From positions 1 through 64,000 of the forward strand of contig JAIQFI010000031.1 of NCBI GenBank assembly GCA_020073345.1: a DNA stretch of 64,000 nucleotides. The letters are read 5' to 3'. The stretch comes from Terriglobia bacterium (GTDB lineage: Bacteria; Acidobacteriota; Terriglobia; Bryobacterales; Bryobacteraceae). The notes beneath the pieces are model-generated. The model was not told where the DNA came from. It was given only the letters and a program-made list of their open reading frames with translations, and did no database searches. The translations under genes and the position numbers were made by a program. Positions 1 to 64,000 of this stretch are shown here, piece after piece (the first letter of the stretch is position 1; the number at the start of each line of letters is the position of its first letter).

Positions 1-19
1 GATACACTGGTATCACTGG

Positions 20-2266
20 ATGCCACCGGAATCCACCGATACCGCTCCGCCGCCGGCCCCGCTTCCTGTAGCGCCGCTAGCGACGCCTCCTCCGTCGGTC
101 GAGACCCTTTACCGCGGCCTCGAAGCACATCTGCGGGAAACCCGCCCCAAAGAGGATCTGGCCCCTCTGGAACGCGCCTATCGTTTCGCTTCCGAACGCC
201 ACCTCGGCCAGATGCGGGTCTCAGGCGAGCCCTACATGACCCATCCGCTTCTGGTCACCCGCCAGCTCGCCGACATGAACATGGACATGGTCTGCCTCCA
301 GACCGGGCTCCTGCACGATGTGGTCGAAGACACCTCCGCGACTCTGGAAGAGGTCCGCAAGGAGTTCGGCGACGAGGTGGCCCGCTGCGTCGACGGGGTC
401 ACCAAGCTGAGCAAGCTCGACCTGGCCTCGCGCGAAGAACGCCAGGCCGAAAGCGTCCGCAAGATGCTGCTGGCCATGGTCAACGATATCCGGGTCATCC
501 TGGTCAAGCTGGCCGACCGCCTGCATAATATGCGCACGCTGGGTTCGCTGCCGGAAGAAAAGCGGCTCCGCATTGCCCAGGAAACCATGGATATCTACGC
601 GCCCATCGCCCACCGCCTCGGCATGGGGAAGATCCGCAGCGAACTGGAGGATCTGGCGTTCCGGTACCTGGAGCCCGAAGCTTCCGAAGGCCTGCTGCGC
701 GAATTTGAAGCAGCCCGCCCCGGTAATGAAGCGTTTCTAAACCAGGTGAAGCATATCGTCGAGGTCAACCTGGCCCGCGAAGGGATTCCCGCACGCGTCG
801 ACACTCGCGTGAAGCGCGCCTACTCCGTATTCCAAAAGCTCAAGCGTCAGAAAATCGTCCTGGACCAGGTCTACGATCTTCTCGCTGTGCGGATCATTAC
901 CGATTCTGTCAAGAACTGTTACGCGGCTCTGGGTGTGATCCACAATGAGTGGCATCCCATCCCCGGCCGGATCAAGGATTTTATCGCCATCCCGAGGCCA
1001 AATTTATACCAGTCCCTGCACACCTCCGTCATGGGTCCCGAAGGCCGCCATTTCGAGGTCCAGATCCGTACCGACGAGATGCATCGTATCGCCGAAGAGG
1101 GCATCGCGGCGCACTGGAAGTACAAAGAGGGCCGCCGCGGTCCCGCCGATGACGATCAGCGCATCTCCTGGCTTCGCCAGCTGGTCGAATGGCAGCGCGA
1201 CATGCGCGATTCCGCCGAATTCATGTCCACCCTTAAAGTGGATCTGTATCCGGAGGAAGTGTACTGCTTCACTCCTAAAGGCCGGGTGATCGCATTGCCG
1301 CGCGGCGCCACCCCCATCGATTTCGCGTACGCCATCCATTCCGACGTCGGCAACACCTGCGTGGGCGGCAAGGTTAACGGGCGCATCGTGCAGCTCAAGC
1401 ACCCGCTGCGCAACGGCGACGTAGTCGAGATCCTGACCCAGACCGGCCACCTACCCAGCAAGGACTGGCTGGCGGTGGTGAAAACCTCGCGCGCGCGCAA
1501 CAAGATCAGGCACGTCATCAATACCACCGAGCGCGCCAAGGCCATCGAAATCGGGGAGAAGTCCCTGGAGCGCGAAGCGCGCCGCCTAGGTGTCCAGCTC
1601 GGACGCGTATCCAGGAACCAGCTCGACGCCGTGGCGTCGGATTATGGGTGTTCCAAGATGGAGGATCTCCACGCGGCTCTGGGGTACGGAAAATACTCCG
1701 CGCGCCAAGTCCTGCAGAAACTTGCGCCGGAACTGGTGCCCGCGGAACCTTCCGAACCCGCCGCGCCGGCTCTGGAACGTCCGGCCGCCGCGCGCGTCGG
1801 TGACGACCGGGATCTGGTCGTCCAGGTGAAAGGTATCGACGACCTGATGACCTATCGCGCCAAGTGTTGCAACCCTATCCGCGGCGAGCCCATCGTGGGC
1901 TATGTGACGCGCGGGAAGGGCATCGCGGTGCATTCGGTCAACTGCAGCAATGTCCAGAACCTGATGTACGACGCGGAGCGCAAGATCGAGGTCGAGTGGG
2001 CGCGCGCCGAAACCCGCGCCTTCCCGGTGAAGCTTCTGGTCCGAACCGAGGATCGCCCGGGTATGCTGAGCCAGATCACCACCGCTTTGTTCAACGAGCA
2101 GACCAACATCCTGAGCCTGGAAACCCACGGCGGCGAGAGCGACGGCGGCGCCGTAATCGACATGACCCTGGAAGTCAAGGACAAACGGCAGCTGGAACGG
2201 GTGGTCTCGGCGATCCGCCGCATCTCCGGCGTCCGCGACATCGAACGAGTGAATGAACGCACCTGA
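20..2266 (+). CDS. relA: Bifunctional (p)ppGpp synthetase/hydrolase (RelA/SpoT, Rsh family)
   Basis: 748 aa ORF; HD hydrolase motif (LLHDVVEDT), synthetase region (RIKDFIAIPRPNLYQSLHTSV), TGS and C-terminal ACT-like region. Confidence 0.96.
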   Translation: MPPESTDTAPPPAPLPVAPLATPPPSVETLYRGLEAHLRETRPKEDLAPLERAYRFASERHLGQMRVSGEPYMTHPLLVTRQLADMNMDMVCLQTGLLHDVVEDTSATLEEVRKEFGDEVARCVDGVTKLSKLDLASREERQAESVRKMLLAMVNDIRVILVKLADRLHNMRTLGSLPEEKRLRIAQETMDIYAPIAHRLGMGKIRSELEDLAFRYLEPEASEGLLREFEAARPGNEAFLNQVKHIVEVNLAREGIPARVDTRVKRAYSVFQKLKRQKIVLDQVYDLLAVRIITDSVKNCYAALGVIHNEWHPIPGRIKDFIAIPRPNLYQSLHTSVMGPEGRHFEVQIRTDEMHRIAEEGIAAHWKYKEGRRGPADDDQRISWLRQLVEWQRDMRDSAEFMSTLKVDLYPEEVYCFTPKGRVIALPRGATPIDFAYAIHSDVGNTCVGGKVNGRIVQLKHPLRNGDVVEILTQTGHLPSKDWLAVVKTSRARNKIRHVINTTERAKAIEIGEKSLEREARRLGVQLGRVSRNQLDAVASDYGCSKMEDLHAALGYGKYSARQVLQKLAPELVPAEPSEPAAPALERPAAARVGDDRDLVVQVKGIDDLMTYRAKCCNPIRGEPIVGYVTRGKGIAVHSVNCSNVQNLMYDAERKIEVEWARAETRAFPVKLLVRTEDRPGMLSQITTALFNEQTNILSLETHGGESDGGAVIDMTLEVKDKRQLERVVSAIRRISGVRDIERVNERT

Positions 2267-2609
2267 ACCCGAGCACATCGCCATTTCCAAGTCGAAGGGC
2301 ATCAAGATCGATTGGAAAGATGGCCATCATAGCGATTACGAACTGGGTTACCTGCGCGACGAGTGCCCCTGCGCCACTTGCACCGGCGCGCACGGCACCG
2401 CGCCGCAGAAGACCAACTATGCCGCGCCTAAGCCCGCCGACCCCTTCAAGATGTTCACACCTACGCTCAAGATGCTGAACGTGGAGCCGGTGGGTGGCTA
2501 CGCCATCCGCATCGATTGGAGCGACGGACACGGCTCGGGGATCTATTCGTTCGACTATCTGCGGTCGATCTGCTCGTGCGCGACGTGTAGAGGTGGCGCA
2601 GGTTTGTAG
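2253..2609 (+). CDS. DUF971 (GBBH-like N-terminal domain) protein
   Basis: 118 aa; WxDGHxSxYxLxYLRxxCPCATC pattern, repeated C-terminally as DYLRSICSCATC; overlaps relA 3' end. Confidence 0.8.
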   Translation: MNAPEPEHIAISKSKGIKIDWKDGHHSDYELGYLRDECPCATCTGAHGTAPQKTNYAAPKPADPFKMFTPTLKMLNVEPVGGYAIRIDWSDGHGSGIYSFDYLRSICSCATCRGGAGL

Positions 2610-2623
2610 TCCTCAGAAACACC

Positions 2624-2836
2624 ATGGCCAAATACGAAGTATGGGGACGTAAGGAGTTTGCTAAGGGCAAGCGACAAAAACTGGCTTACGGAATAGGGAG
2701 CGAGGCTGAAGTCAAGCGAGTTCGACAGGAGTTCATTGATAAAGGGTTCCTGGACTGTATCTGTGTTCGAGCGCGAGATTCTTTTCTTGCTGGTAGAGGA
2801 ATAGGGAAACGTCGAACTCCGAAGCGAAAGCCCTAG
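2624..2836 (+). CDS. Small basic hypothetical protein
   Basis: 70 aa ORF in a gap; no recognised family. Confidence 0.4.
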   Translation: MAKYEVWGRKEFAKGKRQKLAYGIGSEAEVKRVRQEFIDKGFLDCICVRARDSFLAGRGIGKRRTPKRKP

Positions 2837-2865
2837 ATCCAACTGGCTCATGACTTTGGGCACCT

Positions 2866-2911
2866 GTGGGGCGGGCTTTCAGCCTGCGCGGGGCTTTTAG
2901 CCCCGCTTCCC
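2866..2911. repeat. Two-hairpin intergenic repeat, copy A
   Basis: gtggggcgggctttcagcctgcgcggggcttttagccccgcttcccc; GCGGGGC-TTTTA-GCCCCGC hairpin; aligns with 17091-17137. Confidence 0.75.
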
Positions 2912-3076
2912 CGCAAGAGGCGCAAACGTCGATTTCTTGGTGTGAATCGCTGGACCGTCTGCTACTTTTTCCGTTACGGCTTCTGCGACGAACTTCTTCA
3001 GAGAGATCCCCAACTCAGCGGCTCGAATGCGTGCCCTTTCAAGCACCGCATCTGGAATGTCTACCGTAGTCCTCAT
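2897..3076 (-). CDS. Ribbon-helix-helix (VapB-like) antitoxin, apparently orphan
   Basis: MRTTVDIPDAVLERARIRAAELGISLKKFVAEAVTEK; internal Met start preferred over the 100 aa ORF; no toxin ORF adjacent. Confidence 0.65.
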   Translation of the reverse strand: MRTTVDIPDAVLERARIRAAELGISLKKFVAEAVTEKVADGPAIHTKKSTFAPLAGKRG

Positions 3077-3078
3077 AT

Positions 3079-4356
3079 TCAGGCCCGCCACACTACTTCG
3101 CCCGCCACCACCGTCGCCACGGGACCACCTTTGAACTTCTTCCCATCGAACGGAGAATTCCGGCTCTTGGAAAACGACTTGTTCACATCGTAGGTCCATT
3201 CGCGATCCGTGGAGAAGACCGTCACGTCGGCCGGTCCGCCCGCCGCCAGCGTCCCGCGATCGATCCCCAGAATCCGCGCCGGCCCGGTCGTGAACAGCTC
3301 GACTAACCTACCGATACCGATCTTCCCAGGATGCACCAGCTGCTCCAACGAGACGCCGATGGCCGTTTCCAGGCCCAGAATCCCGAACGGACAGCTCTCG
3401 AACTCCTGCATCTTCTCGCTGCCCGGATGAGGCGCGTGATCGGTGGCGATCGCGTCTATCGCGCCGTTCACGATGCCCTCGAGCACCGCCGTGACGTCGC
3501 ACGATCCGCGCAGCGGCGGCTTCATCTTATAGTTGCTGTCGTAAGGCTTCATGTCACGATCGGCCAGCGCCAGATGATGCGGCGTCGCCTCGGCCGTCAC
3601 CGCCAGGCCCTTCGATTTGGCGAATTGCACCATCTCCACCGAGTGTCGCGAGGAAATATGCGCCACGTGATAGCGCGCGCCGGTCACCTCCGTTAGCAGA
3701 ATGTCGCGCGCCACCATCACGTCTTCCGAACATCCGGGAATACCCCGCAGGCCCAGGCGCACCGACTCGGCCCCCTCATGCATGTCCCCGCCCGCGCTCA
3801 GGTGCAGATCCTCGCAGTGGTTGATCACCGGGATTCCCAGGCTGCATGCAAACTCCATCGCCCTTCGCATTACGCGCGCGTTCATCACCGGACGCCCGTC
3901 GTCGGAAATGGCCACCGCGCCGGCCTGCTTCATGGACCCGATGGCGGCTAATTCCTCGCCCGCACTGCCCTTGGTGATCGCGCCGATCGGGAACACGTTG
4001 ACCACCGCGTGCCTCCGTGCCTTCTCGATCATGTAGCTGGTGACGGTGGCGTTATCGTTCACCGGCTTGGTGTTGGGCATGGGACATACCGAGGTGAACC
4101 CGCCCGCGGCCGCCGCGCGCGATCCGGTCTCGATCGTTTCGGCATGTTCGAAGCCTGGCTCGCGCAGGTGCACGTGCATGTCGATGAAGCCCGGCGCCAC
4201 GATCAGACCGGTCGCGTCGAACACATCTGAGCCTGCCGCCTGCAGGCCTGCGCCGACGCCCTTGATGACGCCGTCCTCGATCCACACATCCGCCACGCTG
4301 TCGTGACGCGACGCCGGATCGATCACCCGGCCGTTCTTAATGAGCAGTCGCGCCAT
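3079..4356 (-). CDS. pyrC: Dihydroorotase
   Basis: 425 aa; GFIDMHVHLREPG, ATDHAPH motifs. Confidence 0.96.
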   Translation of the reverse strand: MARLLIKNGRVIDPASRHDSVADVWIEDGVIKGVGAGLQAAGSDVFDATGLIVAPGFIDMHVHLREPGFEHAETIETGSRAAAAGGFTSVCPMPNTKPVNDNATVTSYMIEKARRHAVVNVFPIGAITKGSAGEELAAIGSMKQAGAVAISDDGRPVMNARVMRRAMEFACSLGIPVINHCEDLHLSAGGDMHEGAESVRLGLRGIPGCSEDVMVARDILLTEVTGARYHVAHISSRHSVEMVQFAKSKGLAVTAEATPHHLALADRDMKPYDSNYKMKPPLRGSCDVTAVLEGIVNGAIDAIATDHAPHPGSEKMQEFESCPFGILGLETAIGVSLEQLVHPGKIGIGRLVELFTTGPARILGIDRGTLAAGGPADVTVFSTDREWTYDVNKSFSKSRNSPFDGKKFKGGPVATVVAGEVVWRA

Positions 4357-5275
4357 CGGTTTTCTTTCCCGCCATCACGCGCTCCAGCACGGCCATCCGC
4401 ACCGCGATCCCGTTTTCCACCTGGTTCAGAATCACCGACCGCTGTGAATCCGCCGCCTCTGAGGAAATCTCGCGTCCGCGGTTGATCGGACCAGGATGCA
4501 TCACAATGGCGTCCGGCCGGGCCAATTTCAGGTGCTCCAGGCGCAGCCCGTAGAACTGAAAGTATTCGCTCGCCGAAAACCCCGGCTCGTGTTGCCGTTC
4601 CAGTTGGACGCGCAGCATCATGATGACGTCGGCGTCCCGGATCGCCTGGTCCATGCTGGTGGTCAGCGTCACGCCCGGGGCGATCTGCTTCAAGGCTTCG
4701 GGCAACAGCGAGGCCGGACCGCACAGCACGATATCGGCCCCGAACTTGGACAGCAGGTACACGTTCGACCGGGCCACGCGGCTATGCGCGATGTCTCCGA
4801 TGATCGCCACGCGCAAGCCTTCGAGCTTCGCGCCCCGATCTAGAATGGTCCGGGCATCCAATAGCGCCTGGGTCGGATGCTCGTGCGTCCCGTCGCCGGC
4901 GTTGATGATCGGAATCCCCAAGTGGCGCTGCAGAAAATGCGGCGCACCCGACGCCGCGTGCCGCATGATGATGGCGTTCGGACGCATCGCCGCAAGGGTA
5001 TTCAGCGTGTCCACCAGGGACTCACCCTTGGAGACGCTGGATGCCTGCGCTGTAATCGAAACCGAATCGGCTCCCAGGCGCTTGGCCGCAATCTCGAAGC
5101 TAGTGCGCGTGCGCGTAGATGCTTCGAAGAACAGGTTCACCACCATCCGGTCGCGCAGCAGGTCATACTTCCGAAAGCTCTGCCCATTGCGCGGCTGAAA
5201 ATCCTTGGCCCGGTCCAAAATCGCTTGGATCTCCTCGCGCGATAGTGCTTCGATCCCTAGCAGCCCTTGGCCCAC
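4337..5275 (-). CDS. pyrB: Aspartate carbamoyltransferase catalytic subunit
   Basis: 312 aa; FFEASTRTRTSFE, HPTQALLD, MHPGPINRGREI. Confidence 0.97.
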   Translation of the reverse strand: MGQGLLGIEALSREEIQAILDRAKDFQPRNGQSFRKYDLLRDRMVVNLFFEASTRTRTSFEIAAKRLGADSVSITAQASSVSKGESLVDTLNTLAAMRPNAIIMRHAASGAPHFLQRHLGIPIINAGDGTHEHPTQALLDARTILDRGAKLEGLRVAIIGDIAHSRVARSNVYLLSKFGADIVLCGPASLLPEALKQIAPGVTLTTSMDQAIRDADVIMMLRVQLERQHEPGFSASEYFQFYGLRLEHLKLARPDAIVMHPGPINRGREISSEAADSQRSVILNQVENGIAVRMAVLERVMAGKKTDGATAH

Positions 5276-5276
5276 G

Positions 5277-5828
5277 TCAGCCCGCCTTTTCCGTTAGCAG
5301 AACCTTTTCCATCCCGTCAATTTCTTGAAACTTGACCTCGATAATCTCGTTCGCCGCCGTTTGGATCGTGCGCCCGATGTAGCGCGCCTCGATCGGGAGC
5401 TCGCGATGGCCGCGGTCGATCAGCACCAGCAACTGTACGCGTGCCGGCCGGCCGTGATCGAACAGCGCGTCCAGCGCCGACCGCGTTGTGCGTCCGGTGT
5501 ACAGGACGTCGTCCGTCAGGATCACGTCTTTGCCTGCTACGGGGAACGGGATATCCGTGGCGCTCACCACCGGTTGGTTCCCGACCGTCGACAGATCGTC
5601 CCGGTAGAGTTGGATGTCCAAAATCCCGACGGGCACCTTGCGTCCCTCGATCGCTTCAATCTTGGCAGCCAGCCTCTGCGCCAGAGGCACACCCCGCCGG
5701 CGGACGCCGATGAACACCAAATCATCGTGATTCTTGGTCTTTTCCAGGATTTCGTGGGCCAGCCGGACCAGCGTCCGGTCAATTTCGGAGGCGCTCATCA
5801 ACTGGCTTTTCTCGCGGGTGGGACTCAT
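5277..5828 (-). CDS. pyrR: PyrR bifunctional regulator/uracil phosphoribosyltransferase
   Basis: 183 aa; PRPP motif VILTDDVLYTGRTTRSALDAL; upstream of pyrB. Confidence 0.95.
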   Translation of the reverse strand: MSPTREKSQLMSASEIDRTLVRLAHEILEKTKNHDDLVFIGVRRRGVPLAQRLAAKIEAIEGRKVPVGILDIQLYRDDLSTVGNQPVVSATDIPFPVAGKDVILTDDVLYTGRTTRSALDALFDHGRPARVQLLVLIDRGHRELPIEARYIGRTIQTAANEIIEVKFQEIDGMEKVLLTEKAG

Positions 5829-5858
5829 AGGGTAAACGTTTCAGCGTAACACGTGGAG

Positions 5859-6155
5859 CTAATTGCGGCGTAACCGTTGCCGGATATCCTTCGAAAGCTT
5901 CTCGACGTCATCCAGTTTCTTCAAGGTCTTCGTGGAAACCAAATAACGATCGCCCTTTTCCAAGTCGTCTTTGATCTCCTCCGCCAGGCGCGCCAGGTCC
6001 CCGGCGTCCTTCAGGTTCCGCTCGTAATCCACCCGGATGATTTCATCCTTCTGCGATTTCCCGTTGGGCAGCTTCACGTCGGGCTCGTCTTTCGGGAGAG
6101 ATCGCTGCCCCAGCAGGATACAGACTGTGAGCAAAAACAGGCTCAGATACCTCAT
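5859..6155 (-). CDS. Small secreted hypothetical protein
   Basis: 98 aa with N-terminal signal-like sequence MRYLSLFLLTVCILLG. Confidence 0.55.
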   Translation of the reverse strand: MRYLSLFLLTVCILLGQRSLPKDEPDVKLPNGKSQKDEIIRVDYERNLKDAGDLARLAEEIKDDLEKGDRYLVSTKTLKKLDDVEKLSKDIRQRLRRN

Positions 6156-6170
6156 ACTTACTAATGTTAC

Positions 6171-6746
6171 ATGCTCCGTTTAGTAGTCTTGATAACATTC
6201 GCTGCGCAGGCGTTTCCCGCCGATCTCGAGATCCACTACTCCGCGCTGGAGCGCATGGTGGCCGCGCAAATGTTTACGCAGGAAGGCCGCCGCTACGTTC
6301 GGGGCAACCAATCCGCGAAGTGCCAGTACGCTTATCTGGAAGCGCCGAAATTGAGTCCGGCGGCAGGGCGTCTCCAGGTGGCCGCCCGTTTCAGCGGGCG
6401 TTCCGCGATGGACCTGTTCAGCCGCTGCGTCGGCGTGGGCGATTCGTTCGATCTCACCATCACCGCCGTACCCGTGCCGCGCAAGGGCGCTATCGCGTTT
6501 CAGGACACGCAGGTGAGCACGCCCAAGGACTCTTACTACATCCGCCGCGTCCGCTCGGCCATGATGCGCAGCTTCGACCAGGATTTTAAGATCGACATCC
6601 GCGACCAGGCTCGCCGTCTTCTCGAGCAGCCCGCTTCCTCGGGCGCCGTGTACCAGCAAGAACTCAAGGATCTGGACCTGACCGGGATCCGCGTCACCCC
6701 CGAGTCCCTCGTGTTGGTGGTCGACTTCAAGCTGGTCATCAAATAG
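6171..6746 (+). CDS. Secreted hypothetical protein
   Basis: 191 aa, signal peptide MLRLVVLITFAAQAFPA; divergent from 5859-6155. Confidence 0.6.
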   Translation: MLRLVVLITFAAQAFPADLEIHYSALERMVAAQMFTQEGRRYVRGNQSAKCQYAYLEAPKLSPAAGRLQVAARFSGRSAMDLFSRCVGVGDSFDLTITAVPVPRKGAIAFQDTQVSTPKDSYYIRRVRSAMMRSFDQDFKIDIRDQARRLLEQPASSGAVYQQELKDLDLTGIRVTPESLVLVVDFKLVIK

Positions 6747-6796
6747 GTGTGTGAAGCAGCGGCGCGTTGTGAGCGATCATAGAGTTTCAACCTCTA

Positions 6797-8134
6797 ATGC
6801 AGCCCGTCAACATAGGCATCATCGGTCTCGGAAACGTCGGCCTCGGGACCTTGGACGTCCTCGCGGAAAACCACGAGTTGATCGCACAGAAGCTCGGTTT
6901 CCCGCTCTCTGTCGTTGCCATTTGCAGCCGCGGCGTGGCCCAGCGGCATGTTCCCGCGGCGTTTGCCTCCGCCCACCGCACCACCCACTGGAGTGAAGTG
7001 GTGAAGCATCCTGATGTACACATCGTCGCCGAACTGGTGGGCGGGACCGGCGTCGCGCGCGAGATCATCGAGACCGCCATCGCCCATAAGAAGTCGGTGG
7101 TTACCGCCAACAAAGAGCTGATGGCCCTGGCCGGCTCCGGCCTCTGGGATCAGGCCATCGCCGCCGGCGTGAATATCGCCATGGAAGCCAGCGTCGCAGG
7201 CGGTATCCCTATCCATAGCGTCTTGCGCGAGGGCATCGCCGCCGATCGCATCATGACGCTTTACGGCATCCTCAACGGCACCTGCAACTATATCCTTACC
7301 GCCATTGAGCAGCACGGCTCCAGCTTTGAGCAAGTCTTGGCGGAAGCCCAGCGCGCCGGTTATGCCGAAGCCGATCCCTCCGCCGACGTCGACGGCTTCG
7401 ATGCCCGCTCCAAGCTCGCCATCCTTGCGGCGTTGGCCTTCGGCGAGCGCATCGTTCCTTCCGATATCTTCACTGAAGGCATCCGGCGCATCACCCCCAT
7501 CGATTTCGAATACGCCCACCAGTTGCATCACACCATCCGTCTGATCTGTGCCGCCCGCCAGACGCCCAACGGTGTGATTCTCTCGGTGCGGCCTTCGCTG
7601 ATCCCGCAATCGACCATTCTCGCCAGCGTCCGCGGAGCCTATAACGCAGTTTGGGTGAGAGGGAAATTTGGCGCGGATACGTTCTACTATGGCCGTGGAG
7701 CCGGACCCCATCCCACCGGCGTCGCAGTGGCCAGCGACCTGATGCGGGTAGCGCGCGAAATCCGCTATGGCGGTCCGCAGCGCGTCTCACCGTTCGCGCA
7801 TGCCCGCCTCGGCGAATATACGCCGATTTCGGTAACGCTGCACGAATCTGCCTACTTCTTGCGCTTCCGCGTGCACGATCGCCCCGGAATCATCGCGCAG
7901 CTTGCCGCGGCTCTGGCTGCTGAGAATGTTTCGATTGACGCCGTGCTTCAGTTGCCCCACTCCAACTGGCGCGATCTGCCCTTCGTGATCACCGTTCAGC
8001 CGACTACGGAAGCCTCCATCCGCGCCGCCATCGCGCGCATGGCCGAACTCAACTTCCTGATTGAGCCCCCGCTCGCCATGCCCATGGAACTGGCCCTTAC
8101 TTCTGAAAAAAATCCACCGGCTCCAGCGACGTGA
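6797..8134 (+). CDS. hom: Homoserine dehydrogenase
   Basis: 445 aa; GLGNVGLGT Rossmann motif, NGTCNYILT, YAEADPSADVDGFDARSKLAILA, C-terminal ACT domain. Confidence 0.96.
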   Translation: MQPVNIGIIGLGNVGLGTLDVLAENHELIAQKLGFPLSVVAICSRGVAQRHVPAAFASAHRTTHWSEVVKHPDVHIVAELVGGTGVAREIIETAIAHKKSVVTANKELMALAGSGLWDQAIAAGVNIAMEASVAGGIPIHSVLREGIAADRIMTLYGILNGTCNYILTAIEQHGSSFEQVLAEAQRAGYAEADPSADVDGFDARSKLAILAALAFGERIVPSDIFTEGIRRITPIDFEYAHQLHHTIRLICAARQTPNGVILSVRPSLIPQSTILASVRGAYNAVWVRGKFGADTFYYGRGAGPHPTGVAVASDLMRVAREIRYGGPQRVSPFAHARLGEYTPISVTLHESAYFLRFRVHDRPGIIAQLAAALAAENVSIDAVLQLPHSNWRDLPFVITVQPTTEASIRAAIARMAELNFLIEPPLAMPMELALTSEKNPPAPAT

Positions 8135-8498
8135 TTTTCCACTTCTTCCCCTGCTTCTCGACATGGCACTTCACGATCTGTCGTCGGGGCTTCTCATTGT
8201 CGATTTTCAGCAGCCAGTCCAGCTCCAGGGCCCGTTTCTGCTCGCTGCCTTCATCGGTAATGACATCGACCGTCGATCCGATCTCCTGCGTCAGCCCGAA
8301 CAAGTCCTGGATTTCGTCACGCAGCTTTTCGTATTGCGGCATTTGCCGGTCGAACTGATCGAGGAACGCATCGGCATCGCGATTCGCCAAGGCCTCCGAT
8401 ACCGCGCGAAAAACCTCCATCTGCTCCGGCGGCCGATTCTGTCCGGCTGCCGTCAGCGACGCGGCGAGGAGGGAACCAACCAGCAGCTTATATATCAA
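8097..8498 (-). CDS. Secreted hypothetical protein
   Basis: 133 aa with signal peptide; 3' end overlaps hom convergently. Confidence 0.55.
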   Translation of the reverse strand: MIYKLLVGSLLAASLTAAGQNRPPEQMEVFRAVSEALANRDADAFLDQFDRQMPQYEKLRDEIQDLFGLTQEIGSTVDVITDEGSEQKRALELDWLLKIDNEKPRRQIVKCHVEKQGKKWKITSLEPVDFFQK

Positions 8499-9664
8499 GT
8501 CCTGTAACTCGCATTAATCCGGATGTACTCTTCCGTCAGATCGCAGGTCCAGAATCGCGCCCGCCCCTTGCCTCCGCCGCGAATCACGAACCGGATCAGA
8601 CACTCGCTCTCGTCCAGCTTTCGCGTCAATTCCGCTTCCGAAAAAGCCGCGGCGAGCCCGCCCCGGCACACCGCCATCCCCTGCATGAAGATGTCCGTCT
8701 TTCGTGGATCGAACCTCACCCCCGAGTACCCCGCTGCAGCGAGCACGCGTCCCCAGTTCGGATCCGACCCGGCGATCGCCGTCTTCACCAGCGGCGAATT
8801 GGCGATCGTCCGCGCAATGGTTTCGGCTTCGCGCTCCGTTGCGGTCCCTTCTACATCGATGGTCACCAGTTTCCGCGCGCCCTCGCCGTCGCGCGCGATT
8901 TGCTTCGCCAGCGATTCCAGTACTTCGGTAAGCCCCCCTTCGAGAGCCCGCGCTCCCGGCTTGAATCCCGACGCGCCGTTGGCCAGCACGGCGACGACGT
9001 CGTTGGTCGAAGTGTCTCCGTCCACCGATATGCGATTGAACGACACTCCGATCGCCTTCTTCAGCGCCGCGCGCAGCTCCGCCGGCGATGCGACCGCGTC
9101 CGTCATCACGAACCCGAGCGTCGTCGCCATGCGCGGATGAATCATGCCCGAACCCTTCGCCATGCCCGCCACTGTCGCGCGTTTCATCTTCGCGAACGCC
9201 GTCTTGGCCCGCGTGTCCGTGGTCATGATCGCGGCCGCTACCGCGTCGAACGAATCCGGACGCAGCGCCGCCGCCAGCTCCGGAATTGTGTCCACAATCA
9301 GCCGCGCGTTCATCTCCACTCCGATCACGCCGGTCGACGCCGGCAGGACCTCCTGCTCCTGGACTCCCAGCGTCTTTGCGACCGACCGCACGCATTCCAA
9401 GGCCACCCGCTCGCCCGTACGCGTCGCGCAATTGGCGTTGCCCGCATTGATCAGCCATGCCCGCACTCGTCCTCGCGATTCCCGCAGATTCCGTCGCGCC
9501 AGCTCCACGGGCGCGGCTACCACCAGGTTTTTTGTAAAGACAGCCGCCGCCGACGCCGGTGTATCCGACACAATCAGCGCCAGGTCGTCCTTGGCCACTT
9601 TGCGGATCCCCGCGTAGGCCGCAGCATATCGAAACCCCGCCGGCAAAATTGTGCCCAGACTCAT
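8495..9664 (-). CDS. argJ: Glutamate N-acetyltransferase/amino-acid acetyltransferase
   Basis: 389 aa; KGSGMIHPRMATTLGF(V)MTDA autocleavage-type motif, DGDTSTND. Confidence 0.95.
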   Translation of the reverse strand: MSLGTILPAGFRYAAAYAGIRKVAKDDLALIVSDTPASAAAVFTKNLVVAAPVELARRNLRESRGRVRAWLINAGNANCATRTGERVALECVRSVAKTLGVQEQEVLPASTGVIGVEMNARLIVDTIPELAAALRPDSFDAVAAAIMTTDTRAKTAFAKMKRATVAGMAKGSGMIHPRMATTLGFVMTDAVASPAELRAALKKAIGVSFNRISVDGDTSTNDVVAVLANGASGFKPGARALEGGLTEVLESLAKQIARDGEGARKLVTIDVEGTATEREAETIARTIANSPLVKTAIAGSDPNWGRVLAAAGYSGVRFDPRKTDIFMQGMAVCRGGLAAAFSEAELTRKLDESECLIRFVIRGGGKGRARFWTCDLTEEYIRINASYRT

Positions 9665-10575
9665 GCCAGTACCTCTTGCTCGCTCAGCGAGAATCCGTTC
9701 AGAAAAGCTGCTCCCGTCATCCGTTTCTTCCCCTCAAGCTGGACCTCCAGCAATTCAATCGCTCCTCCCTTGCATCCCGCGTACAGCTTTTTCCCAACCA
9801 CCTCCAGGTGGCCGGCCTGAAACGAGCCTTCAGCCTGTTTCGCCTTCCAAATGTGAAACCGCTGCCCACGTAGCGATCCATAGCATCCCGGCCACGGCAC
9901 CAGCCCCCGTACGCGATTCACGATCTCTCCCGCACTCATCGACCAGTCGATCCGCCCATCTTCCTTTTTCAATATCGGAGCATACGACGCCCGGGTCTCA
10001 TCCTGCTTCTCGGGCACGATCGTCGGCAACTCTTCCAGCGTCCGCACCAGTAAATCAGCGCCCGCGACCGCCAGCCTCTCGCCCAACTCCACCGCGGTCT
10101 CCTCGGGCCCGATCTCCGTCTCCCACTTCAGCAGCGTGTCGCCGGTATCCAGACCCGCGTCGATCTTCATCGTCGTCACGCCGGTGCGCGTTTCTCCGCG
10201 CGCGATGGCCCACTGGATCGGCGCGGCACCGCGGTACTTCGGCAGCAGCGACGCGTGAACGTTGATGATCCCCTTCGGCGGAATGTCGAGAATCGCTTGA
10301 GGAATAATCTGTCCGTACCCCACCACCACCATCGCTTCCGGAGCCAGCGCCCGCAGTTGCTCGACCACTTCCGGCCGCCGCACTCGCTCCGGCTGACGGA
10401 CAGGCAAGCCCAGCCGCAGCGCCGCTTCCTTCACCGGCGGCATTGCATCTTTCTGTCCTCGCCCCTTTGGCCGATCCGGCTGCGTGAACACGGCGATTAC
10501 CTCGTGTCCCACTGCCACGATGCGCTCCAGCGTCGGCACCGCGAAAACCGGCGTACCCATGAACACCAGCCTCAT
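9661..10575 (-). CDS. fmt: Methionyl-tRNA formyltransferase
   Basis: MRLVFMGTPVFAVPTLE..., NVHASLLPKYRGAAPIQWAI; ORF track starts at 10623 but Met at 10575 fits the family and excludes translated heptamer repeat. Confidence 0.95.
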   Translation of the reverse strand: MRLVFMGTPVFAVPTLERIVAVGHEVIAVFTQPDRPKGRGQKDAMPPVKEAALRLGLPVRQPERVRRPEVVEQLRALAPEAMVVVGYGQIIPQAILDIPPKGIINVHASLLPKYRGAAPIQWAIARGETRTGVTTMKIDAGLDTGDTLLKWETEIGPEETAVELGERLAVAGADLLVRTLEELPTIVPEKQDETRASYAPILKKEDGRIDWSMSAGEIVNRVRGLVPWPGCYGSLRGQRFHIWKAKQAEGSFQAGHLEVVGKKLYAGCKGGAIELLEVQLEGKKRMTGAAFLNGFSLSEQEVLA

Positions 10576-10577
10576 GC

Positions 10578-10608
10578 TGGCCCCTGGCCCCTGGCCCCTG
10601 GCGCCTGG
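10578..10608. repeat. Heptanucleotide (TGGCCCC)n short tandem repeat
   Basis: tggcccc tggcccc tggcccc tggcgcc between fmt and def; same unit at 18369-18405. Confidence 0.8.
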
Positions 10609-10609
10609 G

Positions 10610-11125
10610 TCACCCCCATTCATTCGCCTTCTGCAGCTTCCGCACTTTTCGACGGATCAGATCGCGCTTCAGCGGGCTGATGTGGGTTATATACAGCGTC
10701 CCATTCAAGTGATCCGTCTCGTGCAGGAATGCCCGGGCGAGAAGATCCTCCCCGGTCATCTCGAACGCCTTCCCGGTGGCGTCGAACGCGCGCACGGTCA
10801 CTTTCTTCGCTCGCGTTACGGTCTCCCGAAACGTCGGCAGGCTCAGGCAGCCCTCTTCGCCGCTCTGCGACCCCTCCTTGCCGATGATCTCGGGATTGAT
10901 CAGCACCAGCTTTTGTCCTGCATCTTCGCCCACGGTTGTATCGATGACCGCGATCCGCTTGCTGACGCCGATCTGTGGCGCCGCTAGACCCACGCCCTTG
11001 GCCGCGTACATCGACTCAAACATGTCCTCCACCAGCTTGTGCAAGTCCGGTGTATCGAACTCCGTGATGTCCGCCGACTTTTTCTCCAGCACCGGCTGCC
11101 CGTACCTCACAATCGGATAAACCAT
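10610..11125 (-). CDS. def: Peptide deformylase
   Basis: 171 aa; GVGLAAPQIG, EEGCLSLP, HETDHLNG. Confidence 0.96.
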   Translation of the reverse strand: MVYPIVRYGQPVLEKKSADITEFDTPDLHKLVEDMFESMYAAKGVGLAAPQIGVSKRIAVIDTTVGEDAGQKLVLINPEIIGKEGSQSGEEGCLSLPTFRETVTRAKKVTVRAFDATGKAFEMTGEDLLARAFLHETDHLNGTLYITHISPLKRDLIRRKVRKLQKANEWG

Positions 11126-11128
11126 GAT

Positions 11129-12301
11129 TCAGAAATTCTTCACCTGTTCGAGATATCCCTGGTAATTCCGTTTCGTTTCCATCATCGAATCCCCGCCGAA
11201 CTTCTCGAGCGCCGCCTGCGCCAGCACCAGCGCCACCATCGCCTCGCCGCCGACGCCTGCGGCCGGCACCACACATACATCGCTCCGCTCGTAAGCCGCC
11301 GCGACCGCTTCCCGAGTCTCGAAATCCACACTCTCCAGCGGTCTCCGCAGCGTCGAAATCGGCTTGAGAAGTCCCCGCACCACCACGTCCTCGCCGTTGG
11401 TGATCCCGCCCTCCAGGCCTCCGGCGCGATTCGCGCCGCGCGTGAACTTGTGTTGCTCGCCGCTGTAATGGATGGTGTCCTGAACTTTCGATCCGAATGC
11501 CGCCGCGCCCTCGGCCGCGAACCCGATCTCCACGCCCTTCACCGCTTGTAACGAAACGATTGCCTGTGCGAGCTTCCCGTCCAGCCGCGAATCCCAGGTG
11601 ATATGCGATCCCAGTCCCGGCGGAACGCCATGCGCGACCACTTCAAATACGCCGCCTACGGTATCCCCGGTCTTGTAGATCTGATCCACTACGCCCTTCA
11701 TCCGTTGCTCCGCTTCGGCATCCACGCAATTCAGCAGGACCTCGCCGCGCTGGTTGAGCGCCACCAATTCTTCCCACGTCACAGCACGATCCGATCTTTC
11801 GTGCCCCACAGCGATCACGTGGCTCAGTACCCCGATCCCCAGTTCTCCCAGAAATGCCTTCGCCAGCGCTCCTACGGCTACGCGAGCCGTGGTTTCGCGC
11901 GCGCTCGCGCGCTCCAGCACATAGCGGGCATCGTGAAAATTGTACTTGAGCGCGCCTGCCAGATCCGCATGACCGGGCCTTGGCCGCGTCAGCTTCTTCA
12001 GCTTCTCTTCGGATCCCGCGAAATCTTCCACCGGAAGCGCTTCGGTCCAGTTCTTCCAGTCCGCATTGTCGATCACAACGGCCACCGGCGACCCGATGGT
12101 CTTCGAGTGCCGCACCCCGCTCACAATGTGCGCCCGGTCCATCTCGATCTTCATCCGGCCGCCGCGCCCGAAGCCTTGCTGGCGACGCCACAGGTCGCGA
12201 TTAATCACGTCCAGGGACACCGGAACTCCCGCCGGGAGCCCCGTCAGCGTGGCCACCAGGCATTCGCCGTGCGACTCTCCTGCCGTTTCGAAACGTAACA
12301 T
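11129..12301 (-). CDS. aroC: Chorismate synthase
   Basis: 390 aa; GESHG, RPGHADLAGALKY, ERASARETTARVA. Confidence 0.96.
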   Translation of the reverse strand: MLRFETAGESHGECLVATLTGLPAGVPVSLDVINRDLWRRQQGFGRGGRMKIEMDRAHIVSGVRHSKTIGSPVAVVIDNADWKNWTEALPVEDFAGSEEKLKKLTRPRPGHADLAGALKYNFHDARYVLERASARETTARVAVGALAKAFLGELGIGVLSHVIAVGHERSDRAVTWEELVALNQRGEVLLNCVDAEAEQRMKGVVDQIYKTGDTVGGVFEVVAHGVPPGLGSHITWDSRLDGKLAQAIVSLQAVKGVEIGFAAEGAAAFGSKVQDTIHYSGEQHKFTRGANRAGGLEGGITNGEDVVVRGLLKPISTLRRPLESVDFETREAVAAAYERSDVCVVPAAGVGGEAMVALVLAQAALEKFGGDSMMETKRNYQGYLEQVKNF

Positions 12302-12351
12302 GAAGGGAAAGTTTTATGTTAGCAAGGCAACCGATCTGGTCGCCTGACAGA

Positions 12352-12413
12352 GCGCACAGCGCGGGGCGAGCACGCCGACAACACTAGACACCGAGCCCCG
12401 CTGCGTTGTGCGC
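12352..12413. repeat. Imperfect inverted repeat (REP/BIME-like), copy 1
   Basis: GCGCACAGCGCGGGGC ... GCCCCGCTGCGTTGTGCGC; second copy at 18270-18340. Confidence 0.7.
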
Positions 12414-12440
12414 GACTGCAAAGACAGTTAAACTATCTGC

Positions 12441-12977
12441 ATGGCGAAACTAACCACCAGTCTTCTCAGTCTTCTGGCCCTGCTCGCGCTGGCCCTGACC
12501 ATGTTTGCTCAGACCAAGGCTGGCAAGTCCAAAATCCTCCAGCCACAAATGACCCCCGCTGCCGATGGCGGCACCTACAAGCAGCCCATGGGCAAACTCG
12601 GCGAAAAATCGGCCGATCCATGGAGCGCCACCACGCTCGGCGCCTCTGTCGACGGCAAGCCGAATCCGGGTGCCGTGAAAACCGTGGTCGGTGAAATCGT
12701 CGACTTCTCCTGTTACCTCGAAGTCGGCAAACACGGCGACAAGCACCGCGATTGCGCCCAAAAGTGTTTCCGCAACAACCAGCCGATCGGCCTGCTGACG
12801 GAAGACGGCGGACTCTATATGCTCATGGAAGAAGAGCACGATCCGCGCCGTGACGGCATGGGAGTTTTCCGCCAGGCGGCCATCGATCATGCCGGTCACA
12901 TCATGGAAGTTACCGGCACCGCATCGTCCGTCAACGGCTTCAACGCCCTCTACGTGCGTGGATTCCTCAAGAAGTAA
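12441..12977 (+). CDS. Secreted hypothetical protein with Cys cluster
   Basis: 178 aa, signal peptide; VGEIVDFSCYLEVGKHGDKHRDCAQKC. Confidence 0.65.
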   Translation: MAKLTTSLLSLLALLALALTMFAQTKAGKSKILQPQMTPAADGGTYKQPMGKLGEKSADPWSATTLGASVDGKPNPGAVKTVVGEIVDFSCYLEVGKHGDKHRDCAQKCFRNNQPIGLLTEDGGLYMLMEEEHDPRRDGMGVFRQAAIDHAGHIMEVTGTASSVNGFNALYVRGFLKK

Positions 12978-12997
12978 GGCTGCCGTCGCCGTCATAG

Positions 12998-13954
12998 TTG
13001 ATAGCCGGGGTGGCATCGGCGCAAAAGGCTCCTCTGGGCTTGTTGCCCATTCCGTGGCCCGCCGATAATCCTTATTCCGCCGCCAAAGTCGACCTCGGAC
13101 GGCTCCTCTATTTCGACAAGCGCCTGTCCGCGGACAACACGGTTTCCTGCACTACTTGTCACATCCCCGAAAAATGATTCACCGACGGCGCCCCTGTCTC
13201 CACCGGCATCCGAGGACAAAAAGGCGGGCGTAGCGCTCCCACCGTCATCAACCGGGCCTATAGCCTTGCGCAGTTCTGGGACGGCCGCGCACCCACTCTG
13301 GAAGATCAGGCCAAGGGACCCATCGCGAATCCCATCGAGATGGACAACACCCACGAGGCCATGGCCGCGAAGCTGAGTGGCATTCAGGGCTATCGCCCGC
13401 TGTTCCAAAAAGCCTTCGGCTCTCCCGACATCACCATCGACGCCGTCGCCAAGGCCATCGCGACCTTTGAGCGCACCCTGCTCTCAGGCAAATCCGCCTA
13501 CGATCGTTACAAGTCCGGGAAGAAAACGGCGATGACCCCTGCGCAAGTTCGCGGCATGGACGTCTACTTCAACAAGGCCAAGTGCGATCAGTGCCACGAG
13601 GGTGTGAACTTCACTGCGAATGCGTACGTCAACCTCGGCATCGGCACGGATAAACCTAATCCCGATATCGGACGCTTCGAGGTCACCAAGGATCCTGTGG
13701 ATTGGGGCAAATTCAAGACTCCCACTCTTCGCGATATCACGAAGACGGCTCCGTACATGCATGACGGGAGCCTGAAAACGCTGGATGAAGTGGTCGACTT
13801 CTACGACAAGGGTGGCACGCCCAACAAGAACCTGGACGAGAAGATCAAGAAGCTGAATCTTACTGCCGGGCAGAAGTCGGATCTGGTGGAGTTCTTGAAG
13901 GCTCTCGACGGCTCTCCCATCAGCCTCGCCATCCCTACAGCCTTTCCTCAATAA
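12998..13954 (+). pseudogene. Di-heme cytochrome c peroxidase (MauG/CcpA family) with in-frame TGA at 13175-13177 and no convincing start/signal peptide
   Basis: [55 protein letters not shown]...; second heme KCDQCHEG; the downstream fragment is ORF 13340-13954. Confidence 0.75.
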
Positions 13955-13962
13955 CTCTGAAG

Positions 13963-13989
13963 GTAGGGCAGGCGATCTTGTCGCCTGCC
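13963..13989. repeat. Hairpin sharing the GTAGGGCAGG start of the two-hairpin repeat; possible terminator
   Basis: gtaGGGCAGGCGAtcttgTCGCCTGCCa. Confidence 0.5.
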
Positions 13990-14081
13990 AAGATAAGAAA
14001 AAAATGAGCCGCGCTATGGCAGGCGCGGCTCTGTTCGTTCGAATCGCCGATAGTCTGGCGTTTTCGCAGAAAAGCTCTGTT

Positions 14082-14277
14082 CTAGGGCGTCTTACTCAAC
14101 ACGGACCCGACTCTGGAAAAAATCTGGCTGAGCGTCGGCCCCACCCACGGCGCCAGCCCGCTCGCTACCAAGAACCACCACCAGGGCACTTACCAAGGCG
14201 TACTCGATCATGTCCTGCCCGCGTTGATCAACCCAGAGGCGCCTCGCCCACCGGTGTATGGTCCCCATGGTCATCAT
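14082..14277 (-). pseudogene. Flp/Fap-type pilin, apparently frameshifted
   Basis: RGQDMIEYALVSALVVVL pilin signature, then after a 1-nt shift VASGLAPWVGPTLSQIFSRVGSVLSKTP* in the other frame. Confidence 0.65.
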
Positions 14278-14418
14278 GATGTTCTCGCGGCGTCAGGTTC
14301 CATAGTGGAGCATTCTGTCCGCAAGGGCAAGAATGAATTGACCGTAACTAAAGCACGGCAAAACCCTTATGCATGTGTATTAGAGTTTTTGCAAGGCACC
14401 GCGACTCCGCGATTCTCC

Positions 14419-15717
14419 TTAGGGATTTGCCTGGGCTGGATATCGGATTACGGTGAAGTTACGCAAAAACACTGAGTCCGAGGTCGTCCCCGCCATTTGC
14501 CCCAGCAGGCTAACCCGGACCGCTTGTGACGTATTCTCGCTCGCTGTGCCAGCATTCACCGCCGAACTCAGTCCGATTCCCCAGGTCTGGGTGTCCCACG
14601 CCTGGCCGCTCCCGTAGATCCCGAAGCTGGTGTGCCCGGCCAGCAAACCTTCGGTCGGGTCTCCTGCTCGTGTTGCGACTGTGGTCCCACCCATCTGCAC
14701 CTCACCGGTGAAACCAGTCGTGGTCCCCACGTGTCCGTATTGAAACTGGACTTCCAGCCGGTCTCCGGCACCCAGTAAACCGGCGGGAATCGTGCAACTA
14801 CCCAACTCGATCAGGGCGGTGCCCGTGGTGCTCGATCCGGTGCTGCTGCACACCACCTGCGGCGACGCGAGCGAGCTCAGCGGATCATTCGGATTCGCGA
14901 ACCGGTAGCTCGCCACCAGCAGGTCCCCGGTTTTTGGGATCGACCCTACGAAGAAGGTGATCGTATTGGTGTTGATCTGATAATCCGAGCCCTGCCGCAT
15001 CAGAAGCCCGTTCCGGTACAGCTCCAGGCTCCCAGCCGGCGACGGTGTTGCTGCCAGCGTGAACACTGTGTTCACTCCGTTCACGGTCCCGCTTGGAACC
15101 TCCCCATCGGCGAAGCTTCCTCCCACGCCCCCTCCTCCTCCCCCGCACGGACCTGAACTGCCGTCGACCCGCACGCAATCTCCCAGGTTCCCCGAAGCTG
15201 CATCCAGCTGCCCGGCTTGATTGATCACCGCCGCCCGCCCGATCCCGAACCCCACGCCTTTCATCGGACGCACCGCAAGCTCGTTCGATAAACCCACGAC
15301 GTCGGCAATCTGTACTGGACTGATAATCGGAGGCGGCCCGATCACAGTTCCCGACGAAACCCGCACATCGCGCACTCGCAGCGAGATCGTGCTGGGCGGT
15401 ACGGCCCAGATCTCCGTGAACTGGTCAATGCCCTGACTGTTGTACGTCACCGCGTACTGCGCTCCAGCCGATGCCGTAGTGGTCGGGACCAATTGCACGC
15501 GCAGCACCCCGTTTACGATCGGTAGCGTCAGGTTCGCCGTGGCGATATTGGATGTATCGCCCGCCAGGAAGCTGTTGTATCTGATGAACATCGTTCCGGT
15601 GAACCGCGCGCCGTCCGCGCGGTAGAGAACATCCTGGACCGACGTCAGCGCCGGTTGTCCCGCCGCTGTTCCAATAGCGCCCGCCACCAGCAGCGCCAGC
15701 CTTCTCCAACTCAGCAT
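14419..15717 (-). CDS. Secreted hypothetical protein, Gly/Ser-rich
   Basis: 432 aa, signal peptide MLSWRRLALLVAGAIGTAAG. Confidence 0.7.
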   Translation of the reverse strand: MLSWRRLALLVAGAIGTAAGQPALTSVQDVLYRADGARFTGTMFIRYNSFLAGDTSNIATANLTLPIVNGVLRVQLVPTTTASAGAQYAVTYNSQGIDQFTEIWAVPPSTISLRVRDVRVSSGTVIGPPPIISPVQIADVVGLSNELAVRPMKGVGFGIGRAAVINQAGQLDAASGNLGDCVRVDGSSGPCGGGGGGVGGSFADGEVPSGTVNGVNTVFTLAATPSPAGSLELYRNGLLMRQGSDYQINTNTITFFVGSIPKTGDLLVASYRFANPNDPLSSLASPQVVCSSTGSSTTGTALIELGSCTIPAGLLGAGDRLEVQFQYGHVGTTTGFTGEVQMGGTTVATRAGDPTEGLLAGHTSFGIYGSGQAWDTQTWGIGLSSAVNAGTASENTSQAVRVSLLGQMAGTTSDSVFLRNFTVIRYPAQANP

Positions 15718-15811
15718 CCGACTCGCCTCCCGTCGGACTCAGTGTCGAGGCAAATGCGCGCAGACAGTGGGAGTCAATGATCCAACGCCCGGATTCAACG
15801 CGAGATAGAGG

Positions 15812-17086
15812 TTATTTGCAGCCGCGAATGACGTCCACGCCCATGTACGGGCGCAAGACTTCGGGCACCACCACGCTGCCATCCGCCTGCTGGTAATTCT
15901 CGATGATCGCCAGCCAGGTCCGCCCCACCGCCAGGCCGCTTCCGTTGAGTGTGTGAACGAACTCGGTCTTGCCTTTCGCTGATTTCCCGCGAATCTGTGC
16001 CCTGCGGGCCTGAAACGCCTCGAAGTTCGAGCACGAGGAAATCTCTTTGTAATCGTTCAGCCCCGGCAGCCACACTTCGATGTCGTAAGTCTTGGCCGAG
16101 CTGAACCCGATATCCCCCGTCGACAGCACTACCGTCCGATACGCCAAGCCGAGCCGCTGCAAAATGTCTTCCGCATCCCGCGTCAGCGATTCCAGCTCTT
16201 CGTAGCTCGACTCTGGCCGTGAGAATTTCACCAGCTCCACTTTCTGGAACTGATGCTGCCGGATGATCCCGCGCACGTCGCGCCCGTACGAGCCCGCTTC
16301 GCTCCGGAAGCACGGCGTATACGCCGTCAGTTTGATCGGCAGCGCATCCATGTCCAGGGTTTCGTTGCGATACAGGTTCGTTACCGGGACCTCGGCCGTC
16401 GGCACCAGGTAGTAATCGGTTCCTTCCAGCTTGAACAGATCCGCCTCGAACTTGGGTAGCTGCCCGGTCCCGTAGAAGCTGTCTTTGTTCGCCATGAACG
16501 GCGGCAGCACCTCGGCGTAGCCGTGCTCTTGGGTGTGCACATCCAGCATGAAATTGATGAGCGCACGCTCCAGCTTCGCGCCCAATCCCATGTACACGGC
16601 GAACCTCGCCCCGGTGATCTTCGCCGCCCGGTCGAAGTCCAGGATTCCCAGCTCCGGCCCCAGGTCCCAGTGCGCCTTCGGTGTGAATGCAAACGTCGGC
16701 GGCGTGCCCCACCGGCGGACCTCGACGTTATCGGCCGCGCTCTTCCCCGCCGGCACCGATTCGTGCGGCGTATTCGGGATCCCCGCCATCAGCTGGCCGA
16801 ACTGCTCGTCCAGCGCCGCCGCCTCGCCGTCCAGCTTGCTGATCAGCTCGCCCATTTCGCGGACCCGCTGCTGCATGTCGGCCGTATCCGCGCCGGTCTT
16901 CTTCAGCTTGCCGATTTCCTGGGACTCGGCATTGCGTTGCGCCTTCAGTTTTTCCGATTCCGCCAGAGCCGCCCGCCGCTGGCTGTCCAGCTCGCGGAAT
17001 GCTTCCATGTCCACGGTGAATCCGCGATCCGCCAGCCTTGCGGCAATGCTGCCGATGTTGTTCCGAAAATATCCGAGATCGTACAT
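15812..17086 (-). CDS. serS: Seryl-tRNA synthetase
   Basis: 424 aa; N-terminal coiled-coil arm, class II motifs ([43 protein letters not shown]). Confidence 0.97.
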
Positions 17087-17090
17087 GTTC

Positions 17091-17137
17091 GTAGGGCAGG
17101 TCTCCAGACCTGCGCGGAGCTTTTAGCTCCGCTCTCC
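17091..17137. repeat. Two-hairpin intergenic repeat, copy B
   Basis: gtagggcaggtctccagacctgcgcggagcttttagctccgctctcc; GCAGGTC-TCCA-GACCTGC and GCGGAGC-TTTTA-GCTCCGC. Confidence 0.75.
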
Positions 17138-18247
17138 GATCGGGATCCACTTCTGCCCGACCGCTGGACCCAGGTACTCCGCCCGCGGCCGGATCAGCCG
17201 GTTGTTGGCGTACTGCTCCAGAATATGCGCCGTCCAGCCCGACATCCTGCTCACCGCGAAAATCGGCGTGAACAGATCCACCGGAATCCCCAGCGAGTAA
17301 TAGGTCGAAGCCGAGTAGAAATCGACGTTGGCGTTCAGATTCTTGGCTTCTTTGATGTACTGCTCGATCTGTTTCGAGATCTGATACAGCTCTTCGTGGC
17401 CCGTGCGCTTGCCCAGCTCTTCGGCCATACCCTTCAGGCTGGTCGCGCGCGGGTCCAGCGTGTGATACACACGATGCCCAAATCCCGGAATCTTGACCTT
17501 GTTGGCCAGTTTGTTCTTGATCATCTCCAGCGCTTTGTCTGCCGTGCCGGCTTCAAGCAGCAGTTTGATCACGTCTTCGTTGGCCCCGCCGTGCAGCGGA
17601 CCTCGCAATGCTCCGATCGCGGCTGTCACAGCCGAGTAGATATCGGAAAGCGTGGCAGCCGTCACCCGCGCCGCGAAGGTTGACGCGTTCAGCTCGTGTT
17701 CGGCGTGCAGGATCAGCGCGACATCGAAGGCTCGTGACATCACTTCATCCGGCTTTTTACCCGTCAGCGTGTAGAGAAAGTTCGCGGCGAAGCCCAGTCT
17801 GGAATCACCAGCCACAACGGGTTGCCCCTTGCGCAACCGATCGAAGGTGGTGACGATGGTCGCCGTCTGCGCCATTAGCTTAACGGCCTTCTGCGCCGCC
17901 GGTTCCGCCTGCACGTTGTTGGGATCGGGATCCGCCAGAGCCAACATCGAAACGGCCGTACGCAACACATGCATCGGCGAGGCTTTCGGAACACTCTTGA
18001 GGAACGCTTCGACTTCCGCCGGTATCGCGCGGTTTGCCACCAGCGCGGCCTTCAGCGCATCGAGCTCGGATTGCTTAGGCAGCCGCCCGTGCCATAGCAA
18101 ATAGACGGTTTCCTCGAACGTGGCATGTTCCGCCAGCGTCTCGATGCGGAAGCCCTGGTAGCTGAGCAATCCCGCGTCGCCGTCGATAAAACACAGCCGC
18201 GATTCGGTCGCGACGATCCCCTCTAATCCCGCACCTGTAACTGGCAT
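17123..18247 (-). CDS. gltA: Citrate synthase
   Basis: LLHGGANEDVIKLL, GFGHRVYHTLDPRA, SGWTAHILEQYANNRLIRPRAEY; internal Met (MPVTGAGLEG) preferred. Confidence 0.93.
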   Translation of the reverse strand: MPVTGAGLEGIVATESRLCFIDGDAGLLSYQGFRIETLAEHATFEETVYLLWHGRLPKQSELDALKAALVANRAIPAEVEAFLKSVPKASPMHVLRTAVSMLALADPDPNNVQAEPAAQKAVKLMAQTATIVTTFDRLRKGQPVVAGDSRLGFAANFLYTLTGKKPDEVMSRAFDVALILHAEHELNASTFAARVTAATLSDIYSAVTAAIGALRGPLHGGANEDVIKLLLEAGTADKALEMIKNKLANKVKIPGFGHRVYHTLDPRATSLKGMAEELGKRTGHEELYQISKQIEQYIKEAKNLNANVDFYSASTYYSLGIPVDLFTPIFAVSRMSGWTAHILEQYANNRLIRPRAEYLGPAVGQKWIPIGERS

Positions 18248-18269
18248 AGTGAAGCTCCATTCTAACAAC

Positions 18270-18340
18270 TGCGCACAGCGCAGGGCGCGCACCTCGATCC
18301 GCTTCACAAATCAGTTTCGGGCCCTGCTGCGTTGTGCGCA
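18270..18340. repeat. Imperfect inverted repeat (REP/BIME-like), copy 2
   Basis: TGCGCACAGCGCAGGGC ... GCCCTGCTGCGTTGTGCGCA; cf. 12352-12413. Confidence 0.7.
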
Positions 18341-18368
18341 ACGAACCTAAGGAGTGGCTCGTTCCAGC

Positions 18369-18405
18369 TGGCCCCTGGCCCCTGGCCCCCGGCCCCCAGC
18401 CCCTG
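18369..18405. repeat. Heptanucleotide (TGGCCCC)n short tandem repeat, second locus
   Basis: tggcccc tggcccc tggcccc cggcccc cagcccc tg. Confidence 0.8.
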
Positions 18406-18434
18406 ATATAAACTTGTTACGGAACATTAGGCGC

Positions 18435-20534
18435 ATGGCAAGCGGAGTCACCGATCTGGCCCTTAGGCCGCCCGGACCCTCGGGTCTCGGGCGCGACGAA
18501 CTTATCCGTGCTTTCCGCCTCATGTACCTCTCCCGCCGCATCGACGACCGGGAGATCCTTCTCAAGCGTCAAAGCAAAATCTACTTCCAGATCTCCGGTG
18601 CCGGACACGAAGCGATTCAGACCGCCGCCGGCATGGTGCTCAAGCCCGGCCACGATTGGTTTTTCCCCTACTATCGAGATCGCGCGCTGTGCCTGACTCT
18701 CGGCATGACGCCGGAAGACATGCTCCTCCAGTCCGTCGGGGCTGAATCCGACCCATCTTCCGGCGGCCGCCAGATGCCTTCCCATTGGAGCAATCCGCGC
18801 CTCCACATCGTCTCGCCATCCTCAGCCACCGGCACCCAATTCTTGCCCGCGCTCGGTTGTGCCGACGCCCAGCGCCGTCTCGAGCCTGGCACTGACGCGA
18901 TCACCGTCGCCACCACCGGCGACGGGGCCACCAGCGAAGGCGAATTCTGGGAATCGCTGAACATCGCCTGCCTGGAGAAGCTGGCTCTCCTGTACTTGGT
19001 CGAAGACAACGGCTGGGCGATTTCAGTGCCAGTCGAAAAGCAGACTGCCGGCGGTAACATCGCCCGGCTGGTCTCCGGATTTCCGAACCTCAAGATCTTC
19101 GAATGCGACGGCAGCGATTTTCTCGCTTCTTACGCCACCATGTCTGAGGCCGTCGAGTATTGCCGGCGCCAGCAGTCGCCCGTTCTGGTGCACGCCCGTT
19201 GCACGCGGCCCTACTCGCACTCGCTCTCTGATGATGAGCGTCTCTATAAGACCAAGTCCGAGCGCGCCGCCGAGGCCGCCCGCGACCCGGTGGTCAAATT
19301 TCCTGAGTGGCTCATCTCTCAAGGCTTGATGGATGCCCATGGCCTGGAGCTGCTCACCCATGAAGTCGAGCTCGAAATCCAGCAGATTGCCCAGAAGGTC
19401 TTGAAAGCCCCGCCGCCGCCGCCGGGTTCGGCCATGCGATTCCTGTATTCGCCTTTGGTCGATCCCACTTCCAAGGAATTCGAGACCGAGCCCCGGTTTT
19501 CCGGCGATCCGCGCACCATGGTTGACGCCATCAATCTCACCATGCACGAAGAGATGCGGCGCAACGATAAGATCGTCCTGTTCGGCGAGGACGTCGCCGA
19601 CTGCAGCCATGATGAGAATCTGAAGGAGCTCAAGGGCAAGGGCGGCGTTTTCAAAGCGACGCGCGGGCTTCAGATGGTCTTCGGGTCCAAGCGCGTTTTC
19701 AACACTCCCATCGCCGAAGCTGCCATCGTCGGCCGCGGAGCCGGCATGGCTACCCGCGGGCTGAAGCCCATCGTCGAAATCCAGTTCTTCGACTACATCT
19801 GGCCGGCCATGATGCAGATTCGCGACGAGCTCGCCAGCCTCCGTTGGCGCTCATATAACGGCTATTCGGCGCCGATGGTCATTCGCGTAACCATTGGCGG
19901 GTATTTGAACGGCGGCGCGGTGTACCACAGCCAGTGCGGCGAATCGATTTTCACGCACATTCCCGGACTGCGCGTAGTGCTTCCTTCCAATTCGCTCGAC
20001 GCCTGCGGCCTCCTGCGGACCGCCATCCGCTGCGACGATCCCGTGCTCTTTTTGGAGCACAAGAAGCTCTACTTTGAGACCTACAATCGCTCGCCGCATC
20101 CCGGTCCCGACTACACGATTCCCTTTGGCAAAGCCAAGACCGCTAAAACCGGCTCACGTCTGACCATCGTGACCTATGGAGCGCTGGTGCAGAAGTCGCT
20201 TCAGGCGGCTTTGCAGGTCGAGCAGCACCATCCCGATCACACCGTGGAAGTGATCGATCTGCGGTCGCTTTCGCCGTATGACTGGGAAGCCATTCGCGCT
20301 TCGGTCGAAAAAACCAGCCGTGTCATGGTGGTGCACGAGGATACACTTTCCTGGGGCTTCGGCGCCGAAATCTCGGCGCGCATCGCCAGCGAGTTGTTCT
20401 CGTCGCTCGACGCCCCCGTCGGCCGCATCGGCGCACTGGACACCTGGGTCGGCTACCACCCGAATCTCGAAGCCGAAATTCTGCCGCAAGTGCACGACAT
20501 CGTTGCCGAAGCCGACCGCATCCTGGGCTATTGA
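18435..20534 (+). CDS. Fused 2-oxoacid (branched-chain) dehydrogenase E1 alpha-beta
   Basis: TPP-dependent E1 alpha ([15 protein letters not shown]) followed by E1 beta (ALNEAM-like [46 protein letters not shown]). Confidence 0.92.
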
Positions 20535-20600
20535 CAGGCGTTTTTGAGGTAACCCTTTTCCGCGATACCTACGTCCATCTGACTGAGGCTCTTCAGACGT

Positions 20601-21635
20601 GTGATGCTGTCCCGCCGTAATTTCCTTTACCTTGCAGGAGCCTTGCCAACACTCGCCAGGGCGCAGGATCCTAAGTACTCCACCAGCGTCAACGTCGTCA
20701 GCGTTCTGGCTACCGTCCGCGATCCAAAGGGCAAGATCGTCCACGACCTGGCCCAGGATGAGTTCACCCTTCAGGAAGACGGGCGCCCGCAGACCATCCG
20801 CTACTTCTCCCAACAGAGCGATCTTCCACTCACGCTGGGCTTGCTGATCGATACCAGCGGCAGCCAGACGCGCGTGCTCGATCGGGAGCGCAATGCCAGT
20901 TATGAGTTCTTTGAACACATCCTGCGCGAGGACCAGGACAAGGCATTTCTCATCCACTTTGATCGCGAGGTGGAGCTGCTCCAGGACCTGACGTCTTCAC
21001 GCAAGGATCTGGAAGCGGCTCTCCGTGACGTGGAGCGCCCTCAACTCAACCGTCGTTCATCAGGTAACGGGCCCCCGCAAGGACGCGGACAGGGTAGGGA
21101 AGGATTCGGCACCGCGATGTACGATGCCATTTTCCTCGCCGCGGATGAAATCCTCAAGAAACAGCAAGGGCGCAAAGCAGTCGTGTTGCTCTCCGACGGC
21201 GTCGATAGGAACAGCAAGACCTCGATCGGTGGCGCGATTGAATCCGCCCAACGTGCCGACATGCTGGTCTACTCCATTCGCTTTGCCGACGACAGCAGCC
21301 GCAGTCCGGTCAGCTTCGGCGGACCGGGCATCGGCCGGGGCGGACGGCGTGGAGGAGGCGGTGGACGGTTCCCTCAGCCGTCGGGCGGAGGACGGAATGG
21401 CGTCGATGGGAAGAAGATCCTGGAGCGTATCTCGCAGGAAACCGGAGGCGGCTACTTCGAGGTAACTAACAAAATGCCTCTCGACAAGATCTACGATCAG
21501 ATCGAAGAGGAGCTGCGCAACCAGTACAGTCTGGGTTACACCCCCGATCCATCGAGCGGCGGCTATCACAAGATTTCGGTTTCGGTAAAGCGCAAAGGAC
21601 TGACGGTACGCGCCCGCGATGGGTATTACAGTTAA
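20601..21635 (+). CDS. Tat-signal VWFA-domain protein (acidobacterial VWFA-related family)
   Basis: SRRNFLYLAG, DEFTLQEDGRPQTIRYFS, MIDAS DTSGS; Gly-rich insert. Confidence 0.85.
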   Translation: MMLSRRNFLYLAGALPTLARAQDPKYSTSVNVVSVLATVRDPKGKIVHDLAQDEFTLQEDGRPQTIRYFSQQSDLPLTLGLLIDTSGSQTRVLDRERNASYEFFEHILREDQDKAFLIHFDREVELLQDLTSSRKDLEAALRDVERPQLNRRSSGNGPPQGRGQGREGFGTAMYDAIFLAADEILKKQQGRKAVVLLSDGVDRNSKTSIGGAIESAQRADMLVYSIRFADDSSRSPVSFGGPGIGRGGRRGGGGGRFPQPSGGGRNGVDGKKILERISQETGGGYFEVTNKMPLDKIYDQIEEELRNQYSLGYTPDPSSGGYHKISVSVKRKGLTVRARDGYYS

Positions 21636-21638
21636 GGA

Positions 21639-22550
21639 GTGGGCCAATCCCTATCCCGCCGCGACGTGCTGCGGCTAGCCGCCGGGGCGATGTCTCCGCT
21701 CGTGCGGGCGCAAGACGCCACCTTCTCCACCGCGGTCAACGTAGTCAACGTCCTGGTCACGGTTCGCGACAAACAAGGACAACTGGTCCGGGGGCTCGCC
21801 AACGACGACTTCACGCTCGAAGAAGACGGCCGCACGCAGACTATCCGCTACTTTTCGCCCCAGACCGACCAGCCCTTGGCTCTCGGCCTCCTGATCGATG
21901 TGAGTGGAAGCCAGCGCACGGTGCTGGCCGAGCAGCGCCGTGCCAGCCAGCAATTCTTCGACCAGGTTCTGCGCAAGAACCAGGATCAGGCATTTCTTAT
22001 ACGCTTTGACCGGCGGGTTGAGTTGCTTCCGGATCTCACACTTCCGGACCTGGATGTAAAAACGAACACCGCACAGGGCACAGCGCTCTACGACGCGATT
22101 GTTTTCGCCGCCCGCAGGATCGTCGGGCAGGCCGGGCGCAAGGCGCTGATCGTTCTGTCCGACGGTTACGACACCAGCAGCTCGGCAACGCTGGGTGCAG
22201 CGGTGGAGACAGCCCAGCGGGCCGACGTCCTGGTTTATTCGATTCGTTTTCTGGATCGAGAGATCTTCGCGTTTGAGGTTCCCGCGTCGCAGGGCGGCTC
22301 ACCGGTTCCCCGCGAAGGCCGGAAGGCGCTGGAACGGATCGCCAGGGAGACCGGCGGTGCTTACTTCGACCTCACGGCCGCGGAAACGCTCGAGAAAATC
22401 TACGGCCGCATCGAAGACCAGCTGCGGAACCAATACAGCCTCGGTTTCACGCCTGTCAGCAATCGCCCGGGTTATCGCAAACTTCGCGTGTCGGTAAAAC
22501 GGAAGGGCGTGACCGTGCAGGCTCGAGACGGTTACTATCCAGCCCAATGA
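21639..22550 (+). CDS. Tat-signal VWFA-domain protein, tandem paralog (GTG start)
   Basis: SRRDVLRLAAG, DDFTLEEDGRTQTIRYFS, MIDAS DVSGS. Confidence 0.85.
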   Translation: MGQSLSRRDVLRLAAGAMSPLVRAQDATFSTAVNVVNVLVTVRDKQGQLVRGLANDDFTLEEDGRTQTIRYFSPQTDQPLALGLLIDVSGSQRTVLAEQRRASQQFFDQVLRKNQDQAFLIRFDRRVELLPDLTLPDLDVKTNTAQGTALYDAIVFAARRIVGQAGRKALIVLSDGYDTSSSATLGAAVETAQRADVLVYSIRFLDREIFAFEVPASQGGSPVPREGRKALERIARETGGAYFDLTAAETLEKIYGRIEDQLRNQYSLGFTPVSNRPGYRKLRVSVKRKGVTVQARDGYYPAQ

Positions 22551-23965
22551 GCCGGCGGACTTTGGGATGTGTCGCGCTCTTCGCGATGGCCTGGGCGATC
22601 GCGCGCGCCGCGTTCCAGTCCATCACCATCGACGAGGCGACTACATACAATATCTTCGTCTTCAACCGGCGGATCCTCTGGTATGGCGCGAATAACCACA
22701 TTCTGAACTCTGTTCTCATGTACGGGTTCACGAAGATGTTCGGACTTTCGCAATTCACTGTGAGGCTGCCTGCGCTGCTTGGCGCTGCTTTCTACATCAC
22801 GGCCGCGTACCGGCTTTGCCGGCTTCTGGGTACATCCCTGCTGCTGCAACTCACCGTGTTCGTGTGCCTGGTGTTCAACCCGTTCATCTTCGATTATTTG
22901 GTTGCCGCGCGCGGCTACGGTCTGGCCCTCGGATTTCTGTTGTGGGCGATCGTGTATTCCGCTGAGGCACACTTGCACGAACGCTCCCTGGTGCTGGCCT
23001 GCGCGGTGTCCTCCGTCTGCGCCGGAATGTCGGTGAACGCGAACTTCTCTTTCGCTTTCGTGAACCTGTCGGCGATGGCCGCGATTCTTCTCTGGGCTTG
23101 GTACCAGCGTCCGAAGCAGTGGATCCGCCTGCTGGCCGCCAGCGTCCTGCCCGGCGCGGCCGCCGTGGCTATTGTTTCCGGTTACGCGCTTCTCCATTGG
23201 CATCCTGGCGAGCTGATTTACGGCGCCAGCAGCCTGGGCGAAACCTTCGGAAGCATCATCGAATCCTCGCTGTTCCACGCCGGTTTGGACTTTCTTGCGC
23301 TGCTGGTTTTCCCACTGGTGGGCGTCACGGGCTTGGTGTGGCTGTTATTTTCTGCCACCAGGATCGCGCCCTTGGGATGGGTGGCCGCGGCGATCTTCGC
23401 CGTCACCGTGGCAATCCACTGGGTCTCATTCCGGATGTTCGGCCTGCTGCTGCCGAAGGATCGCACGGCCATCTATTTTTTCCCGCTGTTTATGATCGTT
23501 GCCGGCGTGTTGGCCGCTGTTCCGCCGTCCTCGCGGCTGAGTCGAAATATGCGAGTGTGCTTTATTGCTTCGCTGGCCGTAATGGCGGGGTATTGCCTCA
23601 TGTGTTTGCGGTTAACGTATTTCAAGGAATGGTCCTGGGATTCCGACGTGCAAAAGACCTACGCGGTTCTATCGTGCCTGAACCGGGAGCAGAAAGTGAC
23701 GAACGTCGCCTCCACCTGGCCTTACCACGCACCTCTTACTTTCTACCTACACGCTGGGCCGGCTTCCATGCGAATCGACGAAAATTTCACTCCGCAGCAG
23801 ACCCAAGTCTACGTCGTGGACACGCTTCACACACCGGAAGCCCTGGAAGGGAAAGACTTGAAGATCTTCTACCGCAGTCCGACGACGGATCTGGTGCTTG
23901 CGGCAAGCCCCCAGGTTGCTGAAACGCTCTCCTCCGCGCTTGCGTCCAAAGCCTGTGCTCTTTGA
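22547..23965 (+). CDS. Multi-pass membrane protein, GT39/ArnT-like glycosyltransferase
   Basis: 472 aa, many TM segments; N-terminal DEATTYNIF acidic motif typical of GT-C enzymes. Confidence 0.65.
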   Translation: MSRRTLGCVALFAMAWAIARAAFQSITIDEATTYNIFVFNRRILWYGANNHILNSVLMYGFTKMFGLSQFTVRLPALLGAAFYITAAYRLCRLLGTSLLLQLTVFVCLVFNPFIFDYLVAARGYGLALGFLLWAIVYSAEAHLHERSLVLACAVSSVCAGMSVNANFSFAFVNLSAMAAILLWAWYQRPKQWIRLLAASVLPGAAAVAIVSGYALLHWHPGELIYGASSLGETFGSIIESSLFHAGLDFLALLVFPLVGVTGLVWLLFSATRIAPLGWVAAAIFAVTVAIHWVSFRMFGLLLPKDRTAIYFFPLFMIVAGVLAAVPPSSRLSRNMRVCFIASLAVMAGYCLMCLRLTYFKEWSWDSDVQKTYAVLSCLNREQKVTNVASTWPYHAPLTFYLHAGPASMRIDENFTPQQTQVYVVDTLHTPEALEGKDLKIFYRSPTTDLVLAASPQVAETLSSALASKACAL

Positions 23966-25084
23966 ATGAAGAACGTCGGCATCATCGGCGGAGGTATCGG
24001 CGGGGTAGCCGCGGCGGCAGCTCTTTATAGACTGGGCATCCATGCGACCGTGTATGAGCGGGCCCCACGGCTGGAAGAGGTCGGCGCCGGGATGATGCTG
24101 TGGCCCAACGCCACGCGCATTCTGAAAGAACTGGGACTGCTCGAATACGTCGCCGCGCGGAGCGGCCTCAATACACATTTCACGGTGCGCGCGAGCTCCG
24201 GTAACGTTCTCATGAACATCGCTTTGGGGAAATTCGACGTCCCCGCTCTGTGCACGCGGCGGTCGGATCTGCTGGCGGCGCTTCTCTCCGCGCTGCCTCG
24301 CGAGCACGTCCGTCTGGGCCGGGAATTGACGCATCTGGAGCAGTCGAAATCCAAGGTCCGAGTCCAGTTCGCGGACGGCTCCATAGCGGAGCACGACGCT
24401 GTGATCGGCGCTGATGGAATCCGCTCCCGCGTGCGGGCACAACTGTTCGGAGTTTCCGATCCGGTTTACCGCGGCTATACTGTTTGGCGAGGAGTCGCCG
24501 CATACCGCGGCTGGGCCGTGCGCCACGGATATAACAGCGAAAGCTGGGGACACGGAAGCCGCTTCGGGATTCTAAGCATCGGGCAGAGCAGATTCACATG
24601 GTATGCGACGGCCAACGTGCGCGCCGCTCTTCCGGGCGAACGGAAAAGCGAGCTGCTGCAGCGCTTCGCCGGGTGGCACGAGCCCATTCCCGAGTTGATC
24701 GAGTCGACCGAGCTGATTCTCGAGAACGGCGCATACGATCTTCCGCCGCTGCCGCGTTGGACTGCCGGCCGCGTGACTTTGCTGGGAGACGCCGCGCACC
24801 CGTGCACACCGAATCTCGGGCAAGGCGGCTGCATGGCTCTGGAAGACGCGCTGGTTCTGGCCAAGTGCGTCTTGCAGGAACGCTCCATCGAGTCCGCGCT
24901 GCGACGCTACGAATTGCTGCGCAGGCGCCGGACAGGGCACATTCAGCAACGATCGCTCCTGATGGGCCATATCGGGCAATGGCAGAATCGCGCGGCGGTT
25001 TCCGGACGGCGCGTCGTGACCAGTCTCCTTCCGGCCGCGCTGTTCGAACATAATCTGAGGAGTGTTTATTCCTATGAGACGTAG
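23966..25084 (+). CDS. FAD-dependent monooxygenase
   Basis: GGGIGGVAAAAALYRLGI, DG-type motif VIGADGIRSRVR, LLGDAAHPCTPNLGQGGCMALEDA. Confidence 0.92.
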   Translation: MKNVGIIGGGIGGVAAAAALYRLGIHATVYERAPRLEEVGAGMMLWPNATRILKELGLLEYVAARSGLNTHFTVRASSGNVLMNIALGKFDVPALCTRRSDLLAALLSALPREHVRLGRELTHLEQSKSKVRVQFADGSIAEHDAVIGADGIRSRVRAQLFGVSDPVYRGYTVWRGVAAYRGWAVRHGYNSESWGHGSRFGILSIGQSRFTWYATANVRAALPGERKSELLQRFAGWHEPIPELIESTELILENGAYDLPPLPRWTAGRVTLLGDAAHPCTPNLGQGGCMALEDALVLAKCVLQERSIESALRRYELLRRRRTGHIQQRSLLMGHIGQWQNRAAVSGRRVVTSLLPAALFEHNLRSVYSYET

Positions 25085-25655
25085 CACCGCGATAACGCTG
25101 GGCGCTGCGTTTCTGGCCATCGCCGGCGTCGCCTCCGCCCAGGACGTCGCCATCGATCTTCAGCGCAGCACCATCACCATTCACGTCGGTAAAGCTGGCC
25201 TTTTGTCGGCCGCAGGCCACGACCATACAATCAACGCGCCCCTCTCCTCCGGCGTTATCCAGGAATCGCCCACGCCGCACGTGGAATTCACCGTCGAAAC
25301 CACGAAAATGACGGTTAAGCCGGATCCCAAAGTCGACGCGAAAACCCAGGCCGATATTCAAAAAGACATGGAGGAGATGACGCTCGAAACCAAACGGTTT
25401 CCCGAGATCAAGTTCCGGTCCTCGCGCATCGAAAAGCTGACTGAGGGACAATGGAAGGTGGAGGGCGATTTGTCTCTGCACGGCGTCACGAAACCGGTGA
25501 GTCTAACCGTGAAGCGAGCCGGCGATTCCTATACCGCCCACACTGTCCTCAAGCAGACCAATTTCGGGATCAAGCCCATCAGCGTCGGTGGTGGGATGAT
25601 CAAGGTGAAGGACGAAGTGGAGATCGATTTCACAATCTTCCCCCGCCGGGCCTGA
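25074..25655 (+). CDS. YceI family secreted protein
   Basis: Signal peptide then YceI-like pattern (FRSSRIEKLTEGQWKVEGDLSLHGVTKPVSL). Confidence 0.88.
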   Translation: MRRSTAITLGAAFLAIAGVASAQDVAIDLQRSTITIHVGKAGLLSAAGHDHTINAPLSSGVIQESPTPHVEFTVETTKMTVKPDPKVDAKTQADIQKDMEEMTLETKRFPEIKFRSSRIEKLTEGQWKVEGDLSLHGVTKPVSLTVKRAGDSYTAHTVLKQTNFGIKPISVGGGMIKVKDEVEIDFTIFPRRA

Positions 25656-25659
25656 GTTT

Positions 25660-26478
25660 ATGCGCCTTGCCATCCTTGCATTGCTGATCTCCTCCGCGTC
25701 CGGCGCCGACCTGAACGTGCAGTCCAGGGATCTGTACGACGGCTGGCTCAAAATGTACGACCTGAAGTTCGACGACGCCCACCAGGTCTTCGGAGAATGG
25801 AAGCAGAGCCATCCCGCGGATGCGCTCGGCCCGGCGTCGGATGCCGCCGCCTATCTCTTTTCCGAGCTGGCCCGATTGGGGGTGCTTGAATCCGAGCTGT
25901 TTACCGATGACGCGAGGTACCAAAATCGCGCCAAGCCCAAGCCGGACCCGCAGTTGAAACCACGCTTCGATCGCGAGATCGACCAAACCGATCATCTCGC
26001 CGACGCCGCACTCCAGTCTTCCGCGACCGACCCCAATGCCCTGTTCGCAAAATCGCTAACCTTTGGATTGCGCGCCGACCTCGCCGCTCTCGTCGAAAAA
26101 CAGGATTTCGCCGCGCTCAAGTATACGAAGCTGGGGCGGCCCTTCGCCGATCGGCTGAAGGCGGCTGACCCCAAGGCCTATGACGCCTATCTCGGCGTGG
26201 GCGTCGAGAATTATTTGTTGAGCCTGAAGCCCGCGCCCCTGCGCGCCCTGCTGTGGGTTACGGGTTCGCAGGTCGATCGCGAGAAAGGCCTCGAAAACCT
26301 CCGCATGACGGCGCAGTACGGTCACTATCTGGAGCCGTTCGCCAAGCTCCTGCTCGCGGTCGCCGCCCTGCGCGACAACAATCGAGCCCTGGCAAAGGAT
26401 CTGTTATCCGGGCTGCACAATCGCTTCCCGAACAATCCGCTGTATCTCCGGGAGCTGAACCGCCTCACGAAGCCGTGA
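25660..26478 (+). CDS. Secreted TPR-like hypothetical protein
   Basis: 272 aa, signal peptide, helical repeat composition. Confidence 0.6.
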   Translation: MRLAILALLISSASGADLNVQSRDLYDGWLKMYDLKFDDAHQVFGEWKQSHPADALGPASDAAAYLFSELARLGVLESELFTDDARYQNRAKPKPDPQLKPRFDREIDQTDHLADAALQSSATDPNALFAKSLTFGLRADLAALVEKQDFAALKYTKLGRPFADRLKAADPKAYDAYLGVGVENYLLSLKPAPLRALLWVTGSQVDREKGLENLRMTAQYGHYLEPFAKLLLAVAALRDNNRALAKDLLSGLHNRFPNNPLYLRELNRLTKP

Positions 26479-27604
26479 ACCGTGAGAGCCTGAACATCTC
26501 GATCTGGTCGGCGTACTTCGCCCCACTGTCCACGGCAAGGTCCGTCATGATCTCGCCAACAATGCTCGCGAACTTAAAACCGTGTCCCGAGAATCCAGCC
26601 GCAAGGTACACATCTTCGGCCTGCGGATGCGCGTCCAGAATAAAGTGCTCGTCGGGACTGTTGGTGAACATGCAAGTCTTGAGTGCCATCGTCGGCCCAT
26701 TCGCATCCGGGAAGTAACGGCGAATGCCCTCTCGAAGCACCTCCTCGTCTTCCGGATGCACATCGCGATCCACGCGATCGGGATCAACGTTTTGATGAAG
26801 ATGATGATACTTGCCGATCTTAAATCCCGGAACCCCATACACCGGAAACCCGTAGAACCTTCCTTCAGAAGCTTCCATGTTGAATATCGGGAAAGCGCCC
26901 AACCGGAATAAATCCGGACGAATCGGCTGGGCCCAGAGAACAACTTGCCGCTCAGGAATTGCCAGCTTGGCTAGACCAGGACAAAGAGTCGACGCCCAGG
27001 GCCCGGCTGTAATCACAAGTTTGCGCCCGAAGTATGAGCCCCGAGTGGTTCGCACCACCACGCCTGGATTTGAGGGAGTCCAGCCTAGTACCGCCTCTCT
27101 GGCGTGTATTTCCGCTCCGTGGGCCTGAGCTGCCATCACATAGTTGGCGATACAGCGTTCCGGCAGGAGAAATCCGCCGTCAGGCTGATACACGGCCTCC
27201 ATGTCTTTGGCGAGGCAATACCCAGGGAATTGCTTCCGCAGGGAATCCGCATCCAGGTGCTGGTGCGGCAAACAATAACGCTCGCACGTCAGCAAAGATC
27301 CTCGGACGGTTGGGGTGTCTTTACCGCCTGCGTCGATGCCACCCGTGATGATCATTAGGCGCTCGCCTACGAGGTTTTCCAGTTCCCGCCACAACGTGTA
27401 TGCCCGCCGTAGGAGCGGAACATAGGCGGGGCCTTCGGCGTACGCCAAGCGAATGATGCGGGTTGATCCGTGCGACGAGCCGAAGTCGTGCGGTATATCA
27501 AACTGCTCTAGCCCAAGGACCTTTTGACCGCGGCGAGCTAGGTGATATGTGCTTGCGCTTCCCATTCCTCCGACGCCGATCACAATAACATCAAAATGCT
27601 GCAT
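26465..27604 (-). CDS. solA: Sarcosine oxidase / N-methyl-amino-acid oxidase (DAO family)
   Basis: FDVIVIGVGGMGSASTYHLARRGQKVLGLEQF, HGSTRIIRLAY, FSGHGFKFA. Confidence 0.88.
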   Translation of the reverse strand: MQHFDVIVIGVGGMGSASTYHLARRGQKVLGLEQFDIPHDFGSSHGSTRIIRLAYAEGPAYVPLLRRAYTLWRELENLVGERLMIITGGIDAGGKDTPTVRGSLLTCERYCLPHQHLDADSLRKQFPGYCLAKDMEAVYQPDGGFLLPERCIANYVMAAQAHGAEIHAREAVLGWTPSNPGVVVRTTRGSYFGRKLVITAGPWASTLCPGLAKLAIPERQVVLWAQPIRPDLFRLGAFPIFNMEASEGRFYGFPVYGVPGFKIGKYHHLHQNVDPDRVDRDVHPEDEEVLREGIRRYFPDANGPTMALKTCMFTNSPDEHFILDAHPQAEDVYLAAGFSGHGFKFASIVGEIMTDLAVDSGAKYADQIEMFRLSRFTAS

Positions 27605-27629
27605 GGCGAGCCCCCTTGGAATGGTTGGT

Positions 27630-28505
27630 TTATGGCGTCAGTGTGAGGTATTCGTGGAAATCGAACTCATGGCGAAGTTTCCCGTCAGCTCCGAATACGA
27701 CATTCCTGATTTTGGTTACCAGGGCGAAATGCGCGTCTACCACCGCCTTGTCGATCAAGCGGGTGAGTTTCAGCTCGTCTCTCTTCTTGGTGAATTGAAT
27801 GATGGCTCTGCTGCCGTCTGCCATTTCGATTGCTGCGAATGTTCGTTTCTTCAAAACGAATCCAACCGGCAGCCACTTCCAGCACTTAAGTTTGAGGAGG
27901 AGTGAAGTCCAAGGCCGGCTCCAGCATAGTAATGCTTGCTGGTGTGAATCCAGAGCTGCCAGGGCCGGGAAGATGGTTTGGCGGTTTAGGTAGGCCAACG
28001 GTATCTCCAGGCGTTTGTGGATGGCATTGAAGCACTGTGCGTAGTGTCCGTCCAGGTAGGTTTCCTTGGTAGCCGTTAAAGCTCTGTCCTTGAAAAACAA
28101 CAGGACTCGTTGATGCTTGGCTCCGCTCTTCACCTGGTACTGAAGTATGTTCGAGAAATACAGTTGAGTGGCAGGTTCAAACCACTCTGGAAGGTTGATT
28201 GTGGCAATGGCAAAATAGCTCGTTGCAGCGGGTAAAATATCGTCTAAACATCCGATTTCCATAACCTTGACGGCTGATTCCTGTAGGAGCAGGTAGACGA
28301 CTACGAACAGGAAGATCAGGTACACGCTTACGATGCTGGCGATGTGGCCAAGCCAATACTCCGAGAGATCCTCCCGGGAAAAACTCTTTAGATCCCCGGA
28401 CCACCAGTGCGCGAAAGCAGTGTCCACGGCCATTCCCAAGAGAAGCGGCAAGAAGAAATGAATTTTCCAGCACTTCCGAATGACTCTCCACAAGAAGCGA
28501 GGCAT
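27630..28505 (-). CDS. Hypothetical membrane protein
   Basis: 291 aa with two N-terminal TM helices. Confidence 0.6.
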   Translation of the reverse strand: MPRFLWRVIRKCWKIHFFLPLLLGMAVDTAFAHWWSGDLKSFSREDLSEYWLGHIASIVSVYLIFLFVVVYLLLQESAVKVMEIGCLDDILPAATSYFAIATINLPEWFEPATQLYFSNILQYQVKSGAKHQRVLLFFKDRALTATKETYLDGHYAQCFNAIHKRLEIPLAYLNRQTIFPALAALDSHQQALLCWSRPWTSLLLKLKCWKWLPVGFVLKKRTFAAIEMADGSRAIIQFTKKRDELKLTRLIDKAVVDAHFALVTKIRNVVFGADGKLRHEFDFHEYLTLTP

Positions 28506-28539
28506 AATGGTCCTCTCGGCGACGAATGAATATCAAATA

Positions 28540-30030
28540 TTATGCCGCAGTTGTATGTTTCCGGCCGTAAAGGAAATAGATCGCCAGCCCGATCAGGAGC
28601 CAGACCACGAACCGGATCCAGGTTTCCAGCGGCAGGCTCAGCATCAGCACCAGGCAGCAAGCCATCGAGAGCACCGGCAGAAAGGGAACCCAGGGGACGC
28701 GGAATCCGCGCGGGTATCCGGGCTGCTTGCGACGCAGAATAATCACCCCGGCCGACACGACCAGGAACGCGAACAGCGTGCCGATATTTGTGAGATCGCC
28801 CAGCGTGCCGATGTCGAGAATGCCCGCGGGAATGCCGACGACGAATCCCGCGATCCAGGTGCTGACGTGCGGCGTCTCATACTTGGGATGCACCCGCGAG
28901 AACAGTCCGGGCAGCAGGCGGTCGCGCGACATGGCGAACCAGATGCGAGCCTGCCCGTACTGAAACACCAGCAAGGACGAAATCATCCCCAGCAGCGCGC
29001 CGATCGTCACCACTAGCCGGAGCCGGTTGAATCCCAGCGCCTTGAGAGCGTTGGCCACGGGCGCGGCGTTGTCGAGCGTATCCCACCGCGCGATGCCTGT
29101 CAGCACCAGCGCGACGGCGGCGTACAGAATCGCGCAGGCCGCCAGCGTGATCAGAATCCCGAGCGGCATGTTGCGCTGTGGCTCATTACACTCCTCGGCC
29201 GCGGTCGATACGGAATCGAAACCGATGTAGGTGAAAAAGACGATCGCGCCTCCCGTTAGTACGCCGGAGAACCCGTTAGGAAGGAACGGATGCCAGTTCG
29301 CAGTGTTGACCGCGCGCGCGGCGCCGAAAACGAACAACAGGATCGCAGCGATCTTAATCAGCACCATCCAGTTGTTGGCCCGCGCGCTCTCGCGAACGCC
29401 AAGCACCAGGATCCAGGTGAGGACCATAATCAGCACGAACGCCGGGAGGTTGAAAATCGCGCCCGTGGGCTTGTCCTCGATAAAGACAGGATTCGAGAGG
29501 GATTCAGGCAGGCGAAAGCCGGTGACGTTCTCCAGCAGGTCGTTTAAGTACGCCGAGAACCCTACTGCCACCGCCATGTTCGAAACGGCGTATTCCAGAA
29601 TTAGATCCCAGCCGATGATCCATGCGAAGATCTCGCCCAGCGTCGCGTAGGCGTAGGTGTAGGCGCTGCCTGCCACCGGGATCATCGACGCGAGCTCGGC
29701 GTAACACAGCGCCGCGAATCCGCAGGCGACTGCGACCAAGAGGAACGACAGCGAAATCCCCGGACCCGCGCCTGGCCGTCCGGTGACGCCGAGGGCGTGC
29801 CGGCCGTGCATCAGCAGGTCGAGCACCGGGGCTTTATAGATCGACTGGAAATCGAACTGTAGCCCGGCCGCCGCGGTTCCCGTGAGGGTGAAAATCCCGG
29901 CGCCGATCACCGAGCCGATGCCGAGCGCGACCAGGCTCCAGAGCCCAAGATGGCGGCGGAGCCGGCCGGAGTGCGCCTCGCTGGCCGAGATCAGCTCGGC
30001 GATCGACTTGGTGCGAGTCAGGCTCGGCAT
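28540..30030 (-). CDS. APC-family amino acid permease
   Basis: 496 aa; GIGSVIGAGIFTLTG, 12+ TM segments. Confidence 0.92.
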   Translation of the reverse strand: MPSLTRTKSIAELISASEAHSGRLRRHLGLWSLVALGIGSVIGAGIFTLTGTAAAGLQFDFQSIYKAPVLDLLMHGRHALGVTGRPGAGPGISLSFLLVAVACGFAALCYAELASMIPVAGSAYTYAYATLGEIFAWIIGWDLILEYAVSNMAVAVGFSAYLNDLLENVTGFRLPESLSNPVFIEDKPTGAIFNLPAFVLIMVLTWILVLGVRESARANNWMVLIKIAAILLFVFGAARAVNTANWHPFLPNGFSGVLTGGAIVFFTYIGFDSVSTAAEECNEPQRNMPLGILITLAACAILYAAVALVLTGIARWDTLDNAAPVANALKALGFNRLRLVVTIGALLGMISSLLVFQYGQARIWFAMSRDRLLPGLFSRVHPKYETPHVSTWIAGFVVGIPAGILDIGTLGDLTNIGTLFAFLVVSAGVIILRRKQPGYPRGFRVPWVPFLPVLSMACCLVLMLSLPLETWIRFVVWLLIGLAIYFLYGRKHTTAA

Positions 30031-30053
30031 TCAGCGTGCCCTGACAGGCGACT

Positions 30054-30212
30054 TTAGCGCTTGCTCTGGCCCTTCACCATCTTTTTGACTTTTTGTTTGC
30101 GCGAGCCGCGCGCCACGTCGGCGGGCCGCTTGGCCTTGGGAGCCGCTTTCTTGCGCGCCGCGCGCTTCAGCTTCTTCCGTTCTGCTTTATCGGTAACTTT
30201 CGTAGTGTTCAT
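30054..30212 (-). CDS. 52-aa Lys/Arg-rich small protein, overlapping uvrD stop (ATGA)
   Basis: MNTTKVTDKAERKKLKRAARKKAAPKAKRPADVARGSRKQKVKKMVKGQSKR*; below ORF-track size cutoff. Confidence 0.6.
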   Translation of the reverse strand: MNTTKVTDKAERKKLKRAARKKAAPKAKRPADVARGSRKQKVKKMVKGQSKR

Positions 30213-32500
30213 TCGACCTTGATTCCCGCGTATTTCGCGATCAGTTTCTTTAATCCGTGCCCTGGAAAACTCACAGTGACTTTCGTGTCTTCGCCGGTTC
30301 CTTCCAGGCGCAACACCGTGCCGTGGCCGTACTTCGCATGCTCGATGGTGGAGCCGGGGCCGAATTTCTTCTTCTTTACTGGTGCCCCTGGTGCCACGGG
30401 TACGACCGTTTTTGGCGGAGCAACCGGCTTCGGCGCCCCCCCGGCGAAAAACTGCTGGATCGCATCCACCGAGTTATAAGTCTTCCCAGTATAAAGGTTC
30501 CGCTGGGCAGTTTCGCGGACCATGTGCCGCTCGGCGTACAGGTCGACGTGCCCCTGATCGCCACGGACGTTCTCGATCAATGTCGCGGGAACTTCCTTGA
30601 GGAACCGCGAACGGATCGACGCCTCGGGTTGTCCCGCGCCGAATCGGCGGCGGTAACGGGCCCAGCTCAGATAAAGCTTCTTGCGCGCGCGCGTCATCCC
30701 GACGTAGCACAGGCGGCGTTCCTCTTCCATCTGCATTACGTCGCCGGAATTGATGGAGCGGCTGTGCGGAAACAAGCCTTCTTCCATTCCCGCGATGAAC
30801 ACCACGGGGAACTCGAGGCCCTTCGCGTTATGCATGGTCAGCAGGGAAACCGGAGCGCGATCGTCCACCGAATCGGCGTCTGACACCAGGGCAGCATGGT
30901 CCAGGAAGTCGCGGAGCGACTCGCCGCGTTCCGCGGCGTCGGCCGCCGCATTGAGAAGCTCGTCCAAGTTCGCCATGCGCGAGGCCGCTTCCTCATTACC
31001 CTCGGCTTCCAGCATCTTGCGATAACCGCTGCGATCGAGCACGGCGTTCAGGGTTTCCGCGGGTGGCCGGGTTTCGATCCCGTCAGCCAGTTCCTTGATC
31101 ATGCGATGGAATTCCGTGAGTGCGGCTTCGGCGCGGGCCGGGAAGAGACGTTCTTCCAGCATCCGCTCGAGAGCGGTCCACAACGCGAGCTCGTGCGTGA
31201 GCGCGTACTGTTCTATCTGCTCAATCGTCGTCCGGCCGATGCCGCGCGCCGGCGTATTGATGATGCGCAGCAGGCTGATGGTGTCCTGCGGGCTGAGCAG
31301 GACCCTCAGATACGCGATAACGTCCTTGATTTCGGCGCGCTGGTAGAAACTGAAGCCGCCGACCACGATGTACTTGCGTCCATAGCGCCGCAGGGCTTCT
31401 TCAATCTGGCGGGACTGGGCGTTAGTCCGGTAGAGAACCGCGACGTGCTCCTCCGGATTGCGCGCCATATGTGCTTCGATCTTGTCGGCGATCCACAAGG
31501 CTTCGTTTTCAGCATCCGGCGCTTCGTACAAGGTGATCCTGTCGCCCTCGCCCGATTCCGTCCAGAGCCATTTCCCGATGCGTTCGGTATTATGGGCGAC
31601 CACGGCGCTGGCGGCTTCGAGGATATTCTTCGTGGAGCGGTAATTCTGCTCCAGACGGATGATGGTCGCCCCAGGAAAATCCCGCTCGAAATCCAGGATG
31701 TTACGAATATTAGCCCCGCGCCAGCCATAGATGGACTGATCTTCGTCGCCCACGACGGCCACATTGTGGCGGTCGCCCGTCAACAGTCGCATCAGGTCGT
31801 ACTGGCTTCGATTGGTGTCCTGATACTCATCCACCATCAGGAATTCGTAGCGGCGATTAATGCGCTCCTGTGTAGGCGCATCGTTGGCCAGGAGCCGCAC
31901 GGCCTCCAGCAGCAGATCGTCGAAATCGAGCGCGTTCGATTCGTGCAGCCGGGCTTCGTAGCGCTCATAGATGACGGCGAGGCGAGTAGTCGTCGGGTCG
32001 GTAGCGGCGCGAGCCATCTCGGCAGGCGATTGCTTATGACTCTTGGCGTGGCTGATGCGCGAAAGCGCCGCGCGGTGCTGCATGAACTTGTCATCCAGCC
32101 CGAGCTGCTTGTAGACGGCGCGCAGGATCGAGATCTGGTCGTCGTCGTCGTAGATGGTGAACTGAGGAGTGAAGCCGGGGCGGATCTGCGCCAGCGCCGC
32201 GCCTTCGCGCCGGAGCAGGCGGACGCAGAAGGAGTGAAACGTAGACACGGTGGGGGCGTCGCGCGGCTCGCCCGGGACCAGGGAACGGACGCGCTCGCGC
32301 ATCTCGCCGGCGGCTTTGTTGGTGAAGGTGACGGCCAGGATGGCCCACCCGGGAACCTTGTGGGCGCTGACCAGGTGCGCGATGCGGTGCGTGATCACGC
32401 GGGTCTTGCCGCTGCCCGCGCCGGCCAGGACCAGCAGAGGCCCTTCGGTGTGCTCCACGGCCTCACGTTGGCGGGGATTGAGGCCGTCGAGAAAGTCCAT
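30209..32500 (-). CDS. uvrD: UvrD/PcrA-type ATP-dependent DNA helicase
   Basis: LAGAGSGKTRVITHR Walker A, VDEYQDTNRSQY, VVGDEDQSIYGWRGA; start at MDFLDGLNPRQREAV preferred. Confidence 0.96.
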   Translation of the reverse strand: MDFLDGLNPRQREAVEHTEGPLLVLAGAGSGKTRVITHRIAHLVSAHKVPGWAILAVTFTNKAAGEMRERVRSLVPGEPRDAPTVSTFHSFCVRLLRREGAALAQIRPGFTPQFTIYDDDDQISILRAVYKQLGLDDKFMQHRAALSRISHAKSHKQSPAEMARAATDPTTTRLAVIYERYEARLHESNALDFDDLLLEAVRLLANDAPTQERINRRYEFLMVDEYQDTNRSQYDLMRLLTGDRHNVAVVGDEDQSIYGWRGANIRNILDFERDFPGATIIRLEQNYRSTKNILEAASAVVAHNTERIGKWLWTESGEGDRITLYEAPDAENEALWIADKIEAHMARNPEEHVAVLYRTNAQSRQIEEALRRYGRKYIVVGGFSFYQRAEIKDVIAYLRVLLSPQDTISLLRIINTPARGIGRTTIEQIEQYALTHELALWTALERMLEERLFPARAEAALTEFHRMIKELADGIETRPPAETLNAVLDRSGYRKMLEAEGNEEAASRMANLDELLNAAADAAERGESLRDFLDHAALVSDADSVDDRAPVSLLTMHNAKGLEFPVVFIAGMEEGLFPHSRSINSGDVMQMEEERRLCYVGMTRARKKLYLSWARYRRRFGAGQPEASIRSRFLKEVPATLIENVRGDQGHVDLYAERHMVRETAQRNLYTGKTYNSVDAIQQFFAGGAPKPVAPPKTVVPVAPGAPVKKKKFGPGSTIEHAKYGHGTVLRLEGTGEDTKVTVSFPGHGLKKLIAKYAGIKVE

Positions 32501-32586
32501 AGTTTGATTGTGGCATGGCGTCCTGTTGAGAATTTCATTGTGAATCTGACACTGAACTAGAGACGTGTTGACTTTGGATTGTTCAG

Positions 32587-32796
32587 GTGGCAAACGTGCC
32601 ACTTAAAGTTCGCGAAGTGATCAAGATATTGGAAAAAGCGGGCTGGCGCCACATTCGCACGGCGGGTGACCACCGCGTCTTTCGAAGTAGCGACGGACGA
32701 ACCACAATCGTGTCTGGTAAGCTCGGTGACGATGTCCGCCCTGGTACGTTCCGAGCGATTCTGAGGCAAACTGGTATCGAGGACGAATCAAAATGA
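32587..32796 (+). CDS. hicA: HicA-like toxin (YcfA family)
   Basis: LKVREVIKILEKAGWRHIRTAGDHRVFRSSDGRTTIVSGKLGDDVRPGTFRAILRQTGI; GTG start. Confidence 0.88.
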   Translation: MANVPLKVREVIKILEKAGWRHIRTAGDHRVFRSSDGRTTIVSGKLGDDVRPGTFRAILRQTGIEDESK

Positions 32797-33014
32797 CCCG
32801 GAAATACTCATTGGTGATCGAGGGTGACGAAGCGGGTTATAGCGCCTACGTGTCCGAGCTACCCACGATTCTGGTCACTGGCCGGTCCATGGAAGAGATC
32901 ACTGCCCGCGCCACAGAGGCGGTGCGCCTTTTCTTGAACAGTGTGCAGGAAGATCGCTCCCCGACCTCTCAGCTAAAGGAAATCGAGGTGGATCTGTCTG
33001 CGCGAAGTAACTGA
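32793..33014 (+). CDS. hicB: HicB-like antitoxin
   Basis: YSLVIEGDEAGYSAYVSELPTILVTGRSMEEITARATEAVRLFL; ATGA overlap with hicA. Confidence 0.87.
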   Translation: MTRKYSLVIEGDEAGYSAYVSELPTILVTGRSMEEITARATEAVRLFLNSVQEDRSPTSQLKEIEVDLSARSN

Positions 33015-33048
33015 CCGGGATGATACACTTCTCGTCGAGGTGAACGCC

Positions 33049-33558
33049 ATGCGAGCGAGCTTGACCTTCTTATTGAGCGGGGTTTTACTTCTTCCGCTAG
33101 CCGCGCAGCAGAATGACAAAGCACTTGCCGCGCGAGTCCAGCGGCTTGAGGATATCGAAGAGATCCACGCCGTGCTGCTCGACTACGGCCGGTACCTCGA
33201 CGCCCGCGACTTCGCCGGCTACTCGAAGCTGTTCGCCAAAGACGGGGAATGGGTAGGTGGATTTGGCACCGTCCAGGGCCCCGCTGCCATCCAGGCGTTT
33301 ATGGAAAAGCAGATCCCCGGTCCCAACCGGGGCAATACCTTCCATATCCTGTCGAATTTCAAGATCGACGTGCACGGTGACACCGCCACCGCCTGGTCGC
33401 GCTGGACCTTCGTGACACCAGGGGCCGATAAGAAGCCGGCCATTTCCCAAGCCGGACGTTACGACGACACCTTTGTCCGCGAGAACGGACACTGGAAATT
33501 CAAGCGCCGGACGGCGTCTAACGACATCCCTGTACCCGACCCGACGCCCGCAAAATAA
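33049..33558 (+). CDS. SnoaL/NTF2-like secreted protein
   Basis: RVQRLEDIEEIHAVLLDYGRYLDARDFAGYSKLFAKDGEWVGGFG. Confidence 0.8.
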   Translation: MRASLTFLLSGVLLLPLAAQQNDKALAARVQRLEDIEEIHAVLLDYGRYLDARDFAGYSKLFAKDGEWVGGFGTVQGPAAIQAFMEKQIPGPNRGNTFHILSNFKIDVHGDTATAWSRWTFVTPGADKKPAISQAGRYDDTFVRENGHWKFKRRTASNDIPVPDPTPAK

Positions 33559-33734
33559 GGAGAAACGGCCGTCCAATCGCTGTATCCCATAGATAATATG
33601 GGGCTTGGGAGCCACAAAGCCCCCCGTAGCCCAGCGCGTCGAACTGTTGTAACCTAGCAATGAGCCGGTGCGCCTATTTTCTTGTAGGTATTGGACTTTA
33701 AGTACCGCCGGTAACACTGGGAGTGGCGGCGGTC

Positions 33735-34310
33735 ATGTTGGTTGACTTCGAACTCATTGAACGGGCTCGGAGCGGTGATGACAGCGCATTTAACCAGGTC
33801 GTGCAGGCGTATCGCAAACGGATCCTGGGGACTATTGCGCGCCTCATCGGCAGGCCGGAGGATGTGGAAGACGTCGGGCAGGAAGTGTTTCTCCGGCTGT
33901 ATTTTTCGCTGGACCAGCTGAGGACGGCGGAAGTATTCGAGCCGTGGCTGTACCGGCTGACCGTCAACGCGGCGTACGATTATCTGCGCCGGCAGCGGCG
34001 GCGGCACGAGAGCCGCATGTCGGATTTGAGCGAGCAGCAGGTGATGATGGCGGATGCTGCCGCAGGTGGGAAACGCAGCACAGAAGAAACACGCCGGACG
34101 AAGATTCGGGAGACCGTGGACGATCTACTCGGGAAAATTTCCGAGGAAGACCGGATCCTGTTGACGCTTAAAGAAGTAGAAGGGTTATCTCTCAAGGAGC
34201 TAGAGAAGATATACCGGGTGAATGAGAACGCTCTGAAGGTAAGATTGTTCCGGGCTAGGCAGCGGGTTCTAAAGGCTTACGAGGCCGGGGAGCCCGAGGT
34301 GGGTGAGTAG
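33735..34310 (+). CDS. ECF-type RNA polymerase sigma factor
   Basis: region 2 RPEDVEDVGQEVFLRLYFSLDQ; region 4 LLTLKEVEGLSLKELEKIYRVNENALKVRLFRARQRV. Confidence 0.93.
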   Translation: MLVDFELIERARSGDDSAFNQVVQAYRKRILGTIARLIGRPEDVEDVGQEVFLRLYFSLDQLRTAEVFEPWLYRLTVNAAYDYLRRQRRRHESRMSDLSEQQVMMADAAAGGKRSTEETRRTKIRETVDDLLGKISEEDRILLTLKEVEGLSLKELEKIYRVNENALKVRLFRARQRVLKAYEAGEPEVGE

Positions 34311-34334
34311 AATTTCCACGTCCGGAGGTATAGA

Positions 34335-34655
34335 ATGGATCGCATGAAAGATAGGCTCGACGCGCTATGGGTTGAGTATCGGGAGGTAACGCCTGATCCC
34401 GAGACCGGCCCCAACTTCATGCCGCAACTGTGGCAGAAGATCGAAGCCCGCCGCGTTGAAACCACGTCCGTTTTTCGCCGGCTCGCCCAGATTTGCGTGA
34501 TGGCCACCATCGCTTTGGCCCTGGTCATGAGCGCAGTGCTGATTCCCCACAATAATTTCGACGAAGTATTCTACAGCGGAACCTACGTTGATATTCTCGC
34601 CGCGGAGCACTCCAACGATTATGTGGAGGCACTTCCGGCGGGAGACTTCCGATGA
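34335..34655 (+). CDS. Hypothetical single-TM protein, possible anti-sigma factor
   Basis: 106 aa, one TM segment, immediately downstream of ECF sigma. Confidence 0.5.
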   Translation: MDRMKDRLDALWVEYREVTPDPETGPNFMPQLWQKIEARRVETTSVFRRLAQICVMATIALALVMSAVLIPHNNFDEVFYSGTYVDILAAEHSNDYVEALPAGDFR

Positions 34656-35068
34656 ACTTCTCCCGCAAGAGTATCGCGCTGTACGTGGGGCTGGTGTTCG
34701 TGAGCGGAGCGGTGCTGGGTGTTTTCGGCGATCGCCTGTACACCGTGACCACGGTGACCAAGGCCAAGAACGCCAAGCCGAGTCCCGAGGAGTTCCGGCG
34801 CGGTTACCTCGGATTCATGCAAAAACGTCTGACTTTGACCGAATCGCAGATTACCAAACTGGGCCTGATTCTCGATGAGACCCGGGCGCGCATGAACGAA
34901 GTCCATGATCGGACGATTCCGGAACAGCAGGAAATTCAGAAGTCGCAATCCGAAAAGATCCGCGCGTTGCTGACACCTGCTCAGCAGGCCGAATACGATG
35001 TTGTGGTCAAGGAGCGCAGGGAGCGGATGAAGAAGGGCGGCCCTCGGGGCGGCCCCGGCGGATTCTGA
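34652..35068 (+). CDS. Spy/CpxP-like (LTxxQ) membrane-anchored protein
   Basis: N-terminal TM; LTLTESQITKLGLILDETRARMNEVHD...IRALLTPAQQAEYD. Confidence 0.6.
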   Translation: MNFSRKSIALYVGLVFVSGAVLGVFGDRLYTVTTVTKAKNAKPSPEEFRRGYLGFMQKRLTLTESQITKLGLILDETRARMNEVHDRTIPEQQEIQKSQSEKIRALLTPAQQAEYDVVVKERRERMKKGGPRGGPGGF

Positions 35069-35087
35069 CAGCTTCCGCAGTCCTAGC

Positions 35088-35498
35088 TTGCTGAGCCGTA
35101 TCCTCCCCTACACAACCGCCTTGACGGTCCTGGTGATCCTGTTCACCGCCTGGACGCTGTACTCCCGATACCAGAGTGCCGCCGAAGCCGAACGCCAATC
35201 GCAACAGGAGCAGATGGAGGCGGATCGCAAACTGGTCGCGGCATTTGGCGGCGATCAACTCACGATTCTGGGGTTCAACGCGGCGAAGGGCGAAGTTCCA
35301 CCTGGAGGCCGCGTGGTACTGTGCTACGGCGTGTCGAATGCGGCGCAAGTCAAGATCGAACCGGGCGTCGAGCCGATCAAGCCGGCTCTCTCGCACTGCC
35401 TCGAGGTGTTTCCCAAGAAGACTACTACCTACACACTGAAGGCAGAAGACGCAAAAGGGAACAACAAGAGTGCATCGCTGACGATCAGAGTACGGTAA
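35088..35498 (+). CDS. Single-TM protein with Ig-like C-terminal region
   Basis: 136 aa; GGRVVLCYGVSNAAQVKIEPGVEPIKPALSHCLEVFPKKTTTYTLKAEDAKGN. Confidence 0.6.
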   Translation: MLSRILPYTTALTVLVILFTAWTLYSRYQSAAEAERQSQQEQMEADRKLVAAFGGDQLTILGFNAAKGEVPPGGRVVLCYGVSNAAQVKIEPGVEPIKPALSHCLEVFPKKTTTYTLKAEDAKGNNKSASLTIRVR

Positions 35499-35504
35499 GA
35501 CGTC

Positions 35505-35753
35505 TTACGCCGGCTTTTTCTTCGCGGCAGCCGCAGCAGCCTGGGCGTCACGGACCTTCTGGTACTTCTTTTGGAACCGGTCGACGCGACCCTCGGTGTC
35601 AATCAGCTTCTGCTTTCCGGTGAAGAACGGGTGGCAGTTGGAGCAGATTTCCACGCGGATGTCGCCCTTGTGAGCCGAGCGCGTCTTAAACGTGTGCCCG
35701 CAGGCGCAAATGACGTTCACTTCTTCGTAGGCGGGGTGAATTCCAGCTTTCAT
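35505..35753 (-). CDS. rpmE: 50S ribosomal protein L31
   Basis: [65 protein letters not shown]+ (zinc) type. Confidence 0.95.
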
Positions 35754-35770
35754 GGGAACCCCTATTCTAA

Positions 35771-35812
35771 CACAAAGCCCTCTGCACAAGGCTCTAAACA
35801 CAAGGCCCCGCC
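35771..35812. repeat. Three imperfect 14-bp direct repeats
   Basis: cacaaagccctctg / cacaaggctctaaa / cacaaggccccgcc. Confidence 0.5.
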
Positions 35813-35839
35813 CACGGCTCTTGCGGGCCGAGGCGGGGC
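35805..35839 (-). terminator. Terminator-like hairpin between the 36027 leader unit and rpmE
   Basis: GCCCCGCC-T-CGGC-loop-GCCG-TG-GGCGGGGC then CUUGUGUUU on minus strand. Confidence 0.55.
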
Positions 35840-36028
35840 TCTGTGATCGTTTTTCAGACTCTCTTCGCGTTGAGGGGGCCGTTCCACAGGAGCAGCGGCC
35901 TCGACACTGATCGAAACCTGAACGTTAGCGGGTCGACTTTAACAGTCGGCCACCTCACGCGTGGTTTGAGTGCTGTTTTTACTACTGCCAGATATCATTA
36001 GACTGGACCACCTCCTTCCTCAGTGATG
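35840..36028 (-). ncRNA. Candidate rpmE-upstream leader / sRNA with short ORF (coordinates approximate)
   Basis: Consensus-like promoter, extended SD, 19-codon sORF, CGACT-GTTAA-AGTCG hairpin, downstream terminator-like stem; no ORF >60 aa on either strand. Confidence 0.5.
35939..35998 (-). CDS. Candidate 19-aa leader peptide
   Basis: MISGSSKNSTQTTREVADC*; preceded by AAGGAGGTGGTCC (36005-36017). Confidence 0.35.
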   Translation of the reverse strand: MISGSSKNSTQTTREVADC

Positions 36029-36033
36029 CCTTC

Positions 36034-36062
36034 ATCTTAAGACCTGATCCAAAAAGTGTCAA
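36034..36062 (-). promoter_or_regulatory. Sigma70-type promoter
   Basis: -35 TTGACA (36062-36057), exactly 17 bp spacer, -10 TAAGAT (36039-36034) on minus strand. Confidence 0.65.
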
Positions 36063-36081
36063 GCTAGAAACGAAGCGGCCC

Positions 36082-38100
36082 ATGGAAACATTTGTTACTA
36101 GCTCTGTTCACGACAATGTGGGTGTGATCGTTATCAATAATCCTCCGGTTAACGCGCTCAGTTCGGGGGTGTTGGAGGGGATCCATGCGGCGGTAAGCGC
36201 CCTAGAGGGGAACGCGGACGTGCGTGCGATCGTAGTCATCGGCGGCGGACGAACCTTCGTTGCCGGAGCCGACATCAACCAACTTGTTGAAGTCATCGCT
36301 GGGCGGGGAGCGTTGCCAGCGTTCCATCCGGTGTTCAACGCGATTGAGGACTGCGCCAAACCCGTGGTCATGGCGATTCACGGCACGGCGCTCGGCGGGG
36401 GTTTGGAACTGGCCATGGCCGGGCACTATCGCGTGGCGGCTCCAGACGCGCAGGTCGGGCAGCCCGAAGTGAAGATCGGACTGATTCCGGGCGCGGGCGG
36501 AACCCAGCGGCTGCCCAGGCTGGTGGGCGTCGCGAAGGCGGCCGAATTGTGCGCTTTTGGCGAGCCAATCCCGGCGCGGGAGGCGCTGGAGGCCGGCATT
36601 GTCGACAAAATTATTGAAGGAGACTTACTTACGGGCGCGATGGCGTTCGCCCGCAAGGCCACAGGACCACGCCGAACGCGCGACCTGCCGGTGACGCCAG
36701 CCGACCTATCAGAGATACGTCGAAAGCTCCGGCGCACTTTGATCGCGCCGTCAGCAGCGCTCGACGCAGTAGCAGCGGCGGTGACGCTGCCATTCGCGGA
36801 GGGAATTCGTCGCGAAGGTGAAATCTTCGAGCGGTGCCTGCATTCAGACCAATGCAAAGCACTGATCCACGCATTTTTCGCCGAACGCGCCGTGGCCAAG
36901 ATCCCGGACATTCCCAAAGACACGCCGGTTTACCCGATCCGCCAGGCTGCTGTTATCGGCGCGGGCACCATGGGCGGCGGCATCGCCATGGCGCTGGCGA
37001 ACGCCGGAATTCCGGTCCGAATCAAGGACACAGAGCACGTTGCGCTCGATCGCGGCCTCGCGACCATTCGCAAGAATTACGAGCGATCGGTCAAGAGCGG
37101 ACGGCTAACGGCAGCAGTGGCGGAAGAACGTATGGGCAGGATCTCGCCGCAGCTCGGCTGGGAGGGATTCGACCAAGCCGACATCATCATCGAAGCGGTG
37201 TTCGAGTCCATGGCGGTCAAGAAACAGGTGTTCACTGAGATCGACAAGGTCGCCAAGCGCGACTGCCTGCTGGCATCGAACACCTCGACTCTGGATATCG
37301 ATGCGATCGCGGCGGTGACGTCGCGGCCGCAGATGGTGATCGGCACGCACTTCTTCAGCCCCGCGAACGTGATGCGGCTGGTTGAGGTCGTGCGAGGCAA
37401 GGCGACCGAAAAGCCCGTGATTGCAACGGCCATGGCGCTGGCGAAGACGCTCAAAAAGGCCGGTGTAGTGGTTAGGAACGGATTCGGATTCGTGGGCAAC
37501 CGCATGGTGTTCCCGTACATGGAGCAGGCGCAGTTCCTGGTGGAGGAAGGTGCGACGCCCGAGCAGGTGGACCGCGCGCTGACGGATTTCGGAATGGCCA
37601 TGGGGCCGCTGGCAGTGGCGGATCTGAGCGGGATCGATGTGTTCTGGCGTATCTTGCAGGAGTTTCCTCCGCCAGCGGGCACAAGGCAGCCCGAGGCTGT
37701 TTCCAAGCTCTATGCGGCCGGACGTTATGGCCAGAAAACCGGTGCGGGTTTCTATCGCTACGATGAAAATCGCAAACCGGCGCCCGATCCGGAAGTTCTC
37801 AGATTGATTCAGAAGAGCAACCGCGCGATCCCAGACGAAGAGATCGTCGAGCGGTGCATTTACGCGCTGATCAATGAGGGCGCCAAGGTTCTGGAAGAAG
37901 GAATCGCTCTGCGCGCGGTGGACATCGACGTCATTTACCTGACTGGCTACGGATTCCCGGCGTATCGGGGCGGACCAATGTTTTACGCCGATACGGTGGG
38001 TCTCAAAACAATCTGCGATCGGCTCTCGGACTTCGGCTGGAAACCGGCAACCTTGCTGGATAAACTTGCCAGAGAAGGCAAGGCATTCGCAAGCTTATGA
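36082..38100 (+). CDS. fadB: Enoyl-CoA hydratase/3-hydroxyacyl-CoA dehydrogenase fusion (FadB/FadJ-like)
   Basis: Crotonase domain ([34 protein letters not shown]) plus HAD domain ([36 protein letters not shown]). Confidence 0.95.
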
Positions 38101-38894
38101 AACAACACGGCAACTATAATGCGTGGCCTGAGATTGGGGAGCTGTACGATCACGTCCCCGTGTATCGAGATCGAAAGGACGTGGCCTTTTACCTTGATCT
38201 CTGCCGCGCGGCGAAGGGTGAGGTTCTCGAACTGGGCTGTGGCACCGGCCGGATCCTGATTCAGGCGGCCGAAGCGGGGTGCAGGATCACTGGCCTGGAC
38301 CAATCGGGTTTCATGCTGGAGCGATGCCGGGCCAAATTGCGGGCACTGGCGCCCGAGGTCCAGAAACGCGTGACGCTGGTGGAGGCGGACATGACGAACT
38401 TCTCGCTCGCCCGCACCTTCGCGCTGGCCACGGTGCCGTTTCGGCCGCTCCAGCACCTGGTGAGTGTCGAGGAGCAACTGAATTTTCTGGCTTGCGTGCA
38501 TCGGCACCTGGAGCCTGGGGGGAAACTTGCCCTGGACGTCTTCCATCCCCATCTGACGACGCTGGCCAGCGATGTTAGCGAGGAAGAGACCGAGGACACT
38601 GCGGAGGTCGTGCTGGCCGACGGCCGCCGGCTGCGACGCACGTTTCGGGTACCGGCCAAGCGGCCTTCCGAGCAAACCAACGACGTCGAGCTGATCTACT
38701 ACGTCCAGGATCCCGGTGGGAACACGACGCGGATGGTGCAGGAATTCCCTATGCGGTACTACTTTCGCTTCGAGTTGGAGCACCTTCTTGTGCGGAGCGG
38801 ATTCCAGATAGAGAGTCTTTTCGGCAGCTTCGATAAATCGCCGTTTACCGATTCGTCTCCGGATATGTTTGTGATCGCGACCCGGAAAGACTGA
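38097..38894 (+). CDS. Class I SAM-dependent methyltransferase
   Basis: VLELGCGTGRILIQAAEAGCRITGLDQS. Confidence 0.92.
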   Translation: MKQHGNYNAWPEIGELYDHVPVYRDRKDVAFYLDLCRAAKGEVLELGCGTGRILIQAAEAGCRITGLDQSGFMLERCRAKLRALAPEVQKRVTLVEADMTNFSLARTFALATVPFRPLQHLVSVEEQLNFLACVHRHLEPGGKLALDVFHPHLTTLASDVSEEETEDTAEVVLADGRRLRRTFRVPAKRPSEQTNDVELIYYVQDPGGNTTRMVQEFPMRYYFRFELEHLLVRSGFQIESLFGSFDKSPFTDSSPDMFVIATRKD

Positions 38895-38895
38895 C

Positions 38896-39009
38896 CTACT
38901 TCTTATCCTTGTTGGCGAACCATTCCACCCACTTGTTGGGCGGGAAGATAAAGAGCGCGATCAGCACCACGATGATGAAAAAGACGAACAGCAGAACGGC
39001 AAGGGCCAT
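38896..39009 (-). CDS. 37-aa single-TM small protein
   Basis: MALAVLLFVFFIIVVLIALFIFPPNKWVEWFANKDKK*; shorter start within ORF 38896-39417. Confidence 0.5.
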   Translation of the reverse strand: MALAVLLFVFFIIVVLIALFIFPPNKWVEWFANKDKK

Positions 39010-39033
39010 GTGCTTCCATCTTATACTGAGCGT

Positions 39034-39531
39034 ATGAAGTACTGCTATTCCGACAGTCCCATCGGCTCGCTGCTGATCGCGGGCGATGAGGAAGCCATTC
39101 ATCTGATCGCGTTTCCCAAGAACGGTAAGCCTCAGAAGCCGGAGGCCGGCTGGACGGAATCCATGAGCGGTCCCCTGGCCGAAGCGGTGCGGCAGTTGCG
39201 GGAGTATTTCGCGGGCCGGCGGCAGGAGTTTGATCTTCCGCTGGCGCCCGAAGGCACCGACTTCCAGCGCAAAGTTTGGCGGAAGCTCCAGGAGATCCCC
39301 TACGGAGAAACGATCTCCTATGGCGAGCTGGCCAAGCGCGTCGGGAATCCGAAAGCGTCGCGCGCGGTCGGCTCGGCGAACGGAAAGAACCGGATTCCGA
39401 TCGTGATTCCCTGCCATCGCGTGATCGCGGGCGACGGCGGGCTGGGAGGATTTGGCGGCGGGCTTACGGTGAAGGAGAAGCTGCTGGCGCTGGAGAATCC
39501 GCGCCGTTGCGCGGCCGGGTCGGCTGCCTAA
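39034..39531 (+). CDS. ogt: Methylated-DNA--[protein]-cysteine S-methyltransferase
   Basis: ETISYGELAKRVGNPKASRAVGSANGKNRIPIVIPCHRVIAGDGGLGGFGGGL (PCHRV active site). Confidence 0.96.
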   Translation: MKYCYSDSPIGSLLIAGDEEAIHLIAFPKNGKPQKPEAGWTESMSGPLAEAVRQLREYFAGRRQEFDLPLAPEGTDFQRKVWRKLQEIPYGETISYGELAKRVGNPKASRAVGSANGKNRIPIVIPCHRVIAGDGGLGGFGGGLTVKEKLLALENPRRCAAGSAA

Positions 39532-39764
39532 CAGCTTGGCGTGGACCGTCGCTGTTTCCGCCGTTTGCGGATGGCCGCGTCTAAGCGCTTACCCAGGGCC
39601 TTGAAGTAGGCGCTGTCTTGGATCACTATTTTCCTCGCGGCCTCGACCAGCTTCCACGTCGCCTCGATCCGCTTGTCGGCGAGTGCACCGCGCTTCTCGG
39701 CACGATCCATGCGTTTTTCGGCGAGCTTTGCACGCTTCTCGAACTGTTTCTGGGTTCCCCGCAT
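39528..39764 (-). CDS. Highly charged coiled-coil-like small protein
   Basis: MRGTQKQFEKRAKLAEKRMDRAEKRGALADKRIEATWKLVEAARK...; internal start of the 602 aa ORF. Confidence 0.5.
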   Translation of the reverse strand: MRGTQKQFEKRAKLAEKRMDRAEKRGALADKRIEATWKLVEAARKIVIQDSAYFKALGKRLDAAIRKRRKQRRSTPSC

Positions 39765-39781
39765 TTCCTTCGAAGTATAAC

Positions 39782-41368
39782 TCAGGCCGTAATCGGACCT
39801 TCGCCGCGCGAGAGCGCCGTCACCATCTGCTCCTTGAGGTGTTCGGCGGCGGCGACGGAGGAATCCAGAGACAGCTTGTAGACCACGGCCCCGATCGCCG
39901 CATCGACCGCGAGAACGACGAAAAAGGCAGCCTCGCTGGCGAACGCGTAGCGAGCCAAGTACGCCAAGCCGACCGGCAAGAACGCGACAGGCCAAAGGAG
40001 AAATAGAATTGCTTGGGTGCGGCCGGAGGCGCCCGAACGAAATGACGCCGCCGGATTCATCGCGCGCGCCTGGCGGATAGAGAGCTGGTTTCCCGCGGCC
40101 AACAGTAAGATGCTGAGCACGGCCGCCACGCCAAAAGATTCTGCTAACGTGCAGGGGCGCAGCGGCATCCCCAATAGTCCGCAAACCAGGGTGATCATGG
40201 TGATCTCCAGCGCAATGAAAAACAGCGCGCTGAGATTTTTGCCGATCATGACGCGCGAAAACGGGATGGGCGCCAGAAAATAGACCTGGGCCGCGGAGCG
40301 GTCGAAACCGAAAGAGTTCCAGAAACACGCTTCGCTGAGTAGCACCAACGAATACACGCAGACTACGGTGAGGTAGTTTGTGCCGAGAAACGATTGCGAA
40401 GGTCCTTGCCGGCCCAGCGCCACCGGCAGCCAGACTAGCAGGCCGAAGGTAAACCCCATGAGGAACACCAGGCGGAACCGCGGGGAGCGGGTCAGGAAAC
40501 GCACTTCCTTCTCGACCAGCGCGCCCAGGGGATCGCCCAGAAGCATCGACGGCAACCGGAAAAATAGCTCCGCGACACCGGAGGTAGCGGAACCGTTCGA
40601 TCGCCGGGCCGATGCAGCCTGCACATCGAATGAAATGGTGCGGTGGAACTGCCAGTAGCTGAACACTCCGGCGGCGGCCAGCCAGGCTAGGATGATCGCC
40701 AGAGATCGGAGCGATCCATGCCCTTGCACAAAGTCCGCGGCAGCCGTCCAGGGCCAGCCGGGCCAGGACTCGCGCGTCATTAAGGCGCGGAACCGGCCTT
40801 GAAATCCGCGGCCCCGGGTGAACAGAAGCTGCGGCAATGCCGCGCTGAGGATCAGGAGAAAAAAGGCTGCTTCGCGAATGCGGCGGCGGGCCAGGATGCG
40901 GGCGATGGTGTCGCGTAATCCTACACCCAGAACCAGGTTGAAAGCCGCGAATGGCACCAACCCCAGTGCATTCCAGGGGTGGAGCGTGGGATTTCGCAAG
41001 ATCCCGATTCCGGCTCCTGTCAAGACCAGAATGACCTCGACGGCCGCCGTGACGCGGAGCATCACCTCGAGTGCGAACAATTGTGTCACGGGAATGGGAT
41101 ACGCCTGGAGCTTCCGCAGATCCAGCGATGCTCCGGTGGCAGCCATCAGCACCGGGACTACTTGCCAATACAGAAAGACCACCAAAAAGACTCCCGCCAG
41201 ACTGGTGGACATTGGGGAGCTGGTCAAGAGCATGACGGCGAACGCCGCGGCGGCCCAGAATCCGTACCAGATCAGGCCGACGAACGCTGTCCAGCCGACG
41301 CCCCGTCGCGGGAAGAAGTTGCGCGTGGAGCGCCACTGGGCCCAGAGAATCGCGCCGGCTTGATTCAT
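39782..41368 (-). CDS. ABC-2 type transporter permease
   Basis: 528 aa multi-TM protein; next to ATPase gene. Confidence 0.75.
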   Translation of the reverse strand: MNQAGAILWAQWRSTRNFFPRRGVGWTAFVGLIWYGFWAAAAFAVMLLTSSPMSTSLAGVFLVVFLYWQVVPVLMAATGASLDLRKLQAYPIPVTQLFALEVMLRVTAAVEVILVLTGAGIGILRNPTLHPWNALGLVPFAAFNLVLGVGLRDTIARILARRRIREAAFFLLILSAALPQLLFTRGRGFQGRFRALMTRESWPGWPWTAAADFVQGHGSLRSLAIILAWLAAAGVFSYWQFHRTISFDVQAASARRSNGSATSGVAELFFRLPSMLLGDPLGALVEKEVRFLTRSPRFRLVFLMGFTFGLLVWLPVALGRQGPSQSFLGTNYLTVVCVYSLVLLSEACFWNSFGFDRSAAQVYFLAPIPFSRVMIGKNLSALFFIALEITMITLVCGLLGMPLRPCTLAESFGVAAVLSILLLAAGNQLSIRQARAMNPAASFRSGASGRTQAILFLLWPVAFLPVGLAYLARYAFASEAAFFVVLAVDAAIGAVVYKLSLDSSVAAAEHLKEQMVTALSRGEGPITA

Positions 41369-41375
41369 TGGCGGA

Positions 41376-42146
41376 TCACAGCCAATCCAGGGTTTCGCGC
41401 ATGGTGACCACGCCCACCGCGCGCACGAAAGCGTCTTCCAGGGTCTTCGACGATCCGCGCAGCTCTTCCATGGAGCCTTCCTGCACCAGCTTCCCTTCGT
41501 TGATGATCGCGACGCGGTCGCACAGCCGCTCGACTACTTCGAGTACGTGCGACGTCAGGAAGATCGTCGCGCCATGACGGACCTGCTCGAGCAGAATATC
41601 TTTCATCAGTCGAGCGCCGACGGCGTCCACGCCTTCAAACGGCTCATCCATCAGGAAAAGCTGCGGTCGGTGGATCAGCGCGGCCGCCATGGCCACGCGC
41701 TTGCGCATTCCTTTGGAGTATTCGGCGATGAGCTTGCGGGATGCATCGCCCAGCTCGAACAGATTGAGCAGCTCCTGGCTGCGCTCCCGAGCCATGCCGC
41801 GTTCCAGACCGTAGATACGGCCGACGAATTCGATGAACTCGCCGCCGGTGAGGTGATCGAATAGCAGGGATTCATCGGGAACGAGCCCAATCTGACGCTT
41901 GATCGCCAAGCCTTCCTCCGGCATGGGCAGCCCGAGCAGGCGGATGGAGCCAGAGGTGGGCGGCGCCAAGCCCATCAGCATCTTGATGGTGGTGGTTTTA
42001 CCGGCGCCGTTGGGCCCCAGGAATCCGAAAAAACAGCCGCGGGGCACGCTGAGCGTCAGCCCATTCACGGCGGCTTTCTGATCGTAAAGTTTCCGGAGAT
42101 CGTGAACTTCGATGGCTGGAGCCACATCCGGAGAGATTTCGGACAT
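41376..42146 (-). CDS. ABC transporter ATP-binding protein
   Basis: GPNGAGKTTTIKMLMG Walker A, LIAEYSKGMRKRVAMAAALIHRPQLFLMDEPFEGVD. Confidence 0.95.
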   Translation of the reverse strand: MSEISPDVAPAIEVHDLRKLYDQKAAVNGLTLSVPRGCFFGFLGPNGAGKTTTIKMLMGLAPPTSGSIRLLGLPMPEEGLAIKRQIGLVPDESLLFDHLTGGEFIEFVGRIYGLERGMARERSQELLNLFELGDASRKLIAEYSKGMRKRVAMAAALIHRPQLFLMDEPFEGVDAVGARLMKDILLEQVRHGATIFLTSHVLEVVERLCDRVAIINEGKLVQEGSMEELRGSSKTLEDAFVRAVGVVTMRETLDWL

Positions 42147-42184
42147 GCGTTTCCTTTATGGTAACGTTCGTCCAGATGAATTAA

Positions 42185-44014
42185 TTACTCCAGGCCGAAA
42201 GCCAATAATACGTTCCCGCCCAGGCCGCCGCGCGCCGGGTATCCGGATACCGAGAACAGCATTCCTCCGGCGACGACCGGTCCGGCGACATCGATAGCCC
42301 CGCCGTGCCCGGGGACGCCGTTCACGGTCTTAAACTCACGGGCGGTGTCGAAGTCCCAGATAATGTGTCCGTTCGCGGTGGAGAAGGCCCGCAAGTGGCC
42401 GTCCTCGGACCCCGAGAACACCGCGCCCGGAATCGCCGTAATGGCAGCCGATTGCGCGGGGCTGCAAGGACGACGGTCGCCGCAGCCGGGTGGCGGGGTC
42501 TGCCACATGCGCTCGCCGTTATCGACGCGAAATGCAAACAGGCCGCCGCCCTTGTTGGGATTGAGCTGGTAGACGCGGTCATTGCTGCCCGGCTTCAGCG
42601 CGATTTCGAAGCGGATGTCGGAAAGCGCGACGTAAACATTGCGGCCGTCGCTGGCCGGACCCCACTCGATGCCTCCCACCGTGCCGCCCTCGCCGATGCG
42701 GGCCTTCCACAGCGTCTGACCCTTCTTATCGGGATCGACGGCGTAGATCACGGCGGATTTCTGGCCCAGAAGAAGCGCTCGCTGCCCGTTAGGTAAAGGA
42801 ACTAGAATCGCGGATGCCGCGAAATCGAAATCCGGGCCTTCCGTGTCGGGGCAGTTCACTTTGCCGGGAAGCTGGCAGGAACTATTCCACGAATCCTTGG
42901 CGGTGAGCTGTTTCGACCACAGAATTTCGCCGCTGGACAATTTCAACGCGACCACGGCGTCACTCATCGACGTGGCCGGGTCAGAATAATTGTCGCCGGT
43001 GGTGACGTACATCGTGTCCCGCTCCGGGTCAAGCGTGGGAGCGGTCCACACGCCGGCGCCCGAAGGTCCGAAAGCCGCCGTTCCGCGCTTGGTCTTGGGG
43101 CGCTGCTTGGCGACGTCCGGGATCATGTATCTCTTCCAAATGGTCTTGCCGGTGGCGGCATCGAGTGCCGCCTCGCTGCCACGGAACGTGCAGCACGGGT
43201 AGGTGGACGAAACCGACAGAGCTTCCTCCCGCGAAGCCGCGCCCACATACAACCGCCCCTGATAGAACACAGGAGTGGCGGTCACCGTAGAGGCCGGATG
43301 TTCGTCCGGACGCATCCTCCACAATTGTTTGCCGGTGGCGCCGTCCAGAGCGTACACGAATCCCGCGGAATCGCCGAAGAAGATCGCCGGATTGCCTGCG
43401 ATTTCCCCGGTGGCGATCCCGGAGCGAACCTGCGATTGAACCATGGTGGTCCAGTGAACGCAACCCGTGGCCGCGTCGAGAGCGTACACGCTGCCATCCT
43501 GGCTGCCGACGAAGATTCTGCCGCGATACACGGCCGGCTGCGAGCGCAGCGTGGAGGTATCCGGGAAGGCGAATGCCCACTTCAACGCGAGACGCGGTAC
43601 GGAGTCTGCTTGCAGGCCAGCCTCATTCGCCGGAAGGAAGCGCGTGTTTGCGAGCCCGCCTCCCCAGCTGGCCCAGCTCGGAGTGTTCTTCCAGGGCGCG
43701 CCCGAGGGGCAGGGGTTCGCGATCTCCTCGCGCCGCCGTTCCACGGTAACGGCCGTGCCCAGAAAGTTGGCGATCTTCTGACGTTCGTCCCCGGAAAGCG
43801 GGGCGGCCTGCGCTTTCATGATTCCGCTTTCGATCGTCCGCAGAATCGCGGCCGGCGTCATGGTCTTCAGGGCGGCGATTTGCGGGACTCGGGCTTCCGC
43901 TCCGGCCGCGGCCTGATGGCAGGAGGCGCAGTTCTTCTGGAACAGTTGCTCGGCGTAAGGATCTGCCCCAAACAGCCCGATGGACGAGATCAACGAAAGG
44001 TGCAGATATTTCAT
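42185..44014 (-). CDS. PQQ-type beta-propeller dehydrogenase with N-terminal cytochrome c domain
   Basis: CASCH heme motif; repeated GxVYALDAATG-type blades. Confidence 0.88.
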   Translation of the reverse strand: MKYLHLSLISSIGLFGADPYAEQLFQKNCASCHQAAAGAEARVPQIAALKTMTPAAILRTIESGIMKAQAAPLSGDERQKIANFLGTAVTVERRREEIANPCPSGAPWKNTPSWASWGGGLANTRFLPANEAGLQADSVPRLALKWAFAFPDTSTLRSQPAVYRGRIFVGSQDGSVYALDAATGCVHWTTMVQSQVRSGIATGEIAGNPAIFFGDSAGFVYALDGATGKQLWRMRPDEHPASTVTATPVFYQGRLYVGAASREEALSVSSTYPCCTFRGSEAALDAATGKTIWKRYMIPDVAKQRPKTKRGTAAFGPSGAGVWTAPTLDPERDTMYVTTGDNYSDPATSMSDAVVALKLSSGEILWSKQLTAKDSWNSSCQLPGKVNCPDTEGPDFDFAASAILVPLPNGQRALLLGQKSAVIYAVDPDKKGQTLWKARIGEGGTVGGIEWGPASDGRNVYVALSDIRFEIALKPGSNDRVYQLNPNKGGGLFAFRVDNGERMWQTPPPGCGDRRPCSPAQSAAITAIPGAVFSGSEDGHLRAFSTANGHIIWDFDTAREFKTVNGVPGHGGAIDVAGPVVAGGMLFSVSGYPARGGLGGNVLLAFGLE

Positions 44015-44070
44015 CGCAGGCTCCGGCGCCAGGTTGGCGCACCGCCTGGGAGTATATCAGTCCTAGGGGA

Positions 44071-44104
44071 GGAGAATCAGGTGGCGTTGAGCTCCCGATT
44101 CTCC
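44071..44104. terminator. Inverted repeat downstream of 44122-44982
   Basis: GGAGAATC ... GATTCTCC arms; no clear U tract. Confidence 0.3.
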
Positions 44105-44121
44105 TTTGGTTTCGCGTCCTT

Positions 44122-44982
44122 CTAGTGAACGCCTCCAGCCCGCGTCATCGTCTGGTAAGGGTACGGGTAAGGGTATGGGTTAGGGTTAGGGTCAGGCATA
44201 GTGGGATCATAGGGGTCCGAGCTTGCCGTGATGAGTGGCGCTCCGGTCTGGGCATACACAGGCGCTGCCGTAAACGAGGAAGTCGGATTGAATCTCAGCG
44301 CAATCATCGAAACGTTGCCCGAGGAGCTATAGAATTCCGCCAATCCCTCGTGTCCGTTAATCACAGGAAATTGCTGCGACAGGACAAATGACATGTGCCC
44401 CCCAGCGGGGATTGCGGGAAGCGTGTTCACGGCGACTCCTCCGCTCGTGGTCCGGAATCCAACCGAGAGAGTTTGGGCCGATCCAGTGGGGTTCGTCACC
44501 GCGATGCCGGTTACAAATCCGTTAGAGTCGTCGTAGGGTACCAGCATGCGGTTCGAAGCGGTCGCAGCCGGCGCAGTGCCCTCCTGATCCTGTCGTCCGG
44601 GAACCCGGATGGTGAAGACCACGTAGCCGGTGACACCGGCATCCGCATTCAGCTCGGCCCAGCCTTGCGACAAGGGGTCTGAGGCTTTACCGGTTGTGTG
44701 CAAGAAGAGCGTGGAACCGCCAGCCATAGTTAATCCCGAAGTGGAAACGACTTCTTGAAACGTCGGGGTCCACGGTCCGGTATTACCGCCCCCTGTTTCT
44801 TTGTGAAAAACCAACGTGGCCGACGCCGCATTCGCGCTCATATTAGTGAGTACGATTGTGGATTGCCAACCTGCGCCGTCAACGATGTGAGGGATCGTTA
44901 AGGATTGCCCGATCACGGGCAAAGCCAGGAGTAGAGCACCGAGGGTTGTTTTGATAGCTTTCTGCATGGCCCCAGTATTCAT
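44122..44982 (-). CDS. Secreted hypothetical protein with (X-Pro)n tail
   Basis: 286 aa, signal peptide; C-terminus DPNPNPYPYPYPYQTMTRAGGVH. Confidence 0.65.
   Translation of the reverse strand: MNTGAMQKAIKTTLGALLLALPVIGQSLTIPHIVDGAGWQSTIVLTNMSANAASATLVFHKETGGGNTGPWTPTFQEVVSTSGLTMAGGSTLFLHTTGKASDPLSQGWAELNADAGVTGYVVFTIRVPGRQDQEGTAPAATASNRMLVPYDDSNGFVTGIAVTNPTGSAQTLSVGFRTTSGGVAVNTLPAIPAGGHMSFVLSQQFPVINGHEGLAEFYSSSGNVSMIALRFNPTSSFTAAPVYAQTGAPLITASSDPYDPTMPDPNPNPYPYPYPYQTMTRAGGVH
44154..44195. repeat. (GGTNNG)7 hexanucleotide repeat inside CDS
   Basis: GGTAAG GGTACG GGTAAG GGTATG GGTTAG GGTTAG GGTCAG. Confidence 0.8.
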
Positions 44983-45030
44983 CTGCCGGGGGGGCCGCTG
45001 TCGTAAGGGATTTGTGAAATCTTTGTGAAA

Positions 45031-45591
45031 TTAAGCGAGGTTCAAGACCTTCGCCACGACGTTCTTGTCCTGCTCGATCTTTTTCTGCAGGAGCATGATG
45101 GCGTAGATCAACTGTTCCGGCCGCGGAGGGCAGCCGGGGACGTAGACATCCACCGGGATCACCTGGTTCACGGGCACCAGGGCGTAGTTCGAAAACACGC
45201 CGGTAGAGGTGGCGCAGGCGCCCATCGATATCACCCACTTGGGCTCGGGCATCTGCTCGTATAGCCGGCGGATGACCGGGGCCATCTTGTTGGAGACCCG
45301 CCCGGCGATGATCATCAGATCGCTCTGCCGCGGCGAGCCGCGCATGACTTCCGCGCCGAAACGCGAAATATCATAGCGCGAGGCGATCATCGACATCATT
45401 TCGATGGCGCAGCAGGCCAGGCCGAAGCTCATCGGCCAGATGGCGTTCTTGCGGGCCCAGTTGATCACCTTGTCGAGCGACGTCGTGAGGATGGATTGTC
45501 CAAACTCGTCCAGCGGCTCGGGTTCATCGTCGACGCGCGCGAAAAGGGCGGGCGGCTGGCTCAACTGAAATTTGGGCTCGTCCACGAACAT
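45031..45591 (-). CDS. nuoB: NADH-quinone oxidoreductase subunit B
   Basis: [74 protein letters not shown]; internal Met preferred. Confidence 0.94.
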
Positions 45592-47698
45592 CATTATCTC
45601 ATGGAGATTACACTGGAGTTTGGCGTCCAACCGGGAAGCTTTGGAGCGCGCCGCCACCCGGTGGGGCGTCGAGCTCGAATACACCGACACCTGGGGACGG
45701 GCCCACGCGGCCTCGGATGAAACTCTGCACGGAGTTCTGGTAGCCCTGGGCGTGCCCGTGGGCGGAGAACCGGAGTTGGAACACGCCGGCGCGGAGCGTG
45801 ATCTGGCGCGATGGTCGCGCGCGTTCGATCCCGCGGTGGTGCTATTTGAAGACTCCGACGCGATGCCGCTGCGCATTCCCGCTGCGCGCGCGGGCGCTTC
45901 GGTGAAGCTCGAGTTCCGCTGGGAGAACGGCGAAATCGAGCACCACTGGTTCTGGCTGCCGGAGCTGCGGGACCTGGAAAAGGTCTCGATCGCCGGGCGG
46001 GAGTTCATTTCGAAGCGCGTTCCGCTGCCGGCACTGCGGCTCGGATATCACGATCTGCGCGTGTACTGGATGAAAGAGCCGGAGCAGGAGGCCTTCGAAG
46101 ACGCAAGGTTTATCGTGTGCCCGCGGCGGGCGCGGGAGGTCGAGGGGCGTCTGGCCGGTGTGGCCCTCAGTCTCTATGGCGTACGGTCGGCGCGCAACTG
46201 GGGTTGCGGCGACTTCACTGATCTGGGTGCGATGGTCGACACGTTGGCTCCCGCAGGTGCGGCGTTCGTCGCACTGAATCCTCTGCACGCGATTCCCAAC
46301 CGGCAGCCGTATAACACCAGTCCCTATTTGCCGCTGTGCTCGCTGTATCGCAATTTCCTTTATCTCGATGTCGAGCGCGTGCCGGGCTTTCTGCCAGAGG
46401 ATGCGCCCCAGCAGGAGATCGCAGTGCTGCGCGCGGCGGAGTTCGTGGAATACGAGCGCGTCGCAGAGATCAAGCTGCGAGCGCTGCGCCGGGCTTTCGG
46501 ACGGTTTGAAGAGTCGGGTCATACCGGCAGCTTCGAGGAATTCGCGGGCATCGAGGGCGGCCTGCTGCACGATTTCGCGGTGTTCTGCGCGCTCGATGTG
46601 GAGATCCACCGCAGGAATCCAGAGGTGTGGTTGTGGAAGGACTGGCCGCCGGAGTATCAGGATCCCCGATCCCCCGCCGTGGCGGAATTCGCCCAACAAC
46701 ATCGCGACGATGTCCGGTTTTACAAGTTTTTGCAATGGCAGGTGGACCAGCAGTTAGCCGAGGCCCAGGATCACGCCATCGCGCGGGGAATGAAGATCGG
46801 GTTGTATCACGATCTGGCGCTGGCGACGGACCGTTTCGGCGCGGACTTGTGGATGAACCATCGTTTCTACGCAAGCGGGGCCCGCGTGGGCGCGCCTCCG
46901 GATGAGCTGGCTCCCAGCGGCCAGGATTGGGGATTTCCGCCGCCCAACCGCGAAGCGCATCGCGAGAACGGCTATGAACTGTTCGCGCAATCGATCCGCA
47001 AGAACGCGCGGCACGGCGGTGCGCTGCGCATCGATCACGTGATGCGCTTTTTCCGTTTGTTTTGGATTCCCGATGGACTCACGGCAGCGCAGGGCGTATA
47101 CGTGAAGGACTACGCGGACGACCTTCTCGGCATCCTGGCGCTCGAGAGCGTGCGCGGGGGATTCATCGTTATTGGCGAAGATCTGGGGACCGTGGAATGG
47201 TCGGTGCGGCACAAGCTGGCGGCGATGGGCATCCTGGGGTACCGGCTGCTGTGGTTCGAAAAGAATCCTGACGGAAGCTTTCGACCGCCGCAGGAGTATC
47301 CGGCGCAGGCGGCGGTCTCGACCACCACGCACGATCTGCCCACGATCGCCGGATTCGTCGAAGGGCGCGACATCGAAGCGCGCCGGGCCGCGGGCCTGGT
47401 GGACCAGGCTGGTTATGAGACCCAATGGGCCGCCCGGCGCGACGAGCTCGGCCGGCTGGAAGATGTACTGCGCCGGGCCGGATTCTCAGGCGATCCCTTG
47501 GGATTCGTCCTGGCGACGCCGTGCGCGTTGTCCATCGTTAACCAGGAAGATCTGACCGGAGAGACCCAACAGCAGAACCTGCCTGCGAGCACCTGGCAGC
47601 ATCCCAACTGGCGGCGGAAGATGCGAGTTACGGTGGAAGAGTTGGGCCCGATCGCCGAGGACCTGCGGCGAAAGCTGGAGCGGGCGGGGCGGTTGTAA
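45572..47698 (+). CDS. malQ: 4-alpha-glucanotransferase (start uncertain; TTG at 45620 possible)
   Basis: [65 protein letters not shown]. Confidence 0.93.
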
Positions 47699-47729
47699 GA
47701 GTGTGTTGCATGTGTGTTACGCTGGTTTC

Positions 47730-47978
47730 GTGGCGTCTTCCACCACCAGCATTCGCATCCCAGACGACCTCAAGCTCAGCTTGGAGAGCACGGCTCGCCG
47801 CATGAGCAAGGGAAAGAACTGGATCATCAAGCAGGCGCTCGCGGAATACCTCCAGCGGCACAATATGGACTTGCTGCGGGCGGAAGCGCGGCGGCAGTCG
47901 ATCGCGGCCAGCAAAAAGAAGTGGAAGGACTCGAAACTCTGGGAAGAGGCCGCCGCCGAGGTCTGGGATGCCGACTGA
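47730..47978 (+). CDS. CopG/RHH-type antitoxin
   Basis: TTSIRIPDDLKLSLESTARRMSKGKNWIIKQALAEYLQRH; overlaps the following MazF-like ORF; GTG start (VASSTTS). Confidence 0.82.
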   Translation: MASSTTSIRIPDDLKLSLESTARRMSKGKNWIIKQALAEYLQRHNMDLLRAEARRQSIAASKKKWKDSKLWEEAAAEVWDAD

Positions 47979-48324
47979 CCTCGGCTTTCGCCGGGGTGAT
48001 CTGGTGATCGCGGTATTTGGCCGGGATCATGGGAAGCCACGTCCAGGGGTTGTCGTTCAATCTGACCTTTTTAACGAGTCACATGCCAGTGCTGTGCTCT
48101 GCCCCATCTCGTCGGACCTGACCGGCTTTGCTGTCTTCCGGGTGAAATTACTTGCTTCTAAGGCGAGCGGGCTTCGTAAGGATTCCGAGGTGATGGTGGA
48201 CAAGATGGCTACCGTTGATCGAGACCGGATCCGGCAGCGAATTGGACGATTATCCCCGGCGCAGATGAGTCAGGTGGATACAGCGCTTCAAATCTGGCTA
48301 GACCTGCCTGTGACGGTCGGCTAA
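47968..48324 (+). CDS. MazF/PemK-like toxin
   Basis: FRRGDLVIAVFGRDHGKPRPGVVVQSDLFNE...ICPISSDLTG-like, SEVMVDKMATVDRDRIRQRIGRLS. Confidence 0.88.
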   Translation: MPTDLGFRRGDLVIAVFGRDHGKPRPGVVVQSDLFNESHASAVLCPISSDLTGFAVFRVKLLASKASGLRKDSEVMVDKMATVDRDRIRQRIGRLSPAQMSQVDTALQIWLDLPVTVG

Positions 48325-48332
48325 ACCCGCGA

Positions 48333-49460
48333 CTACATGAAGTAGTCTTTGACCTTGTCCAGGATGCTCTTCTCTTCCGGCTCATTCTCGGCCGGGAGCA
48401 TGTCGCGCAGCTCTTCGAGCAGACGGCGCTGGTCGCGGGTCAGCTTTTGCGGGACCTTCACCGCCACGTGCACGTACAGATCGCCGCGCGCGCTGGAGTT
48501 GAGGTGCGGGACGCCCAGCCCCTTCAGTTTCACCCGTGAGCCAGCCTGAGATCCCTCCGGCACTTTCACGTTCTGTAGACCGTCGAAGGTCAGAACATCG
48601 ACCGAGCATCCGAGAGCGGCCTGCGCCACATTCACCGGAACCGTACAGTGCAGGTCAGACTCATGCCGCTCGAAGATCGGGTGCTCGGCGACCTTCAAAA
48701 CTACAAATAAATCTCCAGGGGGTCCGCCGTTGCCTCCGGGCTGGCCTTCCTGCGACAGGCGAAGCTGCGTGCCGTTGTCCACACCGGCGGGAATATTGAC
48801 CTTGAGCTTGCGCTCGCGGCGCAGGTAGGCCTGGCCTTTGCACTCCTTGCACGGACGGCGGATGATCTGGCCGCGCCCGCTGCAAGTGGAACACGTGCGG
48901 CGCACGGAAAGAAACGCCTGCTGATAGATCACTTCACCGCGGCCGTGGCAGGTGGGGCAGGTCACCACGCCGTCTTCGGGCTCGGCGCCTTTACCCTTAC
49001 AGCGCCCGCACTCTTCCATGCGCGGGACCTGAATGTCCACGGCCAAGCCGCGCATCGAATCCTCGAAGCTGATCTCCAGGTCGTAGCGGAGGTCTTCGCC
49101 GCGCTGCGGACGGGATCGGCGCTGCTGGCGCGATCCGGCGTTGAACACATCGCCGAAGCCGAACATCTCGTTCAGAATGTCGCTCAGATCGGGGAATCCG
49201 CCGGCATCGAAGCCTCCACCGGCGGCGGTGGGGACGCCCTGGTGCCCGAAGCGGTCATAGGCCGCGCGTTTCTGCGGATCGCTCAGGACGCTGTAGGCCT
49301 CGGCGGCTTCCTTGAACTTTTCCTCGGCGTGCTTGTCGCCTGGATTGCGGTCGGGGTGATGCGCCAAGGCGAGCTTGCGGTACGCCCCCTTGAGCGCCTG
49401 ATCGTCGCAGTCCCGGACTACACCGAGGACTTCATAATAGTCTCTTTTCGCCACGCTCAC
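48333..49460 (-). CDS. dnaJ: Chaperone DnaJ
   Basis: J domain with HPD, four CxxCxGxG-type zinc repeats. Confidence 0.97.
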   Translation of the reverse strand: MSVAKRDYYEVLGVVRDCDDQALKGAYRKLALAHHPDRNPGDKHAEEKFKEAAEAYSVLSDPQKRAAYDRFGHQGVPTAAGGGFDAGGFPDLSDILNEMFGFGDVFNAGSRQQRRSRPQRGEDLRYDLEISFEDSMRGLAVDIQVPRMEECGRCKGKGAEPEDGVVTCPTCHGRGEVIYQQAFLSVRRTCSTCSGRGQIIRRPCKECKGQAYLRRERKLKVNIPAGVDNGTQLRLSQEGQPGGNGGPPGDLFVVLKVAEHPIFERHESDLHCTVPVNVAQAALGCSVDVLTFDGLQNVKVPEGSQAGSRVKLKGLGVPHLNSSARGDLYVHVAVKVPQKLTRDQRRLLEELRDMLPAENEPEEKSILDKVKDYFM

Positions 49461-49463
49461 GGA

Positions 49464-50027
49464 TTAATCTCGCTTCGGCTCGACGGCGACTTTGACCATC
49501 GCCGGACGCAGAAGGCGACCCTTGAAATTATAGCCACGCTGGAATTCGGCAAGCACGGTATGGTCGGGTGCGTCCCCGGTCTCCACCATTTCGACGGCGT
49601 GGTGGATGTGCGGATCAAACGGCTCTCCCTGAGCAATAATCGGCTCCAGGCCGAGTTTCTTGAGGGCGTCGAACAGGCGCTGGCGGATCAGATCGAGCCC
49701 CTGGGCGTAAGTCTTGTCCGCGGTCTCAGTCTGCAAGGCCCGTTCGAAGTCGTCGATGATGGGCAGCAGCGTGCGGACGGCCTCCATGCTGGCGTACTCG
49801 CTCAGCTCCAGGCGGTCCTTGTCGACCCGCTTGCGGAAGTTCTGGAACTCGGCCTGGAAGCGCAAAAAGCGGTCCTGCAACTCGGAATTCTCTGCGGCCA
49901 GGCGGTCCCGCTCGGTGGTGATCGCCTCGAGTGCGGCGGGTGGATCGACTGCGGCCTGGTCGAGGTTTCCTTCAGGATTGCTGCCCAATGTGTCTTCCAA
50001 TGGATCGATGACCGGTTTCCTGCTCAC
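49464..50027 (-). CDS. grpE: Nucleotide exchange factor GrpE
   Basis: QNFRKRVDKDRLELSEYASMEAVRTLLPIIDDFERAL, FDPHIHHAVEMVETGDAPDHTVLAEFQRGYNFKGRLLRPAMVKVA. Confidence 0.96.
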   Translation of the reverse strand: MSRKPVIDPLEDTLGSNPEGNLDQAAVDPPAALEAITTERDRLAAENSELQDRFLRFQAEFQNFRKRVDKDRLELSEYASMEAVRTLLPIIDDFERALQTETADKTYAQGLDLIRQRLFDALKKLGLEPIIAQGEPFDPHIHHAVEMVETGDAPDHTVLAEFQRGYNFKGRLLRPAMVKVAVEPKRD

Positions 50028-50053
50028 AACTCTAGATTAGCAGGCACCTGTTC

Positions 50054-51076
50054 TCAGCCGAAGAACGCCTGCCCGACGTGCTGTACGGTGGAGATCACCC
50101 GCGGGTAATTCATGCGCATGGGTCCGAGCACGGCGATGACTGCTGATAGCCCGTCCTCCAGGCGCACCGGAAGTCCGATCAGCGAGAGCTCGCGCATGGA
50201 GGGATGAATGCCCCCCAGCCCGACATGCACGCCCACTTCGCCGGCGGGATTTTCCAGGAACCGGTCGAGAAGCTCCAGGACGCGTTTCTTTTCCTCCAGC
50301 GCCCGGAACAGCTCGCGCGTTTTCTCCTTGGTGAGATGCAGGTCCAAGACCACCAGATTGCTCGCGCCGTCCATGCTCACTTCCGGTGTCAGGCCGATAT
50401 CGAGCAGGCCCTTGGAATACAGCACGGTGAGCTTCTGGAGCACCGCGTCATAGGTCGCTTCCGCGCGCGCCAGCCGCCCGGCCAGCTCGCGGCGGACGTT
50501 TTCGAGCGACCAGCCGGCGAAGTTACGGTTGATGTAGTTGCGGATGGAGGCGAGCTCGTCGGAGGTGACCGATTCCTCGAGCGTCACCACGCGGTTACTT
50601 ACCTGGCGATCGCGCGTGACCACAACCATCAGTACCCGGCGTTCCGGGAGCGCGATCAGCTCCACTTGATCCAGAGCCGGATTGGGGCGGGGGATCGCCG
50701 CCGCAATGCCGACGCCGCTGGTCAGCTCGGTCAGCGTGCGCGACGTATATTCGATGCGCTGCTCCATCGTCTCGAGCAGTCCGAATTGTCCGCGCAGCCG
50801 TTCGATTTCCGCCACCACCAGCTTGCGCATGCCCAGCGACTGGACATAACTGCGGAAGGCCTTTTCGGTCGGTACTCTTCCGGCCGAGGTATGGGGTTGC
50901 ATCAGATAGCCTTCTTCGTCCAGGTCCGCCATGACGTTCCGGATGGAGGCTGCACTCAATCCGTCGCGGCGGCGGCGGGCGATGGAGCGTGAGGCTACCG
51001 GCTCGCCGGTGGCAATATAGGTCCCGACGATCTCATGCAGAACTTCGAGGCTCCGTGGCGTCATAACCCCGCTCAA
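50054..51076 (-). CDS. hrcA: Heat-inducible transcription repressor HrcA
   Basis: VGTYIATGEPVASRSIARRRRDGLSAASIRNVMADLDEEGYLMQPHTSAGRVPTEKAFRSYV. Confidence 0.96.
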   Translation of the reverse strand: MSGVMTPRSLEVLHEIVGTYIATGEPVASRSIARRRRDGLSAASIRNVMADLDEEGYLMQPHTSAGRVPTEKAFRSYVQSLGMRKLVVAEIERLRGQFGLLETMEQRIEYTSRTLTELTSGVGIAAAIPRPNPALDQVELIALPERRVLMVVVTRDRQVSNRVVTLEESVTSDELASIRNYINRNFAGWSLENVRRELAGRLARAEATYDAVLQKLTVLYSKGLLDIGLTPEVSMDGASNLVVLDLHLTKEKTRELFRALEEKKRVLELLDRFLENPAGEVGVHVGLGGIHPSMRELSLIGLPVRLEDGLSAVIAVLGPMRMNYPRVISTVQHVGQAFFG

Positions 51077-51155
51077 ATAAAGGCGTTCAGAATAAAGCGT
51101 TTACCGGAAGGCGAGCTCCCGCCGGTTCCTTGATGCTCCCGTCTTCCATTATTGC

Positions 51156-52508
51156 ATGGAACTTGTCACATGGAACTTTCTGGCGGGAGAGCTAAAGCTT
51201 TACACCTATCGCGCCGATGGCTACCCGATAGGCATGAGCGGATTCCTCAAGACCTGGCAGTGGACCTGGGCTCGCGCGCCGCAAAAACGTGACGCGTGGG
51301 GGCTCGACAGGAACTGGCATCGCTCCGAGGCTGCCCGGCACATGAAGTCGGGGAATCTCGCCGACGCGGAGCGACATCTGACGCTGGCCGTGAGAGATGC
51401 GGACGACCGGGGAATCGCACCTGCGCAGAGAGTCGAGTTGCGGCTGGAACTGGCCGAGCTTCAGCGCACCTTGGCGGCGCCGCCCGGAGTGGCCGATGGA
51501 ACGGCTCAACTCGATCTGGCGAAGCTGCAGGATGCCGAGAATACCCTGCGCGAGGGCATCATCGTGTGTACGCAGGCCTCCGACTCCAGGCTGTTCCTGC
51601 GCTCGCTGGACGCCCTGGCGGAGATTTTTTACCTGGTGGAAGACTACCAGGCCTTGGAAGGCATTGCCGCGGACGCCATCCGGCTGGGAGCCTCGATTGC
51701 GAACGAGGATCCGCAGCGCAAGGAAGACCGGCTGCAGCGGCTGGCCATGGCCCAGGACAAAAATGGCCGCTTCCCGGATGCCCTGAAGACCTTCGAACTG
51801 GCCATTTCCCTGCGCGAGAAACGGTATGGGCCAGGCCACTTGGAAACCGGGAACCTGCTGGCGGAAGTTGGCCGGATCTGCCGGGGGCGAGGGATCCATG
51901 ATCAGGCCCAAGCCTACCTGAAGCGGGCACTCCGCATTCATGAAACCCAGTGTGGGGCGGATTCCGCCGAGGCGCTGGGCGATGTGCAGCAACTGGCGGG
52001 CTCGCTCGAGGACACAGGCGACCTGGATGGAGCCGCGGCCCAATACGAGCGGGCGTTGGGACTAAAGCTGAGACAACTGGGATGCGAGAACATCGACGAG
52101 GTTGCCGAGATGCAATATAGCCTCGCCTGCCTGCATGTAGCCTGGGGCAATTATTCGCGGGCCCGGGAACTTCTGTCTGAGTGCATCGGGACCTTCAAGC
52201 GGACGGGAGGCCCCCGCGTGGCAGTGGCGTATGAATCGCTGGCGCACGTGGAGGAGCGGGAGGGGCGCTTGTCCTTCGCATTGGACGAGTTGGAGAAAGC
52301 CACCAAAGTCTGGGAAAAATGCAATCCCCCGCAGCTGGAGGAATTGGCCCGGAATCTGGACCTTAGAGCGGATTTATCCGAACATCTGCGTCTGCGCGTT
52401 GAGGCGAATCACTTGCGAAAACGAGCCCGGCACGCATCCGCGACTGCCGAGGATCAGGCAACCGGGGGCCAGACCGAGGCAGAACGGGAATCCTCCCAAT
52501 CTGCTTAG
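51156..52508 (+). CDS. TPR-repeat protein
   Basis: 450 aa; multiple helical repeats with Kinesin-light-chain-like TPR spacing. Confidence 0.8.
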   Translation: MELVTWNFLAGELKLYTYRADGYPIGMSGFLKTWQWTWARAPQKRDAWGLDRNWHRSEAARHMKSGNLADAERHLTLAVRDADDRGIAPAQRVELRLELAELQRTLAAPPGVADGTAQLDLAKLQDAENTLREGIIVCTQASDSRLFLRSLDALAEIFYLVEDYQALEGIAADAIRLGASIANEDPQRKEDRLQRLAMAQDKNGRFPDALKTFELAISLREKRYGPGHLETGNLLAEVGRICRGRGIHDQAQAYLKRALRIHETQCGADSAEALGDVQQLAGSLEDTGDLDGAAAQYERALGLKLRQLGCENIDEVAEMQYSLACLHVAWGNYSRARELLSECIGTFKRTGGPRVAVAYESLAHVEEREGRLSFALDELEKATKVWEKCNPPQLEELARNLDLRADLSEHLRLRVEANHLRKRARHASATAEDQATGGQTEAERESSQSA

Positions 52509-52524
52509 TTTGTCGGCTTAGTCT

Positions 52525-53010
52525 TCACTTGATTTCGGGGCTGGTGGGCGTAGCAGGTTCCTGCCCCCAGTTGTTGCGGATCACCAGGGTTTGATCGGAG
52601 TAGAAAGTCCGGCGGCCTGAGTTCCCAAACGAGTCCGGCACGGCGGTAATCGCATACCCGGTGGGCGTCGCCGAAAGCGAGTACGTATAGCCGTTCTTCT
52701 TGCCGTCGGCCAGGACTTTGGGGAGGATGTTGGCCGCTTCGGGCCCGTCCGCCCCGCTTACCGGGGGGCCAAGCTGAGTCAGATTTGCCGCGAATTTACC
52801 GAACTGGGAATAGTACTGCGTCTGGGCTGAGTGGATGCTGCCGATTTCGCGGATCACGGCCATTTCCCGGGCCCCTTGCATCTGCGTGTTCATCTTGGGA
52901 ACGGCGATCGCCAGGATGACGAGAATGATGGAGATCACGATCAGAAGCTCGATGAGGGTAAAGCCACGAGTTTTGAAGCGGGGGCGGCGAATAGTTCCCA
53001 TACCTGACAT
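52525..53010 (-). CDS. Type II secretion/type IV pilin-like prepilin (GspG-like)
   Basis: RGFTLIELLIVISIILVILAIAVPKM class III signal. Confidence 0.9.
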   Translation of the reverse strand: MSGMGTIRRPRFKTRGFTLIELLIVISIILVILAIAVPKMNTQMQGAREMAVIREIGSIHSAQTQYYSQFGKFAANLTQLGPPVSGADGPEAANILPKVLADGKKNGYTYSLSATPTGYAITAVPDSFGNSGRRTFYSDQTLVIRNNWGQEPATPTSPEIK

Positions 53011-53066
53011 TTTAGACGCGTTTTCAGCCGGTGGCGTGCAGAACCAAAGTCGGTTAGTGAATCCGG

Positions 53067-53450
53067 CTAATGAATACGCAATGACGCCCGGTCCAGGGCC
53101 TGCTCGCGGGTCACGAGTTCGTCGAAGATCGACAAGACTTGCTTGCGGTACAGGTAAGTGCGCTGCAGTTTCTGCCGCACCGCCTGCTCGTTGCGGTGGC
53201 GAAACATCAGCTTGTTCAAAAGCTTGACAGGTACGTCGATATCGCGGCGCAGGGTTTCGGCGGAGTGCCCGCGCAGAAATAGCCCGTAAAATAGGGCCGC
53301 CTCCCGCTGAGGCGCGAGGGGATCGAATTCTTCCAGTCCCGCTGCCACCGGCATAAAGACAGAATTATAATCTCGGAGCAGGCTCTCCGCAAGACCCCAA
53401 AGGTCCCGCGGCGGGCCTTTTGAGACACTATTTGAGGCGCTTTCTGACAC
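53067..53450 (-). CDS. Hypothetical protein
   Basis: 127 aa; helical, basic C-terminus. Confidence 0.5.
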   Translation of the reverse strand: MSESASNSVSKGPPRDLWGLAESLLRDYNSVFMPVAAGLEEFDPLAPQREAALFYGLFLRGHSAETLRRDIDVPVKLLNKLMFRHRNEQAVRQKLQRTYLYRKQVLSIFDELVTREQALDRASLRIH

Positions 53451-53462
53451 AGGGCTGTGCCA

Positions 53463-53666
53463 CTATTTCACGCTGGGTGCGCGATTTGGCCCTTCCTGAT
53501 GGGCTTTCGGTGAAGACGAAACCATCTCCAGGAACAAGGAAACGATCAGCAATCCGGCGATCACGGCTCCGATTAACATAGCGACCCCATTTCTGCCAGC
53601 TACTTTCTCTGGTTTTCTCTTAGCACGCTGCTCTCCATAGTGCTGATCCTGGCGAGAACGTTTCAA
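53463..53666 (-). CDS. Small single-TM protein
   Basis: 67 aa; GVAMLIGAVIAGLLIVSLFLEMV. Confidence 0.45.
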   Translation of the reverse strand: MKRSRQDQHYGEQRAKRKPEKVAGRNGVAMLIGAVIAGLLIVSLFLEMVSSSPKAHQEGPNRAPSVK

Positions 53667-53763
53667 TCTGAATACACGACATCAGATGCTCATGGATGTT
53701 CGCGCGATGCGAAAGAAAGCCGGCTCAGGGGGCGATCTCGCACCGAGCTACACTGGAATCTAA

Positions 53764-54246
53764 ATGTCGAAACAATACCCCAGTGCTCCCCCGCTAGCCA
53801 TTGATGGCAACAAGAAGTACACGGCCACCTTCAACACTTCGCGCGGCGAGATCGTCTGCGAGCTGTTCGCCAAAGACGCGCCCTTGACCGTGAATAATTT
53901 CGTTTTCCTGGCCCGGGATAAGTTCTATGACGGCACGAAGTTCCACCGCGTGATTGCGAACTTCATGATCCAGGGCGGCGATCCGACGGCAACCGGCTCG
54001 GGCGGGCCAGGGTACCGTTTTGCGGACGAATGCAAGGGGAATCCCAACAAGCACAATGTCGGGACCCTCTCCATGGCCAACGCCGGGCCCAATACCAACG
54101 GAAGCCAGTTCTTCATCACCCACGTGGCAACTCCCCACCTGGACGGGAAGCACACCGTCTTCGGAAAAGTAACCAAGGGTCAGGACGTCGTCGACGCGGT
54201 GCGGCAGGGCGATACCCTCACCAGTGTTGCGATTACCGAAGCTTAA
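53764..54246 (+). CDS. ppiB: Cyclophilin-type peptidyl-prolyl isomerase
   Basis: FHRVIANFMIQGGDPTATGSGGPGY, MANAGPNTNGSQFFITHVATPHLDGKHTVFGKV. Confidence 0.96.
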   Translation: MSKQYPSAPPLAIDGNKKYTATFNTSRGEIVCELFAKDAPLTVNNFVFLARDKFYDGTKFHRVIANFMIQGGDPTATGSGGPGYRFADECKGNPNKHNVGTLSMANAGPNTNGSQFFITHVATPHLDGKHTVFGKVTKGQDVVDAVRQGDTLTSVAITEA

Positions 54247-54258
54247 TTTTCTACTCAT

Positions 54259-54951
54259 ATGAGAATCCTGGCGGTCGGCGCGCATCCCGACGACGTCGAA
54301 TTTGGCTGTGCGCCCATTTTGATCCAGGAGGTTCAGAGCGGGCACGAAGCGCGTATCCTGGTGACCTCGAAAGGCGAAGCTTCCAGTGCCGGAACCCCGG
54401 AGGATCGGGTGCAGGAAGCCCGGGACGCCGCCCGGATCATTGGTGCCGCGATCCAGTTCGTGGAATTGGGCGGAGACTGCCATATCGAGCAAAACCCGGC
54501 CAACGCGATGACGATTGCCCGGGAGATTCGCCGCTTCAAACCGGATGTAGTCCTGGCACCGCATCCGGGGGAGAACCAGCATCCGGATCATGCTGCCGTA
54601 GGGAAAATCGTGCGGGACGCCGCCCGGCTGGCTCGCTATGGCGGTTTGCGGGATCTGGAAGAGCTTCCTCCGCATCCAATTACGAGCTTGTATTACTACA
54701 CCATCACCCAGGTCTTTATCGATCCGCCCGAGCTGGTGGTGGATGTCAGCGCCGCGCGGGAGGCGTGGGAATCGGCAATTCAGTGCCACCAGAGCCAGAT
54801 GCGGACCCGCAACTACCTGGATCTGGTGATGTCGCGGGCGCGGACGCTGGGAGCGGCGGTCGGCGTGGAGTATGCGGCGGGGTTGTGGCTAAATGACCCG
54901 ATTCGGCTGGCGTCGCTGGCGGACATTCCACTGTCGTCGAGGTGTTTCTAG
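54259..54951 (+). CDS. bshB1: PIG-L deacetylase, BshB1-like (bacillithiol biosynthesis)
   Basis: LAVGAHPDDVEFGCAP, HPDHAAVG; adjacent to bshA. Confidence 0.9.
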   Translation: MRILAVGAHPDDVEFGCAPILIQEVQSGHEARILVTSKGEASSAGTPEDRVQEARDAARIIGAAIQFVELGGDCHIEQNPANAMTIAREIRRFKPDVVLAPHPGENQHPDHAAVGKIVRDAARLARYGGLRDLEELPPHPITSLYYYTITQVFIDPPELVVDVSAAREAWESAIQCHQSQMRTRNYLDLVMSRARTLGAAVGVEYAAGLWLNDPIRLASLADIPLSSRCF

Positions 54952-54955
54952 GGCC

Positions 54956-56101
54956 ATGAGCGGGCTTTCGATAGGGATCACCTGCTATCCCACGGTCGGC
55001 GGCAGCGGGATTGTCGCGTCGCAGCTCGGCAGTGAGCTCGCCCGGCTGGGCCACAAGGTGCACTTCATCAGCTATGAGCCGCCCTTCCGGCTGGATCGCA
55101 AGCAGCCCAACGTATTCTTCCACCAGGTGGAGCTGAACGAATACCGGCTGTTCAAGTATCCCGACTACACGCTGCCGCTGGCGGTGAAGATGGTGGAAGT
55201 GGCGGCCAAGCACAAGCTGGAGATCCTGCACGTGCACTACGCCGTACCGCATGCGACGGCGGCGCTGCTCGCCACCCAGATCGCGCGGGATCAGATGCGG
55301 CATACTCCTCACGTAATAACAACGTTGCATGGGACCGACATCACCCTGTTGGCGCGGGACCCCAACCTGGGGCCGATCATCAAGTACTCGATCGAGAGTT
55401 CCTGCGGCGTCACGGCGGTATCGCGCAGCTTGAAGGCGGAAACGGTTCAGGTGCTGAAATCGAAGAAACCGATTGAGGTGATCTACAACTTCTACCGGCC
55501 TAAGTCGCCGCGCAAGGGGCGGCAGGAGATCCGGCGAGCCCTGCGCGTCCGCAAGGACGATTTTCTATTGATTCACATGTCCAACCTCCGTCCGGTGAAG
55601 CGGGCGCAGGACGTTCTGCGGGTTCTGGCGGAGTTGAAGGATCAGCCGAACATCAAGCTGCTGATTCTGGCCGGGGAGTCCTTCAGTCCCTTCCGCAAGG
55701 CAGTGAAGAGGATGGGGATCGAAGACCGGCTGGTGGTGAAGGCCAACGTTCTGGACATCGAAAATTATCTGCACGCGGCGGACGCCGGATTGTACGCCTC
55801 CGAGCGCGAGAGTTTCGGCATGGGTGTGCTCGAAACCATGAGCTTCGGTAAGCCGGTGGTGGCGACGCGCGTGGGCGGCGTCACCGAGATCATGCTCGAC
55901 GGAGAAACCGGGTTCCTGAAACGGCTGGGCGACGTGAAATCGATGGCCAAAGCGATCCGGACGCTGGCGAACGATCCCGAATTGGCGGCCCGCATGGGAG
56001 AGGCGGCGCGGGTCCGGGCGGAGCAGGAGTTTTCGTCACAAAAGAGCGTAGATCAGTATTTGGATTTGTACCGCCGGACGATTCGGGATTGTCCGGATTA
56101 G
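54956..56101 (+). CDS. bshA: N-acetyl-alpha-D-glucosaminyl L-malate synthase BshA (GT4)
   Basis: IGITCYPTVGGSGIVASQLGSELARLGHKVHFISYEPPFRL; E-x7-E GT4 motif region ESFGMGVLETMSFGKPVVATRVGG. Confidence 0.93.
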   Translation: MSGLSIGITCYPTVGGSGIVASQLGSELARLGHKVHFISYEPPFRLDRKQPNVFFHQVELNEYRLFKYPDYTLPLAVKMVEVAAKHKLEILHVHYAVPHATAALLATQIARDQMRHTPHVITTLHGTDITLLARDPNLGPIIKYSIESSCGVTAVSRSLKAETVQVLKSKKPIEVIYNFYRPKSPRKGRQEIRRALRVRKDDFLLIHMSNLRPVKRAQDVLRVLAELKDQPNIKLLILAGESFSPFRKAVKRMGIEDRLVVKANVLDIENYLHAADAGLYASERESFGMGVLETMSFGKPVVATRVGGVTEIMLDGETGFLKRLGDVKSMAKAIRTLANDPELAARMGEAARVRAEQEFSSQKSVDQYLDLYRRTIRDCPD

Positions 56102-56255
56102 GCCCGGGGGCGAAATGCGCCCTGCGAAGGGGCGGAATTATCTTCCTGTCCTGGTAAATTCCTCCGTTCACTTTCGGCGCGTGGCCGAGCAAGATCAATC
56201 ACCTGCGGATCACGGAACGACAATTGCGAATTAAGTTCGCTGGAGGTCTGCCTTT

Positions 56256-57242
56256 ATGGAAAAAGACTACCTGAGTTCCGACTCGATTCGCGAAGAGAAC
56301 GAAGCGGAGTTGCGGTGGGAACGCGCACGGCGCCACCACCGTTTCGTTACGGCTGTTTTGATTTTGCTTGTGGCGGCCATGGTGGGCGTCGCATGGTACG
56401 CGTATCCCATCCTGGGGCGGCACGACAACCTGCTGTCGCAAATCCCCACTACGTTGGCCGATGTTCGGAAAGATATCGTCGGCTTAGGCGAACAGGCCAA
56501 AGCCGCGGACGCCAAGGTGGAAGATTGGAGCAACCGCCAGGAAGAACTGCGAAGCCAATTGAATAAGGCCCGCGGCGATCTGATGGCGCGCATCGATTCC
56601 GCCAAGAAACAAACGAGCGATGCATCGAGAGTGCTGGTCGAACGGGTGCGAAGCGACGTCGCGACCCAGATCGATAGCGTAAAAACGCAGTTGGCCAAGC
56701 TGGAGACTTCGGGCGCAAGCGATCGTGAGCAAATCGCGCGGTTGCAGCAGGAACTGGCTCAGGTTCGGGGCCAGGTGAACCAGCAAGGCCAAGAGCTCGC
56801 GTCGGTTCAGGGCCGCGTGACGCAGAACGCGGCTTCGACCGAGCAGGAATTTGCGTCCGTGAAAACCACTCAGCAGCACGACCGCCACGATTTCGACGCG
56901 TATGCGGACAAGTTCGCCGTGAAACGCGTCGACTTTGAGGTGACCAAGAACCACGGCACTACAGTCGCGCCGGGGATCTCGCTCGAGGTGAACGGCACGG
57001 ATGTTTCTTACCAGCGAGTCAACGGTTCGGTGTTGGCGTCAGATGGCCACACCACCTGGCTGCGGCAACTTAAAGTCCAGGAACCCGTCTTCTTGACCAG
57101 TTTCGCGGATGGCCGTACTCGCGAGCTGGTAATCACCCGCGTCAACAAAAATGGCGCGGTCGGCTACGTGTTGGTCCCGGCGCAAGAGAGCGCGATGAGC
57201 CGCGCTACCAGGTCGTTTACCAGTCCAGAGCAAGCCGAGTAA
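56256..57242 (+). CDS. Membrane-anchored coiled-coil hypothetical protein
   Basis: 328 aa; one N-terminal TM then long heptad-rich region. Confidence 0.65.
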   Translation: MEKDYLSSDSIREENEAELRWERARRHHRFVTAVLILLVAAMVGVAWYAYPILGRHDNLLSQIPTTLADVRKDIVGLGEQAKAADAKVEDWSNRQEELRSQLNKARGDLMARIDSAKKQTSDASRVLVERVRSDVATQIDSVKTQLAKLETSGASDREQIARLQQELAQVRGQVNQQGQELASVQGRVTQNAASTEQEFASVKTTQQHDRHDFDAYADKFAVKRVDFEVTKNHGTTVAPGISLEVNGTDVSYQRVNGSVLASDGHTTWLRQLKVQEPVFLTSFADGRTRELVITRVNKNGAVGYVLVPAQESAMSRATRSFTSPEQAE

Positions 57243-57261
57243 AGGTTCGCACGGCCACGCC

Positions 57262-58656
57262 TTAGGGACCCTTCGCCAGGAACGGTTTGGACTCGTCCAA
57301 CCAAGCCGTTCCGGCGATATCCAGATGGACCCAGGGCGTATCGCCGGCAAATTCCTTCAGAAAATACGCCGCGCTGATGGCTCCGCCCCAGCGACCGCCG
57401 ATGTTGGCCAGGTCGGCGAAGGCGCTCTTGAGAAGATCCTTATAGTCGTCGTCGAGCGGCATGTGCCAGGATTTTTCGCCTTCCGCCTTGGCGGCGGCCA
57501 GCACGCGCGCGAGCAGAGCATCGTTGTTGGTGAAGACGCCGATGTTGACGTTTCCCAGTGCGACCACGATCGCTCCCGTGAGCGTTGCCGCATCCACCAG
57601 ATGTGTGCAGCCCAGGCGCTGCGCATAGGTGAGCGCGTCCACCAGGATCAGCCGACCTTCGGCATCGGTATTGAGTACTTCGATGGTCTTGCCGGAAAGC
57701 GACGTGACGATATCGCCGGGACGCTGGGCTTTGCCGCCAACCATGTTCTCGACGGCGGGAATCAAGGCAGTGACGGGAATGGCCGGCTTCAACTGCGCGA
57801 TCGCGCGCATCGCACCGAGCATGGCCGCGCCGCCTGCCATGTCGTACTTCATCTTCTCCATGCCCTCGGCGGGCTTGATCGAGACTCCGCCGGTGTCGAA
57901 GGTGACGCCCTTGCCGACCAAACCGAGGTGGTCTGATGTCTTGGGCGCCTGCAGCGGTTTATACCTAAGAATGATGAGAGCCGGCGGCTCGGCGCTGCCC
58001 TGCGATACGCCCAAGAGCGATCCCATGCCGAGCTGGCGCATGCGCGGCTCGTCCAGGACTTCATACTCCAGGCCGACTTCAGCGGCCATCGCTTTGGCGC
58101 GTTCGGCGAGCAAAGTCGGAGTCATCACATTGGCCGGTTCATTCACCAGCTCGCGGGTGAAATTCTGTGCATCGCCGAGGATCTTGCCGCGTTCGAAGGC
58201 GGCTCGGGCCGAATCTGGAGCGACGAGAACGAACGCTTCGAGAGACTTGGCGTCGCTAGAGGTTTTGTAACGGTCGGGCTCGAAGTTGCCGAGGATCGCG
58301 CCTTCGACCGCGGCCTCGGCATTCGCGTCACCGAGCCACCAGGCGAGCTTTTTTACGCCCTTCTGCTTGAGCGCGCGCACGGCTGTTCCGACGGCGCGGC
58401 GCAGGACGGCGGCGTCGAATTTATCGCGCTTGCCTCCGCCGGCGACGGCGAGGCGTTTGGCCTTAAGCCCTTGTGGCTGGTGCTGAACCGCGAGCTCACC
58501 GGTCTTGCCTGTGAATTCGCCGGAGGATCGCAATTCGTCGAGCCAAGCCGAAGAGCCCTTCAATTCGGCGGGTGCGGTTTCTTCTTCAAACAAAAGCACG
58601 ACGACCGCGTCGGCTTCGACGCGGTCGAGGGATTGCGTTACGAGAGTGGTCTCCAC
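57262..58656 (-). CDS. pepA: Leucyl aminopeptidase (M17)
   Basis: GKGVTFDTGGVSIKPAEGMEKMKYDMAGGAA, NTDAEGRLILVDAL. Confidence 0.96.
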   Translation of the reverse strand: METTLVTQSLDRVEADAVVVLLFEEETAPAELKGSSAWLDELRSSGEFTGKTGELAVQHQPQGLKAKRLAVAGGGKRDKFDAAVLRRAVGTAVRALKQKGVKKLAWWLGDANAEAAVEGAILGNFEPDRYKTSSDAKSLEAFVLVAPDSARAAFERGKILGDAQNFTRELVNEPANVMTPTLLAERAKAMAAEVGLEYEVLDEPRMRQLGMGSLLGVSQGSAEPPALIILRYKPLQAPKTSDHLGLVGKGVTFDTGGVSIKPAEGMEKMKYDMAGGAAMLGAMRAIAQLKPAIPVTALIPAVENMVGGKAQRPGDIVTSLSGKTIEVLNTDAEGRLILVDALTYAQRLGCTHLVDAATLTGAIVVALGNVNIGVFTNNDALLARVLAAAKAEGEKSWHMPLDDDYKDLLKSAFADLANIGGRWGGAISAAYFLKEFAGDTPWVHLDIAGTAWLDESKPFLAKGP

Positions 58657-58679
58657 TTCTAGAGCTTACTACTTGCCTC

Positions 58680-59618
58680 TTACTTCTTGGCTTTCGAAAG
58701 CTCTTCGTAGAACGGGTCGAGACGGGCGGGCGCCGTCCACTGCGCGCCGGTGACGTTCCATCCGATGTCGTCGGTCTTGATGGATGCGAGCAACTTGTCT
58801 TTCGGCGTCCCCTTCTTGACTTGCTCCTCGGCGCGCGAGACCAGATTGTCCCACTTGGTCTTGTAGGCTTCGACATCGGCCTTGGTCATCACGTTGCCAT
58901 GTCCGGGAATGAGCGTGTCGAAGTCGAGCTTCAGCGTGCCGGCGACCAGCTTGGGCCACTCGACCGCACTGCCGCCGTTGGGGAAATCGATATTGGGAGC
59001 GCCGTTGACGATGGCGTCGCCGCCCGCGACGATCTTGAGAGTGGGGAAGTACACGATCGAATCGCCGCCGGTGTGGGCGCGCGCGAAGTGGTAAACCCGT
59101 ACCTGCGCGCCACCGAGTTTGAAGGCGTAGTTCTTGGTGTAAGTGACATTGGGCTCAGCCGGCTTCCCGGCAGGGGCGGTGTATGTAGCCAACTCGGCCT
59201 TTTCACCGTCGGCCGCGATCACCTTGGCGCCGGCGTCGATAAAGCTCTTGGTGTTGCCGCTGTGGTCCTGGTGCACGTGGGTGATCACGACGTACTTGAC
59301 GGGCTGGTTCGTCACCTTCTTGATCTGTGCCATCAAGTCGTTATAGTTGGCCTCGCCCAGGTTCTTGGTGTCCACGACGATCACGCCGCCGTTGGTGACG
59401 ACGACGCTGGTGTTGCCTCCCGCTCCGGTGACTTCGTAGAAGCCGGGCTTGATCTGGACGATCGCCTGGCCCTGGGGAGCGCCTTTTCCTTTTCCATCTC
59501 CGCCTTTACCGTCGCCCTTGCCTTGGCCGCCTCCGGGAGGGGCCTGGGCGGAAATGACTACGGTGGCCGCGACGATGGCCGTCAGTGCAGAAAGAGTAAG
59601 CAAGATTCTACGGAACAT
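58680..59618 (-). CDS. Secreted MBL-fold metallo-hydrolase
   Basis: THVHQDHSGN, H-x3-H pattern, FPNGG, IPGHGNVM; signal peptide. Confidence 0.88.
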   Translation of the reverse strand: MFRRILLTLSALTAIVAATVVISAQAPPGGGQGKGDGKGGDGKGKGAPQGQAIVQIKPGFYEVTGAGGNTSVVVTNGGVIVVDTKNLGEANYNDLMAQIKKVTNQPVKYVVITHVHQDHSGNTKSFIDAGAKVIAADGEKAELATYTAPAGKPAEPNVTYTKNYAFKLGGAQVRVYHFARAHTGGDSIVYFPTLKIVAGGDAIVNGAPNIDFPNGGSAVEWPKLVAGTLKLDFDTLIPGHGNVMTKADVEAYKTKWDNLVSRAEEQVKKGTPKDKLLASIKTDDIGWNVTGAQWTAPARLDPFYEELSKAKK

Positions 59619-59651
59619 GCAGAAATCCTCCCGAGCAGGACCGAGTATACC

Positions 59652-60143
59652 CTAGTCCCGGCCGCGGCGGCCGAGCGCGGCCTTGGCTTCCGCCTTCATC
59701 TCGCGAGCCCGTTCACTCTCGCGCTTGTCGTGGAACTTTTTCCCCTTGCCCACCGCCAGTTCCACCTTGATCCGTCCGTTCTTGAGATACAGCTTGGTGG
59801 GGACCACGGTCAGCCCGCGCTCACGAGTGGTTTCCTGGAGTTTCAGAATCTCAGACTTGTGCAGCAGGAGTTTCCGCCGGCGAACCGGCTCATGATTCAT
59901 CAGGTTGCCGTGCGAATAATGCGAGATGTGGGCGTTCACCAGCCAGGCTTCGTTGGCGGCGACTTCGCCGTAAGCGTCCTTGAGCTGGATCATGCCGGCG
60001 CGCGCGGCCTTGACCTCGGTTCCGGTTAACACCAGGCCGGCTTCGGTCCGATCCGACAGGAAGTAGTCGTGGCCCGCAGACCGGTTGTCGCTGAGGATCT
60101 TTATTTTCTCTTCCAAACTTTTATTTACACACAAGCAACCCAA
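59652..60143 (-). CDS. smpB: SsrA-binding protein SmpB
   Basis: [62 protein letters not shown]. Confidence 0.96.
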
Positions 60144-60214
60144 ATCGCGTCAAGGGCTTATGAGGCCCCGGGTGCAAGTGTAACACGCGGGGTTTCGGTG
60201 GATTCGGTAAATCA

Positions 60215-62620
60215 ATGACATGTAAGTACTTACGAGTAGTCGCGGCCGTTTTCCTGGCGCTCCTGATGGGACTGCCTCTGGAGGCCGGGACCCGCAAAGG
60301 CGACCGGCTCCTGAAGCAGGCCCAAGCGGCCGAAGTCAAGAAAGATTGGGACTTGGCACTGCAACTTTACCTGCAGGCCGCGGATGAGGATCCCCGCGAT
60401 ACCGGGTACCTGATCGGGCTGCAACGAGTCCGCTTTCAGGCGTCGTCCGCGCATGTGGACCGGGGGCAGAAGAGCCGCGGCGACGGGAACCTCCAAGAAG
60501 CCATCAGTGAATTTCAAAGAGCCATTGTGGCCGACCCATCCTCGGCGATGGCGCTGCAGGAACTGAGACGCACCCAGGACATGCTCCGGCAACCGGCGGC
60601 GACGTCGGGGGGGCGCACGCTGACGCCGGTGGAGCAGATCCGCCGTGACGCCGCCCAACAGGTGGAATCGATGATGGGGCCTCCGGATCTCAAACCGGCG
60701 CTGCGGCGGATTCCGTCCGTCAAGCTCAATAACCAGCCGCCGAGGGTACTCTATGAGAGCATCGGCAAGATCGCCGGCATCACCACGGTGATCGATCCGG
60801 ATGGCCTGGGAGCCGTCCAGACCCGGACTTTCAACGTGGAGATGGGCGAGGCCACGGTGGAACAGGCTTTCGATTACGTCGCGCTGCTGACGCACACCTA
60901 CTGGAAGCCGATTTCCTCCACCAGCATTTTCGTTACGCAGGATTCTGCAAACAAACGCCGCGACTACGAAGACTTCGTGGTCAAGACGTTCTACATCACT
61001 AACGCCAGCACCGTGCAAGAGTTTCAGGAAATCTCGACCGCTGTGCGCACCATCACCAACATCACGCGCGTCTTCACGGTGAATCCGCAGAAGGCCCTGG
61101 TGGTCCGCGGCTCGGCCGATGCCGTGGCGCTGGCGGAAAAGCTGGTGCACGATCTGGACAAACCCAAGTCCGAGGTGGTGATCGATGTGCTGATCATGGA
61201 GGCGAATACCACCCGCACGCGCGATCTGGCGGCGACGCTGGCGTCCGTCGGATCCTCGGGGCTGAGCGCGGGCCTCAGCAGCGCGATCAACTTCACGCCG
61301 CGGGGGGCTGCGGCCACCACAGGGACCGGGACCGGAACAGGCACCGGCACAGGCGCAACTCCAACCACAACGCCCAGCGGATCGATCAACCTGGCGCAGC
61401 TCGGCCACCTGGCCACCTCCGATTTTTCGACCACACTGCCGGGAGCGCTCCTGGAAGCCGTGCTGAGCGACAACCGGACGAAGATCCTGAATTCTCCGCA
61501 GGTGCGCGTGTCCGACGGCATGAAGGCGACGCTTAAGATCGGCGACAAGATTCCGATCGCGACCGGCAGCTTCCAATCCGGCGTGGGCACGGTGGGCGGC
61601 GCGCCTTACGCGCAAACCCAGTTTCAATTCACCGACGTGGGCATCAAGGTGGAGATTACCCCGCAAGTGCACTCCGCCGATGAACTCACGATGCATGTAA
61701 GTTTCGAAGTATCGACGGTCCGGAGCTACACGGACATCGGCGGCGTGCAGCAGCCCATCATCGGTCAGCGCACCGAAGAGGCCGACGTCCGGTTGCGTGA
61801 GGGCGAGGTCAACATTCTGGCGGGCCTGGACGGGGTACAGGATTCGAGTGTGGTCAGCGGCATCCCCGGGTTGGTGAACATCCCGATCCTGGGCAAGATT
61901 CTCTTCGGCAGCGATCACATCGAAAAGGACCGCCAGCAACTGATGATCGCGCTGGTGCCGCACATCGTCCGGACTCCGGACTACACGCCGGAGAACCTGC
62001 GCGGTATCTACTCGGGACCGGATCAATCCCTTCGCCTGATGTACGCGCCGCGGGATGAAGACGGGTCGGCTCCGGCTGTGAACGCTCCAGCGCCTGGAGT
62101 AGGCCAGACTCCTGCCGCGGCTCCACAAGCGCCTGCCATACAGCCGCCGGCGCTGGGAGCACCGGGGACGCCGCCTCTGCCTGTTCCGCCCGTGCCCCCG
62201 GGAGCAGGTGCTCGCGTGGTCTTCGTGCCCGGCAACGTTGCTGTGGGGCCGAATACGCCCTTTACCGTGAACGTGCAACTGACCGAAGTAACCGATGCAT
62301 CTTCGATTACACCGCTGCGGGTTAAATGGGACCCGGCGATGCTGAGGCTCACCGACATCGTGCCCGGCGAGTTGCTCGCGCGCAGCGGCGGGGCAGTCAG
62401 CTCGATCAAGGACATCCGCAATGATTCGGGCGAGGCGACGCTGAACATGTCGCGTGCCGGAGGAGCAGGAGTTTCGGGCTCCGGACCTGTGGTGATCCTG
62501 AATTTTGTCGCGGTTGCGCCCGGGACGGGCTCGCTGACCGTGACGGAAATGGGGTTGAAGAACTCGCAGTCGCAGGCGATCCCGGTAACCCTGGGTTCGG
62601 TTTCCGTGGCGGTAAAGTAG
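60215..62620 (+). CDS. Secretin (GspD/PilQ-like) with C-terminal cohesin-like domain
   Basis: N-terminal TPR-like region, STN/N domains, secretin core (LNSPQVRVSDGMKATLKIGDKIPI...VNILAGL...GIPGLVNIPILGKILFG), then beta-rich cohesin-like C-terminus. Confidence 0.88.
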   Translation: MTCKYLRVVAAVFLALLMGLPLEAGTRKGDRLLKQAQAAEVKKDWDLALQLYLQAADEDPRDTGYLIGLQRVRFQASSAHVDRGQKSRGDGNLQEAISEFQRAIVADPSSAMALQELRRTQDMLRQPAATSGGRTLTPVEQIRRDAAQQVESMMGPPDLKPALRRIPSVKLNNQPPRVLYESIGKIAGITTVIDPDGLGAVQTRTFNVEMGEATVEQAFDYVALLTHTYWKPISSTSIFVTQDSANKRRDYEDFVVKTFYITNASTVQEFQEISTAVRTITNITRVFTVNPQKALVVRGSADAVALAEKLVHDLDKPKSEVVIDVLIMEANTTRTRDLAATLASVGSSGLSAGLSSAINFTPRGAAATTGTGTGTGTGTGATPTTTPSGSINLAQLGHLATSDFSTTLPGALLEAVLSDNRTKILNSPQVRVSDGMKATLKIGDKIPIATGSFQSGVGTVGGAPYAQTQFQFTDVGIKVEITPQVHSADELTMHVSFEVSTVRSYTDIGGVQQPIIGQRTEEADVRLREGEVNILAGLDGVQDSSVVSGIPGLVNIPILGKILFGSDHIEKDRQQLMIALVPHIVRTPDYTPENLRGIYSGPDQSLRLMYAPRDEDGSAPAVNAPAPGVGQTPAAAPQAPAIQPPALGAPGTPPLPVPPVPPGAGARVVFVPGNVAVGPNTPFTVNVQLTEVTDASSITPLRVKWDPAMLRLTDIVPGELLARSGGAVSSIKDIRNDSGEATLNMSRAGGAGVSGSGPVVILNFVAVAPGTGSLTVTEMGLKNSQSQAIPVTLGSVSVAVK

Positions 62621-62626
62621 GAAAAG

Positions 62627-63118
62627 ATGAGGGAGCGCCGGCAGCGCGATACAGCAAAGTTGGCCCAGCGGGGCATGACTTTGGTCGAGCTGATCGTGGC
62701 CGTGTCGATCTTAGCGCTGCTCTCGACGCTGGCCGTTCCCCTGGCGAGCTACAAGGTGAAACGCGACAAGGAGCGCGACCTGCGCTATGCGCTACGCGAG
62801 ATCCGCGGCGCCATCGACCGGTATAAGGATGCTTCCGATCAGGGGAAGATCCAGGTGAAGGTCGGAACGGATGGTTATCCGGAGGATCTGGATGTTCTGG
62901 TGGAAGGCGTGACGCTGGTGGGCAACGCGACGGGAGCCAAGATCAAGTTCCTGCGCCGGATTCCCGCCGATCCCATGACGGGGACCACGGAGTGGGGTAA
63001 ACGCAGCTCGCAGGACGATCCCAAGTCCAACAGCTGGGGCGGGCAAAACGTTTTCGATGTCTATTCGAGGAGCATGGACCGGGCGCGCGATGGAACTCCC
63101 TATTCAGAGTGGCAATAA
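62627..63118 (+). CDS. GspG-like pseudopilin
   Basis: RGMTLVELIVAVSILALLSTLAVPLASYKVKRDKERDLRYALREIR; ends DGTPYSEWQ. Confidence 0.9.
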   Translation: MRERRQRDTAKLAQRGMTLVELIVAVSILALLSTLAVPLASYKVKRDKERDLRYALREIRGAIDRYKDASDQGKIQVKVGTDGYPEDLDVLVEGVTLVGNATGAKIKFLRRIPADPMTGTTEWGKRSSQDDPKSNSWGGQNVFDVYSRSMDRARDGTPYSEWQ

Positions 63119-63524
63119 AAAAACGATCGCGAACCTGCCGGGCGCAAGACGCGGCTATACGCTGATCGAGCTGATCATTGTGATGGCGATCATCTCGATT
63201 CTGGTTTCGATCGCCGTGCCGCTGTATCAGAAGTCGCTGATACGCACCAAGGAAAGTATGCTCCACAGCCATCTGCAAACTCTGCGGATCGTGATCGACG
63301 AGTTCACTTTCGACAAGAAAAGGGCCCCGCAGACACTCCAGGACCTGGTGGCGGAAGGTTATTTGCGCGCGGTACCCATCGATCCCATCACCGGCAACGA
63401 TCAGTGGCGCGCGATCCAGGAAGATTCGCTCAGCGCGGTGGACCAGACGCAACCCGGTATCTTCGATGTCCGCAGCCTGTCGGATCTGACCAGCCTGGAA
63501 GGTACTCCCTACTCAGAGTGGTGA
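63090..63524 (+). CDS. GspG-like pseudopilin, tandem paralog
   Basis: RGYTLIELIIVMAIISILVSIAVPLYQ; ends EGTPYSEW; Met at 63090 within previous CDS. Confidence 0.9.
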   Translation: MELPIQSGNKKTIANLPGARRGYTLIELIIVMAIISILVSIAVPLYQKSLIRTKESMLHSHLQTLRIVIDEFTFDKKRAPQTLQDLVAEGYLRAVPIDPITGNDQWRAIQEDSLSAVDQTQPGIFDVRSLSDLTSLEGTPYSEW

Positions 63525-63562
63525 AACCCAGGCCTCCTCGTTTGCGTCATTAACAGCAGTTC

Positions 63563-64000
63563 ATGACGCCCAGCACCACCGAATTCAAGACGGCCGACCG
63601 TGCCCATACCAGTTTCCTGGCGGCTGCCGAAAAACGAACTTTGATTTGGATCGCGACCCGGCTTCCAGGCTGGGTAAACTCAGATCACCTCACCGCGCTG
63701 GGATTCGTATCGCTGATCCTGGCTGGGGCCAGCTACTGGTACGCGCGCTTCCACGCTGGGGCGCTGCTTCTGGTGATCCCGTTCCTCGCGTTGAATTGGT
63801 TTGGCGATTCGCTTGACGGCACGCTGGCGCGCGTGCGCCACCGGCAGCGTCCGCGCTACGGATTTTACGTCGATCACATCCTGGACGCCCTGGGAATGAG
63901 TTTTCTGATGGGGGGCATAGCGCTTTCCGGCTACATGTCGCCACTGGTGGCGGGCGGCTTTCTGATCATGTACCTGCTGCTTTCGATCGAAATCTACCTG
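63563..64000 (+). CDS. CDP-alcohol phosphatidyltransferase family protein (partial, runs off window)
   Basis: MTPSTTEFKTADRAHTSFLAAAEKRTLIW...DSLDGTLARVRHRQRPRYGFYVDHILDALG; open to window end. Confidence 0.85.
   Translation, partial: MTPSTTEFKTADRAHTSFLAAAEKRTLIWIATRLPGWVNSDHLTALGFVSLILAGASYWYARFHAGALLLVIPFLALNWFGDSLDGTLARVRHRQRPRYGFYVDHILDALGMSFLMGGIALSGYMSPLVAGGFLIMYLLLSIEIYL

Follow-up and report, generated by a model that had tools for sequence, protein, structure and literature searches.

A probable free-standing gene for a translated, structured RNA in the Acidobacteriota, remotely related to the actinobacterial sRNA Ms_IGR-5

The window, a 64,000-nucleotide stretch of contig JAIQFI010000031.1 from a Terriglobia bacterium, carries on its minus strand the L31 gene rpmE and, upstream of it, a compact block comprising a promoter, an extended Shine-Dalgarno (SD) sequence, a short open reading frame (sORF) and several predicted RNA structures (Table 1). 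The promoter (TTGACA at 36062-36057 and TAAGAT at 36039-36034 of the minus strand, separated by a 17 nt spacer) was the single promoter-like site retrieved by a sigma-70 scan across 800 bp (0.2 expected), and transcription is predicted to start near 36028 on the same strand. The SD block proper, AAGGAGGTGGTCC, lies at 36017-36005 (minus strand) and the ATG at 35998 follows 6 nt past its CC, both as read in a first-pass annotation of this DNA, from which the P1 helix, the P3 hairpin and the pseudoknot were absent. Of the terminator-like element described in that annotation, the stem was retained, a terminator-like hairpin with T residues being present in 76 of 106 homologous loci, whilst in the window itself the T run behind it (CTTGTGTTT) is weak and a terminator caller did not score the stem as a terminator. 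The window also encodes, at 33723-34310 of the plus strand, a 195 aa ORF resembling an ECF-type RNA polymerase sigma factor, behind which lie two small ORFs (34335-34655 and 34652-35068).

Table 1. Features of the minus-strand unit and its neighbour, in order of transcription.
Feature	Position in window	Strand	Basis or remark
Sigma-70-type promoter, TTGACA-17-TAAGAT	36034..36062	-	Sequence, promoter scan, homologous loci
Pseudoknot 5' strand, TCACTGA	36020..36026	-	Predicted partner is the P3 loop
Extended Shine-Dalgarno, AGGAAGGAGGTGGTCCAGTC	36001..36020	-	20 contiguous pairs with own 16S 3' end
19-codon sORF, MISGSSKNSTQTTREVADC and stop	35939..35998	-	Open in 111/111 distinct homologues
P1 5' strand, CGCGTGAGGTGGCC (last sORF codons)	35948..35961	-	Contains SD-like GAGGTGG
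Stop-codon hairpin P2, CGACT-GTTAA-AGTCG	35934..35948	-	Stem of at least 4 bp in 82/99 homologues
P3 hairpin, GGTTTCGA-TCAGTG-TCGAGGCC, conserved loop CAGTG	35897..35918	-	Pairing and compensatory changes
P1 3' strand, CGGCCCCCTCAACGCG	35866..35881	-	Pairing and compensatory changes
Terminator-like GC-rich stem, GCCCCGCC/GGCGGGGC	35805..35839	-	Arms 35839-35832 / 35812-35805
rpmE (L31)	35505..35753	-	Neighbour only, outside the unit

A BLAST-type search recovered the block in 37 of 61 relatives. A pattern scan of named genomes returned at least 119 stretches, nearly all of which, among the matches listed, were labelled Bryobacterales, Bryobacteraceae or Acidobacteria; because the ATCACTG and SD letters were fixed in the pattern, conservation within them is not independent evidence there. 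With a covariance model (R1), the element was located in 235 of the order's 258 genomes (157 of 164 good-quality genomes; 79 of 84 genera), as a single copy in nearly all of them, and the lack of conservation in relatives that the first-pass annotation had named as telling against its reading was thus not observed. The promoter proposed there likewise proved real and conserved, the layout TTGAC-16..19-xAnnnT being found in 112 of 115 homologous loci and in none of 109 control windows. At class level, R1 gave weaker matches in other families, at sites with the same promoter, the same 5' block and an sORF ending in E-V-x-x-x. A sequence-only model (R2), built on these class-level sites, retrieved strong sites in several further families of the phylum (E 1e-5 to 1e-11, model E-values being rough), with one marginal match in 200 Pseudomonadota as a check on specificity. 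R2 matches near 20 bits that spanned model positions 6 to 32 only were not counted; they resemble the antisense of 16S 3' ends, as checked in the window's own genome (contig C19). The contigs derive from MAGs and, outside the Acidobacteriota, the direct search covered the Pseudomonadota.

A gammaproteobacterial match (L127), having neither promoter nor sORF, was attributed to chance, and a plasmid search gave no match. There were also several elements in unexpected records. A near-perfect Bryobacterales-type element (L233, G698:C327:493-657; 137.6 bits) was present in a genome assigned to a different family, f5, representing either a misbinned contig or a transfer, and Bryobacterales elements occurred in records labelled as a Bordetella parapertussis MAG (L122, CALQCC020000012.1) and as Armatimonadota (L114, JAKORR010000992.1), both of which are probably mislabelled or misbinned.

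The structure of the element was assessed on a MAFFT-based alignment of 55 divergent sequences. P1, which joins the last codons of the sORF to a strand about 75 nt downstream, was paired in 86% of cells, and seven of its 14 pairs showed compensatory change (for instance GAGGTGATCG/CGATCACC in L109 and GAGGTGATCG/CGGTCATCTC in L073), and P3 was paired in 89% of cells, with compensatory change in five of seven pairs. The covariation score of 0.254 compares with 0.179 in shuffles, none of 500 being as high, and with 0.114 or less when the partner was slid along. The 5' end of the RNA (ATCACTGA) is complementary to the P3 loop TCAGTGA, forming a predicted pseudoknot with an invariant core, the TCACTGA strand of which was paired in 93% of cells. 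Base 9 and its partner were A-T in 90 cases, G-C in 10 of 10 and A-C in three; C was found in the loop of all 10 elements with G at base 9, versus three of 111 others (Fisher p = 2e-12). The pseudoknot strands of family f6 differ yet are complementary (5' CGCTAG, loop CTAGCG or TAGCG; L272, L273 and L275), and no pseudoknot is evident in most Acidobacteriaceae-like (f8) copies.

The stop-codon hairpin of the first-pass annotation, with the stop codon in its loop, is present, with weaker evidence than the other structures: 82 of 99 distinct cases had a stem of at least 4 bp around the stop codon, whereas 54 are expected from shuffling (and no more than 68 in any of 200 shuffles), and a compensated form, CGGCT/AGCCG, occurs. 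In L038 (from 7890; the same element as L022 and L092), a hairpin-like insert, CGCACTGCCCGGACAGGCTGGTGCG, follows soon after the stop and the P2 region is longer. Two other pairings were rejected. A local hairpin reported by RNAalifold (AUCACU/GGUGGU) is nearly invariant, uninformative on itself, and in competition with the pseudoknot. A switch in which the SD pairs with the P1 3' strand follows from the GAGGUGG common to the ORF end and the SD, which places it beyond the covariation test, and such pairing is absent in family f6, whose RNA word is different.

Amongst the homologues, the sORF ranged from 12 to 22 codons in 11 length classes, opening with an ATG 4 to 10 nt past the SD block and stopping at a constant structural place. 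It was open in all 111 distinct homologues, with no internal stop in any of them as opposed to about 59 after shuffling, and the two alternative frames were closed in 37 and 107 of the 111. The 19-codon frame first noted can hence be accepted as real and, judged from its evolution, it is translated. Differences between close pairs numbered 86, 135 and 124 at codon positions 1, 2 and 3, with no third-position excess, and 181 codon changes were non-synonymous versus 51 synonymous, from which it follows that the open, in-frame state is conserved and most of the peptide is not. What persists phylum-wide is a C-terminal motif, E[VG]A[DE]x-stop, in the form of REVADC/S in Bryobacterales and REVTEA, SEVAEA, SEGAEA, REVAAA, SEVAAT and similar termini in other families; as the last residue may be C, S, F, G, R, P or A, the terminal Cys of the first-pass annotation is not general. 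Translation and the C-terminal residues are all that is retained, a pattern suggesting that what matters functionally is that the frame is translated, not which peptide results.

The alternative, in which the 12-22 aa peptide ending in E-V-A-D/E-x is itself the product and the RNA structures tune its expression, accommodates an ORF that is intact everywhere, a C-terminal motif kept phylum-wide and in the Ms_IGR-5 consensus, and the retention of E-x-A-E-A in family f6 despite alteration of the RNA word to GAGGGUGCU. We nonetheless regard such a small-protein gene as unlikely, in that the peptide is mostly variable with no third-position bias, its C-terminal codons double as a P1 strand, and V or D is replaced by G in copies whose P1 stays paired (L048, L098 and L113). 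In the variable part of the sORF, AT-ending codons dominate (AGT, 160 times, AAT, TCT and TGT; also ATA and AGA), GC3 is 0.35 within GC-rich surroundings across all Bryobacterales loci, and, a few codons past the start, AGT or TGT is nearly constant. Literature searches with the peptide strings returned unrelated text only.

No part of the element is more conserved than the SD block, around which 20 contiguous bases can pair (G-U allowed) with the 16S 3' end of the same genome (GGCTGGATCACCTCCTTTCT; contig G000:C19, L331), at -38.8 kcal/mol. The complement extends in part past the usual anti-SD, into helix 45 of the mature subunit. Both the conservation and the pairing would suit a non-coding decoy or sponge that holds 30S subunits or pre-16S rRNA by its 20-nt complement, the ORF being incidental, but this is very unlikely given that every distinct homologue, across the 11 length classes, retains an open frame bounded by start and stop codons, and that part of the complement would sit in helix 45 of the mature 30S. 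A tmRNA-like role was set aside, no tRNA or tmRNA gene having been called in the window.

The first-pass annotation had offered an L31 leader, a leader-peptide attenuator and an sRNA or small protein as possible readings, of which the last is supported. Among 109 assessable Bryobacterales loci (distinct elements only, without the chance match L127, and with automatic ORF calling), rpmE followed at +219 to +384 nt in 75, a convergent gene in 15 and another co-directional gene in 19; in the 34 loci without an adjoining rpmE, the element was still intact. Well-supported convergent neighbours were a DEAD-box helicase (L038), alkaline-phosphatase-like genes (L043 and L087) and a transposase-like gene (L036), these names being read from the sequences without a family search. 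Adjacency to rpmE was confined to Bryobacterales, with no L31 gene found within about 2 kb of the element in other acidobacterial families, and comparison of relatives placed the conservation across the transcript and its promoter, ending ahead of rpmE.

Because the element is intact where rpmE sits elsewhere, the 15 loci whose next gene is convergent among them, and has no L31 gene nearby in other families, autogenous control of L31 through an rpmE leader is most improbable. The 75 adjacent loci speak for such a leader and recall known L31 leaders (e.g. RF03158), but the Rfam L31 leader models gave no match in the window and a terminator-like stem separates the element from rpmE. Attenuation of the downstream gene, which the short ORF, overlapping helices and terminator-like stem might bring to mind, has a negligible probability, since the element persists without rpmE behind it, the next gene varies and is often on the opposite strand, no co-directional downstream gene is constant among the Bryobacterales loci, and the ORF holds no run of regulatory codons. 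On this synteny, the block is a free-standing gene, neither L31 leader nor attenuator.

Rfam searches of the window returned nothing at gathering cut-offs, and the best matches, Rothia-sucC and CC2171 at E about 1, were on their own taken as chance. The model of the actinobacterial sRNA Ms_IGR-5 (RF02471; cut-off 45 bits) gave no match in the window, whether at its gathering score or with E allowed to rise to 10. In relatives, matches were obtained at L251 (E 3.4e-4 for a 401-base search), at five loci with scores between 21 and 27 bits, at the G037 element from the Bryobacterales order (E 1.8e-4 genome-wide) and, at an R2 site in another acidobacterial class, at L325, with 50.3 bits (E 1.4e-8), which exceeds the cut-off of 45. 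Across 151 genomes, RF02471 matched 13 places at E <= 0.01, with 12 of the 13 coinciding with R1 matches. An Rfam family match had been named at first pass as what would make the element known rather than novel; none exists for the window at gathering, whilst homologous sites of its relatives do match Ms_IGR-5.

Both RNAs are independent genes with the stop codon inside structure. The 5' ACAC..GGAAGGAGGUGGUCC of Ms_IGR-5 corresponds to AUCACUGAGGAAGGAGGUGGUCC in the window, its printed consensus contains ACACAAGGAAGGAGGUGGUCC, and the consensus codons UUG AUU GAU UUA UGG ACA UGU GAG GUG GCU GCC CGC UAG, which we read as an ORF for MIDLWTCEVAAR and a stop, end in the GAGGUGGCU word (GAGGUGGCnn..stop; GAGGUGGCCGACUGUUAA in the window). 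A 3' block, AAUYCC..CAGUCACC, before the terminator is clear in other acidobacterial families and not clear in the window. The two differ in that the Rfam structure has no 14-15 bp P1 and no pseudoknot, the C-terminus is EVAAR as opposed to REVAD[CS], and the window copy falls under any reportable RF02471 score. As RF02471 matches the same sites as our models and these consensus features are shared, homology is well supported, and the element is, by this comparison, a remote relative of Ms_IGR-5 forming a distant, unrecognised branch; formal RF02471 membership of the window copy is unsupported, being below the Rfam cut-off. Ms_IGR-5 transcripts have been reported in S. lividans (PMC8079986), S. 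avermitilis (PMC8780764) and M. smegmatis (PMC10454040), and Ribo-seq reads on it in M. abscessus and M. smegmatis (PMC4974804), with the caution that structured RNAs can yield such reads, which are hence no proof of translation (PMC4974804). The passages of this literature that deal with transcripts and footprints give no function for it.

The alphaproteobacterial sRNA CC2171 (RF01867) starts with cAAcaAucGAAAGGAGGUGAUCCAGU, and its Pseudomonadota copies carry a 14-25 codon ORF directly after the same SD and then a terminator. It differs in lacking the EVA motif and any recognisable form of P1 and P3, it scored 13.6 bits in the window versus a cut-off of 75, and the likeness may be convergent. 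In the Pseudomonadota loci of this family (L279-L290), GAAAGGAGGTGATCC is followed immediately by the ORFs (e.g. VSHRLDQRSESAVTWISASAGVRA and VSYLKRCHLAGIAR, each with a stop), so that what Rfam lists as an 'sRNA' may double as a tiny mRNA. The S. meliloti rnTrpL, described as a dual-function sRNA (PMC10117765), is likewise both structured RNA and tiny mRNA, but is a leaderless attenuator product, whereas the element has its own gene and extended SD.

That the element is a free-standing, translated, structured RNA related to Ms_IGR-5 we consider highly probable. Our best guess at its nature is a translation-controlled structured RNA and, with less assurance, it is likely that the gene, nearly always one per genome, specifies a structured RNA, about 200 nt long, which doubles as a tiny mRNA. 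It may further serve as a ribosome-supply switch acting in trans. For such a switch, 30S subunits would load strongly at the SD and ribosomes would translate the 12-22 codons and finish inside the P1/P2 structure; by reading into P1 and stopping beside P2, they would render translation and folding mutually exclusive. Each passage of a ribosome would open P1 and P2, and a ribosome on the SD would compete with the adjoining pseudoknot strand, so that ribosome supply would set whether the RNA is open and translated or closed, and in one of these two forms it would act in trans, as sensor or effector. Taken alone, the switching mechanism is a tentative proposal that we infer with considerable reserve.

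More doubtful still is the possibility that the element, Ms_IGR-5 and perhaps CC2171 belong to a single ancient class of bacterial RNAs that load ribosomes; its members would be near-universal within their phyla and would combine a maximal SD with an sORF whose translation switches the fold, free ribosomes being reported or buffered in trans. An RNA gene present once per genome across much of a phylum, with an actinobacterial relative, suggests a basic role, for which no study was found. Acidobacterial annotation gains a gene missed by current Rfam cut-offs, and, with translation of a short frame recognised as conserved, what Ms_IGR-5 does can be put to the test in laboratory strains, M. smegmatis and Streptomyces among them.
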